From assembly GCF_016612505.1 (NCBI RefSeq), contig NZ_JAENRR010000020.1, forward strand, positions 1-64,000: a stretch of DNA of 64,000 nt, read 5' to 3'. Made by a program: the position numbers and the translations under genes. This stretch comes from Carboxylicivirga marina (GTDB taxonomy: Bacteria > Bacteroidota > Bacteroidia > Bacteroidales > Marinilabiliaceae). Shown here one piece after another: positions 1 through 64,000 of this stretch (position 1 is its first letter; every line of letters starts with the position of its first letter). The notes beneath the pieces were generated by a model. The model had not been told where the DNA came from. It did not search any database and saw only the letters and a program-made list of their open reading frames with translations.

Positions 1-478
1 ATATCTTCAGAATATTATTTTACCGCAGAGTTAAAGAAGGGCACAGAGTTTTTATTGGAGCTGCCAATCAATCTTCCACCAGGGGAAGTGCCTGAAAGGC
101 GATGGGGGCTTTTCAACCATGCTGCAAATAATGCGCTGAAGGCGCTAAATATGATAGCATAGGGTAAAGCGTAGCCCTATGACTAAGTCGTGCAAATAAA
201 ACCGGTGCAACATGAAGCTAATGGTTGCAGGATGTCATTTGCAGCGGAATGTGCGATAAATACCCCGCACAGCCTACGGCATCAGTCCAGGGGGAGCATT
301 TGACTTACATGGTGTATGATGTATCCACGAATGGCGCTAATTGACGAGAATTATTATACTTGGAATTCTATTACCGAGCTGAGATTCAATTCTCCATTTT
401 TCATAAGGGGGAGATAGTTATGTAGGCGATGTGACCTGACTATTCCGTTTCAAGCGTAACATTAAAAAATTAGGCCAC
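1..478. repeat. Copy A of the structured dispersed repeat (left edge)
   Basis: No gene is seen here. The stretch resembles the sequence repeated several times in 1850-3470. It has the same order of blocks: a CCGCAGAGTTAAA block at 23, a GGGGAAGTGCCTGAAAGGC hairpin block near 83-101, a GCGCTGAAGGCGC hairpin at 133-145, a CATAGGG...CCCTATG inverted repeat near 158-181, and a CCGGTGCAA...TTGCAGCGG inverted pair between about 203 and 247. The copy probably continues beyond the left edge. From about 470 to 540 I see nothing recognisable. Confidence 0.75.
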
Positions 479-546
479 TCCAAAATTCATTTGCTATAAC
501 TTCCTGTCAAAAACACACCCATGAATACTTTGGTCAAAGAATAGCC

Positions 547-578
547 AATGTTTATCAAGTATAATTGAATGTTTATCA
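547..578. promoter_or_regulatory. Two 11-bp direct repeats upstream of the 731 gene
   Basis: AATGTTTATCA occurs at 547-557 and again at 568-578, exactly 21 bp apart, so both copies lie on the same face of the helix. A related inverted half (TAAACATT) lies near 612-619. The position, about 150-185 bp before the start codon of the next gene, fits operator sites. Function is inferred from spacing and place only. Confidence 0.4.
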
Positions 579-643
579 CCTGTATGATGAATGTCATTAT
601 TTATAATAAGTAAACATTACTAAATTTATTTACACAGTTAATA

Positions 644-702
644 AGAATCCCGTCGGCTTTCCTTTCGTACCTGGAAGTCTGAGGGGAAGCTGACAGGATT
701 CT
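644..702 (+). promoter_or_regulatory. Long imperfect hairpin in the leader of the 731 gene
   Basis: The left arm 644-662 and right arm 683-702 pair over about 19 bp, with one C-A mismatch and G-U wobbles, around a 20-nt loop. No T-run follows, so it is not a classical terminator. It ends 28 nt before the ATG at 731 and would lie in the mRNA leader. It could be a cis-regulatory RNA, a processing site or a protein-binding site. Confidence 0.55.
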
Positions 703-730
703 GTAGTATTCATTACAAAATTAGAATAAA

Positions 731-1465
731 ATGTCAAATGAGAAGGAGTATGAGGTAATATTACCTCTTGCATCGGAAATTAGAAACGATGAGATTTTAA
801 AACCAAACATGCCTATTAAACAAGCAGTTTATGAAGCGGAAGATTTATCCAGTTGGTGCTCAAAAGATCAGGAAGCATTGATTGAAGTCGGTGTCCCTGA
901 AACACACTTCACAAACTTAAACCTAGCAGCCGGTGCCTTGCGCCATGCTGAATCAATTTGGAATGATGATGATGACTCAAGAAAAGAAGCTGAACTGAAG
1001 TGGCGTGAGACAGAGCCCCTTGCTTATGATGTATTGGAAGAGTTAGTGCATATATGCTTCTTTGTGTACGATGAAGATCAATCATTGCTTAATAAAGTAA
1101 GAGAAATAGCTTCAGGAAATAGTGATGCCGATTTAATTCAGGGTTTAAATGATTTGGCAGTAATTGGTAAAAATCACCCTCATCCTTTATTAAAAGTGGA
1201 GTTGTTGAATAAAGCTAGCCAGTACTCATCAGAATTAGGTGATATAAGGGCTACAGCCAACAGTGAGAAGTTTGAGGCAACTGAAAGCTTGATGAATAGA
1301 AATAAGATTTACACCTTACTTAAAAGGTATACGGATGATATCAGGCGTAGTGGTAAGTTTGTTTTTTGGCGTGATGAAGATCGCCTGATTGGCTATTCAA
1401 GCAAATACCATCGCCTGAAGAACAAGCGGCACAGAGCCAATGCTGATGCAGCAAGCGGTATTTAA
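731..1465 (+). CDS. Unknown 244-aa protein of a repeat-flanked module
   Basis: I do not recognise this family. The reading frame starts at an ATG 28 nt after a strong leader hairpin and ends 24 nt before a clear terminator, so it looks like a real single-gene transcription unit. The protein has no signal peptide or membrane segment. The first two thirds are acidic and look helical, with a run of four Asp near residue 78. The last 30 residues are basic (KYHRLKNKRHR), which would suit nucleic acid binding. Both sides are non-coding repeat DNA, and an array of 21-bp spaced TGAGAAG boxes follows directly downstream. A link between the protein and the array is a guess from position only. Confidence 0.75.
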   Translation: MSNEKEYEVILPLASEIRNDEILKPNMPIKQAVYEAEDLSSWCSKDQEALIEVGVPETHFTNLNLAAGALRHAESIWNDDDDSRKEAELKWRETEPLAYDVLEELVHICFFVYDEDQSLLNKVREIASGNSDADLIQGLNDLAVIGKNHPHPLLKVELLNKASQYSSELGDIRATANSEKFEATESLMNRNKIYTLLKRYTDDIRRSGKFVFWRDEDRLIGYSSKYHRLKNKRHRANADAASGI

Positions 1466-1489
1466 ATGAACTTATAAATTTCTTTCATA

Positions 1490-1517
1490 AAACCCATCTT
1501 TCGAGGTGGGTTTTTCG
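1490..1517 (+). terminator. Rho-independent terminator of the 731 gene
   Basis: A 10-bp stem (AAACCCATCT with AGGTGGGTTT, one wobble) closes a TTCG tetraloop and is followed by a T-run. It lies 24 nt after the stop codon. Confidence 0.9.
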
Positions 1518-1537
1518 TTAAAAAGCGCTGAAACCCT

Positions 1538-1754
1538 TGAGAGGACAGTGCATTTTATGAGAGGGCGGCAGAATTATTGAGAAGAACAGGTGAAACCTTG
1601 AGAAGACCGAGTGATAAATTGAGAAGGGTGACTAAAGTTATGAGATAAACAGACAAAAACATTGAGAAGGATGCCCTAAAACCTGAGAAGAATGGGTCAA
1701 ATGTTGAGAAGTATGCTATCAAACAGTGAGAGGACGCTGTCTGTGAGTGAGAAG
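1538..1754. repeat. Phased array of eleven TGAGAAG-type boxes
   Basis: The heptamer TGAGAAG, or close variants (TGAGAGG, TGAGATA), starts at 1538, 1558, 1578, 1599, 1620, 1641, 1663, 1684, 1705, 1727 and 1748. The steps are 20, 20, 21, 21, 21, 22, 21, 21, 22 and 21 bp, close to two helical turns each. The sequence between boxes is not conserved, except that units 3-9 carry an A-rich triplet about 10 bp after the box start. The 20- and 22-bp steps break any reading frame, so it does not encode a peptide repeat. It looks like a row of protein-binding sites on one DNA face. Confidence 0.8.
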
Positions 1755-1849
1755 TGTTGTATTTTCAGGGCAGGCTTAATTGAACATATCAAAAGGGAGT
1801 AAGGATTTATAGCATATAATAATTTAAATCGCAGATTAATATAGATTAA

Positions 1850-3470
1850 TTCCTTCAGAATATTATTTTACCGCAGAGTTAAAACAGAACGCAAAGTTGA
1901 TCCGTGGCTTGGTTCTAGGTGAAGCTGTAAATAGTGCGCTGAAGGCGCTATATATAATAGCATAGGGCAAGCGGCGCGGCGCCCTATGTTCAGTAGATGC
2001 GAATCAAACCGGTGCAACAAGAAATTAATAGGTGCAGGATGTCATTTGCACCGGAATGTGTGATAAATACCCCCACAGCCTACGGCAGCTCCCCCTGGGG
2101 AGCATTGATTTACATGATGTAGTTTTATCCACGAATGACACGAATTATCACTAATCCTGATAATTTTTAAGGAAGCTGTAAATCAATCTTCCACTGGGGG
2201 AAGTGGCTGAAAGCCGATGGGGGAGCATAATGTTGTCATACTCTCCATCCACAAATGGCACTAATTACCACGAATAAATTTTTAGTGTAATTTACCGCAG
2301 AGTTAAAGGAGAGCGCAAAGGTAATCCGTGGTTTGGTTCTAAGTGAAGCTGTAAATAATGCGCTGAAAGTGCTATTTATATAAGCATAGGGCAAAGAGAA
2401 GCGACGCCCTATGACTATATTGTGCAAATAAAAGCGGTGCAACAAAAAGCTAATAGTTGCAGGTTGTATTTTGTACCGGAATGTGTGGTAAACACCCATC
2501 CGCCTTCGGCACCTCCCCAAATGGGGAGGCTGATGGACAGCTTGTAAAAGTTTATCCGCGAATTGCGCTAATTAGTGCGAATTAACAGGTGAATTGGATT
2601 TAAACGCAGAGTAAAAGAAGAGCACAGAGTTTTTATTGGAGCTGCCAATCAATCTTCCCCTGGGGGAAGTCCAGTAAGGGATGGGGGTGTTCATCTTCAA
2701 GCTGTAAATAGTGCGCTGAAGGCGCTATATATAATAGCATAGGGCAAGCGGCGCGGCGCCCTATGTTCAGTAGATGCGAATCAAACCGGTGCAACAAGAA
2801 ATTAATAGGTGCAGGATGTCATTTGCACCGGAATGTGTGATAATTACCCCCACAGCCTACGGCAGCTCCCCAGGGGGAGCATTGATTTACATGATGTAGT
2901 TTTATCCACGAATGACACGAATTATCACTAATCCTGATAATTTTTAAGGAAGCTGTAAATCAATCTTCCACTGGGGGAAGTGCCTGAAAGGCGATGGGGG
3001 AGCATAATGTTGTCATACTCTCCATCCACAAATGACACGAATTAATTTTTAGTGTAATTTACCGCAGAGTTAAAGGAGTACGCAAAGTTAATCCGTGGCC
3101 AGACTCTTCGGTAAGCTATAAATAATTCGCTGAAAGCGCTATATATAATAGCATAGGGCAAAGCGCAGCGGCGCCCTATGACCAAAAAATGTAAATAAAT
3201 CGGTGCAATACGAAGCTAATAGTTGTAGGTTGTATTTTGCACCGGAACGTGCGATATATACCCCCAGAGCCTGCGGCAGCTCCCCAAGTAGAGTATTTGA
3301 TTTATTTGCAATAAGATTTAAGCACTGATTATGTAAATTACTCAAATTAATTCCTTTGGAATAGCATTTTACCGTAGAGTAAAAAAAGAACGCAAAGATA
3401 ACCCTCAGGCTAACTCTACAGGAAGCTGTAAATAGTGCGCTGAAAGCGCCATATATAATAACATGACCAT
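1850..3470. repeat. Cluster of structured repeat copies B to F
   Basis: This gene-free stretch is built from copies of one unit. The core (GCGCTGAARGYGC hairpin, CATAGGGC...GCCCTATG stem, CCGGTGCAA...TTGCACCGG stem) occurs at 1936-2060, 2360-2485, 2713-2837 and 3127-3251, and in part at 3437-3460. About 345 bp from 1922 are nearly identical to 345 bp from 2699. Each core is flanked by blocks shared with many intergenic sites: a CCGCAGAGTTAAA block, a clustered CCCC/GGGG hairpin with GGAGCATTGATTTACA, and ATCCACGAATGACACGAATT. Open frames inside it run through the hairpins and are not credible genes. Confidence 0.85.
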
Positions 3471-3477
3471 GAAGACA

Positions 3478-3510
3478 TAAAAAAAGGCCTTGCACTATGT
3501 ACAAGACCTT
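3478..3510 (-). terminator. Terminator at the end of the polysaccharide cluster
   Basis: On the minus strand a 9-bp stem (AAGGTCTTG with CAAGGCCTT) is followed by seven T. It lies 24 nt after the stop of the last glycosyltransferase and separates the cluster from the repeat region. Confidence 0.8.
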
Positions 3511-3533
3511 CTCTAATCAACATTCTTGATGTT

Positions 3534-4646
3534 TTAACCAAACAAAGGCTCATAATCAACTTTTGGGGTATATGATTTTAAATAATCTTTTAGATAGGAT
3601 TGTGCACCTTGGGCCATTTGCTGATACCCTTCATTATCCAAGTCAACCAACTTCGTTAGTTGATTATGCCATTCAGCCTCATCCAGGTCTAAGTTAAAAC
3701 CAGCTTGTTTGGCTTCCAGATTACTCCAGGGGGTAAAATGCGATATAATAACAGGCTTACCTGCTGTTAAGGCTTCAAAAATAACATGCCCAAAGTTTTC
3801 ACCTAGAGTAGGTAAGATGAAGAAGTCATAGGGGAGTAGCGTCTCGACAACTTCTTTTGGTGCTACCTGTCCAACATATTTGATACGGTCTTTGTTTTTT
3901 TCAATCAATGGCAAACACTTTTCCCAATAGGCATGGTCTTTTATGGGACCAATAACATCCAGAGAAACATTTAATTGTGGATGTTTATCCATTACCTCCA
4001 AAAGGAATAGTAAATTCTTTTTCTCAGTGATTAAAGAGAGAAATACCAGTTTCAACTGACCTTGTTGCTTGGTATGCGTAAGGTTAGCAAAATTTGGCTG
4101 TAAAGGTGGTGTATCCTGCGCCAGGGTAACATCAGCACCTTTAAAGTGCATTTGTATATCCTTAACTTCCTGCTCATCGGTCGCATGCCAGTGTAGCCCC
4201 TTTAATAAGCCACTAATCTTAATAGCACTCAGGTAAACTTTCTTTTTAAGTGCTTTCACTTTTAAAGCGCCTGCATGTAGCATACCCCTGGGCGCTATAA
4301 TCACTTTGCTTTTAATTCCTTTTAATGCCATTATGGGCTTAAAAAAAAACTTGTTACCATAAATACCATTAATATAGATCTTATCAGGTTTTATCTCATC
4401 TAAAACAGCCTTTATTGCATTTGCATCATCAGCACTCGAATAGTAGACCTGAATGTTATCATTGGCGTTAATCCATTGATTGACTTTTACATCCAATTGA
4501 GTGCCGTCTAAATCATAACACGAGGTGTAAATATAGAATTGGTAATTATCGAGGTTATTGACCAGATTACAAAGTGAACTCACAATGCCGCCAGCTTTTT
4601 CGGCAGGGGAGAAGTAGGGATATATAATCAGTATTTTATGGTTCAT
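3534..4646 (-). CDS. Glycosyltransferase, GT4-like
   Basis: The 370-aa protein starts like a GT-B fold sugar transferase (KILIIYPYFSPAEKAGG) and has the family EX7E motif as ENFGHVIFE near residue 285, which binds the sugar nucleotide. The length fits the family. It is the last gene of the minus-strand polysaccharide cluster, 2 nt after the previous gene, with its terminator just downstream. It should add one sugar to the growing chain on the cytoplasmic face of the membrane. Donor and acceptor cannot be told from sequence. Confidence 0.85.
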   Translation of the reverse strand: MNHKILIIYPYFSPAEKAGGIVSSLCNLVNNLDNYQFYIYTSCYDLDGTQLDVKVNQWINANDNIQVYYSSADDANAIKAVLDEIKPDKIYINGIYGNKFFFKPIMALKGIKSKVIIAPRGMLHAGALKVKALKKKVYLSAIKISGLLKGLHWHATDEQEVKDIQMHFKGADVTLAQDTPPLQPNFANLTHTKQQGQLKLVFLSLITEKKNLLFLLEVMDKHPQLNVSLDVIGPIKDHAYWEKCLPLIEKNKDRIKYVGQVAPKEVVETLLPYDFFILPTLGENFGHVIFEALTAGKPVIISHFTPWSNLEAKQAGFNLDLDEAEWHNQLTKLVDLDNEGYQQMAQGAQSYLKDYLKSYTPKVDYEPLFG

Positions 4647-4648
4647 CG

Positions 4649-5647
4649 CTATTTGTGTTGTTCATCAATGATTTTCTGATAAAGTGCCTCGTACATGCCT
4701 GTCACTGTTTGGGGATTGAAACGATTTACATTTTCTAAACCATGATTGATTAATTGCTGCCGATAAACTTTATTCTTAATAACCTTTGTAATGCCTGCTT
4801 TGATTGAGTCGACGCTATAAGGATCAATTAAGCAAGCTCCTTCACCAGCTACTTCAGGCATCGAGGAAAGGTTAGAGGTAACAACCGGACGCCCAATGGC
4901 CTGTGCCTCCAGTATTGGCATGCCAAAACCTTCATTTAAGGAGCAGAAACTAAGTAAATCACAGTTTATATATTCCTGTTCTAATGCTTCATCAGAGATT
5001 TGATATTTGTTGGTGTATTCAATTTTATTTTGCTCCAATGAGGTCGTTATCTCTTTAGTTAATTTACCAATTATGGTCAGGCGGCATTTGATATGCTTAA
5101 TGGCTTCTATCAGGCGCTCTATATTCTTATTAGGGGTTGTGCCAATATGTAATATATTTGGTTGATTACTATTGAAAATATGCTCATGTTGTTGAAGGTG
5201 TTGTGGTATGATATTAGGAATAACGATGACCTTATCTTTTGAGCATTTAGTAGTGGCCAGTAATTCACGTTTCGTAGTTTCAGAAATAACCGTTACATAT
5301 TTTGAGTATTTGACGGGAAGATGTACCCAAAAGTACCATAAAATAAAGCGTTTTATGCCTTTGCTATCTTTTAAAAAGGTAAAATCGTGGTAAGTATTAA
5401 TCGTAATACCCTTTTTAAGAACAGGTGTAATAAAATAAATATCACCGGTTATATGGTTTATGTTACCCTGTTGGCGTGATGCAGCAACACTACTAAAAAA
5501 CCTTTGAAACAGACCTATACTATAAAATGGAAGGGTGTATATTGAGTATTTTATTTGATCAGATAAATGCTCTCTAATGGTATCAAAGAGTTTTTCAATA
5601 CTAAAATGAAAGTCATAGGGTTTGCGTTGAAAATAGGTAACTTTCAT
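4649..5647 (-). CDS. Glycosyltransferase, GT4 family
   Basis: The 332-aa protein contains the GT4 C-terminal signature EGFGMPILE at about residue 238, followed by GRPVVTSNLSSMPEVAG, a typical donor-binding segment. The N-terminal half contains THYDF-like and VVSETTKR-type text common in this family (here NTYHDFTFL and VISETTKRELL). Its ATG abuts the stop of the upstream acyltransferase gene, so the two are surely cotranscribed. The sugar specificity is unknown. Confidence 0.88.
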   Translation of the reverse strand: MKVTYFQRKPYDFHFSIEKLFDTIREHLSDQIKYSIYTLPFYSIGLFQRFFSSVAASRQQGNINHITGDIYFITPVLKKGITINTYHDFTFLKDSKGIKRFILWYFWVHLPVKYSKYVTVISETTKRELLATTKCSKDKVIVIPNIIPQHLQQHEHIFNSNQPNILHIGTTPNKNIERLIEAIKHIKCRLTIIGKLTKEITTSLEQNKIEYTNKYQISDEALEQEYINCDLLSFCSLNEGFGMPILEAQAIGRPVVTSNLSSMPEVAGEGACLIDPYSVDSIKAGITKVIKNKVYRQQLINHGLENVNRFNPQTVTGMYEALYQKIIDEQHK

Positions 5648-6744
5648 TATTTTTTTAATTTATACCAAGTGGGATTCATAAATGGTTTCTCAATAAATTT
5701 AAAGACTATCGCACTACAAATCCAAATAACTACCACTAGAACGATAGCCGCAAGTAATAATAATGAAATAGAATTAGTCGCATTAAAAATCCACAATAAA
5801 ACTAAGCCTCCAATGGCAATGATTTGAAAGTGGATTAAATACATAGAATATGACATTGTTCCAGTCATGGCTAATAAGGGTAGACTAAAAAAGCTTTTCC
5901 AGCATGATGATTTCAGAGCTAGAGTTAATATTGCTGAAGTAGCTATTGGTATAAGATAACAGCCAATCGAATGGTGCGGCTGTACTGCGATTATAACATA
6001 CAAACACAAAACTCCAATAATTACTTCAATGCCTTTATTTATATTTAGTTGTATTTTCTCATCTAAATATAAATCAACACACAACAGGCCTGCTAAAAAA
6101 TAGTGATAGTAGTTTAACAGACTTATAAACGACAGTAATTTGTAATTGTACTGAAGATAACTACCACTAATTATGGCAATTAATAAAAGGATTCGTCTTA
6201 AAGGCTTAGGAAGCTTAAAAACTAATGCCAATAACGGTAACACCAGGTAAAATTGAAATTCAACTTCCAGTGACCAGCTTACATAGTTTAAGTAATTCCC
6301 AGTTTTAAACAGGATATTATGAATATAAAAATTCCCACTTATAAAGCTGCTGATAATGGTACTTAAGTCATACTTGGAAGTGACAGTATAGTACAATCCA
6401 AAAACCATTAATACGATAAAATAGGTTGGTTGAAGCCGTGTAAAACGTCTTATAAAATATTTTTTAAGGTTGACCCTTCTCTCACTAAAAATGTAAAACT
6501 TAGCAAATGGCAGACCTAAGATAAACGCACTAATAGCAAAGAAAACAGGAACACCATTATCGCCATTATGAAGTATGCTATCAAGAATATTAGAAACGTT
6601 TTCAAATTTATCTTGCAGGTGATGGTTTAGAAACCCCCACAAGTGAAAGTAAATCACCATAAAAATAGCTAAGGCTCTTAGCCCATCAAGCTCCAAAAGG
6701 ACTTTTCCTGAGGATGTTGTTCGCTTAAGAAAGTTTAATATCAT
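5647..6744 (-). CDS. Membrane O-acyltransferase (acyltransferase 3 family)
   Basis: The 365-aa protein begins with the family motif DGLRALAIFMVIYFHLWGF near residues 20-38, whose His is essential in characterised relatives. About ten hydrophobic segments follow, with a basic cytoplasmic stretch (FSERRVNLKKYFIRRFTRLQP). Family members such as OafA transfer acetyl groups to sugars across the inner membrane. In this cluster the likely role is O-acetylation of the polysaccharide. It shares its end with the start of the next gene. Confidence 0.9.
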   Translation of the reverse strand: MILNFLKRTTSSGKVLLELDGLRALAIFMVIYFHLWGFLNHHLQDKFENVSNILDSILHNGDNGVPVFFAISAFILGLPFAKFYIFSERRVNLKKYFIRRFTRLQPTYFIVLMVFGLYYTVTSKYDLSTIISSFISGNFYIHNILFKTGNYLNYVSWSLEVEFQFYLVLPLLALVFKLPKPLRRILLLIAIISGSYLQYNYKLLSFISLLNYYHYFLAGLLCVDLYLDEKIQLNINKGIEVIIGVLCLYVIIAVQPHHSIGCYLIPIATSAILTLALKSSCWKSFFSLPLLAMTGTMSYSMYLIHFQIIAIGGLVLLWIFNATNSISLLLLAAIVLVVVIWICSAIVFKFIEKPFMNPTWYKLKK

Positions 6745-6760
6745 TTAAGTTTAATGAGTG

Positions 6761-8125
6761 TCAAAATAGTCTATTTTTTGAAAAATACTTCTTAAAATAA
6801 ACCTGATGCAAAGCAATAAAAACAATTAAGGCCTTAAAAAAGTGATTAAGAGGTGTTAGTAAATCATCCTCGGCTTTGATAATATAAATAAATAAAAATG
6901 GAATAAAGAAGAAGTAGGGTGGATACCGATTAATAAATTTGCTGAAACGTTTAAGGCAATATGAGTAAAAAAATCCTACACAATACATAAATACCAATCC
7001 TCCCCAGTAGCCATAGTTGGCCCAGCCTTCACCTAATAAGCTTAAGTTCATACTGGTCCCTTTCAACTTGTGACCGGTAAATCGTTCAAAATTTTCTTTA
7101 CCTCCAGCTTTAGCTTTGTTAGGTAGTAGAATCCGAGGGAAAATGGCAGATATAATTGCTGACTTAATTGTTTCTCCATTAGCATAATCTTCATTTTCAG
7201 GCACCCAATCCATTACCCAGGTTACTAAAGCTCCCTGGTTAGCCCGGGTGATTCTGGCCGATAAGTTTTGATCATCCATTAAATTTTGAAACGTTAGCCG
7301 TTCGAAACTTAATTGAGCCAATAATCCCGCTCTTTCAAAAAAGCCTATTTGTTGATACGTATCCTTCCAAACCACTTCACGATAATCTTTTTTGGCACCA
7401 TCAAGAGTAACGATTAAATAAATACCTATTGCTACCCAAGCTAATTTCTTATTAAAACTAAGGTTCGGTTTATTGTTCATATAATACAGAAAAGCAAAGG
7501 CAACCCATACCAATGCCAGGAAGAAAACACCAGAAAAGAAAGCATCCCTAAGCACTGGTAAGAAGGCAATTACTAACCAAAGTACTTTTCTATTATGCTC
7601 TGCTTGAGAAAATATGACAATGATACCGCCTATATAAGATAAAAAAACCAATAGGGTAAAAAAGTAAGCTAAAGCTCCGGGAACAAAAGGTTGTATAATA
7701 ATAGCTAAATAGCCAATACCGACAAGCTGTTTAGCAAATGAAAACAGGTCAAACTGAAGCAGCTTATTTTTAATTTCCTTAGAATTAATATTACTCTTGA
7801 ATGTAAACAATCCGAGTCCAAATAAGAGAATTCCTGGTAGTGCATAATTGAAATAACTTTCAGCATCAAGTTTTGGGGAAAAGATTTTATCGGGCTCCTG
7901 AATATAAAAGGCCAAAAAAGAAGAAGCTAATAACTGAAGGTTGGCGGTTAAAAATGCCAATTCAAGTAAAGGAATGGTTTTACCTAAACGGTCAATAAAA
8001 AGAAACAAGGAAAAGCTAAAGGAGCCTAAACTCAAAAGTCCTACTAAAGGTATATCAACAAGAGTAGAACAAATTATAACTACTGCAATTAGAATAAAGA
8101 TCGTATTCTGATATTGTTTTACCAT
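6761..8125 (-). CDS. Wzy-like polysaccharide polymerase (probable)
   Basis: The 454-aa protein has about ten to twelve hydrophobic helices and a long hydrophilic loop in the second half (about residues 240-360), the layout of O-antigen/capsule polymerases. Sequence conservation in this class is weak, so the call rests on topology and on its place among glycosyltransferases. It overlaps the upstream glycosyltransferase gene by 7 nt. If it is a polymerase, its presence with an ABC exporter is notable, because Wzy normally works with a Wzx flippase, which I do not see in the window. Confidence 0.65.
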   Translation of the reverse strand: MVKQYQNTIFILIAVVIICSTLVDIPLVGLLSLGSFSFSLFLFIDRLGKTIPLLELAFLTANLQLLASSFLAFYIQEPDKIFSPKLDAESYFNYALPGILLFGLGLFTFKSNINSKEIKNKLLQFDLFSFAKQLVGIGYLAIIIQPFVPGALAYFFTLLVFLSYIGGIIVIFSQAEHNRKVLWLVIAFLPVLRDAFFSGVFFLALVWVAFAFLYYMNNKPNLSFNKKLAWVAIGIYLIVTLDGAKKDYREVVWKDTYQQIGFFERAGLLAQLSFERLTFQNLMDDQNLSARITRANQGALVTWVMDWVPENEDYANGETIKSAIISAIFPRILLPNKAKAGGKENFERFTGHKLKGTSMNLSLLGEGWANYGYWGGLVFMYCVGFFYSYCLKRFSKFINRYPPYFFFIPFLFIYIIKAEDDLLTPLNHFFKALIVFIALHQVYFKKYFSKNRLF

Positions 8126-9354
8126 TTCGTAATAACTATACTTTCAAGGGTTTCACAGATCACTTTAAAGTTCCAATCTTTAATTATTTCTTTGGGCTGT
8201 ATATTATTAAGTTCTGAAGCGGAGCTGTTTATTGCTTTTTTCAAGGCATTGGTCAAGGAACCAAGATTATTAGCTTTAAATATATATTTTTTGTTTTTTA
8301 ACAAATCGGCTGCCGAGCCAACTTTATCACTTGCCACTACAATCCTATTACAAGCCATCGCTTCGTTAACTACTAGACCCCATGTTTCGCCAGGTCCCTG
8401 CGAAGGTAAACACAGTATATCTCCTAAGCGATAAACAACCGGCATTATTGACTGATTCTGAAAGGGAAGAAAATGAATATTGTTGTTATAATTAACCCTT
8501 GCTTTTAGTTCTTTTTCCAGGTAACCGGAACCAATAAGTATCAAATGAAGGTTTTTATTAATCTTTTTAAGTTCATTGAATGCTTCCAACAAGATTAAAG
8601 GATTCTTCTTGCTCTCGAATTTCCCTACAAATATGATTGCCCGATCCGTTTTATTAATATTTAGTTTTTCCCTCCACCTTTTAGCCTTCTGTTCGTATTG
8701 CTTCAGATTATCATCACTGAAACGCTCATTATCAATGGCATGAGGTGCAAAAATAAGTTGCTTTTCTTTTAGTCCATGAGCTAAGTAATATGCTTTATTA
8801 TTTTGACCTACATATAAGGCTGTATCAATGTTTTTATATACCCATGTTAGAAAAGCTTTCCTGATCTTATATTTTGCTAAGGATTTAATGGCATTTATTA
8901 AGTTTAAAGACTTATTCCTTTTAAGGATATCATTAATATTTCTAATGTCATAATCTAAGAGCGTGCTGTCACCTCTAAACAAAACAGGGATTTTTCCTTT
9001 AAAGTAACGCATTGTCTTTAAATGCACCTGATAATTCCATCCGAAAATAAGTAGGTGTGTTGCACCCCAATTCTCAATTTGAGTATTTAGTTCAGGACAT
9101 TTAATGCCGCCAAAGTGATCTAAACCCGGTTTTGCAGCAGTGTTTTCAATAAATTGATAGTCATAACCATCCAGAAGCGGAATATCCCATTGTATATTCG
9201 TTCCAAAATCTTTGTCGACAAAATCATACTGACGCTGGCTGTAGGTGTAAAACACCTTGATGTTACACGCTCCTCTTTTTGTTAACAGAGCAAATATAGG
9301 TGCATAATACTGAATGGGGTGTGTTAGGACAATTGCTAATTGGGGTATTTTCAT
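8119..9354 (-). CDS. Glycosyltransferase, GT4 family
   Basis: The 411-aa protein carries GPGETWGLVVNEAMACN around residue 325, the EX7E nucleotide-sugar signature, preceded by the family text IIFVGKFESKKNP. I chose the ATG at 9354 (KIPQLAIVLTHPIQYY, the expected first beta strand). It lies 1 nt after the upstream stop, whereas the longer frame from 9366 would need a TTG. Role: sugar addition in polysaccharide repeat assembly. Confidence 0.86.
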   Translation of the reverse strand: MKIPQLAIVLTHPIQYYAPIFALLTKRGACNIKVFYTYSQRQYDFVDKDFGTNIQWDIPLLDGYDYQFIENTAAKPGLDHFGGIKCPELNTQIENWGATHLLIFGWNYQVHLKTMRYFKGKIPVLFRGDSTLLDYDIRNINDILKRNKSLNLINAIKSLAKYKIRKAFLTWVYKNIDTALYVGQNNKAYYLAHGLKEKQLIFAPHAIDNERFSDDNLKQYEQKAKRWREKLNINKTDRAIIFVGKFESKKNPLILLEAFNELKKINKNLHLILIGSGYLEKELKARVNYNNNIHFLPFQNQSIMPVVYRLGDILCLPSQGPGETWGLVVNEAMACNRIVVASDKVGSAADLLKNKKYIFKANNLGSLTNALKKAINSSASELNNIQPKEIIKDWNFKVICETLESIVITKW

Positions 9355-9355
9355 C

Positions 9356-10612
9356 CTATTGAGCAATTACTTTATTAATACCATTGATTAGTGTTTCAGC
9401 TGAAGCTTTTGCCGAATACGGACTTAAAGCCTCCAGGTCAGGCTTCCATTCTTTATCATCAGCTGTAAAGTTTCGAAAGTTTTCCTTTATGGAACGATAA
9501 AGATCATTTTCAGAGGTTTCCGGAGCGTATGTCGTTAGGTACTTATTGGCTTTTATTTGTTTAAGGATTTTGGCAGCATCACTTTCGTTGTGGAAAATGG
9601 TAAATACAGGTGTTTTTGAAAGTAGGCTTTGAAAAACTTTAGAAGCTGTGTAATGCTTTTCAGTGCTACCAATTACCATGACTCCAAAAGCCCTTTTTAA
9701 TAAGTTCAAAATCTCCAAATAAGATATCCGTTCTCTTTTTTCGGTTACTAGTTCACTTATCCCAAATTCTTTAGCATAATCGAGAATACATTTATCTTTA
9801 TAAGGCCCGGTGCCTACAAAATACAGATGTAAATTGTCAGGTAAATTATTTTCCTTTTTTAATTCAGCTATTCCTTTAAACAGTAGTTGAATAAATAGAT
9901 GGGATTTCGGCAGAAAGGCACCTGCATATATAAGTGCCTTAGAGTTCTTGTCCCACAATTTTTCTTTGGGTTCTATTTCCACTGAATAATCAAAGGGATC
10001 AAAACCATATTGCATGGCACAATCTTCAATATTCCCTTTAGGAAAGTTACGTTTTAATACAGGTGCATAGTACTCGTAGGCAACACCTGTTATCAGAGAT
10101 GCTTTTTTAACAGCCCAGGGTTCCATAACTTTTGCCAATTGGTTAGCTATCCATGCTTTTGAAAATAGTTTATTTTGACCGGGAAAGCCATTCACCCAAG
10201 GGTCAATATAGTCTATACCAAATGGCACACCGGTGGCCTTGTGTATTGGTCGACCCAAAAGGGCATTGTAATAGGAGGGGATAGGAAGCCAAAAGAAATC
10301 TATTTTTTCTTCTTTGATTATTTCAATCGCTTTCTTTTTAAGTTGTGTATATGCTCTTAATGCTAAGTCGCCAACTATCCGTTTTTTACTATTTATTGGC
10401 TGAGCATCTACAAAATGCACCTTAACCGATGTTTTAACCAGTTTTGTCAGTTCAGGTACGGATGGTTCTTCATAAAAATCGGGATGTACTGATAAGATGT
10501 GTGTTTCCCAACCGAGTTCTGGTAAACTATTCGCTAATAACCTGGAACGTTGCGCACCAACCAGATTGGATGGCATCCAGTGTGGGTATATGATTAAGAT
10601 TTTTTTCATCAT
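9356..10612 (-). CDS. Glycosyltransferase-like protein (GT-B fold)
   Basis: The 418-aa protein has the N-terminal strand and loop of GT-B enzymes (KKILIIYPHWMPSNLVGAQRS). In the C-terminal half it has ALIYAGAFLPKSHLF and SKVFQSLLSKTPVF, which corresponds to the KLFEYLAAGKPV segment of GT4 relatives. The classic EX7E is degenerate, so I am less sure of its donor chemistry than for its neighbours. The start overlaps the stop of the upstream gene by 4 nt, the usual sign of translational coupling. Confidence 0.75.
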   Translation of the reverse strand: MMKKILIIYPHWMPSNLVGAQRSRLLANSLPELGWETHILSVHPDFYEEPSVPELTKLVKTSVKVHFVDAQPINSKKRIVGDLALRAYTQLKKKAIEIIKEEKIDFFWLPIPSYYNALLGRPIHKATGVPFGIDYIDPWVNGFPGQNKLFSKAWIANQLAKVMEPWAVKKASLITGVAYEYYAPVLKRNFPKGNIEDCAMQYGFDPFDYSVEIEPKEKLWDKNSKALIYAGAFLPKSHLFIQLLFKGIAELKKENNLPDNLHLYFVGTGPYKDKCILDYAKEFGISELVTEKRERISYLEILNLLKRAFGVMVIGSTEKHYTASKVFQSLLSKTPVFTIFHNESDAAKILKQIKANKYLTTYAPETSENDLYRSIKENFRNFTADDKEWKPDLEALSPYSAKASAETLINGINKVIAQ

Positions 10613-11883
10613 CTATTTTTATCTACAATATTATTCCAAATAGCATTTAACTTTTGTTCTTCAACTTCCCAAGACAAGCGTTCTCTTGCATTAAGAAAAC
10701 GTTCTTCGCTTTTACACTTGATATGTTCAGCGTTTGAAATTAAATATTTAATTGATTCAGATAAGGCCATATCTGACTGTTCACATAAAAGGCCAAATCC
10801 AGAATACTTCTCTATATACATTTTTTGGGCTGGTGTGTCGGTGGCCAATATATATAAACCAGCCTGAGCATAGGCAAATATTTTATTTGTCAGGCAAATC
10901 TGTCGATTTATGTCGGTTGAATTATACTCTAAAGCTAAACCAATGTCGTGATTTGCGAGTTCCTTATGCAAGTTTTTCTGGGAAAGTGGTGGTAATATTT
11001 CAACAATAACTTTACAACCAGTATTTGATATTAATGGTTGAATATGTTGTTGCTCAAATTGCTTGTCTAATTCGCCTATTAAAGTCAACTGCAATGTATT
11101 ATCACTAATTGATGAATCTTTAGCGAGATACATCAAAGCTCCAAATAGTTGCTCCAGACCACGACCAAATGAAATGGTTTGAGAGAACCAAACTAATTTA
11201 AGTTTTTTATCGCTAATGCCAAATGGTTGTTTGGGCGAACTAAATTCTTTGTTCGAAAAACCATTTAAAATAACTGTATGATTGGGATGCCCCCCAAGAA
11301 GCTTTAGTGAATGTTCACCAATTAAAGGACTTGCGCTCGTTAAGACTTTTGCTTTGGGAAGCATTTTTTTCATTAAAAGCTCTCTACGTTCTTTTTCATT
11401 AATTGTATCGAATTCAATTAACTCTCCCGGGTGGTAGTCCTCAATATCAAAGGTAAAAGGAATATTGTTTTTCAAAGATAATTGGTATGCCGGATAAAGT
11501 GCCCCCAAATTATGTGCAATCACTAGATTGGGCTTTAAATTTTGTCTTTTAATTAGTCTGTAAAGCTGTAAAGATCTCCTGGTTTGCGCAACTGCATTAG
11601 CAAGCAAAGATTTTTTAAGAAATGGATATAATATCCTTGCCAATTTTTCAATTATTGCAAATATCAACCAATTGAACTTATGTCCTTTGGTGGCATCCAG
11701 CAAGTGAAAATTGATATTAAGTCGTTCTTCAATCATTTGCTGATTAAGGTTATCACTCCAGTTTCCTAACTTCCATATTATAACGGTAACTTTATATTGC
11801 TTACAAGCAATATCTACCTCTTTTAACAAACGCGGATTAGTAGGTAAGTTGGCTGTAGTAATAAAAAGAATATGTTTTTTCAT
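10609..11883 (-). CDS. Glycosyltransferase, GT4-like
   Basis: The 424-aa protein starts KKHILFITTANLPTNPRLLKE, typical of GT-B transferases that bind a nucleotide sugar. It has LTNKIFAYAQAGLYILATD near residue 340, matching the NKLFEYLAAG segment of the family. It sits between two other glycosyltransferases with a 3-nt gap upstream and a 4-nt overlap downstream. Substrates are unknown. Confidence 0.8.
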   Translation of the reverse strand: MKKHILFITTANLPTNPRLLKEVDIACKQYKVTVIIWKLGNWSDNLNQQMIEERLNINFHLLDATKGHKFNWLIFAIIEKLARILYPFLKKSLLANAVAQTRRSLQLYRLIKRQNLKPNLVIAHNLGALYPAYQLSLKNNIPFTFDIEDYHPGELIEFDTINEKERRELLMKKMLPKAKVLTSASPLIGEHSLKLLGGHPNHTVILNGFSNKEFSSPKQPFGISDKKLKLVWFSQTISFGRGLEQLFGALMYLAKDSSISDNTLQLTLIGELDKQFEQQHIQPLISNTGCKVIVEILPPLSQKNLHKELANHDIGLALEYNSTDINRQICLTNKIFAYAQAGLYILATDTPAQKMYIEKYSGFGLLCEQSDMALSESIKYLISNAEHIKCKSEERFLNARERLSWEVEEQKLNAIWNNIVDKNR

Positions 11884-11886
11884 AAA

Positions 11887-12972
11887 TTAATTAGAAAGCG
11901 TTGCTTCAATCTTATTCAAAATTGTTGAAATTGAATATTTTGATTTTTGATAGGAATATAGTTCCGTTAAATCAAATTCATTTTTTATAAGCTTGTCAAT
12001 CTTAGTTGGTATTTCAGAAAAGTTATCAAAAATATACTCCTTTTTATGGTTAAGAATTTCTAGTGTAGAGCCAATATTATGAGCAAGTACTGGCGTACCT
12101 GCAATTACACTCTCCACGAGCACTCTTCCAAAGGGTTCATTCCATAAGCTTGGAAAGATGGTAATATCATGCATTCTAAGGAAATCAATCGGACATGCCT
12201 GGTATCCCACAAATTTTACCGATTCAGAAATGCCTAACTTTTTGGCCAACTCTTTACATTGGTCATAATACGATTGATGATCAACGTTCATTGGACTACC
12301 CGCAATTGTTAACAGGGTATTTGGTTTTTTATTGATAATAGCAGGAAGTGCATTTATTAATTCCAGAATACCTTTGGTTTGATCAATTCTTCCAATGTAT
12401 GCGAGCTTAAGTTTGTCTGTGTTAATTATTTTTTGTGAGTATGTCATTGAAAAATCAAAACCGTTAGGAATTATAGTCGTTTTTCCTTTAGGAATACCCA
12501 TTTGAGTATGGGCTTCAAACATATTCTGATTGGCTACAATGAATTGATCAACACCTGGGAGTAACAGACTTATCTGATTTTTTTCTTTTGAAAGATCACC
12601 TGAAAGAGGAGGGAGGCGTAAATGGCATACCAGTTTTTTAACACCTTTTAATTTTTTAACCACTGCCGCTAAGGGTAAGTCCATTATTTGATTAATGTAA
12701 ATAGTAGATCCCTTAACTTTCTTAATTCGAAAGATTGATTTAAAAAAACTAATCCATTCTTTTAAGCAAAGCTTATTATAAATATTAATGGTTGGAATTT
12801 GAATAACCTTAATTCCATGTTTATTATATTGTTCTACTAAATCACCTTTAATCACATATGCCAGTGTAACTGTATGTCCTTTTTTTTGAAGGCCAGTAAG
12901 TATGTCAAAGTAACTTCTTTCTTGTCCTCCTCTTTTTGTTGATGGTTCATATTCTATTGCAATTATGTGCAT
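11887..12972 (-). CDS. Glycosyltransferase, GT4 family
   Basis: The 361-aa protein contains the full GT4 set: an N-terminal glycine-rich loop (PSTKRGGQERSYFD), KLAYIGRIDQTKGI near residue 190, and EPFGRVLVESVIAGTPV near residue 275 with the EX7E pair. Length is typical. It lies 1 nt after the upstream GT4 gene and is part of the tight operon. It should transfer a sugar to a lipid-linked intermediate in the cytoplasm. Confidence 0.9.
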   Translation of the reverse strand: MHIIAIEYEPSTKRGGQERSYFDILTGLQKKGHTVTLAYVIKGDLVEQYNKHGIKVIQIPTINIYNKLCLKEWISFFKSIFRIKKVKGSTIYINQIMDLPLAAVVKKLKGVKKLVCHLRLPPLSGDLSKEKNQISLLLPGVDQFIVANQNMFEAHTQMGIPKGKTTIIPNGFDFSMTYSQKIINTDKLKLAYIGRIDQTKGILELINALPAIINKKPNTLLTIAGSPMNVDHQSYYDQCKELAKKLGISESVKFVGYQACPIDFLRMHDITIFPSLWNEPFGRVLVESVIAGTPVLAHNIGSTLEILNHKKEYIFDNFSEIPTKIDKLIKNEFDLTELYSYQKSKYSISTILNKIEATLSN

Positions 12973-12973
12973 A

Positions 12974-14161
12974 TTAATTGCTGAATGTGTTACAGTTTAT
13001 TTTGTTAAAATGAGTCATTGTATAATTTCTACCCTGCTTAGCAATTCCTGATGAGGTCGTATTCTCCTCAAGCAATAATTTAATTTTTTCTTTTAATTGA
13101 TTAAAACCCTCAGAATGATCAAAATCAATATTAAAACCTGTTTTATTATTGATAATTGATTCTGTAACACCACCATGTACTCCTCCAATCACTACATTGT
13201 TCATATACGAAGCTTCAATAAAACTGATTCCAAACCCTTCAAAATCGGTATTACCCAAACTTTGTGTAGGTAAAAAGAAGATAGAACTATGATTTAATAT
13301 GGAAAACTTTTCCTGCTCACTTATATAACCAAGAAGTTTGATGTAGTCATGTGCCTGGTAATATTCAATTAATTTTGTTAGTGATTCTTCCTCTTCTCCT
13401 TTACCTGCAACTAAGTAAATTAAATCAGGGTAACTCTTTTTAAGTTCAACTACCGCTTTAATTGCAATGTCGATACCTTTTCGTTTTACTAATCGAGTGG
13501 CTGAAAATAGAATTGTTTTTTCAGAGAGATCAATATCGAAAATAAAACCTAATTTATTTGTATTGAGTAGGTTAATATTATCAATGTATTCCGTATCAAT
13601 AATGGGGTATTGGATATCTATAGGCTTATTTAGAGTGTTGTATGTCGAAATTAATAATTCCTTGGTTGCTAAGGAATTACAAATTATTTTTTGACTGCCT
13701 AATATGATTTTATGAAAAAGGCCAGGGAGCTGTTTAGAATTACTCACTATATCTAAGCCATGTAATACCAGCTTGTAAGGTATTTTTAATTTGATTAGAG
13801 ATTTGATCGTTAAAAGCTGCTGGTAGCCATAAGCAGATATTACAATAAATTCGGTATTATCCTTGGTGTGTTGTTTGAAGATTCTATTGGTATATCGCTC
13901 AATACCTTTGTAGTGAAGTAGGGTATTTATTTTTCTGAAGACTGAAAATTGATCACCCAGTTTATGTCCGAGGTTTCGTTCAGGCAATGATATTTTTTCA
14001 ACATCAAAGGGGGAGCTGGTATTCTCACTATTTGAGTATGTGTATATTTTACTGAGCTTATCTTCTTTAAATAATGCTTTAGCTACCTCAAGCGCATAAT
14101 TAGCTACTCCTCCATCTTTAGGAGGGAAGTCAGCTGAGAATATAATATATTGTTTAGCCAA
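12974..14161 (-). CDS. Glycosyltransferase, GT4 family (TTG start)
   Basis: The 395-aa frame opens with a TTG at 14161, 2 nt after the previous gene. I keep it because the residues that follow (YIIFSADFPPKDGGVANYA) are the conserved first strand and glycine loop of GT4 enzymes, and no ATG lies nearby. EGFGISFIEASYM near residue 305 is the EX7E motif, and ILFSATRLVKRKGID precedes it. Base composition is AT-rich like its neighbours. Confidence 0.86.
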   Translation of the reverse strand: MAKQYIIFSADFPPKDGGVANYALEVAKALFKEDKLSKIYTYSNSENTSSPFDVEKISLPERNLGHKLGDQFSVFRKINTLLHYKGIERYTNRIFKQHTKDNTEFIVISAYGYQQLLTIKSLIKLKIPYKLVLHGLDIVSNSKQLPGLFHKIILGSQKIICNSLATKELLISTYNTLNKPIDIQYPIIDTEYIDNINLLNTNKLGFIFDIDLSEKTILFSATRLVKRKGIDIAIKAVVELKKSYPDLIYLVAGKGEEEESLTKLIEYYQAHDYIKLLGYISEQEKFSILNHSSIFFLPTQSLGNTDFEGFGISFIEASYMNNVVIGGVHGGVTESIINNKTGFNIDFDHSEGFNQLKEKIKLLLEENTTSSGIAKQGRNYTMTHFNKINCNTFSN

Positions 14162-14163
14162 AT

Positions 14164-15114
14164 TTACTGAGGTTTATATGGTTGATTAAGATATCTTTCT
14201 CTGATAATCTTGTCATTGAATTCATAATCACAGTTACGTAATTTAATTGCTAATGGTATTTTTTTTAAGGAAAACCATAGGGCTTTATAGTGGTTCCTGT
14301 CTATTCGCCAGTCAAAAAGTAATCTGAATGGAAATTTAATCAAGAAGTAAATTAGAAAGTTTTTTTCATTACAATTCTTGAGCATCCAGAGAATTTTATT
14401 GGTATTAATCCGTTGTGTGAGCTTATCATTCTGATTGGCGTATTGTTCTTTGATCGTTGCTCCATCTCTATGATATATAATTGCCCGTGGAACAAATACA
14501 GACTTCCACCCTCTGTGCCACGCTTCGTGACTTAAGTCCAAGTCTTCAGCGTAGGCAGGTCTATATAATTGATTAAAGCCTCCAATTTTATTGAACATCT
14601 CAGTCCTGAATATAGCAGAGCCACCTCCGCCATATAGCGTATATCTTACTTCATTATCCTCCTCATCCTCCTCAAGCCATTGACTACTCGCCCAACCGTT
14701 TTGATATTTTAATATCCTTACACTATTCTGAGCTCCTTTACCATCCCAATTTAAAAGTTTGCAATTCACAGAAAATATTGAGGGATCGTCCCAGATTATC
14801 GGTAAACATTCATTTAGAACATTTTTGTCCAATCTCATATCATCATTTAAAATGAAGGTAAATGGACTTGTGGTGTTTTGAACAAATGAATTCAATGAAA
14901 ATAAGTAATCATTTACTGGTGAAAATTCATATCTATAATCAGGATAGTTTTCTTCTACAAATGATTTTGTTATCTCATCTTTCCCATTATCAACTATTAA
15001 AACGTCGATATTATAGCCTGTAGTATTTTCGATTACATCTTTCACTGAAGGTAAAAGTTCTTTCAGGTGATGCTTTCCTTTGTACGTTAAAATTAGTATT
15101 GTACAATCAATCAT
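14164..15114 (-). CDS. Glycosyltransferase, GT2 family
   Basis: The 316-aa protein has the GT-A fold markers of family 2: CTILILTYKGKHHLKELLPS at the N-terminus, the metal-binding FILNDDMRLD near residue 90, and EDLDLSHEAWHRGW near residue 190, which carries the likely catalytic Asp, followed by YHRDGAT. It resembles rhamnosyltransferase-like members, but the sugar is not determinable. Its start overlaps the end of the upstream reductase gene by 8 nt. Confidence 0.88.
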   Translation of the reverse strand: MIDCTILILTYKGKHHLKELLPSVKDVIENTTGYNIDVLIVDNGKDEITKSFVEENYPDYRYEFSPVNDYLFSLNSFVQNTTSPFTFILNDDMRLDKNVLNECLPIIWDDPSIFSVNCKLLNWDGKGAQNSVRILKYQNGWASSQWLEEDEEDNEVRYTLYGGGGSAIFRTEMFNKIGGFNQLYRPAYAEDLDLSHEAWHRGWKSVFVPRAIIYHRDGATIKEQYANQNDKLTQRINTNKILWMLKNCNEKNFLIYFLIKFPFRLLFDWRIDRNHYKALWFSLKKIPLAIKLRNCDYEFNDKIIRERYLNQPYKPQ

Positions 15115-15925
15115 TTTCTGAAAAGGCTTTTAGTTCACACAATTGATAATTTAAATTTTGAACGATTATTTGTGGTTTAAGTCTTCGATCAACCTTTTGT
15201 GGAGTTTCAAAAGGTTCAATTGAGAAATTGGTATTAAATACCTCTTGAAACAGTTTTAATAAATCGTATTTTGAATAAAAGTCTTCTGTTCCAAACTGTA
15301 TTAACTGACAAGGTGTATTTACGTGAAGCTGATCAATTATTAATTCAATCTGCTTACACCATTCTAAGGTTGTAATACCATTCCATAAATGATTTGTAAA
15401 ACCCTTTAGGCTAGCGTTATTGGGTTGTGATAAGAACCATCCTAATAATCCTTTTGGGGTTTCTGCATTGTCAGTGCCTATAATCGAAACCCTCGCAATT
15501 AAGGTATTTGGTCTGTTTAAAAGGGTATGTTCTCCCAACTGCTTACTCCATCCGTAATCATCAATTGCATCCTGATGAGCATTTACCTTATAAGGATGAT
15601 CTGTATCACCACTAAAAAGGCAATCGGTACTGGCATGTAATAGAGTTTGTGTTGGCAATAAAGATCTGGATAACTCAAGTGGTAGAATTGCATTGGACCA
15701 AAGCAGGGGGGAAGTATCCTCTGTTTTTTGTTTTATTTTTCCAATGGCATTGATAATGATCGCGTCCGGATAATTTTTTATTTCGTTGAAAAATTCCAAA
15801 CGTGATTCGGGTTCAAACCTTTGAGAGATCGTGATAACATTATAACCTTTGCCAGAGAAAAACTTCACGGCCATTTGCCCCAACATTCCCTTATGACCCA
15901 AAATAATAATTGGTCGTTTACGCAT
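15107..15925 (-). CDS. RmlD-like NAD(P)-dependent sugar-nucleotide reductase
   Basis: The 272-aa protein belongs to the extended SDR, RmlD-like group. It has the dinucleotide loop GHKGMLGQMA near residue 10, a STDCLFSGD segment, and an active-site YGWSK (Tyr-x-x-x-Lys). I chose the ATG at 15925, 10 nt after the upstream stop. A longer frame from a TTG at 15970 would overlap that gene and add a non-homologous leader. Following a CapE/FnlA-type dehydratase, it is likely the 4-reductase that finishes an N-acetyl-dideoxy sugar nucleotide. That product is an inference. Confidence 0.82.
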   Translation of the reverse strand: MRKRPIIILGHKGMLGQMAVKFFSGKGYNVITISQRFEPESRLEFFNEIKNYPDAIIINAIGKIKQKTEDTSPLLWSNAILPLELSRSLLPTQTLLHASTDCLFSGDTDHPYKVNAHQDAIDDYGWSKQLGEHTLLNRPNTLIARVSIIGTDNAETPKGLLGWFLSQPNNASLKGFTNHLWNGITTLEWCKQIELIIDQLHVNTPCQLIQFGTEDFYSKYDLLKLFQEVFNTNFSIEPFETPQKVDRRLKPQIIVQNLNYQLCELKAFSEND

Positions 15926-15935
15926 TGTCTTTGGT

Positions 15936-16919
15936 TTAGGTATAGAATTCGGTATCACCCATTCGGTCAAGTAAATCTGATAACTCCTGATAGTCCGTTA
16001 TGCGATGTGTATTGGCAGAGTGGTATTCGTAGCCAAGCGGGTATGTTTCATTGATGTTAAATGGTTTGTATTCAGGATAAACTGTGAAGAACTTTTCCTC
16101 TTCTTTAGCTCTTCGTATTTCATATTCATTAACCAAAACTTCATCCATTTTTTCTCCCGGACGTATTCCTACCACTTCTATCCTTGATAAATCGCCATCA
16201 CCGTATTTCTTCAGCATGGTTTCAGCCAGAAACTGAACAGTTGCGGCCGGTGCTTTTTTTACAAATACTTCTCCACCTTTAGCATTGGTTAATGCATGCA
16301 ATACCAGCTCAACACTTTCATCCAATGTCATCATAAAACGAGTCATTTCAGGCACAGTTAATGTCAATGGTTTTCCTTCCTGGATCAATCGTTTAAATAA
16401 TGGAATAACCGACCCTCTTGACCCCATAACATTACCATACCTTACACAAGCAAATCGAGTATCTATGGGGTATTGATTTTGAGAACCAACAATCTTTTCC
16501 ATCATGGATTTAGAAATACCCATCGCATTGACCGGTTTTACGGCTTTATCAGTACTTAATGCCACGACAGCCTCCACATTATTAGCTATGGCTGCTCTAC
16601 AAACATTTTCAGGGCCTAATATATTCGTTTTTACTGCTTCAAAGGGGTAGTTTTCGCAGGCAGGTACATGTTTAAGTGCTGCTGCATGAAAAACATAATC
16701 AACCCCTTTCATGGCCTGATTAATGCGTGTATCATCTCGAACATCCCCAATGATATATCGATAATCGGGATGAGCTTTCTGCATTTCGTATTGCTTTTTT
16801 TCATCACGGCTATAAATGATAATATTTTTGGGATTTTGTTGTTCAAGGTAATTAGCAACGCGATTGCCAAATGAGCCTGTTCCTCCTGTAATTAGTATTG
16901 TTTTATCTGAGATCTTCAT
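15936..16919 (-). CDS. UDP-GlcNAc 4,6-dehydratase/5-epimerase, CapE/FnlA type
   Basis: The 327-aa SDR enzyme has the NAD loop TGGTGSFG at residues 11-18 and the catalytic segment NAMGISKSMMEK at 131-142. Met133 stands where most SDR enzymes have the catalytic Tyr, with Lys137 four residues on. This Ser-Met-Lys variant is the hallmark of the CapE/FnlA group, which makes the UDP-4-keto-6-deoxy-HexNAc precursor of L-FucNAc or related sugars. It is followed directly by a reductase gene. No UDP-GlcNAc C2-epimerase is seen in the window. Confidence 0.87.
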   Translation of the reverse strand: MKISDKTILITGGTGSFGNRVANYLEQQNPKNIIIYSRDEKKQYEMQKAHPDYRYIIGDVRDDTRINQAMKGVDYVFHAAALKHVPACENYPFEAVKTNILGPENVCRAAIANNVEAVVALSTDKAVKPVNAMGISKSMMEKIVGSQNQYPIDTRFACVRYGNVMGSRGSVIPLFKRLIQEGKPLTLTVPEMTRFMMTLDESVELVLHALTNAKGGEVFVKKAPAATVQFLAETMLKKYGDGDLSRIEVVGIRPGEKMDEVLVNEYEIRRAKEEEKFFTVYPEYKPFNINETYPLGYEYHSANTHRITDYQELSDLLDRMGDTEFYT

Positions 16920-17881
16920 TTCGTAGTATTATTGTAGAATGATAATAACCTTAAAGGTTTAGTGATTTTGAATAAAAGATTGGTTCGTAAAAGTGCCTTA
17001 CAAACAAGTAAATAGAAATATAAAAATATGCCAGCTTCTAGTCTAAACTGATGTTTATATTGTTTTCTATTCTGCTGAGGTAACCAATCAAATAACAATT
17101 GCCTAAACCAAAAGTATTTTTTTGCATTTTTGATCTTTCTCGTCAATTGTGGGTGTTTGTATGATGCAATGGCATAATACACATTGCTATCTTCTGGAAT
17201 CATGGAAATGTTTTCACTACTAGAAGAAAAGTTGGTATTGTGAATTCGATATGTTCCCAGTATTTCATTGATAAAATGCCACTTCGCCTTAGGTTGGTTG
17301 CAATATATACCGAGGTGAAACAATAATTCATGCTTATACTTAAGTCGGGAATCATACCTGGATGAAAGGTAATAATCTGCTCTAGCAAGGCAACTGGATG
17401 GTAAAATTCCTATTGTCCTTTTATTAAAGAACCAGTTTGTATATAAACACCAATCAAGAGGATTAGTACTAGCATAGTATTTGTCAGAATGCTTGAATCT
17501 TACGCCCTCCTTTTCATTAAACATAATCATGTCATGCATGCAAAGGGCGTAATCAGGATTATTTTCTAGAAAACTAACCTGTTTCAGAATCTTATCAGGA
17601 TGCATTAGGTCATCACCACCTAAAAAAGCAACATATTTTCCAGTACAGGCATCAAATGCCTTATTGAAGTTAATGGATATTCCATTATTAATAGATGCAG
17701 TTAACAATTTTATCCGATCATCTTTAGCAGCATAAGTCTGAATGATTTTTACAGTGTTGTCATTGGAACAATCGTCTGAAATAATAACTTCAATATCATT
17801 ATAAGATTGTTTGAGTACACTTTCTAGGGTATATGCTATATATTGTTCTTGGTTATATGTTGGAATTACAATACTTACCAT
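16916..17881 (-). CDS. Glycosyltransferase, GT2 family
   Basis: The 321-aa protein begins VSIVIPTYNQEQYIAYTLES and has ISDDCSNDNT and FLGGDDLMHP, the two Asp clusters that bind nucleotide and metal in family 2. The C-terminus is basic and partly hydrophobic, suggesting membrane association. It overlaps the dehydratase gene by 4 nt downstream. Sugar specificity is unknown. Confidence 0.88.
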   Translation of the reverse strand: MVSIVIPTYNQEQYIAYTLESVLKQSYNDIEVIISDDCSNDNTVKIIQTYAAKDDRIKLLTASINNGISINFNKAFDACTGKYVAFLGGDDLMHPDKILKQVSFLENNPDYALCMHDMIMFNEKEGVRFKHSDKYYASTNPLDWCLYTNWFFNKRTIGILPSSCLARADYYLSSRYDSRLKYKHELLFHLGIYCNQPKAKWHFINEILGTYRIHNTNFSSSSENISMIPEDSNVYYAIASYKHPQLTRKIKNAKKYFWFRQLLFDWLPQQNRKQYKHQFRLEAGIFLYFYLLVCKALLRTNLLFKITKPLRLLSFYNNTTK

Positions 17882-17938
17882 TTAATATTTCTAAAAAAAG
17901 TTTTTAGTCTTTACTTATTATTTCAATTGTGCTATATG

Positions 17939-18970
17939 TTAAACATCATGTAATTTCTCATTTTTAACTAAAAAATGTTTGTTAGGGGGCTGAATTAAGT
18001 GTTTTTTTTCTCCTAATATCAATAATATTACTCTAAGTAAACTAGGAAAAATACGTATTTTATTTGAAATTAAATAATGATAAAACTTGTATAAAAACAA
18101 TTGATATGGTTTTAAAATATTCAAGTCAATAAATGTTGAAATAATTTTATTTGATTGTATTGAAGGAAAATTTGCAAAAAGATACTGCTTCATCACTTGT
18201 AATATAAGTGGTGATAGATTTACCTTTTTTGACGAGTATTTCTTAAGGAGGTATAATTTTGTATTGCTATTGTTAATCTCTTTATCAATTGTCATTCCTA
18301 TATTATCTCCATCATGTATTCTCCATAAACAATCATAGGTATTTGAAGTTAAATATTCAAACTTCAAACCATGAAGTAAAGTAGAAATGTGAAAGTCAAC
18401 ATCTTGAAATCCGATAAGTTCTTCATCGAAATGAATTTCATTTTTTATGAGTGATTCTTTTTTATATAGTGGACAATGAATAACCCAAAGTGGCGTAAAA
18501 TGAAGGAAATAATTTATCGTATTTCTATTACATTTTTGTAATGTTGAAATTATTCTATATTGGGATTTGTTACATATAGGGTACTTTCCTTTTAAACCAT
18601 TAGAAATACAAAAATCTAATTCTGGATGGGATTTTAGAAAGTTAGTTCTTCGCTCAAGAGCGAAGTTAAATAAAATGTCATCACTGTCTAGAAACATGAT
18701 ATATTCGCCGTTCGATTTTTCAATGCCAATATTTCTACATGTTGGCGCTCCTTTTGGTAGCCTTTTTCTTTCATATAATCTAAATCGATTATCTTTTCTA
18801 CAAAATGACTCGATTTTAGATATTGAATTATCAGTAGAACCATCATCTACAATTATACACTCCCAGTTTTTATATGTTTGGTTGATTAGAGACTCTAAAG
18901 TTTCAGAAATGAAACTTTCTCGGTTGAATGATGGTATGATTATTGACGTAAGAGGCTGTTTTTCAATCAT
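17939..18970 (-). CDS. Glycosyltransferase, GT2 family
   Basis: The 343-aa protein shows LTSIIIPSFNRESFISETLE, IIVDDGSTDNS and MFLDSDDILF, which are diagnostic for family 2 enzymes. The gene is noticeably more AT-rich than the dehydratase region, and 57 nt separate it from the next gene, a larger gap than elsewhere in the operon. This may mark a boundary between blocks of different origin. It lies 6 nt after the upstream gene. Confidence 0.88.
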   Translation of the reverse strand: MIEKQPLTSIIIPSFNRESFISETLESLINQTYKNWECIIVDDGSTDNSISKIESFCRKDNRFRLYERKRLPKGAPTCRNIGIEKSNGEYIMFLDSDDILFNFALERRTNFLKSHPELDFCISNGLKGKYPICNKSQYRIISTLQKCNRNTINYFLHFTPLWVIHCPLYKKESLIKNEIHFDEELIGFQDVDFHISTLLHGLKFEYLTSNTYDCLWRIHDGDNIGMTIDKEINNSNTKLYLLKKYSSKKVNLSPLILQVMKQYLFANFPSIQSNKIISTFIDLNILKPYQLFLYKFYHYLISNKIRIFPSLLRVILLILGEKKHLIQPPNKHFLVKNEKLHDV

Positions 18971-18976
18971 ATATTT

Positions 18977-20125
18977 CTAAAGGATATTAAATAGATTGTT
19001 TTGCTCTTTGTTTATTGCAAAATTTTTCTGGGCATATATAGTGGCCTCCTCTGAAATCCTTGAATAGAGGACTCTATCATTCGATAAATTATATAGATAT
19101 TTAGCATGTTCATCAACATTTCCTGATGCAAACAAGTAACCTACTTGTTTGTGTTTTACTATTTCTGGAATCCCCCCACTACGACCTGTAACAACGGGTA
19201 GTTTGTTTATTAGTGCTTCAACAAATGATACTCCATAAGCCTCTACCTGACCAGTTAATTCTCCAGTCATATTATGTGTAGTAAATATATGACACTTCTC
19301 TCTAAGTTTCTGACCTTCACTATATGTGACGGCTCCAAGTAATTTAATTTTATCAGCGTATGGTGATTGATTTATTAATAACCTACAAGTGGACATCATC
19401 GGGCCATCTCCTGCTAATATTAATTCAGCATTCATACCCATATCACAGGCCTTATTAAATGCTTGAATCGTTAAATGAGGCCCTTTGCAATCAACTAATC
19501 TTCCAAGGAATAATATCTTAAAAGGGCTAGTATTTTTTTTAACTGGAATATTTTTTGGTATTTCAACACCAAACTTCAGTACTTTAATGTTCTCTTTTTT
19601 AATCCCTATTTTGAGTAAATTACTCTTTGTAAAGTCTGAGTTAGCAATATATGTTGCGTTCTTTTGAATCTCCTTTGCGAAGTTAATATAACTTTCGTTG
19701 TATATTTTATCAAAAGGATAAGTTAAAGACTTCATTTTCCATGATACATCATAGCCATGACAGTGTATAAAGATATCTTTATTTGTATTTAATAGACGTT
19801 CTTTTAATTTATAAGCTTGTGTAAGGTAGTGAATGTAATATGTATTTATTTTATAGAGTTTTTCTACTTTATTTAGATTGTAGTTTAGCAAGTATTGATG
19901 GTTATATTCAACCTTTTTAAGTTTGTTGATTACCCTTTGCTTCACACCTGGTATTTCCAGTAAATTTATTACAGGTATATTACTCTCTTCTTTAAAAGGG
20001 GTAGTTTCTTGAACACCAATAAATGAAATGTTTGGTTTAAGATAATTTATCTGACGCCAAATCCACGTCTCAGATTTCGCTTTATAGCTAGGGGTAAGCA
20101 GAGCAATTCGGCGATTCTTAATCAT
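18977..20125 (-). CDS. Glycosyltransferase, GT4 family
   Basis: The 382-aa protein carries the glycine-free N-terminus IALLTPSYKAKSETWIWRQI seen in a branch of GT4 enzymes, then FKILFLGRLVDCKGPH near residue 205 and EAYGVSFVEALINKLPVV near residue 290 (EX7E). It is very AT-rich. It overlaps the sulfotransferase gene by 8 nt, so the two are likely coupled. Confidence 0.88.
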   Translation of the reverse strand: MIKNRRIALLTPSYKAKSETWIWRQINYLKPNISFIGVQETTPFKEESNIPVINLLEIPGVKQRVINKLKKVEYNHQYLLNYNLNKVEKLYKINTYYIHYLTQAYKLKERLLNTNKDIFIHCHGYDVSWKMKSLTYPFDKIYNESYINFAKEIQKNATYIANSDFTKSNLLKIGIKKENIKVLKFGVEIPKNIPVKKNTSPFKILFLGRLVDCKGPHLTIQAFNKACDMGMNAELILAGDGPMMSTCRLLINQSPYADKIKLLGAVTYSEGQKLREKCHIFTTHNMTGELTGQVEAYGVSFVEALINKLPVVTGRSGGIPEIVKHKQVGYLFASGNVDEHAKYLYNLSNDRVLYSRISEEATIYAQKNFAINKEQNNLFNIL

Positions 20126-20897
20126 TTAACAGGCTTTTATTTTGTATCTGACTGATATACCAATTATTGTCGTCCTCCATTAATACATCTTTCCACCCCT
20201 TGGCCTTGGCCTTATTGGGCTTTAAGCCAACTGGTTGATTAATAACATTCACCTTTGGTTTATATAAGCCAATACAATGGGCAATGTATTTTACAGGGTA
20301 GTATTTCTTAAGGATTTTTGAATACACGTCAAGTGGCTTGCTCTTTAAATCCTCATATCGTATTATTAAAAGCTTTGAATGCTTAACTTCCATCCATTCT
20401 GTAATGTGCCTTTCCCAATGTTGTGCTATAGTTTCTTTTGGTTCACATTTTTTTCCTGGTGTACCTTGCCAGTCTAACTTAAGTCTTAAAAAATCACTAA
20501 AAGTAACGTCTTTATAATCAGGATTAATGAAGTTAGGCGTTTTCCATATTGAATAGGCTACATCGCGGCCATCTCGGTAAATATATATCATGGGATGTTT
20601 AATCCCCATAATCCAATCCCCAGGAAAAGAATGATTACCAAATAACTTGCCGTATTCATTTCCTTCTTCTCGTTGCAGGCGATTTGCCCAATGACCCCAA
20701 TTAACAATTTCAGTATTTAAGTCTTTGTTTTGGAAAAAGTTCTTAGCTAAGAAAGCCTCTAAAAAATGTGTTCCTGATCGAGGGTGTGAATAAACTTTAA
20801 TGATTTGTCTTTCCCAGAAATATCTACCCGAGCGTTTGAGATATATGTAGGTTCTTAATTTTTCGGGAATAACTGCCCTATATATTTGCTTAATCAT
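20118..20897 (-). CDS. Sulfotransferase (PAPS-dependent), carbohydrate type
   Basis: The 259-aa protein has both PAPS-binding signatures of sulfotransferases: the 5'-phosphosulfate loop HPRSGTHF at residues 38-45 and the 3'-phosphate loop YRDGRDVAYS at 107-116. Length fits a minimal sulfotransferase domain. Among glycosyltransferases its acceptor is most likely a sugar of the exported glycan. An APS kinase gene (cysC) lies at the other end of the same cluster and could supply PAPS. No signal peptide is seen, so it acts in the cytoplasm before export. Confidence 0.88.
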   Translation of the reverse strand: MIKQIYRAVIPEKLRTYIYLKRSGRYFWERQIIKVYSHPRSGTHFLEAFLAKNFFQNKDLNTEIVNWGHWANRLQREEGNEYGKLFGNHSFPGDWIMGIKHPMIYIYRDGRDVAYSIWKTPNFINPDYKDVTFSDFLRLKLDWQGTPGKKCEPKETIAQHWERHITEWMEVKHSKLLIIRYEDLKSKPLDVYSKILKKYYPVKYIAHCIGLYKPKVNVINQPVGLKPNKAKAKGWKDVLMEDDNNWYISQIQNKSLLND

Positions 20898-21585
20898 TTT
20901 TTAATATTGATTCTAAAATTGTATCTAGTTGTCCGTCCTGTTTAAGCAATTTTATAACATTATGACCACCCTTATTAAAAGCTAATTTAGTTATACTGTT
21001 ATGCTTTAAACGTGTCGTATGGTTATTGTCTAATCTATCATTACAATCCCAATAAATATGCGTTTTTGTTTTTCGAATACATTTTTGTATCCTTTTTAAA
21101 TCTTGATATTTGCTTGATGGTAGTTTACTGTGAAGTTCTTTAATTTGCTCTAGCCACCTGTAATCTCGATATATATAACGGTTGAGCTTGTTTGTAAATG
21201 TTTGTGGTGCAAAGGCATGTACTTCATCGACATTTATTAACCAGCCATATAACATTGCAGCGAATCCTCCTGCTGAGTTACCAATGAATATAACTTTCTT
21301 ATAATAACTGCTATTAAGTAGTTTTTTCAAATAAATAACTGTTTCTTCAACAGACGTACTTAGTCCTTTTAACCCTAATTGATACCAAGCTTGATGAAAA
21401 TCTCTAATAAATACCTTGTCTACATTATATTTATCTAAAGATTTCATGAATTCAAACACTGGAATTGGTAATTTACATGCAATACCTCCAAATACAACAA
21501 TTAATGTACTATTTACTTCAGAAATATCTTTTATGACTGATACGTTATTATCAGCAAGGGAAGCTTCAGATAAGTTACTTTCCAT
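20890..21585 (-). CDS. Alpha/beta-hydrolase-like protein of the polysaccharide cluster
   Basis: The 231-aa protein has a nucleophile elbow GNSAGG at residues 102-107 (Ser104) after a hydrophobic strand. Near the C-terminus it has WDCNDRLDNNH and NKGGHNVI, plausible places for the acid and the His of a Ser-Asp-His triad. I cannot name the family. It overlaps both neighbours (11 nt with the ABC ATPase, 8 nt with the sulfotransferase), so it is cotranscribed with export and sulfation genes. A role as deacylase or esterase is inference. Confidence 0.65.
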   Translation of the reverse strand: MESNLSEASLADNNVSVIKDISEVNSTLIVVFGGIACKLPIPVFEFMKSLDKYNVDKVFIRDFHQAWYQLGLKGLSTSVEETVIYLKKLLNSSYYKKVIFIGNSAGGFAAMLYGWLINVDEVHAFAPQTFTNKLNRYIYRDYRWLEQIKELHSKLPSSKYQDLKRIQKCIRKTKTHIYWDCNDRLDNNHTTRLKHNSITKLAFNKGGHNVIKLLKQDGQLDTILESILKND

Positions 21586-22858
21586 TATCTATTTCAAAAT
21601 GATGGTCAACAAATAGGCCTTCTTTTAACACTGGAGTTTTTCCAGTTTCAAAAAAGTTCCCACTGATTATTTGAATTTCCTTTACAAACTCTATATCATC
21701 TTCTATGCCATTTTCAGAAAAAGCTGTTAAATGAAGGTAGTAAATACCTTCCGGCAAAGGGATCTTCGGTATAAAGCAGTCAATATTTAAATCTTTGTTA
21801 ATATTAATAAGCTGGCTAGAATAGGCATTATTACACAAAAACAATGTTTGGCCTTTAGTATTAACAAACAGCAGTCGAAGACCAACTTTTTCAACTTTAG
21901 TATTCGCTTGTATTTTTAGTCTAAAACTTACAGCACAGCCTGTTGGTATTTGATCTATTTGAATACCTTGCTCATTAAGTATGTTAATGTCTTGAAACTT
22001 AATTCTCCCGGAATATTTCCTATCAGTTCTTTCATTTAATGATTTATTGGTATTACCAATATTAAGGTTAAGGTATTTTTCAATTCCCTTATCTGTTGTT
22101 CCTCTATAAATAATAGAGCCATTGTTCATTACTGTAACCCCATTACATAAATGTTGAATACTGCCCATATTATGACTCACAAACAGCACTGTCCTTCCCT
22201 GGTTTTGGCTTACATCCTGCATCTTGCCAATGGCCTTTTTCTGAAACTCGGCATCGCCAACGGCCAGTACTTCATCCACCACTAATATTTCGGGCTCCAG
22301 GTGGGCTGCAATGGCAAAGCCCAGGCGCACGGTCATACCTGAGGAGTAGCGTTTGGTGGGCGTGTCGAGGTATTTGGCTACACCGGCAAACTCTACTATC
22401 TCGTCCAGTTTACGGTCAATCTCCCACTTGCGCATGCCCATAATGGTTCCGTTCATGTAAATGTTCTCACGGCCTGTCATCTCGGGGTGAAAGCCGGTAC
22501 CTACTTCTAATAGAGAAGCCAGTCGGCCTTTTACTTTTATGCTGCCGGTAGTAGGAGAGGTGACGCGGGAGAGGAGCTTCAGTAAAGTACTTTTACCTGC
22601 TCCGTTTTTACCGATAATTCCGAGCACTTCGCCTTCTTTTACTTCGAGGTTGATATCTCGAAGGGCGGCTACTAATTCGCCTTTCTCGGCTTTTTGTGTG
22701 CGGTCGTTAACGTGGCCTACCTTGGCGTAGGGGTCGTCCTGGCCGAGTATGTTCATACGAACGAAACGGTTTAAGTCGTGGCTTAGTGTGCCTGTGCCTA
22801 CTTCACCAAGGCGATATATTTTAGAGAGATTCTCTATTTTAATTACTGTGTTACTCAT
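21575..22858 (-). CDS. wzt: Polysaccharide ABC exporter, ATP-binding subunit (Wzt type)
   Basis: The 427-aa protein combines an ABC ATPase domain (residues about 1-255) with a C-terminal beta domain (about 260-427). Walker A is GKNGAGKST, the signature is YSSGMTVRLG, and Walker B is ILVVDEVLAVGD. The extra domain is the Wzt-type substrate-recognition module that in O-antigen exporters binds the finished, terminally modified chain. The partner permease gene lies at 23722-24567 but is separated by a GxxExxY gene and repeats. The first codons of this gene are copied upstream at about 23010-23035. Confidence 0.9.
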   Translation of the reverse strand: MSNTVIKIENLSKIYRLGEVGTGTLSHDLNRFVRMNILGQDDPYAKVGHVNDRTQKAEKGELVAALRDINLEVKEGEVLGIIGKNGAGKSTLLKLLSRVTSPTTGSIKVKGRLASLLEVGTGFHPEMTGRENIYMNGTIMGMRKWEIDRKLDEIVEFAGVAKYLDTPTKRYSSGMTVRLGFAIAAHLEPEILVVDEVLAVGDAEFQKKAIGKMQDVSQNQGRTVLFVSHNMGSIQHLCNGVTVMNNGSIIYRGTTDKGIEKYLNLNIGNTNKSLNERTDRKYSGRIKFQDINILNEQGIQIDQIPTGCAVSFRLKIQANTKVEKVGLRLLFVNTKGQTLFLCNNAYSSQLININKDLNIDCFIPKIPLPEGIYYLHLTAFSENGIEDDIEFVKEIQIISGNFFETGKTPVLKEGLFVDHHFEIDNGK

Positions 22859-23141
22859 ATTTAAATAATTCTGTCATCGAATTAGCACTAATTAGACTAA
22901 TTGATTTACAGCTTGTTTAGTCTATTTCAAAGTAAATATTAATTTACCCGAATAACTGCTTTCGCAGTTTTATCTATTTGTAATCCCAGCCAATTAGCTG
23001 ACGGTTTTCTATTTTGATTACTGTGTTACTCATATTTAAATAATTCTGTCATCGAATTAGCGCCAATTTACACTAATTGATTTACAGCTTGTAATTATTA
23101 AATGCCAATAAAATTGACACGAATAATTTAGCTTACGCAAA
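22859..23141. repeat. Duplicated segment containing a copy of the wzt 5' end
   Basis: The end of wzt and its upstream sequence (about 22835-22915) reappears at about 23005-23090. The copy includes the wzt start ATGAGTAACACAGTAAT, then diverges and ends at a stop after about 20 codons. Around it lie the phased AATT blocks (AATTAGCACTAATT, CACGAATAATTTAGC) that mark repeats elsewhere in the window. Confidence 0.7.
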
Positions 23142-23531
23142 TTAAAGCAAATTGTTTATTACTCTTTTATATTGCAAGCTTGATTTACCAAAGTTAATAA
23201 GTATTCCAAGCTTTTTATCTGTTGCTTTAAGGTAATTGATTAATTGTGATTCATGTTCTTTAGTCAATTCACCCAACGCTTTTAATTCTATTATTATTTC
23301 ATCGTAACATATGAAATCAGCCTTATAATATTTATCTAGCTTATCGCCCTTATAATAAATATTTATCATGCTTTCTTGCTGAAATGGTATATCCTGAATC
23401 CGAAATTCCTTTGCTAATGCTTCTTGATAAACTGGTTCCAGGAAACCATTCTTTAACTCATTGTGCACTTCCATAGCTGCTCCAATGATTCGATATGCTT
23501 CATCTTTGTAAAGTATACCTTCAATCATCAT
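23142..23531 (-). CDS. GxxExxY protein
   Basis: The 129-aa protein matches the small GxxExxY family. It contains GAAMEVHNELKNGFLEPVYQ near residues 17-36 with the namesake Gly-x-x-Glu-x-x-Tyr, then the lone acidic/Lys pattern ADFICYDEIIIELKA and LGILINFG at the end. The family resembles PD-(D/E)XK nucleases and is often found scattered near repeats. Its cellular role is not established. Here it splits the ABC transporter genes of the polysaccharide cluster, and a remnant copy of its 5' end lies just upstream. Confidence 0.88.
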   Translation of the reverse strand: MMIEGILYKDEAYRIIGAAMEVHNELKNGFLEPVYQEALAKEFRIQDIPFQQESMINIYYKGDKLDKYYKADFICYDEIIIELKALGELTKEHESQLINYLKATDKKLGILINFGKSSLQYKRVINNLL

Positions 23532-23566
23532 TTATAATTCGTGATAATTCGCGTAAATTCGATGAT

Positions 23567-23631
23567 TGTACTTCCATTGCCGCCCCAATGATACGATATG
23601 CTTCATCCTTTAACAATATACCTTCTACCAT
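23567..23631 (-). pseudogene. Remnant copy of the GxxExxY gene 5' end
   Basis: On the minus strand an ATG at 23631 opens MVEGILLKDEAYRIIGAAME, nearly identical to the first 20 residues of the intact protein. The match ends after about 22 codons, where the sequence turns into an AATT-type repeat. It is a leftover of a duplication or of replacement of one copy by another. Confidence 0.8.
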
Positions 23632-23721
23632 AACATTTCTAATTCAAGAACATTCACCTAAATGTACATACAGCTATTACATCATCCTAATCATTCGTGC
23701 TAATTCGCGAAAATTCGATGA

Positions 23722-24567
23722 CTAGACCGTATCAATAAAGTTACGCTCTGTTTTATGGAAGATGATGATTCCTAAAAATAAAATAACTGTTGCCACAGTG
23801 GCGCTGTACCCTAAACTCATCCAACTAAAATGACCAGCGCCTAAGAAGGCGTATTTAAAGCCTTCAAGGATAGGGGTGAAGGGGTTGAGCATTAAGATGT
23901 CTTTCATCATGCCTGGCTCAATGGTGCTGACCGGGTAAATAACCGGAGAAGCATACATCAATAGTTGCACACCGAAAGTTAATAAGAAGGTCAGGTCACG
24001 GTATTTGGTGGTCCAGGACGTGAATATGATACCGGTTCCCAGTCCGAACATGGCCATTAACAGAATATAGACGGGTAGGAGGGTAATGCTCCAGTTGGGT
24101 TGAACCGCACCTTCCTGTGTAAAAAGATAGTAGCCATATACTATCATAAAGAAAGCAAACTGAATACCAAACTTAATCAGTCCGCTTGTGACCTTGGCAA
24201 AAGGCATAATCAGGCGAGGGAAGTAGACCTTTCCGAATATATTGGCATTCTCCTTAAAAGTAGTGGCCGTTTTATTAAAGCTCTCTGAGAAATAGTTCCA
24301 GATGGTGATGCCTGCCAGGTAAAAGAGTATCTGAGGTGTGCCATCGGTACTGATTTGTGCGATACGTCCGAATACTACCATGTAGATTAAGGTAGTTAGG
24401 ATGGGTTGTACCACAAACCAGATAGGGCCAAGTATGGTTTGTTTGTACACGGTGATAATATCACGCTTCACAAACATTTTCAATAGATCGCGGTAAGCCC
24501 ATATTTCTTTAAAGTTAATATCGAAGGCGTGGCGTTTGGGGCGTATAATTAAATCGTATTTTTCCAA
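23722..24567 (-). CDS. wzm: Polysaccharide ABC exporter, permease subunit (Wzm type)
   Basis: The 281-aa inner-membrane protein has six hydrophobic helices and the conserved cytoplasmic N-terminus of ABC-2 polysaccharide permeases (DLIIRPKRHAFDINFKEIW, then RDIITVYKQTILGPIWF). The start is a TTG at 24567. I accept it because homologues begin in the same register (MEN-DLVIKPK-like). With the Wzt-type ATPase it should move the lipid-linked glycan across the inner membrane. Confidence 0.9.
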   Translation of the reverse strand: MEKYDLIIRPKRHAFDINFKEIWAYRDLLKMFVKRDIITVYKQTILGPIWFVVQPILTTLIYMVVFGRIAQISTDGTPQILFYLAGITIWNYFSESFNKTATTFKENANIFGKVYFPRLIMPFAKVTSGLIKFGIQFAFFMIVYGYYLFTQEGAVQPNWSITLLPVYILLMAMFGLGTGIIFTSWTTKYRDLTFLLTFGVQLLMYASPVIYPVSTIEPGMMKDILMLNPFTPILEGFKYAFLGAGHFSWMSLGYSATVATVILFLGIIIFHKTERNFIDTV

Positions 24568-25213
24568 TGTTGTATTGTTTATTTGTTGAACTGTTGAATT
24601 GTGATTTGCAGCTTATTTTTTTGTCCGCTAATTACGCGAATTTGCGCGAATTATTTTTGAACCACCCCGCCTGCGGCACCCCTCCTTGAAAAGGCAGGGA
24701 ATTGATTGGCAGCTTCTGAAAATGTCGAACAGTTAATCGTTTATAAGTTGAGGAGTTGAATGTTGATTTGTTTAATTGATGAACTGTCGAATCGAGAAAC
24801 TGCAGAATTGTGATTTACAGCTTGGTAATTTCTTTTAACCACAGATTAATAAGATTATTGATTTACAGCTTGGTTAATTATTTGTCCACGAATTACGCGA
24901 ATTGGCGCGGATTATAAATTATATTTTATCTAAAAAGTTGAAGAGTTGAATGTTTAGGTGTTTAGTGTCAATAGGCTGATCGCTTGAATTAGTTGAGCAG
25001 TTTATGAGTTTAATGTTACATGCTCACTTCTCATCGCTCACCTCTTTTTAAACTGCTTCAGTCTATTATTCTCTCTTCACTTATAACTTACTCAACGCCT
25101 TCGGCGTGGCAAGTCACATTTGACGGCCTTTATTTTATGCATTACGCTACAAAAATAGTATTGTTTCAGAAAGTATAGCGGATGAGATGCCGTCACTTGT
25201 CACTGCTTTATGC
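24568..25213. repeat. Repeat mosaic downstream of rfbC
   Basis: No gene is seen. 24602-24768 (phased AATT block, then CACCCCGCCTGCGGCACCCC, CTTCTGAAAATGTCGAAC and AAGTTGAGGAGTTGAATG) recurs in the same order at 25771-25938, on the other side of rfbC. Short runs such as GTTGAACTGTTGAATTGTG with an approximately 10-bp beat also occur. Confidence 0.75.
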
Positions 25214-25762
25214 TTAAAAGGGATTATCTGTCTGATTAAGTGCTAATAGCTTTTTATCTTTTTCAGATAAAATAATATCCTCAACTGGTAACTGCCAGTC
25301 AATATTTAAGCTTTTATCATCCCAGGCAATACCACTGTCGTAGTCGGGGGCATATTGGTTATCGACCATATAGCTAAAAATAGCTGTTTCGCTTAAAACT
25401 ACAAAACCATGCGCAAAACCATGTGGTACAAATAGCTGGTGTTTATTATCGCCTGATAGTTCAAAGCATTGGTGTTGGCCGTAGGTAGGGGAGTCCTGTC
25501 GTAAATCAAGGGCTACATCGAGCACCTTACCTTCGATGCATCGTACTAGTTTGGCTTGGGTATAGGGTGGTTTTTGAAAGTGGAGGCCTCGTAATACGCC
25601 GTAGGATGACTTTGATTCGTTTACTTGGATAAAGTTAATATCGCCAATGTGTTGTTTGAATTTTTCGGTGTTATAAGCTTCGAGGAAGTAACCGCGATTA
25701 TCGCCGAAGACAGTAGGTTTGATTAAGGTTAATCCTTTTATTTTAGTTGGTATAAACTCCAT
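25214..25762 (-). CDS. rfbC: dTDP-4-dehydrorhamnose 3,5-epimerase
   Basis: The 182-aa protein is a full-length RmlC-type cupin. It has RGYFLEAYN near residue 24, LRGLHFQ near residue 55 with the catalytic His, VLDVALDLRQDSPTYGQ, and VPHGFAHGFVVLSE near residue 112. It makes dTDP-4-keto-L-rhamnose for L-rhamnose or related sugars. The partner genes rfbA, rfbB and a true rfbD are not in the window. Direct repeats of about 165 bp flank the gene on both sides. Confidence 0.93.
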   Translation of the reverse strand: MEFIPTKIKGLTLIKPTVFGDNRGYFLEAYNTEKFKQHIGDINFIQVNESKSSYGVLRGLHFQKPPYTQAKLVRCIEGKVLDVALDLRQDSPTYGQHQCFELSGDNKHQLFVPHGFAHGFVVLSETAIFSYMVDNQYAPDYDSGIAWDDKSLNIDWQLPVEDIILSEKDKKLLALNQTDNPF

Positions 25763-26740
25763 TTATTATTTACAGCTTGTATATTTTTTTGTCCACGAAT
25801 TGCACTAATTAACACTAATTGTTTTTGAACCACCCCGCCTGCGGCACCCCTCCTTGAAAAGGCGGGGAATTGATTGACAGCTTCTGAAAATGTCGAACTG
25901 TTAATAGTTTATAAGTTGAGGAGTTGAATGTTGATTTGTGATTTGCAGCTTATTTTTTTGTCCACTAATGACGCGAATTTGCGCAAATTTTTTATAATTG
26001 TTTTGCTGAGATTAGGAGGGGTGCTCTTCTCTCATCGCTCTTTTTTCTCTTCTTTTTTAAAATTGTCGCCTACACTTTCGGAGTCGTGCGGTAGCACTGT
26101 TGTGCTTTATTGTTGAATCGCGTGCTATTAAAATCCTTGCTCTATCCATGCCCTGGAAACTTCCTCCACCTTAAGGGGGAGGTGCCAAAGGCGGAGGGGG
26201 TGTTTGTTTTAAAAATGGTTAATCGTTGAATTGTTATTTACAGCTTGGCTAATGCTTGTCCACTAATGACGCGAATTTGCGCGAATTTTTTATAATTGTT
26301 TTGCTGAGATTAGGAGGGGTGCTCTTCTCTCATCGCTCTTCTCTCAGTTCTTTTTTTAATATCGTCGCCCACACGATCGGAGTCGTGCGGTAGCACTGTT
26401 GTGCTTTATTGTTGAATCGCTTGCTATTAAAACCCTTATACTATCCATACCCTGGAAGCTTCCTCCACCTTAAGGGGGAGGTGCCATAGGCAGAGGGGGT
26501 GTTTGTTTTAAAATGGTTAATCGTTGAATTGTTCTTTACAGCTTGGTTAATGCTTGTCCGCTAATGACGCGAATTTGCGCAAATTTTTTATAATTGTTTT
26601 GCTGAGATTAGGAGGGGTGCTCTTCTCTCATCGCTCTTCTCTCAGTTCTTTTTTTAAGATCGTCGCCCACACGATCGGAGTCGTGCGGTAGCAGTGGTGC
26701 ACAATTGTTTCTTCTCTGCTTAACCCGTTAATTGTATATA
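25763..26740. repeat. Repeat family G, copies 1-3
   Basis: Three head-to-tail copies of a roughly 290-bp unit lie at about 25931-26218, 26219-26517 and 26518-26700 (the third is truncated). Each starts with a TCC-CTAATGACGCGAATT block, then AGGAGGGGTGCTCTTCTCTC, a hairpin CACGATCGGAGTCGTG, and a CCTCCACCTTAAGGGGGAGG hairpin. The unit is non-coding. Further copies are at 27445-27635 and 28540-29112. Confidence 0.85.
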
Positions 26741-27016
26741 TCAAGGATTGTTCTGATATTTTACAAAACCAAATACTTCAATAGTGTTATTATTAATCTT
26801 GAATACAATAGTATACCCTTTAAATATTAAGTCTCTTATGTTCTCATCATTAAAATATATTGAAGGTCTGAATTGATAAGGGTTCTGAGGGATGCGTTTT
26901 AAAAGGCTTATGAGTTCAGATTTGAATTTACGAGCATGAGCAGGACTGTTGTTGGCAATATAATCAACCTGATCTTCAAGTTTGGCAATAAAAGCATCTT
27001 TAAAGACGACCTTCAT
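26741..27016 (-). CDS. RelE/ParE-type toxin
   Basis: The 91-aa basic protein has the fold signature of this toxin family: an N-terminal strand and long helix (FIAKLEDQVDYIANNSPAHARKF), NPYQFRPS, and a C-terminal KGYTIVFKI..IEVFGFVKYQNNP strand pair. It overlaps the upstream small acidic gene by 17 nt, the normal antitoxin-toxin order. Family toxins cleave mRNA on the ribosome or inhibit gyrase; which applies is not visible. The pair sits alone between repeat copies inside the polysaccharide cluster. Confidence 0.82.
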   Translation of the reverse strand: MKVVFKDAFIAKLEDQVDYIANNSPAHARKFKSELISLLKRIPQNPYQFRPSIYFNDENIRDLIFKGYTIVFKINNNTIEVFGFVKYQNNP

Positions 27017-27239
27017 GTTTTGTTATTTTATTCTCTAATCTCTCTTCTAACTCATCTATCGTATAATATTCAGCTGTACCTTCATTAATTTCATCAAGTT
27101 GAACTTGCAATTCTTCTTGAGTTTTAAGAAAAACGTCATCTTCACTAATTATCTCAATTTCATCTTTACTGAACTTACTAAGTAACCAGATGAAATGCTT
27201 ATATACCTTATCGTGTATTTTAAGTTTGATGGTATGCAT
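27000..27239 (-). CDS. Cognate antitoxin of the RelE/ParE-type toxin
   Basis: The 79-aa acidic protein starts with a strand-like segment (MHTIKLKIHDKVYKHFIWLLS), continues into a Glu-rich helix, and ends in a Lys/Glu tail that overlaps the toxin start. Size, acidity and gene order fit an antitoxin that binds the toxin with its C-terminus and represses its own promoter. The exact family is not recognised. Confidence 0.7.
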   Translation of the reverse strand: MHTIKLKIHDKVYKHFIWLLSKFSKDEIEIISEDDVFLKTQEELQVQLDEINEGTAEYYTIDELEERLENKITKHEGRL

Positions 27240-27812
27240 TGTCTTTTGTTATCTCCTAAAATTAATACAATTGAAACTGTCGGTCAAGTAATAAAAGTGT
27301 GACACAAAACTCTATGCTAATCACTGTTTTTCTATCATGAATAATACCGGATACTATTCAAAATACACCTTTAGTTCGCGTCTCTCCTAAAAGCCCTATG
27401 TATATGTGTCGGCATTATACCAGTGTATTTTAATATTTAATGGTATAAGATAACTCTTCTCACCGCTCTTTTCTCAGTTCTTTTTTAAAGAACGTCGCCC
27501 ACACGATCTGAGTCGTGCGATAGCACTATTGTGCTTTATTGTTGAATCACATGCTATTAAAATCCTTAATCTATCCATGCCCTGGAAACTTCCTCCACCT
27601 TAAGGGGGAGGTGCCGCAGGCGGAGGGGGTGTTTACTCACCGCTCATCTCTCTCTTCTTCTTTCTTTGCGTCTTTGCGTTAACCTTAGCGTCTTTGCGAG
27701 AAACCCACTCATCTCTCACCGCTCTTCTCTCATCTCTTTATTTTCTTTTGTCTAAAAGCGTAGCGGTCTATTGTCTATAAGCGAAGCGTTCTAAATTCTG
27801 CAGCTTCGCTGC
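27240..27812. repeat. Repeat-rich gap with partial copy of family G
   Basis: No gene. 27240-27440 shows nothing recognisable. 27445-27635 is a partial family G copy with the CACACGATCTGAGTCGTG hairpin and the CCTCCACCTTAAGGGGGAGG hairpin. 27655-27720 carries TTTGCGTCTTTGCG-type tandem words, a class of intergenic repeat found in many environmental bacteria. Confidence 0.7.
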
Positions 27813-28400
27813 TTACCACCTCACTTCACTCTTCACAAACTCATACGCCTTCTCAATGCCTTCCTCAATACTTAACTTATTGGTATCAACTGTTACTTCC
27901 GCATCCTCCGGTCGGTCAAAAGGTGCATCTAAACCCGTAAAGTTCTTAATCTCGCCCGCCAGGGCTTTTTTATAGAGGCCTTTGGGGTCGCGCTGGGCGC
28001 AGGTCTCAAAGGAGGCATCTACAAATATTTCGATAAAGTCATCGCCTATAATCTCACGCGCCATTTGGCGTACGGCGTTGGTGGGAGAGATAAAAGCATT
28101 GATGGTGATGATGCCACAGTTGAGAAAGAGCTTGTTGATCTCCGCTATGCGGCGAATGTTTTCGTTGCGGTCTTCAGCGGTGAAGCCTAAGTTGTTATTA
28201 ATACCGGTGCGGATGTTGTCGCCATCGAGCACCTGGGTGAGGTAACCACGCTCGGCAAGGCGTCGCTCTAAGCCATGTGCCAGGGTGCTTTTACCCGAGC
28301 CGGAGAGGCCTGTTATCCAGATGACTTTGGCTTTTTGCTTGAGATACTGCTCTTTGTCGGAGCGATTAAGGTATATGTTAGTGGGGTGTATGTTGTTCAT
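27813..28400 (-). CDS. cysC: Adenylyl-sulfate kinase
   Basis: The 195-aa protein is a complete stand-alone APS kinase. It has the P-loop GLSGSGKS at residues 31-38, LDGDNIRTGINNNLGF near residue 58, and FIEIFVDASFETCAQRDPKGLY near residue 122. It phosphorylates APS to PAPS. Sulfate assimilation genes are not nearby. Instead it heads the minus-strand polysaccharide cluster, which contains a PAPS-dependent sulfotransferase, so supply of PAPS for glycan sulfation is the likely role. It is isolated by repeats on both sides. Confidence 0.92.
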   Translation of the reverse strand: MNNIHPTNIYLNRSDKEQYLKQKAKVIWITGLSGSGKSTLAHGLERRLAERGYLTQVLDGDNIRTGINNNLGFTAEDRNENIRRIAEINKLFLNCGIITINAFISPTNAVRQMAREIIGDDFIEIFVDASFETCAQRDPKGLYKKALAGEIKNFTGLDAPFDRPEDAEVTVDTNKLSIEEGIEKAYEFVKSEVRW

Positions 28401-29112
28401 TTTGGATTTATGATGGACGAATGTTGATTTATGATGTTTGATTGGCAGCTTGGTAAAATGTCGAACTGTTAATAGTTTATTAGTTGAGGAGTTGAATAGT
28501 TTTTTAGTTGAGGAGTTGAATAGTTTATTGTTTGACAGTTGAATCGTTGAATTGTTATTTACAGCATTGACTAATGCTTGTCCGCTAATGACGCGAATTT
28601 GCGCGAATTTTTTATAATTGTTTTGCTGAGATTAGGAGGGGTGCTCTTCTCTCAGTTCTTTTTTTAATATCGTCGCCCACGCGATCGGAGTCGTGCGGTA
28701 ACAATGATGTACTTAATTGATGAATCGCTTGCTATTAAAACCCTTATACTATCCATGCCCTGGAAGCTTCCTCCACCTTAAGGGGGAGATGCCGTAGGCA
28801 GAGGGGGTGTTTGTTTTAAAATGGTTAATTGTTGAATTGTGATTTACAGCTTGACTAATGCTTGTCCGCTAATGACGCGAATTTGCGCGAATTTTTTATA
28901 ATTGTTTTGCTGAGATTAGGAGGGGTGCTCTTCTCTCATCGCTCTTCTCTCAGTTCTTTTTTTAATATCGTCGCCCACGCGATCGGAGTCGTGCGGTAGC
29001 AATGATGTACTTAATTGATGAATCGCTTGCTATTAAAGCCCTTATACTATCCATGCTATGGGAACTTCCTCCACCTTAAGGGGGAGGTGCCGCAGGCGGA
29101 GGGGGTGTTTAC
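28401..29112. repeat. Repeat family G, copies 5 and 6, with TTGAGGAGTTGAAT repeats
   Basis: 28480-28530 has two direct copies of AGTTGAGGAGTTGAATAGTT. Two family G units follow head to tail at about 28540-28825 and 28826-29112, close to identical to those near 26.3 kb. No gene is seen. Confidence 0.85.
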
Positions 29113-29756
29113 TCACCTCTTTATTCTACGTACTATTATTCCCTCTTCACTTTAATCTCATCACTTTTATTCTTTAACTCTATAAGCGGAGCAGTCTATT
29201 GTCTAAAAGCAGCTTGCTGCGATCTATTCTCTTATTAACACAGCTTCGCCTCCTTCCCGAAACATCGGGATTTCCTCCTAAAGAGTCGTCAACACTTCGT
29301 TGGCTTGCACGGCTTCGCCTCCTCAGTCACAGGGTGTGAGTTTATTGGATTCGACAATAATGGTTTAAGCGGTTGATAGTCATCAACATTAATCCTTAAT
29401 GTATACTTAAGTGAGGTTTTGGCGACTTCTATTGCATGTATACACCGAAAAAGGGGATAGGTTACCCTACCAGCCCATATTTTTTGTTGCTAAAATAACG
29501 TGCTTGCCTGTATAATTATTGTTGTTAATAGGCATACGAAGCCAGTCATTCGTAACTACCATCTTGTGTATGATTGTCTTATATAGTGTGATGCCAACCA
29601 TTTTATAGCCCAGAAAAGGGCATAAATAAGAAATGTCGGCCATAATGGTCGTTGTAATCTTTTTTAATAACGAATATCTGTCCAAAACCTTCATCTAAAG
29701 TTACACGCGAAATTAATAAAAAACTCGATAAGACAAGGTGTCTGTATGTATGCTTA
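29113..29756. other. Gene-poor gap
   Basis: The stretch lies between family G repeats and the inverted-repeat element at 29757. A 75-codon minus-strand frame (29467-29694) is open, but I see no family signal and do not call it. The rest, including a GCTTCGCCTCC-rich part at 29240-29320, shows no coding or RNA feature I can support. Confidence 0.5.
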
Positions 29757-30062
29757 ATTTCAATATTGTCCTAATTATTTCATGATATTGGGCTATTCGC
29801 CCAAACCCAACTTACTGCTGAAACGATTAAGAATACTCAATTCTCAATCGTTCCGATAATGTCAAAAACTAAGGAAAAAACATCAAGGCTTCACCTGCTT
29901 CTCTCATAAAACTACAGTTATTTGACTGAAATCGTTTAAACTCGCTTCGCTCAAACAGAAAACGATTTTTAGCGTCAAACAACCTTGTTTCATGGTTCAC
30001 CAGCTGAGGCCCTTTCCCTACAGGACGTGTAGCGAATTAAACAAAAACATTTAGGACGCCAT
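29757..30062. repeat. Miniature inverted-repeat element, copy 1
   Basis: A non-coding element of about 300 bp begins near GTCCTAATTATTT and ends near AAAACATTTAGGAC, so its ends form an inverted repeat. Inside, GGGCTATTCGCCC forms a small hairpin, followed by AAACGATTAAGAATACTC and AACGATTTTTAGCGTCAAAC. The same element, about 95% identical by eye, lies at 39283-39588, and a diverged copy at 35480-35756. It codes for nothing. Confidence 0.8.
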
Positions 30063-30149
30063 TAGCTTAATTTAAAATATAGGGCAGGGGCGTGGTTATT
30101 TATTCAACCATAGATTGATAAAGTGAATTTGATTAATATTGTTATCAGC

Positions 30150-30988
30150 TAATGCCGCTTACTATTTCTTCTCTCACTTCTTTTTCTTGCGTCTTTGTGA
30201 GAAACATTTTTCTGTCCACAGATTACGCAGATTAAGAAGGAACAGTATTCGCAGTTTGCTTACAATTTTATGGATGTATTGCTGTGCAATTGTTTTTCTC
30301 ATGGCTCAAATCTCACCTCTCATTTCTTGCGTGATTCCCCCTCAGGCCTTTGGCCAGCTCCCCAGGTGGAGCATTGATTTACAGCTTCAAACTCTTCTCT
30401 CACTTCTTTTTCTTGCGTCTTTACGAGAAATGTTTTTTCTGTCCACAGATGACTCAGATTAAGAAGGATTAGTATTCGCAGCTTGCATACAATTTTATGG
30501 ATGTATTGCTGTGCAATTGTTCTTTCTCATGGCTCAAATCTTACCTCTCATTTCTTGCGTGATTCCCCCTCAGGCCTTTGGCCAGCTCCCCAGGTGGAGC
30601 ATTGATTTACAGCTTCAAACTCTTCTCTCACTTCTTTTTTCTTGCGTCTTTGTGAGAAACATTTTTCTGTCCACAGATTACGCAGATTAAGAAGGAACAG
30701 TATTCGCAGTTTGCTTACAATTTTATGGATGAATTGCTGTGCAATTGTTCTTTCTCATGGCTCAAATCTCACCTCTCATTTCTTGCGTCTTTGCGAGAAA
30801 CATTTTTCTGTCACAGATGACTCAGATTAAGAAGGATTAGTATTCGCAGTTTGCATACAATTTTATGGATGTATTGCTGTGCAATTGTTCTTTCTCATGG
30901 CTCAAATCTCACCTCTCATTTCTTGCGTGATTCCCCCTCAGGCCTTAGGCCAGCTCCCCAGGTGGAGCATTGATTTACAGCTTCAAAC
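30150..30988. repeat. Tandem repeat family H, four units of 170-240 bp
   Basis: Units begin with CTTCTCTCACTTCTTTTTC at about 30156, 30394 and 30626, and a shortened fourth unit follows from about 30790. Each holds TTGCGTCTTT.GAGAAA, TCTGTCCACAGAT, CAATTTTATGGATG and GCTCCCCAGGTGGAGCATTG. Units 1-3 are nearly identical, so the expansion is recent. The open frames across it are by-products. Confidence 0.85.
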
Positions 30989-31077
30989 ACAGGTAGGTTA
31001 TTAACATAATTGTTGCGAGGAGTCAAAATCATTTTTTTTTAACGTACCATATAATCAACTGTTATTTAAGTGAAGCA

Positions 31078-31377
31078 ATGCCGAAATTAGTCATAAACTT
31101 CGTTGATAATGAACGCTGGTTAACAAAGGTGACTATAGCAACTTCACAATCAAATGTGATGTGTAAAAAGTCAGTCATGTAAAAAGATTTATCAAAAGTA
31201 GATGTCTTGAAGTATGTTGTGACAAAACTGAATGGTGATAATTTGAACCATGATTGGATAATCATAAGGCAAACTTGGGCCTTAAGATTTGGTTATTCTG
31301 ATATATCTATCAGATTAATTAAAAGAGACGATTCTCAGGCGCTTAAAAAAATGAGGCAATTATTGTTCTTGAAGTGA
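31078..31377 (+). pseudogene. Possible decayed 99-codon gene with one in-frame stop
   Basis: From an ATG at 31078 the plus strand reads 34 sense codons (MPKLVINFVDNERWLTKVTI...), a TAA at 31180, and then 64 more sense codons in the same frame (KDLSKVDVLKYVVTKL...DSQALKKMRQLLFLK) to a TGA at 31375. The composition looks protein-like on both sides of the stop. I do not recognise a family. It may be a remnant of a gene lost among repeats, or chance. Confidence 0.3.
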
Positions 31378-31659
31378 ATATATCGTTAGCGTCATCAATC
31401 ATTGCATTGAGCATCGCATTTTAAACTTGGCATTCAGCCAATATAACCAGATTCAGTACAGCGAACACACAGGGATGTTATGGTTATTTCAGCTGCAGAA
31501 TACGCTATCTAACAATAATGCAGTAATATATCTGATATATATAAATATACCAGCATCGCACAAAAAACCTTAATATACTAAATAACAACATATTAAAGCT
31601 CAATTATTTTAAATTATATCCTTGTCTTATATTTGATATTATGTTATTTTTATAGATCT

Positions 31660-31686
31660 AAAAATAGCCGGCATCATACCGGCTAT
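31660..31686 (-). terminator. Terminator of the gyrA-TPR transcript
   Basis: On the minus strand an 8-bp perfect stem (ATAGCCGG with CCGGCTAT, 7-nt loop) is followed by TTTTTA. It starts 22 nt after the TPR gene stop. Confidence 0.85.
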
Positions 31687-31708
31687 CCCTTATACTTTTA
31701 TGCAAGGA

Positions 31709-32866
31709 TTATAAAGCTTCTAATTTAGCTTTCACCTCGTTGTATTTATCCATTCTTTCAAAACGGTAATACAAACCTTTAAGCGTTTCTAATACAGCAG
31801 CTTCTTTAGGTTGCACTTCATGGGCCTTTTCCATAAATGGTAAAGACGTTTCCCAGAACTCATTAGCCACTTCCATGGCAGCGTTAAACTCCTTAGTCGT
31901 AGTTTTATCGTTAGCCACATTTTGCTGCTCAACACCTTTGTTATAATAAATGACACCAATATTGTACAAAGCATTAAAGAAAGCATCATCAATCTCTAAA
32001 CACTTATTGTAGTTGTCAATGGCCTTATCTTTATCAATGCTTTCATAAAGCACACCACGAGCATAGTAAAATGACGGATTCTCAGGATCCTTTTCAATAG
32101 CCGTATTCAAATACTCTAAAGCAGCATCATTCTGCTGAGCATCTAAATAATACTGTATCAAGGTCGTTAAGATACGCTCATCTTCAGGATACTTCTGGAA
32201 ACCACGCTGCAGATTTTCAGGGATTTTTAAGCTATCACCCGATGCATCGTAAACCTGGTCTAATAATAAAACGGCATCGCCTCCACCATAGTTCAAGTCA
32301 ATGGCCTGGTTGAAGAAATTCTCTGCTTTACCCCAGTTTTTAGCATTGTAAGCTGCTAAAGCACAGTTGTAAACGATAGCAGTGTCAATACCAGGTGTAT
32401 CTTCCTGGAACATTGGTAATGCATTGAAATACAATACATTTTCGAAAGCATAAAGAGCCTGGTTGAAATCTTCCGTGTTAAAACCTTCAATACCCGAATT
32501 GGTTAAGTCAGGCTTGAAAAAAGTTAACTGTAACTTGATATCCTTCTGGTATTTACCGATGCTTTTACCTTTGGCGTCACCTTTTTCGTCAAGCTCAATG
32601 GCTTTCTTATAGAAATCCACAGCTTTTTTGATGCCTTCAGCATCCTGACCGCCTTTAGCCAACTCGGTGTATACTTTTGCCGCAACAATGTATGTTTTTG
32701 GCCAGTTTATTGATTTTTCATGCTCAAGAGCCAGGTCAATTGATTTCTTGGCATCCTCCATATTGTTTGTTTCCAAATAATTAGTGGCAGCCGAAACCTT
32801 GCCTTTCTGAGCATAAACTGCTGAGATACTGAAAATTAGAATTGCAAATAGCGCTAATCTTTTCAT
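31709..32866 (-). CDS. Secreted TPR protein downstream of gyrA
   Basis: The 385-aa protein has a clear signal peptide (KRLALFAILIFSISAVYAQ) and then tetratricopeptide helices through most of its length, clearest at about residues 190-330 (for example ENPSFYYARGVLYESI, DAFFNALYNIGVIYYNKG). I start it at the ATG at 32866; the longer frame would place residues before the signal peptide. It should act in the periplasm as a scaffold; partners are unknown. It follows gyrA closely, but a TATATTTG promoter element lies in the gap, so it may also be expressed alone. It resembles the two TPR proteins at 39.7-41.4 kb in layout. Confidence 0.85.
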   Translation of the reverse strand: MKRLALFAILIFSISAVYAQKGKVSAATNYLETNNMEDAKKSIDLALEHEKSINWPKTYIVAAKVYTELAKGGQDAEGIKKAVDFYKKAIELDEKGDAKGKSIGKYQKDIKLQLTFFKPDLTNSGIEGFNTEDFNQALYAFENVLYFNALPMFQEDTPGIDTAIVYNCALAAYNAKNWGKAENFFNQAIDLNYGGGDAVLLLDQVYDASGDSLKIPENLQRGFQKYPEDERILTTLIQYYLDAQQNDAALEYLNTAIEKDPENPSFYYARGVLYESIDKDKAIDNYNKCLEIDDAFFNALYNIGVIYYNKGVEQQNVANDKTTTKEFNAAMEVANEFWETSLPFMEKAHEVQPKEAAVLETLKGLYYRFERMDKYNEVKAKLEAL

Positions 32867-32896
32867 TTCAAAAAGTTTTAGATTGATTTTGTGAGG

Positions 32897-32904
32897 CAAA
32901 TATA
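32897..32904 (-). promoter_or_regulatory. Bacteroidota -7 element upstream of the TPR gene
   Basis: The minus strand reads TATATTTG, a perfect TAnnTTTG -7 box, 30 nt before the ATG at 32866. A matching -33 TTTG is not evident. Confidence 0.35.
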
Positions 32905-32914
32905 GTATTTATCC

Positions 32915-35443
32915 TCATTCATTAGTTTGTTCCGTTGTGTTTTCAGTTATTGTATCATCGTTATCATCTTTGGCAAACTCTTCGTTTTCAAGAGTCGCTT
33001 CCGATGCTACCTTAGCTACCGATGCTATTTCATCCTGCTTTTTAGACAAGTTGATTAAACGAACCCCCTGAGTCGCTCGTCCCATCACACGCATCTCGCT
33101 AACCGATAAACGAATAGCAATACCTGAACGATTGATAATCATCAAATCATTATCATCGGTCACGTTCTTAATGGTAATCAGTTCACCTGTTTTATCGCTG
33201 ATGTTCATGGTTTTCACCCCTTTACCACCACGATTAGTCACACGGTAATCTTCTGTTTTAGAACGTTTTCCATATCCTTTTTCCGATACCACCAAGATAT
33301 CTTCTGCTTCTGTATTTTTAACACAAACCATGCCAACTACCTCGTCGGCCTCATTTGCCAGCGTGATACCACGCACTCCGGCACCTGTACGACCGATGCA
33401 ACGAGCCTGTGTTTCATTAAAGCGAATCGCTCGTCCTGATCGCGTTGCCATCAGTATTTCAGACTGACCATTGGTTAATCGCGCCTGTAAGAGCTCATCA
33501 TTTTCTTTAATAGTAATGGCATTCACACCATTCACACGTGGACGAGAGTAATCTTTTAATAAGGATTTCTTAACGACACCTTTTTTCGTACCCATCATGA
33601 TGTAGTGCGAATTGATGTAATCCTCATCATTCAGCTTCTTGACCTTGATAAATGCTTTCACTGTATCATCCGATTCGATGTTCAGCAGGTTCTGTATGGC
33701 TCTACCCTTCGAATTCTTCGTTCCTTCAGGAATCTCATACACTTTTAACCAGAAGCAACGTCCTTTTTTAGTGAAGAACAACATGGTATTGTGCATTGAT
33801 GCCGGATAGATGTGCTCAATAAAATCTTCATCACGTGTGGTTGATCCTTTGGAACCAACACCACCTCTGTTCTGTGTCTTAAACTCAGCCAGCGGTGTAC
33901 GCTTCATATATCCCAAATGCGAGATGGTAATAATCATCTCTTCATCAGCATAGAAATCTTCCGGGTTAAATTCTTCAGAGCTGTAAACAATATCGGTACG
34001 ACGATCATCGCCATACTTGCCTTTTACTTCTTCCAACTCTTCTTTGATGATGCCCATACGTAGCTCCACATTCGCCAGAATATCTTTTAAATGTGCAATC
34101 TCTTTCATGAGCTCATCGTACTCGGCACGTAACTTATCCTGTTCCAGTCCGGTTAACTGACGCAGGCGCATCTCAACGATAGCACGAGCCTGTAAATCAC
34201 TTAGTTCGAAGCGCTTAATTAAGTTCTCACGTGCCTCATCCGGCGTTTGAGCAGCACGTATAATCTTGATAACTTCATCAATATTATCACTGGCAATAAT
34301 TAATCCCTCCAGAATGTGTGCACGCTTTTCGGCCTGATCCAATTCATATTGAGTACGGCGTGTTACCACGTCATGACGGTGCTCAACGAAGCACTTAATC
34401 ATCCCTTTCAGGTTCAATAATTGTGGACGCCCTTTTACCAAGGCAATATTATTAACACCAAACGATGTTTGCAGTGCAGTATACTTATATAAATGGTTTA
34501 GCACCACATTGGCAATGGCATCCCTTTTTAAATCAATAACGATACGCATACCCTGGCGGTCTGATTCGTCATTGACATTGGAGATACCATCAATCTTTTT
34601 GTCATTAACCAGGTCGGCAATCTTCATGATCAGCTCTGCCTTATTGACCATATATGGAATCTCAGAGATCACAATCTTCTCACGACCATTGCTTTCGGTT
34701 TCGATATCAGACTTGGCACGTGTAATGATTCGTCCTTTACCTGTGTTAAAAGCATCCTTAACACCCTGGTAGCCATAGATGGTACCTCCTGTTGGGAAAT
34801 CAGGTGCCTTAACGATTGATATTAAATCATCAATCTCAATGTCATTATTATCAATATAAGCAATCGTGGCATCAATCGTGTCGCGTAAATTATGAGGCGG
34901 CATATTCGTAGCCATACCCACAGCAATACCCGATGCACCATTCACCAATAAGTTAGGTATGCGGGTTGGTAGTACAGTTGGTTCCTTGATTGAATCATCA
35001 AAGTTCAACTGAAAATCAACCGTATTTTTTTCTATATCGACCAACATTTCTTCGGCCAGCTTATTCAGGCGGGCCTCGGTATAACGCATGGCAGCCGGGC
35101 TGTCACCATCAACCGATCCGAAGTTTCCTTGTCCATCAACCAAAGGATAACGTAATGACCAATCCTGCGCCATACGCACCATCGCGAAATAAACAGATGA
35201 GTCACCGTGAGGGTGAAACTTACCAAGCACCTCTCCTACGATTCTGGCCGATTTCTTATATGGCTTGTTAGCTGCTAATCCCAGCTCACTCATACCATAT
35301 AAAACACGGCGGTGTACCGGCTTCATTCCATCACGAACATCAGGTAAGGCACGCGAAACAATCACCGACATCGAATAATCGATGTAGGCTGACTTCATCT
35401 CTTCCTCAATGTTGATTTTAATTATTTTTTCTCCTTCAGTCAT
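32915..35443 (-). CDS. gyrA: DNA gyrase subunit A
   Basis: The 842-aa protein is full length. The breakage-reunion domain holds the catalytic Tyr121 in [10 protein letters not shown]. The C-terminal beta-pinwheel has a GyrA-box-like [10 protein letters not shown] near residue 535 and a second NRGGKG repeat later, which separates it from ParC. The tail is acidic ([14 protein letters not shown]). In the quinolone region [13 protein letters not shown], the usual Ser is kept (Ser82), but the position equal to E. coli Asp87 is Phe86. It forms the A2B2 gyrase that supercoils DNA. gyrB is not in the window. Confidence 0.97.
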
Positions 35444-35479
35444 TTATGAGTTTGTTTTATATATTCCTAAACAATAATG

Positions 35480-35756
35480 TTCTAATTATTTTAATTGGGC
35501 TATCCGCCCAAACCGGACTTCATTTTTTGTCATGACACAAAAAAACGAAGCAAAAAAAGTCCAGGCTGCACCCTTCTCACTCAAAAAACCAGGACTCATG
35601 ACTCAAATTGTTTTAAACTCATCCTTTCTCGTATCTCAAAAGGATTTAAACAGCTTACAATTTTTAATCGTCATTTCATACCTGTTTTTTGGCTCACAGG
35701 CTGAGGCCATTCCTCAACAAGTCATACTGAGCCTTGATTAAAAATGTTTAGAACGC
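35480..35756. repeat. Miniature inverted-repeat element, diverged copy 3
   Basis: The gyrA-clpC gap contains a relative of the element at 29757. It starts GTTCTAATTATTTT, has the GGGCTATCCGCCC hairpin, then AAAAGTCCAGGCTGCACCC, and ends AAAATGTTTAGAAC. Both terminal GTC/GAC triplets of the other copies are changed together to GTT/AAC, so the ends still pair. Two overlapping short frames inside are not credible genes. From 35803 to 36090 I see only AT-rich leader DNA. Confidence 0.65.
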
Positions 35757-35774
35757 TATTAATTCCTAAACACT

Positions 35775-35802
35775 AAAAAATGGCTTTTAGCAGCCATTTT
35801 TT
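35775..35802. terminator. Orphan bidirectional terminator-like hairpin
   Basis: An 11-bp stem (AAAAAATGGCT with AGCCATTTTTT) with a short loop has A/T runs on both sides. No gene ends here: gyrA starts on one side and clpC on the other. It may end an unannotated short RNA or belong to the adjacent repeat element. Confidence 0.55.
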
Positions 35803-36090
35803 GAACGCACTAATTTAAGTATTTTACACAACATGAAAAAACGATCGTTAACACATTTTTTCAACAGTTGTAAAGGCTAAGATACTCAGGAATGTTATCA
35901 ACATTTTTTGATTATTGACGCAAGAATAATTAATTTCATCCAATGACAAAAAACTGCTTATTTGGCAGATGAACGAGCAAAAAGCATGAATACCCAAAGA
36001 ATTGCATGGTTATTGTTCATAATTAATCACAGGCTGGCTAAACAAGAAGGCTGGCCGCTTGTTGTGTAATATAAGATTCTAACTATAAAT

Positions 36091-38604
36091 ATGGATTTAA
36101 ACTTTTCGCCACGTATTAAAGACGTGATATCATACAGTAAGGAAGAAGCCGAAAGACTAGGCAACCGCTATATTTCGCCCGAGCACCTGATGCTTGGCAT
36201 TTTACGCGAAGGTGAAGGCGCCGCCATTGAGATACTTCAGCGATTAGATGCAGATGTTTACCGCCTGAAAGGAGCTTTGGAAGACCATTTAAAAGAAAAT
36301 GAAGCCATTCAGAGCGATAACCTGCCTTTATTACAATCGACCGAGCGCATTCTTAAGCTCGTACATCTGGAGGCCAAAGCCTTAAAGAGTGACCGCATTA
36401 ATACAGGCCATTTACTAATCGCGCTCTTAAAAGAAAAGAGCAGCATAATATGGGAAATTATGGCAGAAGAAGATATTCACTACCGAAAGGTAAAAGACAT
36501 GCTTAACGAAGAAGCACCATTGGCGAAAGCCGACTATCCGGAGGATGATGATCAGGATAGTCCATTTTCCGGATCTGGCGGTGGTTCGGGCGAAGGCAGC
36601 AAAGGGGCTGCTAAATCAGGTTCGGATACACCGGTACTTGATAACTTTGGGATTGACATTACCAAAGCAGCAGAAGAAAATCGCCTCGACCCCATCGTTG
36701 GACGTGAGAAAGAAATTGAGCGTCTGGCACAAATCTTAAGTCGTCGTAAAAAGAACAATCCGATATTAATTGGAGAACCTGGTGTGGGTAAAAGTGCCAT
36801 CGCTGAAGGTCTGGCGCTGCGCATCATCGATAAAAAGGTGTCGCGTGTATTGTTTGACAAGCGCGTCGTCACCCTCGATTTGGCTTCCATTGTGGCAGGC
36901 ACCAAGTATCGCGGACAGTTTGAAGAACGCATGAAAGCCATCCTGAATGAGCTGGGTCGTAATCCGAATATCATTTTGTTTATTGACGAGATACACACCA
37001 TCGTAGGTGCAGGTGGCGCCACCGGTTCGCTGGATGCTGCCAACATGCTAAAACCTGCTCTGGCCCGTGGTGAGATACAATGTATTGGTGCCACAACACT
37101 GGACGAATACCGCCAGCATATTGAGAAAGATGGTGCCTTAGAGCGTCGCTTTCAGAAAGTTATGGTGGAGCCTACTTCCACCGAAGAAACCGTGGAGATT
37201 TTAAATAACATTCGGGAGAAATATGAAGATCACCACAATGTAAACTATACACCCGAGGCCGTTGAGGCCTGTGTGAAGCTGACCGAGCGTTATATCTCTG
37301 ATCGTCATTTGCCCGATAAGGCCATTGATGCCCTGGATGAAGCCGGATCGCGTGTACACATCTCTAATATCGTGGTACCTGAGACCATCCTTAAGATAGA
37401 GAATGAGATAGACGAGATAAAAGAAAATAAAATAAAGGCCGTTAAAGCCCAGAATTTTGAGCTGGCAGCCAGTTTTCGCGACAAGGAAAAAGGTCTGTTG
37501 GAAGAGTTGGAATCGGCTAAAAGGAAATGGGAAGAGGATTTGCTGCAACATCGCGAGAGTGTAGATGCTGAAAAAGTGGCAGAAGTAGTGGCCATGATGA
37601 CAGGTATTCCAGTACAGCGTGTTGCACAAGCTGAAGGCTTCCGTTTGCTGAAGATGGGCAAGGAATTGAATGGTTCGGTGATTGGACAGAATACCGCCAT
37701 TGAAAAGATTGTGAAGGCGATTCAGCGTAACCGTGCCGGACTAAAAGATCCGAATCGTCCCATTGGCTCCTTTGTGTTCTTAGGACCAACTGGTGTTGGA
37801 AAAACACACCTGGCGAAGGTGCTGGCCAAATACCTGTTTGATACCACAGATGCCTTAATACGCATTGACATGAGTGAGTACATGGAGAAATTCTCTGTGT
37901 CGCGATTGGTTGGAGCACCTCCGGGATATGTTGGGTACGAAGAGGGTGGTCAGTTAACCGAAAAGGTACGTCGTCGCCCTTATGCAGTGGTACTTTTAGA
38001 TGAAATTGAAAAAGCCCACCCTGATGTCTTTAACTTGCTGCTTCAGGTGCTTGATGAGGGGCGTTTGACCGATAGTCTGGGGCGTAAAGTGGACTTTAAG
38101 AATACCATTATCATCATGACCTCCAATATTGGTACACGTGAATTGAAAGACTTTGGCCGCGGTGTTGGATTTACACCAAAGAGCAGTGTTTCGGATCAGG
38201 ACCATGCCAAGGGGGTAATTGAAAAAGCACTTAAGAAAGCTTTTGCGCCAGAATTTATCAATCGTATTGATGATGTGATAATCTTCAATAATCTGGATAA
38301 GGACAATATTCATCAAATTATTGATATCGAATTAAAAGGTTTATATCATCGTGTTGAAAGCTTAGGCTATAAATTAGAACTGACAGATGAAGCCAAGGAC
38401 TTTATAGCCAGTAAAGGGTACGATGTGCAGTATGGTGCCCGTCCTTTGAAACGAGCCATTCAGAAATACCTTGAAGATGAAATGGCCGAAGTGATCATTC
38501 AGGCTTCCGTTTCGGAGGGTGATGTGATTAAGGTCGGCTTCGATAAGAAAGAAGAAAAGATAACCACAGAGATTGTGGAACTTTCGAAGGAGAAAGAAGA
38601 GTGA
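36091..38604 (+). CDS. clpC: ATP-dependent Clp protease ATP-binding subunit ClpC
   Basis: The 837-aa protein has the ClpC layout: an N-domain with two Clp repeats (residues about 5-145), a Gly/Ser-rich linker, AAA+ domain 1 with Walker [10 protein letters not shown] near residue 228, a UVR-type coiled segment near residues 433-470, and AAA+ domain 2 with GPTGVGKTH near residue 567. The UVR-type segment and a length shorter than ClpB separate it from ClpB. It unfolds substrates for ClpP. It is transcribed alone and followed by a strong terminator. Confidence 0.95.
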
Positions 38605-38687
38605 TAGTTTAATAGGTCATTAGATTAATTGGCCCATAGAACAATAGGTCATTAGATTAATAGGCCCTTAGTGAACAAAAATAAGAT

Positions 38688-38720
38688 AAAAAGGCTGTGC
38701 AAATTGTACAGCCTTTTTTG
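38688..38720 (+). terminator. Terminator of clpC
   Basis: A stem AAAAAGGCTGT with ACAGCCTTTTTT around a short loop ends in a T-run, about 85 nt after the clpC stop. Between them, AATAGGTCATTAGATTAA occurs twice as a direct repeat. Confidence 0.85.
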
Positions 38721-39282
38721 GCTCCGTATGGATTTTAGTGGGTTGGGTATTTGATAATGTGACATCCTTGTTCCGTATGGCCTCCGATAAAAGACTATGG
38801 ATTTATAAGTGGGTACTTAATGAGACCGAGAAGCTTCGAGCTTGACTCGAAGATCACTCGGCCGATTTTAGTAACTACAACTAAATCAATGGTTATTTAT
38901 CGGTAGCCTTGACTTTTTTGTTTCGTTTTTGCGTCAAGGCATCGGGATGTTTAAGAATTAAGTATCCTTAAACATTTCAGCAGAAAAGCCAGTCCGGCTA
39001 GAGGACAACGATCGTAACTATCAAGGCTAAGTTCACCCACTAAGAATCATATAGCACCCCTTCTTTTTAATGTATACCAACTATTGCAGCAAAGTTTCTT
39101 TACATACCCATACCTAAGCCCTGATAGGGCAACATGTAGAAGCGCAGGTCAAAGGCCAGCGGAAAAATCCATGCATCACTATCAGGGCTGAAGGCACGGC
39201 ACAATACAAATAGCATAAAACACTTGTGTTATGTATGCATCGACCATTCAGTCCTAAGTTATTGGAATTCAACAATGTCCTA
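38721..39282. other. Gene-free gap with a REP-like inverted repeat
   Basis: No gene is seen. AGCCCTGATAG at 39117-39127 and CTATCAGGGCT at 39179-39189 form a perfect 11-bp inverted repeat. The left arm also forms its own hairpin, GCCCTGATAGGGC (39118-39130). The layout resembles a REP/BIME-like element. 38880-39010 has words shared with the inverted-repeat element family (CAAGGCA, TAAACATTTCAGCAG). Confidence 0.45.
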
Positions 39283-39588
39283 ATTATTTTATGATATTGG
39301 GCTATTCGCCCAAACCCAACTTACTGCTGAAACGATTAAGAATACTCAATTCTCAATCGTTCCGATAATGTCAAAAACTAAGGAAAAAACATCAAGGCTT
39401 CACCTGCTTCTCTCATAAAACTACGGTTATTTGACTGAAATCGTTTAAACTCGCTTCGCTCAAACAGAAAACGATTTTTAGCATCAAACAACCTAGTTTA
39501 ATGGCTCACCAGCTGAGGCCCTTTAGCAACAGGACGTGTAGCCAATTAAACAAAATCATTTAGGATGCTACTGATTTGAATTATAAGA
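39283..39588. repeat. Miniature inverted-repeat element, copy 2
   Basis: Nearly identical to the element at 29757-30062, with the same orientation and the same GTCCTAATTATTT / TTTAGGAT-type ends, the GGGCTATTCGCCC hairpin, and the CGATTAAGAATACTCAATTC and AACGATTTTTAGC blocks. It lies between the clpC terminator and a TPR gene. It is non-coding. Confidence 0.85.
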
Positions 39589-39663
39589 AAATCTATGGAG
39601 GAATTGGCTCAATCGGATAGAATTTCAATCTGGTGTTCACCTGTACCAGCTATTCAACAAACA

Positions 39664-39710
39664 AAGGATGGCATCTTTATTAACAAGCTGTCAATAAAGA
39701 TGCCATCCTT
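39664..39710 (-). terminator. Long terminator hairpin of the TPR gene
   Basis: An 18-bp perfect stem (AAGGATGGCATCTTTATT and its complement) with an 11-nt loop lies 21 nt after the stop of the gene at 39732, followed on the minus strand by TTTGTTTGTT. Confidence 0.8.
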
Positions 39711-39731
39711 AAATCCTTTATTCAAAATCCT

Positions 39732-40610
39732 TTACTTCAACAGGCTACTCATTTCAGCCGCCTTCTCCTCCATCTTCAAACGACGGTATGATACATTCAA
39801 ACAACTGATGATGGCCTTATCCTTAGGTGAAAAAGCATGTGCTTTTTCTAAATATGGTAAAGCTTTGGTATATCCTTTTGCAATCTGCTCCAGCTTCTTG
39901 GTCGAATTGTGATAATCAACACGCGTTGGGTTTTTCATGCCCTCATAGCGCTTCGTCTCTTTCGTATACAAATAGTCGGTTTGCTTAAAATAAATCACGC
40001 CCAGCTTTTTAATACTGTTCTTGTGGTTGGACTTTATGGCGACTACTTTTTCCAATTCAACGGTAGCCTCTTTGTATTTTTTTAAGCGTTCATACGATGA
40101 GCCCAGTAGATAGTGGTAAGTGTAATTGTTGGGTTCCTGCTCAATGGCCGCACTTAAAGACTCCACCGCTTTATCGTACTGACCGGAGTTAAAATACAGA
40201 TATCCCAATTTCTTCGTAAACTCAGCACTGTTGGCTGCATATTTCTCCTTGCCGGCTAATAACTCTTTTTCAGCCAAATCAAATTTCTTTAGGCCTGCAT
40301 AAGCATCACCATAGCTTAAATACAAATCAGCTTCGTCGTAGTTATTGGCTCTGGCCTTATCCAATACGGGCAGAGCTTTGGCATATTGCTTGGCCTTGGC
40401 GTAATTTTGTCCCGCTTTAAAATACGAGAATGCATCCGCTTTTCCTTCTGATTCATAAATCTGCGCTGCTTTGTCATATAATTCGGCTGCCGCCAGGTAT
40501 TGCATCCGGCTCTCTTGTATGATGGCATCACTCTTCAGAACATCAGCACTTTGGGCCTTCATTGCCATCAGACTCATCATAAGCAGACCTATTGCGAATA
40601 GTTGTTTCAT
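39732..40610 (-). CDS. Secreted TPR protein
   Basis: The 292-aa protein has a signal peptide (KQLFAIGLLMMSLMAMKAQS) when started at the ATG at 40610; the longer frame has no support. At least five TPR units follow (for example AKALPVLDKARANNYDEADL, YLSYGDAYAGLKKFDLAEKE, YHYLLGSSYERLKKYKEAT). It should be a periplasmic interaction scaffold. It is paired with another small TPR protein gene upstream, each with its own terminator. Confidence 0.85.
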   Translation of the reverse strand: MKQLFAIGLLMMSLMAMKAQSADVLKSDAIIQESRMQYLAAAELYDKAAQIYESEGKADAFSYFKAGQNYAKAKQYAKALPVLDKARANNYDEADLYLSYGDAYAGLKKFDLAEKELLAGKEKYAANSAEFTKKLGYLYFNSGQYDKAVESLSAAIEQEPNNYTYHYLLGSSYERLKKYKEATVELEKVVAIKSNHKNSIKKLGVIYFKQTDYLYTKETKRYEGMKNPTRVDYHNSTKKLEQIAKGYTKALPYLEKAHAFSPKDKAIISCLNVSYRRLKMEEKAAEMSSLLK

Positions 40611-40693
40611 TGTATACTTGTTTTTAAGGATTGAGCAGCAAAAATAATAACTGCATTTAATAATAAGACACACCAATTAAGAAAAAGGGTTAC

Positions 40694-40727
40694 AAAAAAA
40701 GCGACAGTTACAATAACCATCGCTTTT
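40694..40727 (-). terminator. Terminator of the small TPR gene
   Basis: The minus strand folds AAAAGCGATGGTTA with TAACTGTCGCTTTT around a 3-nt loop, one mismatch, then a T-run. It begins 22 nt after the stop codon at 40749. Confidence 0.8.
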
Positions 40728-40748
40728 ATATACTTTTAAAAATATTAT

Positions 40749-41387
40749 TTAGCTCTTAAGGAAGTTTTCAATTCCGGTTAAGATAGCTTGTGCATTTTTG
40801 TTAGCAGCATCATATTCTAATGCTTTTTTAGCTATGTTAGTTGCTTCATCTAACACAATTTTTGCTTTTGCTTTGATAGCATCCCACTGATCGCGGTTAC
40901 CATCAACACGTGAGTTTAAGATTTCCTGACCCTCAGTATACAAAGCGTTACTTTCTTTCACATAGTAACCAGCCAACATTTTTTTCATGTGACCAACATA
41001 CTTGCTTGTTCCAAACTCTTCAACACCAGCTAAAAGCACTTTTTCCATCTCTTCGTTCTTACCCATGCTCTTCAATGATGAAGCAATGTAGTAAGTCGAT
41101 ACATCAGCTTTGTAACCTAAGCTCTTAGAGTCCTGATAATATTTCTGAGCTTTTTCGTAGTTTTTGATTTTACGTGCACTGGTAGCAGTATTGTAAACCA
41201 TTGCTGCGTCCATCTCTTCTTCACCCCAGGCCGCAATTGACTTTTCAAATAACTCCAATGCGCCTTTGTAATTCTTTGCTCTTAAAGCTTCGTTCCCCTG
41301 ATTTTTCAATTCTACCGCACTTTCTTCCTGAGCCACAGCTCCTAAAGACATCAATAACACAAGGGCTAAAGTTGCTAAATACTTCAT
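40749..41387 (-). CDS. Small secreted TPR protein
   Basis: The 212-aa protein has a signal peptide (KYLATLALVLLMSLGAVAQ) and TPR-like helices (ELKNQGNEALRAKNYKGALE, AMVYNTATSARKIKNYEKAQ), with a helical C-terminal domain. It is probably a periplasmic assembly or scaffold protein. It lies 138 nt upstream of the other TPR gene but has its own terminator, so the two are probably separate units. Confidence 0.82.
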   Translation of the reverse strand: MKYLATLALVLLMSLGAVAQEESAVELKNQGNEALRAKNYKGALELFEKSIAAWGEEEMDAAMVYNTATSARKIKNYEKAQKYYQDSKSLGYKADVSTYYIASSLKSMGKNEEMEKVLLAGVEEFGTSKYVGHMKKMLAGYYVKESNALYTEGQEILNSRVDGNRDQWDAIKAKAKIVLDEATNIAKKALEYDAANKNAQAILTGIENFLKS

Positions 41388-41502
41388 AGTAATACTCTTT
41401 TAATCTTATTATAATTGATACAATTCACTTCAACGGTCGTAAAAATAGTTTTTTTTTAAAAACATCTTAAAATTTAACTTTATTTTTTAAAAAATAACTC
41501 AA

Positions 41503-42804
41503 TTAAAGTGCCTTGCTCAATACCACTTGTTTTAACTCTTCGTACACGTTTGACGAATTTTTCACACATTTTTCTCCGTTGAGAAAAGCTTTTAAACGTT
41601 CTGGCTGTTCCACTTTTTGTGAGATGATTTCCTCCACCGTTTCGGGGAACTTAGCCGGGTGAGCAGTAGCAAGAAATATGCCATACTCCTCTTTGCTCAA
41701 AGCCGTCTTTAGTGCGTGATAAGCAACAGCACCGTGAGGATCAAGGATATAAGCGTAAGAATGAAAGACCGTATTAATAGTAGAAAAAATAAGCTCATTG
41801 CTCACCGAACAGCCGGAGATGACTGTTTGCAAGCTTGTTAAATCATGCTTAAATAACTCCTGAATACGTACAAAATTACTCGGATCACCCACATCCATGG
41901 CATTGGCCGGAGTCGCAATGCTTGGCGCCGGCTGGTAATGTCCCGATGCCAGGTATTTGGGTACAATATCATTGATATTGGTAGCAGCAATAAAACGCTT
42001 AATCGGCAAGCCCATCTTTTGGGCGATTAATCCGGCAGTTAAATTACCGAAATTACCACTGGGCACACATACGCTTATATTCTGCTTACCTTGCTTAATG
42101 GCTTGTCCGTATGCATAGAAATAATAGACCATCTGAGGTAAGAAGCGAGCCAGATTAATGGAATTGGCCGAAGTCAGGGTGATTTTATCTTTCAGGTGCT
42201 CATCCATAAAAGCCGTCTTCACCAATCGCTGGCAATCGTCAAAGGTACCATCTACTTCAATGGCCGTAATATTTTGTCCCAGTGTGGTAAACTGTTTTTC
42301 CTGCACGTCTGATACCAATCCTTTCGGATAAAGCACAAACACATTCACACCATCAACACCCAGAAAACCATTGGCCACGGCACTACCCGTATCACCCGAG
42401 GTGGCCACCAGCACATTAATATCCTGCCCATAACCCACGGTGAATCGGGCCATTACTCTGGCCAAAAAGCGTGCGCCAAAATCCTTAAAAGCCAAGGTAG
42501 GACCATGAAACAACTCCAGCGATGCAATGTTTTCAGAAACCGGCACCACAGGTGCGTCAAAGTTAAAGGCATCGGCCGTAAGAAGCTTAAAATCCGCTTC
42601 TGGAATTTCGGGGCAGAAATAAGGTTTTAAGCATTCAAAACCAATTTCGCCCAGTGTTAAATCAGGCAGTTTTTCAAAAAAGGAAGGTGGTAAAACCGGT
42701 ATCTCCTCCGGCATAAACAAGCCCTTATCAGCTGCTAAACCATTGATAACCGCCTCTTTTAATCCACTTTTTAATTGTTTATTGTTAGTGCTATAATATA
42801 ACAT
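41503..42804 (-). CDS. thrC: Threonine synthase
   Basis: The 433-aa PLP enzyme contains the pyridoxal lysine in HGPTLAFKDFGARFL near residue 105 and the phosphate loop ATSGDTGSAVANGF near residue 140, and has the length of the long bacterial threonine synthases. It converts O-phospho-L-homoserine to threonine. It is the last gene of the thrA - apgM-like - thrC operon and lies 3 nt after its neighbour. No clear hairpin follows; only AT palindromes occur near 41480. Confidence 0.96.
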   Translation of the reverse strand: MLYYSTNNKQLKSGLKEAVINGLAADKGLFMPEEIPVLPPSFFEKLPDLTLGEIGFECLKPYFCPEIPEADFKLLTADAFNFDAPVVPVSENIASLELFHGPTLAFKDFGARFLARVMARFTVGYGQDINVLVATSGDTGSAVANGFLGVDGVNVFVLYPKGLVSDVQEKQFTTLGQNITAIEVDGTFDDCQRLVKTAFMDEHLKDKITLTSANSINLARFLPQMVYYFYAYGQAIKQGKQNISVCVPSGNFGNLTAGLIAQKMGLPIKRFIAATNINDIVPKYLASGHYQPAPSIATPANAMDVGDPSNFVRIQELFKHDLTSLQTVISGCSVSNELIFSTINTVFHSYAYILDPHGAVAYHALKTALSKEEYGIFLATAHPAKFPETVEEIISQKVEQPERLKAFLNGEKCVKNSSNVYEELKQVVLSKAL

Positions 42805-42807
42805 GAA

Positions 42808-44028
42808 CTATTTTTTACCGGATAATAATACTTTCATAAACTCAGTCTGGTTAAGTACCCCCCAGGCCCCCTCTTTCACGGAGGCTTCATCATAGACCTT
42901 CACCTTGTCGGCTTCACTATTAGGGTGAAGAATCATAAAGGGCACATTATCACGCGTGTGCGTACGAATTTCACATGGCGTTGGATGATCAGGTAAAAAG
43001 GCCACCGTCAAATCATCTTGATGTTCATTCATGTAAGCCAATATTGGCCTCACCACTTTTGAGTCAATGTCTTCCAGGGTGCGTATTTTTAGTTCAACAT
43101 CCCCTTCGTGCCCGGCTTCATCCGGTGCTTCAATGTGCAGAAACACATAATCATGACCTTCATCCAAAGCTTTTAAAGCCGCATCGGCCTTGCCACTGTA
43201 ATTGGTATCATACAAGCCTGTTGCTCCTTCAACAAAGATAGATTTCAGTCCACCGAACTTACCCAGTCCGTGAATAAGGTCCACTGCTGAAATCACCACG
43301 CCTTTTTCTAAGCCATACATTTCTTTGATACTTGGCATTTGAGGTTTAAAGCCAGGCGACCAGGGCCAAATCATATTGGCCACCGCTTTACCTTCCGTTT
43401 TACGGCGTATATTAACCGGGTGGTTGCTCAGCAACTCATTGGATTCGAACATCAATTGACGTAATATCTTAACCGTATCGTTGCTTTCCATTGGTTTTGG
43501 TAAAACCGTTTCGACATACTCGCCCGGTACATCATGCGGTGGCGTACATAACACCCCTTTTTGTCCGCCTTTAATAACCATTACATGGCGATAACTAACC
43601 CCCGTATAAAACTGAACCCGTTCACTGCCCAGGTACTCGTTCAATGTGGCGATTAACTCATCGGCTTCTTCGGTAGAGATATGCCCGGCTGAGTGATTGA
43701 GCAGTTTGGCCTGCTCCACCGTTACCAGGTTGCATCTAAATACTAAGTCCTCAGGCTCAATGTCAATGCCCAAAGCCGCTGCTTCCAGTACGCCTCGTCC
43801 CTGATAGTATTTTTTGGCATCGTAACCCATGATGGTCATGTTAGCTACTTCACTACCCGGATGCAAAGAATCAGGCACCGTTTTTAATAAACCACAGCGC
43901 GACATTTCGCACAATTGATTGATGTGAGGTGTGTTGGCAGCCATCATCGGTGTTTTGCCACCAAGGCGTTCAATGGGCTGATCAGCAAAGCCATCAGCCA
44001 GAATAACCAGATATTTCATTGGACTCAT
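42808..44028 (-). CDS. apgM: ApgM-like alkaline-phosphatase-superfamily enzyme, probable homoserine kinase
   Basis: The 406-aa protein belongs to the archaeal-type cofactor-independent phosphoglycerate mutase family (COG3635-like). Asp12 in ILADGFADQP and Ser59 in HPGSEVANMTIMGYD mark the metal site and the phosphorylated Ser, and a late FLPDHPTPCEIRTHT segment carries further metal ligands. It sits between thrA and thrC with 3- and 11-nt spacers, and no GHMP-type thrB is present. This placement is known for Bacteroidota, where such proteins are proposed to phosphorylate homoserine. I infer that role here; glycolytic mutase activity is the alternative. Confidence 0.88.
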   Translation of the reverse strand: MSPMKYLVILADGFADQPIERLGGKTPMMAANTPHINQLCEMSRCGLLKTVPDSLHPGSEVANMTIMGYDAKKYYQGRGVLEAAALGIDIEPEDLVFRCNLVTVEQAKLLNHSAGHISTEEADELIATLNEYLGSERVQFYTGVSYRHVMVIKGGQKGVLCTPPHDVPGEYVETVLPKPMESNDTVKILRQLMFESNELLSNHPVNIRRKTEGKAVANMIWPWSPGFKPQMPSIKEMYGLEKGVVISAVDLIHGLGKFGGLKSIFVEGATGLYDTNYSGKADAALKALDEGHDYVFLHIEAPDEAGHEGDVELKIRTLEDIDSKVVRPILAYMNEHQDDLTVAFLPDHPTPCEIRTHTRDNVPFMILHPNSEADKVKVYDEASVKEGAWGVLNQTEFMKVLLSGKK

Positions 44029-44039
44029 ACTCTATAGGA

Positions 44040-46460
44040 TTAAAGGTTAACAACTTTGATAATATCGGCAAATACACCGGCAGCTGTTACATCAGCACCA
44101 GCACCATAGCCTTTTATTTCCATCGGGTGATCGTAATAATAATCAGAGCGAAGAATCACTTTATTATTACTATCGGCCAGATTGTAAAACGGATGACTGG
44201 CATCTACTTCAATAAAGCCCACTTTCGCCCGTCCTTCTTTCAATGATGCCGCATAACGAATCACCTTGCCATTTTTCTCAGCCTCGCTTCGGATTTGTTC
44301 AAACTGTGCATCGTAGCCTTTTAAGTGTTCGATAAAATCACTAACCGATTCATCTGTAAAAAAGTCTTTCGGCACAAAGGGCGTAATTTCAACATGCTGC
44401 TCTTCCAGTGCATAGTCACTCTCACGTGCCAGAATCAATAATTTACGCAACACATCGGTACCTCCCAAATCAATACGGGGATCCGGCTCGCTATAGCCTT
44501 TCTCTTTGGCCTCAATGACCACCTCCGACAAGGGTTTATCGGCACTCACATTGTTAACGATATAATTTAAAGTACCTGATAAGACAGCTTCGAGTTGTAA
44601 GATACGGTCACCACTCTTCACCATGCTATTGATGGTATTGATAATCGGCAGCCCTGCTCCTACATTGGTTTCGAAAAGGTATTTGACGCCTTTTTTTCGT
44701 GCTGTTGTTTTTAGTTTATCGTAGCGCTCATAAGCCGATGAACCAGCTATCTTATTAGCCGTTACCACCGATATATTATTTTCGAGCAAGCGCTGATACT
44801 TCTCAGCCACCAAGCCACTGGCCGTACAGTCGACAAAGACACTATTGGAATGGTTATTGGCAATAATCTGCTCCACAAACTGATCGATGGTAGCCGGACT
44901 GGATGCTTTGAGTACATCAATGGCCGACTCCAGCTCCAGGCCTCTGTCGTTAAAAATCATCTGACTTGAGTTAGCCAATCCGGCCAGTCGGATACTTAAG
45001 TGCTCCGTCTTCATTAGCCGTTCAGACTGACGCTCGATCTTCTCCAGTAAATTTTTGCCCACCGTACCTACACCAACCTGGTATAAGTGAATGGCCTGGT
45101 ACTGACTTAAGAAAAACGCTTCGTGTACCACGTTTAAGGTTTTTCGCAGGTCATTTTCATGAATGACAAAGGAGATATTCAACTCAGAAGCCCCCTGTGC
45201 AATGGCATAAATATTAATACCATTACGTCCGACATCGTTAAATAACTTGCCAGACACACCCGAAGTATGCTTCATGCCTTCACCCACAATGGCCACCACA
45301 GCCATTTCTTTCTCCACGCTTACGCCGTTAATCTGTTGGCGGCTAATTTCCTTATCAAACTCCTTTATCAGAGCCAGGCGTGCCAACTCCACATCAGCAG
45401 ACGCCAACACAACACTGATACTACTTTCGCTGGAAGCCTGGGATATCAATACGATATTAATATCTTGCTTAGCCAGTGCGGTAAACATACGCATTGAGAT
45501 ACCCGAAATGCCAATCATGCCATTACCTTGCAAGGTCAATAACGACACATCTCGAATCGATGACAGGCCTTTAACACTCTGTTGTTCATCTTTCTGGTTA
45601 TCAATTAAAGTACCAGGTGCAGCTGTGTTAAAGGTGTTTTTTACACGAATAGGAATTTGCTTTTGTAAAGCTGGAATGATGGTTGGCGGATAAATGACTT
45701 TGGCACCAAAATGAGAGAGTTCCATCGCCTCAGCATAACTCAGATGCTCGATGCAATAGGCCCGTTTAATGACACGCGGGTCGGCCGACATAAAACCATC
45801 CACATCGGTCCATATTTCCAGCGCATCGGCATCCAGACCAGCGGCCAACAGAGCAGCCGAATAATCAGAACCACCACGTCCTAAAGTCGTATTATCGCCT
45901 GCATCATTAGACGCAATAAAACCCGGAAATACAGTGCGTTCTTTAAGTGAGAATTTTAGTTCACCAATGGCCTGCATGGTTTCATTAAGCTTCACCTGAT
46001 GCCCTTGTCCGTTTAATTCTGTTTTTATAAACAAGCGACTATCATACAAATCGCCCGACTCCAACAAGTGACTTAAGATGAGTGAAGACCAACGCTCGCC
46101 ACAACCAACAATTGTATCATAACTTCTGGTACTTAATTCATTGGTCAGGCTAACACCTTTTAAGACCTGATGCAACTCTTTCCAAATATCAGACATGGAT
46201 GCAGACAATTTCGCTTGCCCTTTGCCATCAAAAAGGTCATTGATAATTTGCCCATGCAAAGTTTCAATTTCTGTAATTAATTTGGAGTAATCCAGATTAG
46301 CCTTGGCCAATTCCGAAGCCTTAACCAGCTTATCGGTAACACCGCCTACTGCTGAAACCACCGCTACAACCGGCGTGTGACAGCTTTCTACAATGTGTTT
46401 AACTTTTTTAATAGCAATGGCACTACCCATTGAAGTTCCACCAAACTTTAAAACCTTCAT
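44040..46460 (-). CDS. thrA: Bifunctional aspartokinase / homoserine dehydrogenase
   Basis: The 806-aa fusion has an aspartokinase domain beginning KVLKFGGTSMG, an ACT regulatory region at about residues 310-450 (LLTLQGNGMIGISGISMRMF and VAIVGEGMKHTSGVSG), and a homoserine dehydrogenase domain beginning YQVGVGTVGKNLLEKI near residue 465, with NVGAGLPIINTI and GYSEPDPRIDLGGTDVLRK. It catalyses the first and third steps from aspartate to threonine. It is the first gene of the threonine operon. The ACT pair suggests feedback control by threonine. Confidence 0.96.
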   Translation of the reverse strand: MKVLKFGGTSMGSAIAIKKVKHIVESCHTPVVAVVSAVGGVTDKLVKASELAKANLDYSKLITEIETLHGQIINDLFDGKGQAKLSASMSDIWKELHQVLKGVSLTNELSTRSYDTIVGCGERWSSLILSHLLESGDLYDSRLFIKTELNGQGHQVKLNETMQAIGELKFSLKERTVFPGFIASNDAGDNTTLGRGGSDYSAALLAAGLDADALEIWTDVDGFMSADPRVIKRAYCIEHLSYAEAMELSHFGAKVIYPPTIIPALQKQIPIRVKNTFNTAAPGTLIDNQKDEQQSVKGLSSIRDVSLLTLQGNGMIGISGISMRMFTALAKQDINIVLISQASSESSISVVLASADVELARLALIKEFDKEISRQQINGVSVEKEMAVVAIVGEGMKHTSGVSGKLFNDVGRNGINIYAIAQGASELNISFVIHENDLRKTLNVVHEAFFLSQYQAIHLYQVGVGTVGKNLLEKIERQSERLMKTEHLSIRLAGLANSSQMIFNDRGLELESAIDVLKASSPATIDQFVEQIIANNHSNSVFVDCTASGLVAEKYQRLLENNISVVTANKIAGSSAYERYDKLKTTARKKGVKYLFETNVGAGLPIINTINSMVKSGDRILQLEAVLSGTLNYIVNNVSADKPLSEVVIEAKEKGYSEPDPRIDLGGTDVLRKLLILARESDYALEEQHVEITPFVPKDFFTDESVSDFIEHLKGYDAQFEQIRSEAEKNGKVIRYAASLKEGRAKVGFIEVDASHPFYNLADSNNKVILRSDYYYDHPMEIKGYGAGADVTAAGVFADIIKVVNL

Positions 46461-46727
46461 ATGCTTATTCTTTCAAATTCAAGCAACTATAATATAAAGT
46501 ACCCTTGACTCAATATAGCTTGCATGAATGGATTTGACGACTTTATGAATAAAATACGACACATTCAGCACTTTAACTAAACATGGCATTTAAAATAAAA
46601 AACAATACGATTTGACCTGATGATATGAAAAGACTATACCCCCCAAGGGGTGATAGTAGAAGTAATGGTAATATTTGCAGAATTGTAAATCATCATATAA
46701 TTGGTCACGAATGAGTGAATCCATTGC
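46461..46727 (-). promoter_or_regulatory. Leader region upstream of thrA
   Basis: The 267 bases between the mtnA terminator and thrA hold no gene. A small G/C hairpin (ACCCC...GGGGT at about 46637-46655) stands out in AT-rich DNA. I looked for a Thr/Ile-rich leader peptide on the minus strand and saw none that was convincing. An unrecognised regulatory leader is possible. Confidence 0.3.
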
Positions 46728-46774
46728 AAAAATAGGGATATATAATTTAAATCAAAATTACAATCCCTATTTTT
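46728..46774 (-). terminator. Terminator of mtnA
   Basis: A perfect 12-bp stem (AAAAATAGGGAT with ATCCCTATTTTT) encloses an AT-rich loop, 50 nt after the mtnA stop. Confidence 0.75.
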
Positions 46775-46823
46775 TTGATAGTTTGTCATATAAAGTCATG
46801 CTCATACATGACTTTTCGCACGA

Positions 46824-47855
46824 CTAGCGATAATTTTTTAATTCAGATGGCTTAATAATGCCTCTATCTGTAATAAAAGCAGTGATATATTTGGCAGGTG
46901 TCACATCAAAAGCCGGATTTAAACCCTTTGAGCCTGGCGAAGCCATACGGATGGTGCATAAGTTGTTCTTTTCATCTAAGCCCTCGTGGCACAATAACTC
47001 CTCATCGCCACGTTCTTCAATGATAATATCATCACCACAGGAAGTATCAAAATCAAAGGTGCTAAACGGAGCTGCCACATAAAAGGGGATATCAAACTCC
47101 CTGGCTAATATGGCCTTTTCCAGCGTGCCAATTTTATTGGCGACATCGCCATTGGCAGTGATACGATCAGCTCCGGTGATCACCATGTCCACTTGCTTTT
47201 TAGACATGTAAAAACCAGCTGCATTATCTGCTATCACACGATGTTCAACCTCATTGTGAAATAATTCAAATGCCGTTAATCGGGCCCCCTGACCACGTGG
47301 TCTGGTTTCATCAACATAAACAAAAGGATTTTTGCCCGCTTTATGGGCCGCGTAAATTGGCGATAAGGCTGAGCCATAATCCACAAAAGCCAGCCAACCA
47401 GCATTACAATGCGTTAGTATTTTATTATCCTTTTGAATCAGTTGATTACCATGCTCACCTATTAATCGGCAAAACTCAGCATCCTCATCGGCTATGTTTT
47501 GAGCCATTTCGATGGCATCACCAACACCTTTTTGGCCGGCCTCAAAAACCTTTTGAGTGGCATAAAACAAATTCACAGCCGTTGGCCGAGTGGCTTCAAT
47601 AAATGCTTTGGCTGCTTTAAGCTCGTCGGTGTTACTGCATGAAACAAAAGCCTGGGCCATGGCAAAACCCGCTGTAGCACCAATAGCCCCCGCTCCACGA
47701 ACCGTCATGTTGCGAATGGCTTCTGCTGTTTCTTTATAATTTTTAAGTTCTACAATTTCAAATTCAAATGGTAGTTTTATCTGATCAATCATTGAAACCA
47801 CATGCTTAGCAGTATCATACCAAACAGTACGGTAATGGGTATTATTAATCTTCAT
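46824..47855 (-). CDS. mtnA: S-methyl-5-thioribose-1-phosphate isomerase
   Basis: The 343-aa protein has the eIF2B-like fold signatures of MtnA: NMTVRGAGAIGATAG near residue 50, the active-site Cys in THCNAGWLA near residue 150, VYVDETRPRGQGARLTA, and the catalytic Asp in VITGADRITANGDVANKIG near residue 235. It isomerises methylthioribose-1-phosphate in methionine salvage. No other salvage genes are near, so a role in handling related 5-deoxypentose phosphates is also possible. It is a single-gene unit with its own terminator. Confidence 0.93.
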   Translation of the reverse strand: MKINNTHYRTVWYDTAKHVVSMIDQIKLPFEFEIVELKNYKETAEAIRNMTVRGAGAIGATAGFAMAQAFVSCSNTDELKAAKAFIEATRPTAVNLFYATQKVFEAGQKGVGDAIEMAQNIADEDAEFCRLIGEHGNQLIQKDNKILTHCNAGWLAFVDYGSALSPIYAAHKAGKNPFVYVDETRPRGQGARLTAFELFHNEVEHRVIADNAAGFYMSKKQVDMVITGADRITANGDVANKIGTLEKAILAREFDIPFYVAAPFSTFDFDTSCGDDIIIEERGDEELLCHEGLDEKNNLCTIRMASPGSKGLNPAFDVTPAKYITAFITDRGIIKPSELKNYR

Positions 47856-48031
47856 CTTAATTTATTCTATGCTTAAAAAACTTCGTATTAATTAATAGCC
47901 TGCCGGATTCATTCATCCAGGAAAATTCCAAATGTTTTTATCAGACCAATGATAATTGAACAACAGTCTTTACTTTGGAATTCATTTTTTGTAAATTAAA
48001 TACAAATTTATCCACCTCAAAAATATCCGGT

Positions 48032-49135
48032 ATGAAAAGAGTCGTCAAAATGCAAACGAATAACATTAATACCGTGCCTGCCACAATCAATAAGCAAGAT
48101 ATGGCCCTTCAAATTAGCGGAACCGCAAAATCCTTCATTAGACGTAGTGCGCAAGTTCTATCAATATTGTGCTTTGTTGCCATAGCTGTATTGGCTTCGT
48201 GTGATATGAAGCCCCGCATTGGTTTTTTAATGGATAGTCTGGAAATAGAGCGTTGGAATAAGGACAAGGCCCTTTTTGAAGAGAAAGTGAAAGAGCTGGG
48301 TGGTGTTGCGGTCATTGCTGTTGCCGACTCCGATCCGGATAAACAATTGGAACAAGCCCGGCAAATGATCGATGAGGGCGTAGATGTACTGGTTGTAGTG
48401 CCGGTTGATCTTGAAAAAGCAGGTGAAATTGTCAAGCTTGCCCATCAAAGCTTTGTGCCGGTTATTTCGTATGACCGCCTGATTAAAAATTGCAACCTGG
48501 ATTATTATGTGTCGACCGATAACATTAATATTGGTGAACTACAGGCCAATTACCTTACAAAAATTTCCCCACAAGGTAATTATGTGCTAATAAGTGGTCC
48601 GACCAGCGATTACAATGCCTACTTACTTCATTTGGGGTGGATGAACGTATTACAACCTCTGATTGATAAAGGCGATATTAATGTGGTTCTGGATGAATTC
48701 AGTGAGTTTTGGTTACCCGATGAAGCCTACCGTATACTTAGCCAGTATTTGAAAGATAAGAACGAAGTGGATGCCATTATTTGCGGTAACGATGCCTTAG
48801 CTTCCGGAGCCATTGCCGCGCTTAAAGAACACAAAAAAGATGGGCGAGTATTACTTGCTGGTCAGGATGCCGATATTCAAGCAGTTAGGAATATTGTCGC
48901 CGGCTATCAGACCATTACCATTTATAAACCCATTGAATCATTGGCTTTTGCGGCAGCCAACGCCGCCATTAAGATTTCTGATGGTGAAGCCCCTTCAAAC
49001 ATGCACATTACCGTCAATAATGGCAAACGCCTGGTACCGGCGATATTACTTCAAGCAAGCATTGTTAATAGTCAGAATATTAAAATGACTGTCATTCAAG
49101 AAGGATATATAGGTGAGCAAGATATTTTTAATTAA
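48032..49135 (+). CDS. XylF-like periplasmic sugar-binding lipoprotein
   Basis: The protein (367 aa from the ATG at 48032) has a late signal sequence ending in the lipobox LASC, then a complete type I periplasmic-binding fold: IGFLMDSLEIERWNKDK, IDEGVDVLVVVPVD, PVISYDRLI, YVSTDNINIGELQ, AIICGNDALASGAI and LAGQDADIQA. This is the XylF pattern. Starts are uncertain: the frame is open from a TTG at 47975, and an ATG at 48101 would give a normal-length signal peptide. No ABC ATPase or permease gene is adjacent, so it may serve a distant transporter or a sensor. Confidence 0.85.
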   Translation: MKRVVKMQTNNINTVPATINKQDMALQISGTAKSFIRRSAQVLSILCFVAIAVLASCDMKPRIGFLMDSLEIERWNKDKALFEEKVKELGGVAVIAVADSDPDKQLEQARQMIDEGVDVLVVVPVDLEKAGEIVKLAHQSFVPVISYDRLIKNCNLDYYVSTDNINIGELQANYLTKISPQGNYVLISGPTSDYNAYLLHLGWMNVLQPLIDKGDINVVLDEFSEFWLPDEAYRILSQYLKDKNEVDAIICGNDALASGAIAALKEHKKDGRVLLAGQDADIQAVRNIVAGYQTITIYKPIESLAFAAANAAIKISDGEAPSNMHITVNNGKRLVPAILLQASIVNSQNIKMTVIQEGYIGEQDIFN

Positions 49136-49155
49136 AGTCTGGTACTTGACATTTG

Positions 49156-49184
49156 AGCCATTTGCATTCGCAGATGGCTTTTTT
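49156..49184 (+). terminator. Terminator of the XylF-like gene
   Basis: AGCCATTTGC pairs with GCAGATGGCT (one wobble) around ATTC, followed by six T, 21 nt after the stop. Confidence 0.85.
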
Positions 49185-49488
49185 AATGTATCCATTGAAC
49201 CAGTGCTTCCTGCATCGATAAGAAACCACGGAGACCCGATACGAATTGATATGCCTGTTGTTTGATAGACAACAGTTGATTACTCACACTATCCTGTATT
49301 TTGGAGTGCATTGGTGCTTTAACCTTCTCTCCCTGTTTTTTTAACCAATTCATAAGCGTTTCCACTTTTCGCTTCTTACCTTTTTTAGGCTTGTCATCAG
49401 AAGTAAAGTGATAAGCAGGATCAAAAAACAGTTGCATAAACCATTCGGCTAATTGTTCGATAAATTGAGAGTAGGTTTCCATAGTCAC
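49183..49488 (-). CDS. Unknown 101-aa protein
   Basis: I do not recognise it. The protein is helical and basic in the middle (KPKKGKKRKVETLMNWLKKQ), with no signal peptide or clear membrane segment. It is divergently transcribed from the gene at 49706, across a 217-bp region rich in CTTAA words. That arrangement suggests shared control. A phasin- or regulator-like small protein would fit the composition, but nothing proves it. Confidence 0.6.
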   Translation of the reverse strand: MTMETYSQFIEQLAEWFMQLFFDPAYHFTSDDKPKKGKKRKVETLMNWLKKQGEKVKAPMHSKIQDSVSNQLLSIKQQAYQFVSGLRGFLSMQEALVQWIH

Positions 49489-49599
49489 TTAAATTTATGC
49501 TTAAGAAATGAGTAAATTACGAATGATTGAAATTCTAATTACTCAATCACCAATACAAATATCTACTATGTATCAATACATTAAAAACTTATTAAGCTA

Positions 49600-49688
49600 A
49601 TTCAGTCAACTTAACAATGACTTAAACCTTAAGTATTTGCTTAATTTTTACTTAATTATTTGCTTAATTTTTAATACTTTTGCTTAAT
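49600..49688. promoter_or_regulatory. CTTAA-rich operator-like region with TTGCTTAAT repeats
   Basis: TTGCTTAAT occurs at 49637-49645, 49660-49668 and 49680-49688, with additional CTTAA words between 49610 and 49660. The third copy overlaps a perfect Bacteroidota -7 box, TACTTTTG at 49675-49682, 23 nt before the ATG at 49706. This layout suggests repression or activation of the divergent pair by a protein that binds direct repeats. Confidence 0.5.
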
Positions 49689-49705
49689 ACATACCTGATT
49701 AACAC

Positions 49706-50857
49706 ATGCCACATCCCACGCCTAAGCCACAGCAAGTACACCCTGCCATCTATATGATGCAGCAGTGGCAAGCATTTATGGATGGTGTTGATCGGATTAT
49801 AACCTTTTATATTGCAGAAAACACACAGGCGTTTGAAGGTATTGAGTGGCAACGATTTTCGAATAATACATCCATGCCTTTTCAAATAACACAAGATGTA
49901 AGCAAGCAATTGCAACACATATCAAGTGAAAAAATTAGCCATCAGTGGTTAAGGGCAGAACTATTGCCTTTTATCAATCGCGATAACTTAAGTATTAACC
50001 AGCTTAATTTATTCTCTGAATCAGAGTATCTGATTTTGCTTATTCGTATACAGACAGCGCAGACGCCCATATTATCGTATTTATTTTTTAGAAATGACTG
50101 CAGTAATTTTGGATTGAGTGATAGCAATACACAATTAGAACCCAGCCATAAAGCCATCATTGGAAAAATGGCCAGTCAGTTTGCAAGCATCACCATAAAT
50201 GAGTTTTTTGCCGCTAATCAGGCCAATGAGCAATTCCGAAAGCAGACCATCTCTATTCTGAAATCCAGACATATAGAGGCTAATTCCTTAAAAGAGCAAC
50301 AAACAAACTGGAAAATATCCTGGCTGAATACATACTTAGCAGAAATAAGCCAAAGAGACGCTATTAATTATGTTATATCAGAAGCTGCACAGAACAAGCT
50401 ACTACATTCAGATGTCAGCTTTGAGCAGGCCAAAAGTTCAATTGACATGTGTATACATTACATATGTAACTTACTAGCAGTAATCCCGGGTGACGAAGTA
50501 CTCATTGAAGAATCCTACCTGATTATTGATGAACCCAAAGTGAAGGTGCCAATAATCGACCATAACAATCAATTGATTAATCGTAGTAGCAAAACCATGC
50601 TCTTACTCGACAGATTAGAAAATGCAGCCATACGAGTGAAGCAGCAAGGGCAAAGCATTACCAGTGCCGATGTAGGCTCCAATATGGATAAACCCATTAC
50701 CGCACCAGCCATAAGCGATGCCTTACGCAAAAATCGCGTACGTATTCTTCAGTTATTTGAGCAATACCCACAGCGCTGGAGCCTTATTCGACAATCGTTT
50801 AAGCCAATTATGAATATAAGCGCCAGAAAAAACACTACGCTAAGGTCCAGTGGCTAA
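49706..50857 (+). CDS. Unknown 383-aa protein, possible regulator
   Basis: I do not recognise the family. The protein is soluble and lacks a signal peptide. The C-terminal 90 residues hold a short acidic-to-basic segment with helix-turn-helix-like pattern (PITAPAISDALRKNRVRILQ near residue 333), followed by basic residues. That would suit DNA binding, but I cannot confirm it. The promoter has three TTGCTTAAT repeats, so autoregulation is conceivable. The palindrome TTACATATGTAA lies inside the gene at 50458-50469. Confidence 0.7.
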   Translation: MPHPTPKPQQVHPAIYMMQQWQAFMDGVDRIITFYIAENTQAFEGIEWQRFSNNTSMPFQITQDVSKQLQHISSEKISHQWLRAELLPFINRDNLSINQLNLFSESEYLILLIRIQTAQTPILSYLFFRNDCSNFGLSDSNTQLEPSHKAIIGKMASQFASITINEFFAANQANEQFRKQTISILKSRHIEANSLKEQQTNWKISWLNTYLAEISQRDAINYVISEAAQNKLLHSDVSFEQAKSSIDMCIHYICNLLAVIPGDEVLIEESYLIIDEPKVKVPIIDHNNQLINRSSKTMLLLDRLENAAIRVKQQGQSITSADVGSNMDKPITAPAISDALRKNRVRILQLFEQYPQRWSLIRQSFKPIMNISARKNTTLRSSG

Positions 50858-50896
50858 ATCAATTCTTGATTATTTGAGATTATATGACGTTTTTTA

Positions 50897-50928
50897 TTTG
50901 TACAGAAAGTAGATATACTCTATATTTG
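50897..50928 (+). promoter_or_regulatory. Promoter of tRNA-Lys
   Basis: TTTG at 50897-50900 and TATATTTG at 50921-50928 match the Bacteroidota -33 and -7 elements with 20 bp between them. The tRNA starts 24 nt after the -7 box. Confidence 0.7.
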
Positions 50929-50951
50929 CAAGCGCAAAAGCAAAAAAGGAT

Positions 50952-51027
50952 GACTCAGTAGCTCAGCTGGTAGAGCAACGCCCTTTTAAGGCGTGGGTCC
51001 AGGGTTCGAATCCCTGCTGAGTCACCA
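50952..51027 (+). tRNA. tRNA-Lys (anticodon TTT)
   Basis: The cloverleaf is complete: acceptor GACTCAG/CTGAGTC, anticodon stem ACGCC/GGCGT around CTTTTAA with anticodon TTT, and a T-loop GGTTCGAATCC. CCA is encoded at 51025-51027. Confidence 0.97.
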
Positions 51028-51031
51028 ATCG

Positions 51032-51058
51032 AAAGCTCCGTTAAACGGGGCTTTTTTT
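51032..51058 (+). terminator. Terminator after tRNA-Lys
   Basis: AAAGCTCCG pairs with CGGGGCTTT around TTAAA, ending in seven T. Confidence 0.9.
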
Positions 51059-51293
51059 ATACCCGTTTTTTAAACTAATAAGGCCTAATAATACATTGCT
51101 CTTGATGTTTATGCTCTATTCGTGTAACAATTTCGGTGCCTAATAAGGCCTAACCAAGTATAAGTTACAAGAATAATAGGTATAGGTGTAATGCGCAATA
51201 CGTGATGCCTTAGGCCTACAGTTAATAATCATCTGCAATGTTACATATGTAATAATACTCCCGGTTTACACATGTGACAGCTTGGGAAATAAT
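51059..51293. promoter_or_regulatory. Gap with TTACAnnTGTAA-type palindromes
   Basis: No gene. TTACATATGTAA lies at 51241-51252 and the related TTACACATGTGA at 51266-51277. AATAAGGCCTAA occurs twice (51077-51088, 51142-51153). The palindromes match those at the XRE gene promoter, although here they sit at the 3' end of pyrD rather than at a known promoter. Confidence 0.5.
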
Positions 51294-51316
51294 AAAGCCC
51301 GCCAAAAAGACGGGCT
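51294..51316 (-). terminator. Terminator of pyrK-pyrD
   Basis: On the minus strand AGCCCGTC pairs with GGCGGGCT around TTTT and runs into TTTATT, 22 nt after the pyrD stop. Confidence 0.85.
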
Positions 51317-51338
51317 CCTTTATCTATCGTTTTAATAC

Positions 51339-52250
51339 CTACACTTCCATTGCACCAACTAAATCACTGACTTTATCAAAGCCATTTTCGATACAATAAG
51401 CCTCCAGGCCTTTCACAATCTTTTCTGTCACACAAGGGTCAATAAAGTTAGCCGTACCCACCTGAATAGCCGAAGCACCCGCTAACATAAATTCGATGGC
51501 ATCTGTGGTGTTCATGATGCCTCCCATGCCTACAATTGGCACCTTAACAGCCTGTGCCACCTGCCAAACCATGCGTAATGCCACTGGCTTTACTGCAGGG
51601 CCTGATAAACCACCCGTAATGGTCGATAATAATGGACGGCGTGTCTTGGCATCAATGGCCATGCCCAATAATGTATTAATCAATGAGATGGAGTCGGCAC
51701 CGGCGCCTTCCACAGCAGCCGCTATTTCAGCAATATTCGTCACATTAGGAGACAATTTCACCATCAAGTGCTTCTTATAAACCTGACGCACCGCCTCAAC
51801 CACAGAGACTGCAGATGGACAACTGGTACCAAAGGCCATGCCTCCCTCTTTCACATTCGGACAAGAGATATTTAGCTCAATACCAGGTATATTATCCAGC
51901 TCATTAACAACCTCTGCCGTCTTTATATAATCCTCAATGGTTGAACCAGAGACATTAACCAGCATATGTGTATCATAGTCCTTAATGCGTGGGTATATAT
52001 GCTCAGCAAAGTAATGAACACCTTTATTTTGAAGCCCTACTGCATTAAGCATCCCTTGTGGCGTCTCAGCCATACGAGGATAAGCGTTTCCTTCACGGTG
52101 CTCCAGAGTCGTTCCTTTCACTAAAACACCTCCCAGGCAACTGATATCAAAGAAATCCATAAACTCTTCGCCATAACCAAAAGTACCCGAAGCTGTCATG
52201 ACAGGATTCTTTAACTCTAAACCGTTTAAATCTATCTTTAAGTCTACCAT
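51339..52250 (-). CDS. pyrD: Dihydroorotate dehydrogenase, class 1B catalytic subunit
   Basis: The 303-aa TIM-barrel flavoprotein shows the class 1B signatures [13 protein letters not shown] near the N-terminus, [24 protein letters not shown] near residue 130, and [20 protein letters not shown] near the FMN phosphate site. It oxidises dihydroorotate to orotate. The pyrK gene, which gives it NAD+ as acceptor, lies directly upstream with a 7-nt overlap, so the two form the heterotetramer subunits from one transcript. Confidence 0.96.
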
Positions 52251-53014
52251 TTTAAATAAGTTGAGTCAAACACAGGTCCGTCAGTACACGTACATTTATG
52301 ACCATCTAAAGTATCTGCAATACAGCATAAACAAGCCCCAAAGCCACATGCCATATGATTCTCGAGTGATACCTCACATTTAATATTGTTGTTTTTAGCG
52401 TATTTCGCCACCACCTTCATCATCGCCTCTGGTCCACATGTGTAAATCTGATCAATTTCAGGCGTTTGCGTGCGCATGACCGGGTGATGAATCACATAAC
52501 CTTTTGTACCTACAGAGCCATCTTCTGTGGTGGTATGCACTTCACCCAGTTCCCTAAAAGCATCTAAGGCAATTAAGCCATCCTCAGAGCGTGCACCCAG
52601 CAAAAATTGTGGTTTAAAGCCATTGGCCTTCAGGTGACGTCCCATGTACAACAAAGGAGCAATACCACATCCACCACCTACCAATAATACACGAGGTTTC
52701 TCAGGTAATGAAAACCAGTTTCCTAAGGGATATACTAAGTTACAAATGTCACCTTCATTTAATTTCCCCATTAAACGAGTGCCTTCGCCAATTTCCTGAA
52801 CCAAAAGCTTCATGGTATTGGCTTCCACATCCACGTCATGAATGGAAATAGGTCGCCTAAGAAAGGTGTTAGGACCGTTATCAACCCGCACTTCTACAAA
52901 TTGCCCCGGCATCATTTCGGGCATCTTGCCCGGGTGCTTAAGTGTGAGGATGACATACTCGTCATTTAAGCGTTCATTCTGGATGACCTTAAAATCGTCG
53001 ATGTACTTCTTCAT
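52244..53014 (-). CDS. pyrK: Dihydroorotate dehydrogenase electron-transfer subunit
   Basis: The 256-aa protein has the FAD-binding [12 protein letters not shown] near residue 52, the NAD site [13 protein letters not shown] near residue 112, and a C-terminal [2Fe-2S] Cys cluster (CGFGACLCC near 228, plus a later HKCTC). It passes electrons from PyrD to NAD+. It is the first gene of the pyrK-pyrD operon. A -7 box and a TTACATTTGTAA palindrome precede it. Confidence 0.95.
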
Positions 53015-53054
53015 GTATCTTTATAATGTAATTAATTACGCACTAAACAGCTAT

Positions 53055-53090
53055 TTACATTTGTAATCAGCCTAAAATTGGACAAAGATA
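53055..53090 (-). promoter_or_regulatory. pyrK promoter with TTACATTTGTAA site
   Basis: The minus strand reads TATCTTTG at 53083-53090, a perfect TAnnTTTG -7 box. The perfect palindrome TTACA-TT-TGTAA at 53055-53066 would lie just after the start of transcription, a position suited to repression. The same palindrome clusters at the XRE promoter nearby. Confidence 0.5.
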
Positions 53091-53389
53091 CCAAAAAGTA
53101 TTGAATTGTTATAGTTCTTACACTATCCACAGAAGATATTCGAGACCACAAGGGAAGTTTACAAGATCAGCTTTAGGCCTCTTTTAACCGCATAAGGGTG
53201 CATAGAGCCTTATTTGTCAGCCGTTAGAACCATTAATTAATGATTGACTCATAGCTACTTTGCTTAAGCGATTAGGAATTAAGCCTAAGAAGCTACCCAG
53301 GCCTTCAATACCCTAAACACAAAGACATATGCTACATTAATTCACCTGACTATAGGAAGTAAGCATGTCTGAAAGCCTATGAAAAAGCG
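53091..53389. other. Gap between pyrK and the XRE gene
   Basis: About 300 bases without a gene, RNA or clear hairpin. Words such as CTTTAGGCCTC and GCTTAAGCGATTAGG recur loosely with other nearby gaps. I see nothing I can name. Confidence 0.5.
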
Positions 53390-53842
53390 CTATTCCGGCC
53401 TGTATTCGCTAAAGGTTTTATCAGAATAAAACACGACGATACGTTCCACAGCCTTTTGAGGAGCTTGTATAGTATCCAAATGAGGCCGTTCTTGCGGTTT
53501 AGATTGATTGGCTTTATAAGCTGCCGGCTCTTCATCTTTAAGTACCTTCTTAGGCATTTTAAAGCTGCTTTTAGGCTTGTCAACCGAATCAGGTATACTT
53601 AATTGCTCTGCTGGCTTAGCAGTACTAGTCACACCCGACAACATGTTACCTAGTCCGGTTATTAACCAATCGCCACTATAATGCGGATACTTGTTTAAAA
53701 GTTTGTTTAAGAAATCGAGACTTGGCTTATTTCTGCCTGATAATATATGTGAAACACCTGACCGTTGAACACCAATGGCATCTGCAAATTGAGAGGGCGT
53801 TAATCGTTCGTGTTGTATTATTGCTTCTATACGTTCTTTCAT
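53390..53842 (-). CDS. XRE-family HTH regulator with a disordered tail
   Basis: The 150-aa protein has an N-terminal Cro/CI-type helix-turn-helix (PSQFADAIGVQRSGVSHILS, residues about 12-32, then GRNKPSLDFLNKLL). A long Lys/Pro/Ser-rich tail follows that has no peptidase or ligand domain I can identify. I start at the ATG at 53842; the longer frame would need a TTG at 53869. Its promoter region carries several TTACAnnTGTAA-type palindromes, as do other gaps nearby, so it is the best candidate to bind them. Phage or plasmid origin is possible but nothing else phage-like is near. Confidence 0.85.
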   Translation of the reverse strand: MKERIEAIIQHERLTPSQFADAIGVQRSGVSHILSGRNKPSLDFLNKLLNKYPHYSGDWLITGLGNMLSGVTSTAKPAEQLSIPDSVDKPKSSFKMPKKVLKDEEPAAYKANQSKPQERPHLDTIQAPQKAVERIVVFYSDKTFSEYRPE

Positions 53843-53881
53843 AGCAGATTTGTTGTTTACATTGGTCAATTCTCAATTCGC

Positions 53882-53980
53882 ATACAGATGTAACAATGCA
53901 TTTGTTACAAAAGTAAATATGGGTATAAACTTCGATTGCAACACAAATGTAACCAAAAGCTTCCTTCAGTACAAATGTAA
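53882..53980 (-). promoter_or_regulatory. XRE promoter with a cluster of palindromic sites
   Basis: The minus strand has a perfect -7 box, TACTTTTG (53908-53915). Around it lie ATACAGATGTAA (53882-53893), a near-palindrome GTAACAATGC/GCATTTGTTAC (53890-53908), ACACAAATGTAA (53941-53952) and GTACAAATGTAA (53969-53980). The arrangement on both sides of the -7 box is typical of an autoregulated HTH gene. Confidence 0.6.
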
Positions 53981-53989
53981 TTAATGTAA

Positions 53990-54779
53990 ATATGGAAAAG
54001 CTGAGCAATTTTAATGCTAAAACACTTCACTTAATAGACCAACTAAACAACACTTTTATAATTGGCAAACAATCACTTCCATTAAACACATTATGAGTCT
54101 ATTTAATAGAGTATTATGAGTATCTATGAATGCTTGTTACTTAAGAAAGCCATAGGCGCTTACATATATATCTCAGACCTTGTTCACCTATAACTACCTG
54201 ATTATAAAAGGTAACTATTATTTCAAACAAATACTTTACATAAACACACTAAATATATGATACACAAGCATTAAAAGTGTAATAAGATTGGATTACTACC
54301 CTTGTGTGCATATTTATACACTGCATTATTGGAATGACTTTAATTATCACTTCACTAAACGCTCTTATATATTTGATATACTGTTATTAATGTACCTATA
54401 TTAGCTTTACGTATATTTTAAATTGGTGCTTATTAAAATTATTGCGATTTGTCACATATATTTATAAATCACATCTGAAGCTGTTGATGTTAGTTACAAA
54501 TAAGAATTGTCGATGTGATTGGCAATGTCACATGTGTAACCTCGAGTCCTCCTCCTCTACTCTATTTATGTATGTACATTTGTAAACCGTTCAATTTACC
54601 TCTATAAATATGACTAATCAGATCACACTACCGCAAGACTACTTTTTATCATATACAATTTGATTTAAGCATATTTCTGGCGAAAAATGAATTTTTAATT
54701 ATCTGCATTGTCGTAGGAAATCTATTTTTTATGTGATTGTAAGCCGCTTAATTATTGTTAATAAAAAAGTACATCCCCA
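53990..54779. promoter_or_regulatory. Long AT-rich gap with two more palindromes
   Basis: Nearly 800 bases without a credible gene. TCACATGTGTAA (54528-54539) and GTACATTTGTAA (54574-54585) match the TTACAnnTGTAA pattern. The rest is AT-rich with many short open frames and no RNA gene I can identify. Confidence 0.45.
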
Positions 54780-54814
54780 TTGTTTTATAATCTATTTTAA
54801 AATATCTATTTTCG
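54780..54814 (+). promoter_or_regulatory. Probable mntP promoter
   Basis: TTG at 54780-54782 and TATTTTCG at 54807-54814 approximate the Bacteroidota -33/-7 pair. The ATG at 54832 is 17 nt after the -7 box, so the leader would be very short. Confidence 0.35.
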
Positions 54815-54831
54815 CAGCCCAACAAAGAACA

Positions 54832-55392
54832 ATGGAATTAATAACGCTTTTACTTCTTGCCTGCGCATTAGCAATGGACTCTTTTGCCGTATCCATCACG
54901 GCTGGTTTGTCGCTAAAACAATTCAATGCGACAACAATGAGTCGCATTAGCGTGACATTTGCATTATTTCAGGGATTAATGCCAGTAATTGGATGGAGCC
55001 TCGGGACAAATTTTGCTGCAGCCATAAGCAGGTATGACCATTGGATAGTTTTCGCTTTGCTATGCTTTATTGGTGGTAAAATGATTTATGATGCCATTCA
55101 ACAGCACGAGCAGGCTCATTGTATAAACATCTATAGCAAGCGCACGATTTGTAGTTTAGCCATAGCTACCAGTATCGATGCATTAGCTGTTGGCTTTACA
55201 TTTTCTTTATTAGAAGTGGATATTGTATTCTCGGCCTTCATTATTGGACTAATGACATTCATTTTTTCATTTGCAGGTCTTACAATCGGCTTAAAGCTGG
55301 GAAGTATATTTCAAAGGAAAGTGGAATTTATTGGCGGACTGCTGTTGATCGCAATCGGTACTAAAGTGCTGATTACTCATCTACTGACATAA
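54832..55392 (+). CDS. mntP: Manganese efflux pump MntP
   Basis: The 186-aa protein has six hydrophobic helices in two related halves, each with the family Asp motif: LAMDSFAVSI near residue 14 and TSIDALAVGF near residue 112. It exports Mn2+ across the inner membrane. I start at the ATG at 54832, which places the first helix at once; the frame is open further upstream but without family similarity. It is a single gene, convergent with the flavodoxin operon. No Mn riboswitch is seen in the very short leader. Confidence 0.92.
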   Translation: MELITLLLLACALAMDSFAVSITAGLSLKQFNATTMSRISVTFALFQGLMPVIGWSLGTNFAAAISRYDHWIVFALLCFIGGKMIYDAIQQHEQAHCINIYSKRTICSLAIATSIDALAVGFTFSLLEVDIVFSAFIIGLMTFIFSFAGLTIGLKLGSIFQRKVEFIGGLLLIAIGTKVLITHLLT

Positions 55393-55430
55393 AAAAAGGA
55401 TGACCAAAAGCTTAGCCATCCCTTTTATAT
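55393..55430. terminator. Bidirectional terminator between mntP and the flavodoxin gene
   Basis: AAAAAAAGGATG...CATCCCTTTT forms an imperfect stem with T-runs on both strands between the two convergent stop codons. Confidence 0.65.
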
Positions 55431-55445
55431 CAAGCAATAAAATAT

Positions 55446-55949
55446 TTACTTAAATTCTTTTTTCAGGGTCTCTGCCCACTTTTCGATGCGTTCATTGGTC
55501 AATGCTGCCTGGTTTTCAATATCCAGAGCCAGACCTACAAACTGGTCGCCACGTTGTGCCACACTACCCTCAAAATCATAGCCTTCGGTAGATGTAAAAC
55601 CAACTAATTGACCATTTCGTTCTTCAATGAATTTGGCCATTAAACCAATGCCATCTACAAAATTTTCAGGGTAACCTTTCTGGTCACCACCACCAAAAAT
55701 AGCAAAGCTTTTACCTTTTAAATCTTCATCTTCAATGGCAGGTAAAAACTCATCCCAATAATTGGGTAGCTCTCCATCAAACCAGGTTGGTACTGCTAAA
55801 ATAAAATTCGTGTATTTCAAGAAGTCCTCGCCCGTCATGATGTCAGCATCCACTGCCTCAACATCAGCACCCAAAAACTTTGTAATTTTTTTTACTTGTT
55901 GAGCCGTTTTAACCGACCTGAAACTATAAAATATACCTGTTTTCTTCAT
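55446..55949 (-). CDS. fldA: Flavodoxin
   Basis: The 167-aa protein has the length and order of long-chain flavodoxins: the second FMN loop AVPTWFDGELPNYWDEF near residue 55 and the third loop FGGGDQKGYPENFVDGIG near residue 88. The first loop is unusual. Where the family has T/S-x-T-G-x-T it reads SFRSVKTAQ, so FMN phosphate binding may be altered. It is an electron carrier. It lies 15 nt after the fused E1 gene and is cotranscribed with it. Confidence 0.88.
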   Translation of the reverse strand: MKKTGIFYSFRSVKTAQQVKKITKFLGADVEAVDADIMTGEDFLKYTNFILAVPTWFDGELPNYWDEFLPAIEDEDLKGKSFAIFGGGDQKGYPENFVDGIGLMAKFIEERNGQLVGFTSTEGYDFEGSVAQRGDQFVGLALDIENQAALTNERIEKWAETLKKEFK

Positions 55950-55964
55950 AATGCAATTGTTAAT

Positions 55965-58010
55965 TTAGTATGCTAATAGCTCTTTAGCAGCTTCCATAAT
56001 ACGCTCATTATTTGGCAATACAGCAGCTTCTAATGTACGATTAAAACCAACCGGCGTAAAAGTTGATCCCACTCGTTTGACCGGGGCATCAAGGTACTCA
56101 AAAGCTTCAGATGTAATTTGAGCAGCTACTTCACCACCAAAACCACCAAACACCTTATCTTCATGAACCACCATTGCCTTTGATGTTTTCTTAACTGATG
56201 CGATGACAGCCTCGATATCCAATGGTATTAAAGAACGTAAATCAATCACCTCAATTTCACCAAAGCCCTCTTTTGATAGTTGCTCTGCCACCTCTACACT
56301 CATGTGAGTAGTGTTGCCATAAGTAAATATGGTTAAATCTTTCCCTTCACGACGTGTACGAGCTTTACCAAATGGCACCTCAAAATCATCAGGAATTGGC
56401 GTTGCCGCTTTAGGTGCGTTATACAAGGCTTTAGGTTCCATAAACACGGTCATTCCTTCAGAACGCATACAGGTACGTAACAAGCCTGCCGCATCATCAG
56501 CATAAGACGGATACACAATACGAACACCAGGAAATGTTGATAATGCACCTTCGATATTTTGAGAGTGATACAAACCTCCACCAATGTAACCGCCCGATGC
56601 TAAGCGGACCGTGATATTTGGTGAGAATTGTCCTTTTGTTCGCCAGTATTCGTGAGTTGTTTCAACAAACTGCTCCATGGCCGGCCAAAAATAATCGGCA
56701 AACTCAGCACCTTCCACCACCACACGAATATCTTTATTATATCGTACCATACCATTGGCTGTACCCATAATAAAGTCTTCAGCAATTGGCGCATTAAACA
56801 CACGTTTTTTACCAAACTCCTGTTGCATGCCTTTCGACACATTGAAAATCCCACCTTTATCTTTATTGGCAATATCTTGACCCCAAATATAAGTATCCGG
56901 GTTGTGTCGGAACTCAGCCTTTAAAGTTTCATTTAAGCCCTGGATTAACTTCTGAGGTTCACCATCGGATTGATGCGTTCCATCAGGGTATTTAGTTGAT
57001 ACATATGGCTCAGGCAAAACAAAGTCATGTATGGATTCTGGCGTAGGATGTGGAGCTGCCATACCCTTACGATGTGCCACCTTCACCTCTGCTGCCACAT
57101 CTTCTTCAATGGCTTTCAGCTCTTCTTCAGTAGCCCGGTTGTAACGAATCAGCAAGCGCTGATATTTAGCTAAAGGATCGTATTCTTTTACGTAACCCAA
57201 CTCATTGTCATCACGATACAAATCATGACGGTCAGAATTACTATGCGAATGAATACGCACACAGTTGGCCTGAACAATCACTGGTTTCTGATTTTCTTCG
57301 GCCCACTTACTGGCTTCCATCATCGTATTCATCGAATCAAACACATCTTTACCATTACAGTACATGACCCGCAGATTCTTAAACCCTTCGAAGTTTTTAG
57401 CAACCTTTCGGTTGGCTGTTTGATCTTTCTTTGGCACTGAAATACCATAGCCATTATCCTGGAAAACAAACACCACCGGCAAATGCTCTTTTGAAGCACC
57501 ATTAATCGCCTCATACACATAACCTTCAGAAACAGACGACTCGCCCTGTGAACTAAAAGCGACCCCTTTAGCCTCATAAGTTTTAATGGCACGCGCTACA
57601 CCTACGGCATGAAGCGTGTGGTTACCTGTACAGGATGATACATTATGAATGTTCCATTCAGGCTTCGCAAAGTGATTAGACATGTGGCGTCCGCCACCAG
57701 CTACATCTGCATCTTTAGAAATACCATTGTAGATTATTTCTTCAGCTGTTAAACCGGCCGAAACATTGGTTACCAAATCGCGGTAGTACGGAAATAAATG
57801 ATCCTTGTTGCGATCAAAAACCTGACCAATAGCTAATTGAATACCATCGTGACCAGCTGCAGGAGCATGGTATGACCAACCAATAGCCTGCTTTAAATAA
57901 TTCGGTGCTTTTTCATCAAGCGTTCTTCCTAAAAACAGAATGCGGTACCAATTTAATAAGGTTTCCTTATCCGTCTTTTTTATGGAATGTATCTTAGGAA
58001 TATCACTCAT
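55965..58010 (-). CDS. 2-oxoacid dehydrogenase E1, alpha-beta fusion
   Basis: The 681-aa protein joins an E1-alpha-like half (about residues 10-320) and an E1-beta-like half (about 350-681). The thiamine diphosphate segment is GESSVSEGYVYEA...FQDNGYG near residues 155-190, and the beta half has AEDFIMGTANGMV and SGGYIGGGLYHSQ. Such fusions are common in Bacteroidota and act as pyruvate or branched-chain 2-oxoacid dehydrogenase E1; the substrate cannot be fixed here. It lies after the E2 gene and before flavodoxin. No E3 (lipoamide dehydrogenase) gene is in the window. Confidence 0.93.
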   Translation of the reverse strand: MSDIPKIHSIKKTDKETLLNWYRILFLGRTLDEKAPNYLKQAIGWSYHAPAAGHDGIQLAIGQVFDRNKDHLFPYYRDLVTNVSAGLTAEEIIYNGISKDADVAGGGRHMSNHFAKPEWNIHNVSSCTGNHTLHAVGVARAIKTYEAKGVAFSSQGESSVSEGYVYEAINGASKEHLPVVFVFQDNGYGISVPKKDQTANRKVAKNFEGFKNLRVMYCNGKDVFDSMNTMMEASKWAEENQKPVIVQANCVRIHSHSNSDRHDLYRDDNELGYVKEYDPLAKYQRLLIRYNRATEEELKAIEEDVAAEVKVAHRKGMAAPHPTPESIHDFVLPEPYVSTKYPDGTHQSDGEPQKLIQGLNETLKAEFRHNPDTYIWGQDIANKDKGGIFNVSKGMQQEFGKKRVFNAPIAEDFIMGTANGMVRYNKDIRVVVEGAEFADYFWPAMEQFVETTHEYWRTKGQFSPNITVRLASGGYIGGGLYHSQNIEGALSTFPGVRIVYPSYADDAAGLLRTCMRSEGMTVFMEPKALYNAPKAATPIPDDFEVPFGKARTRREGKDLTIFTYGNTTHMSVEVAEQLSKEGFGEIEVIDLRSLIPLDIEAVIASVKKTSKAMVVHEDKVFGGFGGEVAAQITSEAFEYLDAPVKRVGSTFTPVGFNRTLEAAVLPNNERIMEAAKELLAY

Positions 58011-58041
58011 ATTAAAATTTTTAAGTGTGTGATAAAAACCA

Positions 58042-58070
58042 CACCAGGCAAGGTTTTAGTGGCCTTGGTG
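58042..58070 (-). promoter_or_regulatory. Intercistronic hairpin between E2 and E1
   Basis: CACCAAGGC and GCCTGGTG pair on the minus strand with one bulged base around a 12-nt loop, in the 81-nt gap of the operon. It may tune E1 relative to E2 expression; no T-run follows directly. Confidence 0.35.
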
Positions 58071-58091
58071 CAGCTCTCTGTTTTTCGTTTA

Positions 58092-59414
58092 TTATAACTC
58101 TTTGTTAATGTCAAATTCTTCCAGGTAATCGCCAATACGACGTAAGAATGCACCACCTAAAGCACCATCAACAATACGATGATCATATGATAAGGACAAG
58201 AACATCTTATGACGAATACCTATAACGTCACCTGTTGGTGTTTCAATAACAGCAGGTTTCTTTTCGATAGAACCAGTTGCCAATATCGCTACCTGCGGTT
58301 GATTAATAATAGGGGTTCCAATAATGTTTTTGAACGAACCAAAGTTGGTAATTGTAAAGGTACCTCCCTGAATATCATCCGGTGCCAGTTTGTTTTCACG
58401 CGCCTGATTAGCCAGACGATTCACATCACCAGTTAAGCCCACTAAGTTTTTCTGATCCGCATGTTTGATTACCGGCACAATCAAATCGCCTGAAGGCAAA
58501 GATACAGCCATACCTACATTCACATCTTTACGTAAGATGATGTTGTCACCATCAACAGATGCATTCACTCCCGGGAAATCGCGTAAGGCCTTAGCTACTG
58601 CCTCAGTAATGATTGGCATGTAGGTGATTTTTTCACCATACTTCTTCTGAAAAGCATCTTTCATCTTAGTACGCCATAATACCATGTTGGTCACATCGGC
58701 CTCTACCACACTCGTAACGTGCGGTGAAACTTGTTTTGACATGACCATGTGATCGGCAATCAATTTACGCATACGTCCCATTTGAACGATTTCGTCATTG
58801 GCCGAGACAGAAACGTTTACTTTATGTTCTTTTGCTGCCGGTGCCTGAGTTACAGTTGGTGACACTGTTTGAGATGGAGCCGACACAGCAGCTTTTGTTG
58901 TTACTTGCTGAGCTCTATTAGCAATATAACTTTGCATATCTGTTTTTGTTACACGGCCATCTTTACCCGATCCGGCAATTTTTTCCAACTCACCGGCCGA
59001 AATACCTTCTTCTTTGGCCATGCTGCGTACCAAAGGCGAATAAAAACGATCCGAATCTTTGTTGATTGAATCAGTACCAGCCACTTCCACAACCGGTAAA
59101 TCAGTTGTTGCAGGTGTCGGTGCTGATCTTGGCGATGAGGCAGTAGGTGTTTCCTCTACCGAATCTTCAGCTCCTTCTAATAGAATAACGGCAACGGGCA
59201 AACCAACAGCCACAACATCATCAGTTGCGTACTTAATTTCTTTTATCGTACCGGCAACAGGTGAAGGAATTTCAGAGTCAACTTTATCGGTTGCAATCTC
59301 TAATAACACATCGTCTTCCTGAACAGTATCGCCTTCAGAAACAAACCATTTAGTAATGGTTGCTTCTTCGACACTCTCGCCCATTTTAGGCATTAAAATC
59401 TCAAATGTTGACAT
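58092..59414 (-). CDS. 2-oxoacid dehydrogenase E2, dihydrolipoamide acyltransferase
   Basis: The 440-aa protein has one lipoyl domain with Lys44 in EIATDKVDSEIPSP, an Ala/Pro/Thr-rich linker, a peripheral subunit-binding domain (YSPLVRSMAKEEGI...GKDGRVTKTDM, residues about 129-165), a second flexible linker and the catalytic domain from about 215, with the active-site SYDHRIVDGALGG near residue 410. It forms the core of the same complex as the E1 fusion encoded downstream. It is the first gene of the E2-E1-flavodoxin operon. Confidence 0.95.
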   Translation of the reverse strand: MSTFEILMPKMGESVEEATITKWFVSEGDTVQEDDVLLEIATDKVDSEIPSPVAGTIKEIKYATDDVVAVGLPVAVILLEGAEDSVEETPTASSPRSAPTPATTDLPVVEVAGTDSINKDSDRFYSPLVRSMAKEEGISAGELEKIAGSGKDGRVTKTDMQSYIANRAQQVTTKAAVSAPSQTVSPTVTQAPAAKEHKVNVSVSANDEIVQMGRMRKLIADHMVMSKQVSPHVTSVVEADVTNMVLWRTKMKDAFQKKYGEKITYMPIITEAVAKALRDFPGVNASVDGDNIILRKDVNVGMAVSLPSGDLIVPVIKHADQKNLVGLTGDVNRLANQARENKLAPDDIQGGTFTITNFGSFKNIIGTPIINQPQVAILATGSIEKKPAVIETPTGDVIGIRHKMFLSLSYDHRIVDGALGGAFLRRIGDYLEEFDINKEL

Positions 59415-59805
59415 ATGCTTATCTTTATTTTGTCTTTTATATATTCTTAAACGTCCTGATTATTATTTATATCGAATCTAAATACTGACTTTAAAACAAA
59501 TTTCTTATTCAAAATGTTTTTGACCAATTGCAATCTCGACATTGCAAAATCCAAAATTACAAACAAGGATAATTGAGATTTGTTTATCTTTTATTCCTCA
59601 AATAATGTTAAAAATGAATCTTCTTCTTTCTTAATATCACTTAGGGTTTGTTTATAAGAACTTTACAAGTACTAATAAATCGATACGAATCATGAAAAAG
59701 ATGTCATCAATCATACAATAATCTTTGGCCATTCGATGTGTTTTGGCTTATTTTGAGTTTCATTGGGGAAGTGAATAAATAACAATAACAACTAAATAGA
59801 TATCA
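59415..59805. promoter_or_regulatory. Divergent promoter region of E2 and the M13 peptidase
   Basis: 391 bases without a gene. CGTCCTGATTATTATTTAT near 59450 resembles the end of the miniature inverted-repeat elements (GTCCTAATTATTT), and the preceding TATATATTCTTAAAC resembles the sequence before the copy upstream of gyrA. No certain promoter box was found for either gene. Confidence 0.4.
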
Positions 59806-61848
59806 ATGCAAAAAAAGTATTTGATGCTGGTATGTGCTGCAAGTTTAACTCTTGGAGCTTGCCAAAGTAATCAATCAAAGAAAGAACTGATTAAACCAGT
59901 CTTTACAGCTGATGACATGGATTTGTCGGTAAAACCAGGTGAAAATTTCTATCAATATGCCAATGGTGGATGGATGAAACAGCATCCGCTTCCTGATGAT
60001 AAAAGTCGATTTGGCAGTTTTGACTTATTGGCCGAGCAAAGTAAAGAAAAGGTCAAGACCATTGTTGAAAAAGCAGCAGCTGAAAAAGGAGCCGAAGGTA
60101 GTTTATCGCAAAAAATAGGTGATTTTTATGGTGCCGGAATGAATACAGAAGTCATTAACCAGGCTGGCTATACACCTATTCAACCATTGCTTGACAAGGT
60201 TAATAACATTCAGACAAAAGCAGATATCACACCTTTTATCAGTGAATTAACCAGACTGCAACTAACTCCTTTGTTTTATTTTTATGCATCGGCCGATCAG
60301 AAAAATAGTGAAATGACCATAGCAGGTATTTACCAAAGCGGACTGGGTATGCCAGATCGTGATTATTACCTGAGCGATGATGAAACATCTGTAAAACTTC
60401 GTGAAGCATATGTCGTGTATCTAACGAAGTTATTTACCATGACCGGTAATACTGAAGACGATGCTGCAGCGCTGGCACAAACCGTTATGGCTTTTGAAAC
60501 ACAATTAGCCGAAGCATCGAATACCCGCCTCGAAAACCGTAACCCACATGCTACATATAACAAAGTTGATGTTGATGGATTGTCCCAAATGGCCCCTCAA
60601 TTTCCATGGAAAGCCTATCTGAAAGGTATCGACATGGAGAATGCCGGTGATATCAATGTGAACCAACCGACCTTTATAAAAGAAGTAGCCCTTATGTATG
60701 AGGTCGAAAGCCTTGATACCTGGAAAGCATTCTTGTCATCTGTTGTCATACGTAAAACAGCAAGCTACCTGAGTGATGACTTTGTGAATGCCAACTTTGC
60801 TTTTTATGGTGAAGCCTTATCGGGTCAAAAAGCCATGGAACCACGTTGGAAGCGCATACTAGAAAGTACAAGCAGTGCTTTGGGTGAAGCTGTAGGTCAA
60901 CTGTTTGTTGCAGAGTACTTCCCTCCTGCTGCCAAAGAACGCATGGACAATCTGGTTGAAAACCTACGCATTGCATTTGGCCAGCGCATCGATCAACTGG
61001 AATGGATGAGTGATGAAACCAAAACAGCAGCGCATGAGAAATTAGCTGCAATCAGAGTGAAAATAGGCTACCCTAATAAATGGCGTGATTATACAGAGCT
61101 TAAAATAGATGCTGCTTCGTATCTGGATAATGTATTAGCCAGCAATCGCTTTGAGTTCGCATATGAGATGGGCAAAATTGGTAAGGCGGTTGATAAAGAC
61201 GAATGGCGCATGACCCCACAAACGGTTAATGCCTATTACAGTCCGGTAGGTAACGAAGTGGTATTTCCTGCGGCAATCCTTCAACCACCATTCTTCTACC
61301 TCGATGGTGATGACGCTGTAAATTATGGTGCCATTGGTGTGGTTATTGGCCACGAAATGACCCATGGCTTTGATGACCAGGGACGTTTATATGGTAAAGA
61401 TGGTAACCTACAAACCTGGTGGACTGATGAAGACTCAGAACGTTTTAATAGTCGTACCCAGATTTTGGTTGATCAGTTTAATCAAATAGAAGTATTGCCG
61501 GGAAAATATGCCGATGGCGAATTGTCATTAGGTGAAAATATCGCCGATTTAGGAGGGCTGGCCATATCTTATCAGGCCTATCAGAATGCCATTAAAGAAA
61601 AAGGTAATATTGCTGACATTGACGGTTTCACCGATGAGCAAAGATTCTTCCTTGGCTATTCACGTGTTTGGGCACAAAATATTCGTGATAAGGAAATCTT
61701 ACGACGTACTAAAACAGATGTTCACTCACTTGGCATTAACCGTGTAAATGGCCCACTACCTAACTTACAAGAATTTTATGACGCCTTTAATTTAGATAAA
61801 GCAGCAGCTTTATTTATCTCACCTGAATACAGAGCTACCATTTGGTAG
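59806..61848 (+). CDS. pepO: M13-family metallopeptidase lipoprotein (PepO-like)
   Basis: The 680-aa protein has a lipoprotein signal with lipobox LGAC (Cys19) and the two zinc motifs of the neprilysin family: GHEMTHGFDDQG near residue 518 and GENIADLGGL near residue 577. The N-terminal half is the helical M13_N cap, with VKPGENFYQYANGGWMK near its start. It should cleave peptides in the periplasm or at the outer membrane. It is a single gene with a terminator. Length fits the family. Confidence 0.95.
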   Translation: MQKKYLMLVCAASLTLGACQSNQSKKELIKPVFTADDMDLSVKPGENFYQYANGGWMKQHPLPDDKSRFGSFDLLAEQSKEKVKTIVEKAAAEKGAEGSLSQKIGDFYGAGMNTEVINQAGYTPIQPLLDKVNNIQTKADITPFISELTRLQLTPLFYFYASADQKNSEMTIAGIYQSGLGMPDRDYYLSDDETSVKLREAYVVYLTKLFTMTGNTEDDAAALAQTVMAFETQLAEASNTRLENRNPHATYNKVDVDGLSQMAPQFPWKAYLKGIDMENAGDINVNQPTFIKEVALMYEVESLDTWKAFLSSVVIRKTASYLSDDFVNANFAFYGEALSGQKAMEPRWKRILESTSSALGEAVGQLFVAEYFPPAAKERMDNLVENLRIAFGQRIDQLEWMSDETKTAAHEKLAAIRVKIGYPNKWRDYTELKIDAASYLDNVLASNRFEFAYEMGKIGKAVDKDEWRMTPQTVNAYYSPVGNEVVFPAAILQPPFFYLDGDDAVNYGAIGVVIGHEMTHGFDDQGRLYGKDGNLQTWWTDEDSERFNSRTQILVDQFNQIEVLPGKYADGELSLGENIADLGGLAISYQAYQNAIKEKGNIADIDGFTDEQRFFLGYSRVWAQNIRDKEILRRTKTDVHSLGINRVNGPLPNLQEFYDAFNLDKAAALFISPEYRATIW

Positions 61849-61870
61849 ATGGCTATTAAATACAAAGTAT

Positions 61871-61900
61871 AAACGCGCCTTTCATGAGGCGCGTTTTTTT
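61871..61900 (+). terminator. Terminator of the M13 peptidase gene
   Basis: AAACGCGCCT pairs perfectly with AGGCGCGTTT around TTCATG, with seven T at the end, 22 nt after the stop. Confidence 0.92.
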
Positions 61901-62085
61901 ATTATTCTTTATTGAATACACATATAATTCATACCCATACTTTTACAGACTATCAAAGTGCAAAGGCAGGCCACCATTGGATTTTATTACAATTTTTCAG
62001 CTTTTTTAGTTTGCGTATTAAAAGTAAATACCCTTTCTTTGCACCGCATTTGAGAACAATGGTTCACAAAATAGCAATACATATT

Positions 62086-62159
62086 GGACCTGTAGCTTAA
62101 TTGGATAGAGCACTGCGTTACGGCCGCAGAGGTTAGGGGTTCGAGTCCCTTCAGGTTCA
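62086..62159 (+). tRNA. tRNA-Arg (anticodon ACG)
   Basis: The acceptor GGACCTG pairs with CAGGTTC (one G-T), the anticodon stem CTGCG/CGCAG encloses TTACGGC with anticodon ACG, and the T-arm reads AGGGGTTCGAGTCCCT. CCA is not encoded. The A34 is expected to be edited to inosine by TadA. Confidence 0.95.
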
Positions 62160-62166
62160 CATCAAG

Positions 62167-62195
62167 CCCTGTAAGTATCACCCTTACAGGGTTTT
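62167..62195 (+). terminator. Terminator after tRNA-Arg
   Basis: CCCTGTAAG pairs perfectly with CTTACAGGG around a 7-nt loop, followed by TTTTG. The direct repeat GGTGTCAA (62206-62213, 62218-62225) follows. Confidence 0.85.
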
Positions 62196-62375
62196 GTATT
62201 TTTAAGGTGTCAATATTGGTGTCAAATCCATGTAGTTTTTGGTTCGATTCACTTTGGATTATCTTATCTTTATTAGAATCACTTCGAGGTCTTTAAGGTG
62301 GTCGCCGAAGCCACCACATAATTTCCACATAATCACGAGCGCCAAATGCTTTATACTAGCGTATTGAGTTGAAAT

Positions 62376-63107
62376 TTATTGGAAGACAAAATAAATTGGT
62401 ACTGTATAAGAAACCTTTATTGGCAAATTATGATGTTTACCTGGTATCCACCTAGGCATAATATTTATAACTCTTAATGCTTCCACGTCCAGAAACATAT
62501 CAACAGAATTTTTAACCTTTGCATCTTCAACATACCCCTCTTCATTTATTACAAAATCGACATATACCGTACCACTTTTATTACTTAATATTGCCTGTGA
62601 TGGATATTTTATTTTTTCAGAAATATAACTTTTTAATGCTTTTTCTCCTCCAATAAATTCCGGTAGTTCAAATACCTTTCTTTCTTCCATCACTTGACTA
62701 CCATCGGCATTCCAAAACTTAAATTGTATTACCTCATTATTTTTATACCGCTCTTCAGAGCTTTTACTACCATCTTTTCTATACCACTTCCATTCACCCT
62801 CACGCTTGTTTTTATCGTATTTTCCATAAGACCTGATGGTTCCATTTTCATAAAAATATTCAAAATACCCTTGTTTCTTCTTCAATCTTTTGTCTGTAAA
62901 ACAACCCGACATTTGTATATTGCCATTGATATAAAAATCTTTGACATGCCATAAATCAGTCTCATCCTTGAAGGCTTTCCTGAAGTAAACCGCATTATCC
63001 CGTTTTGTCTTTTTCCAATTAGCATCTAGGTAAGAAACAATTGTATCTTGAGATCTTACTGTCTGAATAACGAAAATTAGAAACATCAAGTATGAAATTC
63101 TCCGCAT
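62376..63107 (-). CDS. TonB C-terminal-domain protein with MORN-like repeats
   Basis: The 243-aa protein has a signal peptide (RISYLMFLIFVIQTVRS). Short Gly/Tyr-rich antitoxin-like repeats of the MORN-type follow (GYFEYFYENGTIRSYGKYD, GEWKWYRKDGS, residues about 75-115). A TonB C-terminal domain ends it (about residues 155-243: IKYPSQAILSNKSGTVYVDF, EALRVINIMPRWIPGKH). Unlike classical TonB it has no transmembrane anchor beyond the signal and no Pro-rich spacer. Such proteins are common in Bacteroidota; their role is unclear. Confidence 0.85.
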   Translation of the reverse strand: MRRISYLMFLIFVIQTVRSQDTIVSYLDANWKKTKRDNAVYFRKAFKDETDLWHVKDFYINGNIQMSGCFTDKRLKKKQGYFEYFYENGTIRSYGKYDKNKREGEWKWYRKDGSKSSEERYKNNEVIQFKFWNADGSQVMEERKVFELPEFIGGEKALKSYISEKIKYPSQAILSNKSGTVYVDFVINEEGYVEDAKVKNSVDMFLDVEALRVINIMPRWIPGKHHNLPIKVSYTVPIYFVFQ

Positions 63108-63249
63108 TTAAAATTGATTTAAATTATATACAAAATAATATTATTATTTTAATCATATATCTCTGTAAATACTTTGATATCTATTCGATCTGAAAATTTG
63201 CATCTGATTTCAAAATCTTCGCTTATTACCCGCATTAGTCTATATACGT

Positions 63250-63294
63250 GATATGCTTTATATCGTAACATATTGTTATAATATAAAGCATATC
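63250..63294. repeat. Perfect 14-bp inverted repeat
   Basis: GATATGCTTTATAT (63250-63263) is the exact inverse of ATATAAAGCATATC (63281-63294). Inside the loop a second inverted pair, TAACA/TGTTA, is nested. It lies in the AT-rich gap between the TonB-domain gene and the truncated accessory genes. It could be a protein-binding site or the foot of a lost element. Confidence 0.7.
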
Positions 63295-63351
63295 AAAGCT
63301 AAATTTAAAATGTATTTATTCCAAATTTGCATCTAAGCAATGTGTACTTGC

Positions 63352-63453
63352 CTAATTTAATAATTCATGGTACTCAACAAACTCTTCACTCTTTTCTATT
63401 TCTACCGTATCAACGGCTAAATGCTTTGGGGTTAAGTCAATCTTTTCAAGCAG
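63352..63453 (-). pseudogene. C-terminal remnant of a paralogue of the 63701 gene
   Basis: The minus strand reads 33 codons, LLEKIDLTPKHLAVDTVEIE then KSEEFVEYHELLN and a stop. This matches the last 35 residues of the gene at 63701 (LGKIGLSKNHLAVDSVEIEK then SEDFAHYHQILTF). No start or upstream part remains; the terminator of the 63495 gene abuts it. It is clear evidence of a duplicated and mostly deleted gene. Confidence 0.8.
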
Positions 63454-63454
63454 C

Positions 63455-63490
63455 AAAGTAAAACTCCCTTGCTAATATTAACAAGGGAGT
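63455..63490 (-). terminator. Terminator of the small Cys-rich gene
   Basis: On the minus strand ACTCCCTTG pairs perfectly with CAAGGGAGT and is followed by TTTTACTTT. It starts 5 nt after the stop codon at 63495. Confidence 0.85.
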
Positions 63491-63494
63491 AATT

Positions 63495-63686
63495 CTAAAA
63501 AACTTTCCAAATCATCATATACTCATTACATATAGGGCAATAACGATAATATTTAACGTCATGATTATCTTTTTTGAAGACATTCTGTTGTTCGAGTGGC
63601 AACTGCTCGAAACTTAATCTTATTCTTTCTGTTCTACATTTTAAACACTCTAACATTTGAGCTTCAAACATTTTTAGGTAATCCAT
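63495..63686 (-). CDS. Small zinc-ribbon-like protein
   Basis: The 63-aa protein has two Cys pairs, CLKC near residue 14 and CPIC near residue 51, spaced as in a zinc ribbon. I know no function. It is the last gene before a terminator and lies 14 nt downstream of the truncated unknown gene, so the two probably form one transcript. Confidence 0.65.
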   Translation of the reverse strand: MDYLKMFEAQMLECLKCRTERIRLSFEQLPLEQQNVFKKDNHDVKYYRYCPICNEYMMIWKVF

Positions 63687-63700
63687 AGTTCTATACTTGA

Positions 63701-64000
63701 TTAAAAGGTTAGTATTTGGTGGTAGTGAGCAAAATCTTCACTCTTTTCAATCTCTACACTATCAACAGCCAAATGATTTTTACTTAAACCAATCTTACCA
63801 AGCGCTTTAATGTAATTATACTTTGTACGTGCGGATATTACACCCATTTGTACTAATTCATCAAATGAATGTGTTTGTAGGTGAAGTAATATCGAATTTA
63901 TGTAGTTTTCAGATATTCGTGCTTTACGTTCTTTTGAGCCTTTCGGTAGTTTTTTGTTATACTTCTCTACATCGTTATTGTAGGCAATCACACGTTTCGT
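63701..64000 (-). CDS. Unknown accessory protein, cut by the window end
   Basis: The frame is open to the right edge (the codon at 63991 is GTG and sense codons precede it), so only the C-terminal part is seen. The visible ~97 residues are Lys-rich and helical (YNKKLPKGSKERKARISENY, TKYNYIKALGKIGLSKNHL). They end in a segment that is duplicated as a remnant at 63352-63453. I do not recognise it. The duplication and place downstream of a tRNA suggest accessory DNA. Confidence 0.6.
   Translation of the reverse strand, partial: TKRVIAYNNDVEKYNKKLPKGSKERKARISENYINSILLHLQTHSFDELVQMGVISARTKYNYIKALGKIGLSKNHLAVDSVEIEKSEDFAHYHQILTF

Follow-up and report, generated by a model that had tools for sequence, protein, structure and literature searches.

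The ParR proteins of plasmid parC centromeres and the proteins of chromosomal parS clusters each have a private, phased cluster of direct repeats, on which they form a filament or ring. Iterons, which accompany Rep proteins, are direct repeats of ~20–22 bp adjoining the gene of the protein presumed to bind them. CRISPR arrays consist of near-identical repeats of ~23–50 bp separated by unique spacers. In type III toxin–antitoxin systems, tandem repeats and a terminator accompany the toxin gene; the repeats lie upstream of that gene and the toxin is a beta-rich RNase. In Bacteroidota, the BrickBuilt element of P. gingivalis is an intergenic array of 23-nt direct repeats inside a MITE, with 19 dispersed copies, one of them near a terminator, according to the passages of its description used here (PMC4596501).

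The window (the whole 64,000-nucleotide stretch of Carboxylicivirga marina DNA analysed here) contains an intergenic array of direct repeats directly after a gene. The features are as follows, all on the forward (+) strand:

731..1465, + strand: gene of a 244-aa protein; the predicted fold is helical throughout and comprises two internal repeats plus a basic helix at the C-terminus (open reading frame and structure model)
1490..1515, + strand: terminator-like hairpin with a T run, AACCCA...TGGGTT, between gene and array (sequence and fold)
1525..1536, + strand: lead-in GCGCTGAAACCC, preceding box 1 (sequence)
1538..1754, + strand: phased array of eleven boxes, consensus TGAGARG, period 20–22 bp
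1538..1544, + strand: box 1, TGAGAGG
1558..1564, + strand: box 2, TGAGAGG
1578..1584, + strand: box 3, TGAGAAG
1599..1605, + strand: box 4, TGAGAAG
1620..1626, + strand: box 5, TGAGAAG
1641..1647, + strand: box 6, TGAGATA, off consensus
1663..1669, + strand: box 7, TGAGAAG
1684..1690, + strand: box 8, TGAGAAG
1705..1711, + strand: box 9, TGAGAAG
1727..1733, + strand: box 10, TGAGAGG
1748..1754, + strand: box 11, TGAGAAG

The eleven TGAGA boxes extend over 217 bp, and the steps from box to box are 20, 20, 21, 21, 21, 22, 21, 21, 22 and 21 bp. All match TGAGARG exactly except the one at 1641 (10 of 11). The 20–22-bp phasing reported in an earlier note on this DNA is therefore real. The note had also proposed a comparison with shuffled sequence: positions 1501–1800 score 148 as an array, and none of 1000 shuffles exceeded 72, so that periodicity of the observed strength was never reached; TGAGARG occurs 10 times in the same interval and at most three times in 5000 dinucleotide shuffles. 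A conserved part of 7–9 bp and a period of 20–22 bp do not fit a CRISPR array, which the note had rightly excluded. Its observation of an A-rich patch about half a period after the box is supported, since the patch, ~10 bp past the box, recurs in the window array and across 109 clear arrays of homologues (below); for the same reason, its description of the spacers as unrelated does not wholly hold. In scans of the 64-kb window, neither another such array (400-bp tiles, score >90) nor another gene of the protein family was found, and Rfam gave no match above the gathering score for positions 1–4200. An intergenic repeat (ACCGCAGAGTTAAA..., GCGCTGAAGGCGCTATATATAATAGCATAGGGC...) is present in several diverged copies on both sides of the gene and array (1–160 and 1850–3500). 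Elsewhere in the window, positions 25958–30928 hold tandem repeats of 298, 228 and 140 bp with TCTTCTCTCA motifs.

The structure model of the protein is all helical (mean pLDDT 96.5), with predicted 56-residue helices at residues 57–112 and 156–211 and a basic C-terminal helix at 225–242. Its two halves look homologous in a comparison by hhalign (P 7e-4, probability 27%, 84 columns). The basic C-terminus ascribed to this gene product is present (its final 25 residues carry a net charge of +5), but the full-length protein has an acidic pI of 5.1. The family is likewise acidic on average (mean pI 6.2), and the C-terminal tail has a net charge of at least +2 in 51 of 58 family proteins. Pfam had nothing that matched the window protein, even at E 10, and none of the 11 family proteins scanned gave a match above cut-off. 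A PDB fold search with the window protein and with a distant relative, the PQLLE member L263, gave no match at E 0.1 or better; the top folds (E 0.11 and 0.16) are coiled-coil look-alikes. PADLOC had no match for four proteins, and matches to PHROGs were weak. Among 72,556 plasmid and 50,697 phage records, tblastn found nothing that matches the window protein, and viral contigs contain no relative of it in a search sensitive to close relatives only.

Relatives of the window gene occur in 28 of 71 genomes of the GTDB family, often several per genome, in 14 of 247 genomes at the order level and in 2 of 395 at the phylum level (own genome counted each time). Named genomes yielded 115 relatives, of which 80 loci were retained; these come from Carboxylicivirga, Labilibacter, Draconibacterium, Sunxiuqinia, Aquimarina, Marivirga and Reichenbachiella, among others, and from metagenome bins with labels such as KSB1, Aminicenantes and Deltaproteobacteria. 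After removal of hits that shared their final 60 residues or matched the profile over <150 positions, 145 distinct genes remained of 175 ORF hits, 142 with at least 200 bp and 140 with at least 300 bp of downstream sequence. When lags of 12–40 were compared, the best self-match fell at 20, 21 or 22 in 115 of 140 downstream regions and 26 of 137 upstream regions. A 20–22-bp array lies within 400 bp downstream of 109 of the 142 distinct homologues, with a score above all 852 shuffles. By the same score, arrays were found upstream of four of 134 homologues, in the 3′ regions of none of 151 other genes from the same loci (94 regions too close to a family gene were excluded) and in 5 of 747 background tiles. 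Thus, the link that the note had drawn between the array and the gene before it extends to most of the family. Ten of the 33 homologues missing a downstream array have one at most 1.5 kb away on either side, of which an estimated three or four could be due to chance at the background rate, given the many tiles tried; for the other 23 of 142, no array was detected up to that distance. Over the 400 bp examined, each array has between 5 and 18 units. A search of relatives for TGAGARG, as the note had suggested, succeeds only in part: arrays do follow the homologues, but because each homologue has boxes of its own, this word finds arrays in the window's own genome only among the 71 family genomes, and its two hits elsewhere (both in G016) are low-complexity runs.

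Within the arrays, 661 of 932 steps are 21 bp, 206 are 20 bp and 65 are 22 bp. A decayed coding repeat of 7-residue units would have the period of 21, and two upstream arrays of distant relatives (L269 and L270) are open in one frame by inspection. However, the 20- and 22-bp steps (271 of 932) break any frame, as the note had argued from the window, and conservation is concentrated on the boxes in a second copy from the same genome (C134, below), so that this origin can practically be dismissed. When boxes were searched for with no spacing rule, neighbours were 20–22 bp apart 618 times and 41–43 bp apart 103 times; other distances were few and half-turn distances rare. Some arrays step by 20 bp (L061 throughout, L046 mostly); these would drift round the helix, which counts against a reading in which all boxes share one helical face. 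In some arrays, units alternate with a higher-order period of 42 bp (L261, L245) or 63 bp (L282).

The neighbours of the family genes have no partner in common. Among 128 of the 141 nearest proteins (those >700 aa were excluded), the commonest of 119 families accounts for five proteins, and neighbour orientation is near even. The 25 commonest of these families include no replication or partition family and no ParA-, ParM- or TubZ-type motor gene, so that within these 25 the picture differs from ParR/parC and parS; the lack of a fold match is a further difference. These results also bear on iterons of a replication origin or integrated plasmid. The window array resembles iterons as direct repeats of about two helical turns beside a gene, but only ~7–9 bp of the unit are conserved, the window protein has no Rep domain by Pfam and several family members occur per chromosome. 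That the window protein has no relative in the plasmid or phage records speaks against both iterons and plasmid partition, and iterons appear highly improbable.

The box itself varies by locus. The TGAGARG consensus stated in the note holds in the window, where the box is TGAGAAG, but it is not fixed in the family: elsewhere CGACCGGAAG, CCGCAGGAAG, CCGCGGGA, GTGAGATA, TGCCCCAAT and others are found, and paralogues within one genome carry different boxes. Nevertheless, the 109 arrays can be aligned in a common register of a variable box, GG (0.68 at each position) and an A-rich patch ~10 bp on, a distance of one helical turn. The register contains 3.50 bits, against at most 2.18 in column-permuted arrays with an equal number of starts (30 each for real and permuted arrays). 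Strand adds only ~0.3 bits, because a random-strand control reaches up to 3.23; taken singly, 80 of the 109 arrays match it more closely when read along the strand of the gene, and the remaining 29 when read along the opposite strand. The register, strand and RNA tests were restricted to the 109 arrays above threshold and thus describe clear arrays. Identity between related arrays (51 pairs that align, out of 57 with at least 70% protein identity) is highest at the GG (0.77, 0.82), has a second peak ~10 bp away at columns 13–17 (0.65–0.74) and is lower at columns 10–12 (0.56–0.57) and 18–20 (0.54–0.60).

Box similarity climbs with protein identity, and the strand is kept. For instance, at 75–90% protein identity mean box similarity is 11.6 on the same strand and 0.7 on the opposite strand, with all 30 of 30 pairs favouring the same strand. 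The same-strand preference is seen in 78 of 91 pairs at 60–75% identity and 309 of 424 at 50–60%, is gone below ~42% and has its mean reversed below 30%. Over all pairs, the correlation between box and protein is modest (r 0.21). Proteins L081 and L100 are 79% identical and have unrelated boxes, and thus the box word can switch quickly. As for the residues involved, a first test found box-linked differences enriched at residues 231, 18, 232 and others, a hint of the C-terminal tail that was not confirmed: in Mantel-type partial correlations the values for the box were near zero, and that of the tail was reached in 353 of 500 permutations. The sole standout was the tail against the A-rich patch (5 of 500 permutations).

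The repeats might instead act as RNA. In a pair resembling type III toxin–antitoxin systems, the array would be transcribed and its repeat RNA bound by the protein. As in those systems, tandem repeats adjoin the gene in the window, separated from it by a terminator-like hairpin, and the distribution of the family is sporadic and multi-copy. Such a terminator-like fold is not general, being present at 28 of 109 loci including the window. Against such a pair, excess structure in array RNA is weak (mean z −0.86 on the gene strand, with 26% of arrays below −2). Spacing that tolerates only one base in either direction suits the DNA helix better than flexible RNA, by our reasoning. In addition, the repeats of the window's clade lie downstream, upstream repeats being found in distant relatives only, and its protein is helical in place of a beta-rich RNase, with no PADLOC match among the four proteins searched. 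A toxin–antitoxin pair is therefore judged very unlikely.

A named relative of the family is the NCBIfam entry NF052641 ‘PQLLE family protein’, which matches the window protein's family in hhalign with E 1.4e-5 and probability 80% over 199 columns. Of 58 clade members, 46 match this model at E≤1 (best 6e-10). The window protein itself has no match at E 10, and the clade member L040 reaches 20.9 bits, below the curated cut-off of 80 bits. The PQLLE member from the window's own genome, L263, is also modelled with two 56-residue helices (pLDDT 92). The two-repeat helical protein can thus be placed as a remote homologue of NF052641 by common ancestry. PQLLE proteins are array-associated, as is the window family, but the position of the array differs: in PQLLE and other distant relatives it is upstream in 21 of 34 cases and downstream in none of 33 (scores above the maximum of 670 shuffles), whereas in the window's clade it is downstream. 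Against the common register, 11 upstream arrays of PQLLE relatives have the same and 12 the opposite orientation. The database entry provides a name and no function. By eye, L245, L262, L269 and L270 have fibronectin type III-like tails fused to the two-repeat helical part; Pfam gave no match above cut-off for eight such distant relatives.

Arrays also occur apart from any family gene. The genome of the window contains a second array with the same box (G000:C134:20587-20822), between what we take to be a B3/4-like gene and an MBL-fold gene. It is 76% identical to the window array over 156 bp (E 4e-26), and in the alignment 72 of 76 box positions are identical against 88 of 154 spacer positions, which indicates that the boxes are under constraint and the spacers much less so. 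Outside the arrays, the only sequence seen to be common to both loci is CTGAAACCC, directly before the first box, at the position of the lead-in; the corresponding sequence at L040 is GCGCTGCAACCC. With the array as DNA query against 14 genomes of the genus, two pieces of the C134 copy were recovered (E 4e-26 and 0.002), and the remaining listed matches were of E 0.04 or worse and 15–44 bp long. Of 18 such weak matches retrieved from the own genome, 13 were inspected: eight are an unrelated dispersed repeat and five look coding. The dispersed repeat, with AGAATTATTGAGAAGA, is found at L064, L065, L067, L068 and L071–L074.

Relatives of the L263 array occur on C185 (two arrays), C173 and C55, where no family gene is reported. 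In the pairs G012/G013 and G019/G009, too, other loci hold arrays that match a gene-linked one; one of these (L284) lies at a contig end, and the short hit L286 is no array. Three such stand-alone arrays have a counterpart at the same place in a second species: L293/L294, where the genes on both sides are kept; L282/L285, in which the most conserved array columns are identical at 74 of 85 positions and the others at 107 of 143; and L295/L296, where synteny is clear on one side only. The G019/G009 arrays are 96–99% similar, too close for boxes to be separated from spacers. A ~190-bp module with inverted ends, integron attC-like by eye, occurs at L014 (801–994, 4438–4630, 5137–5329 and 8165–8356); it is repeated in C185 and is also present beside the C173 and C55 orphan arrays.

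An ordinary transcription regulator with unusually large operators, which regulates itself and a small regulon from arrays near promoters, would account for some of these positions. PQLLE and the distant relatives carry the array upstream of their gene, the C134 array is upstream of the next gene, and the orphan array L293/L294 has been kept in a divergent promoter region. In the window's clade, however, the array follows the gene, beyond the terminator-like hairpin where there is one, and no regulator domain emerged from the Pfam scan of 11 family proteins. The orphan arrays C173 and L282/L285 lie between convergent genes, which argues against simple promoter control. A regulator of this kind is considered unlikely.

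Another alternative is a MITE-like dispersed minisatellite in which the protein has no role and the gene is a passenger. The window and BrickBuilt share an intergenic direct-repeat array in a Bacteroidota genome (PMC4596501). The C185, C173 and C55 arrays sit in dispersed repeats of ~0.7–0.9 kb that are 78–89% identical. Likewise, G019 has three copies of gene plus array (L271–L273), 97–99% identical over ~2 kb, at unrelated sites. A MITE would have terminal inverted repeats and target duplications; these three copies and one G009 copy have one common end (AACTACTTTATATCCGCCATTAC), the other end being lost in tandem repeats. The unrelated sites and common end of L271–L273 suggest recent movement. 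For a passenger gene, however, the tie of the array to one gene family across phyla, the way in which close homologues keep box, protein and strand together, the conservation of the box relative to the spacer and the different boxes of paralogues in one genome are all out of place. The repeat of BrickBuilt lies inside a MITE, and the passages of the source used here describe neither a cognate protein gene nor a locus-specific box (PMC4596501). The minisatellite explanation is accordingly considered improbable.

The explanation that appears somewhat more probable than its alternatives taken together, judged from sequence and models, is that the gene at 731–1465 and the array at 1538–1754 form one stand-alone module in which the protein coats its own array as an anchoring filament. 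The protein would be a rod of two homologous helical hairpins that recognises its own array, with one protein per 21-bp unit and each of its two repeats touching one of two consecutive helical turns on one DNA face. The first contact would be the box and the second the A-rich patch one turn later. The two patches, the two repeats, the two-turn period, the same-strand inheritance of the box and the looser spacers fit such an arrangement of one protein per unit, and the basic tail of most family proteins counts in its favour. Against it count the acidity of the protein on average, the absence of a PDB fold match at E 0.1, the failure to assign box specificity to particular residues, the modest box–protein correlation with a strand preference that is lost between distant homologues, the arrays that step by 20 bp and the 23 homologues for which no array was detected. 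Adjacent proteins would touch, so that a row of sites could assemble a nucleoprotein filament, much as is the case for ParR/parC and parS. The same protein would also occupy the stand-alone arrays elsewhere in the chromosome, which could thus serve for assembly or anchoring, comparable to clusters of centromere sites or iterons. Compared with ParR/parC and parS, a chromosome here has several private specificities, and sites are scattered as orphan arrays as well. The module would spread via duplication and horizontal transfer, and either the host or the module could be what maintains the site. Anchoring or assembly is the purpose that we favour, and it is less certain than the mechanism of one protein per unit.

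Among the papers listed in searches of the open-licence literature, there was no description of such a gene–array system, of a function for PQLLE or of 21-bp phased arrays in Bacteroidetes. More tentatively, the family may be part of a large undescribed superfamily of helical proteins with two repeats. Each paralogue would develop a DNA word of its own inside a constant 21-bp grammar and bring along the phased array to match, giving several mutually private filaments per chromosome and extra sites in trans. If so, the superfamily would be a natural, reprogrammable DNA-recognition scaffold for chromosome anchoring or for a selfish element. If the protein binds the array, public genomes already hold >100 natural protein–array pairs whose words differ while the frame is constant, and a recognition code could therefore be tested by swaps; programmable, phased DNA scaffolds of a new kind could result. 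The arrays would also reveal a layer of chromosome organisation, or of selfish DNA, that is widespread in Bacteroidota and other phyla and is invisible to protein annotation alone because the box changes between loci.
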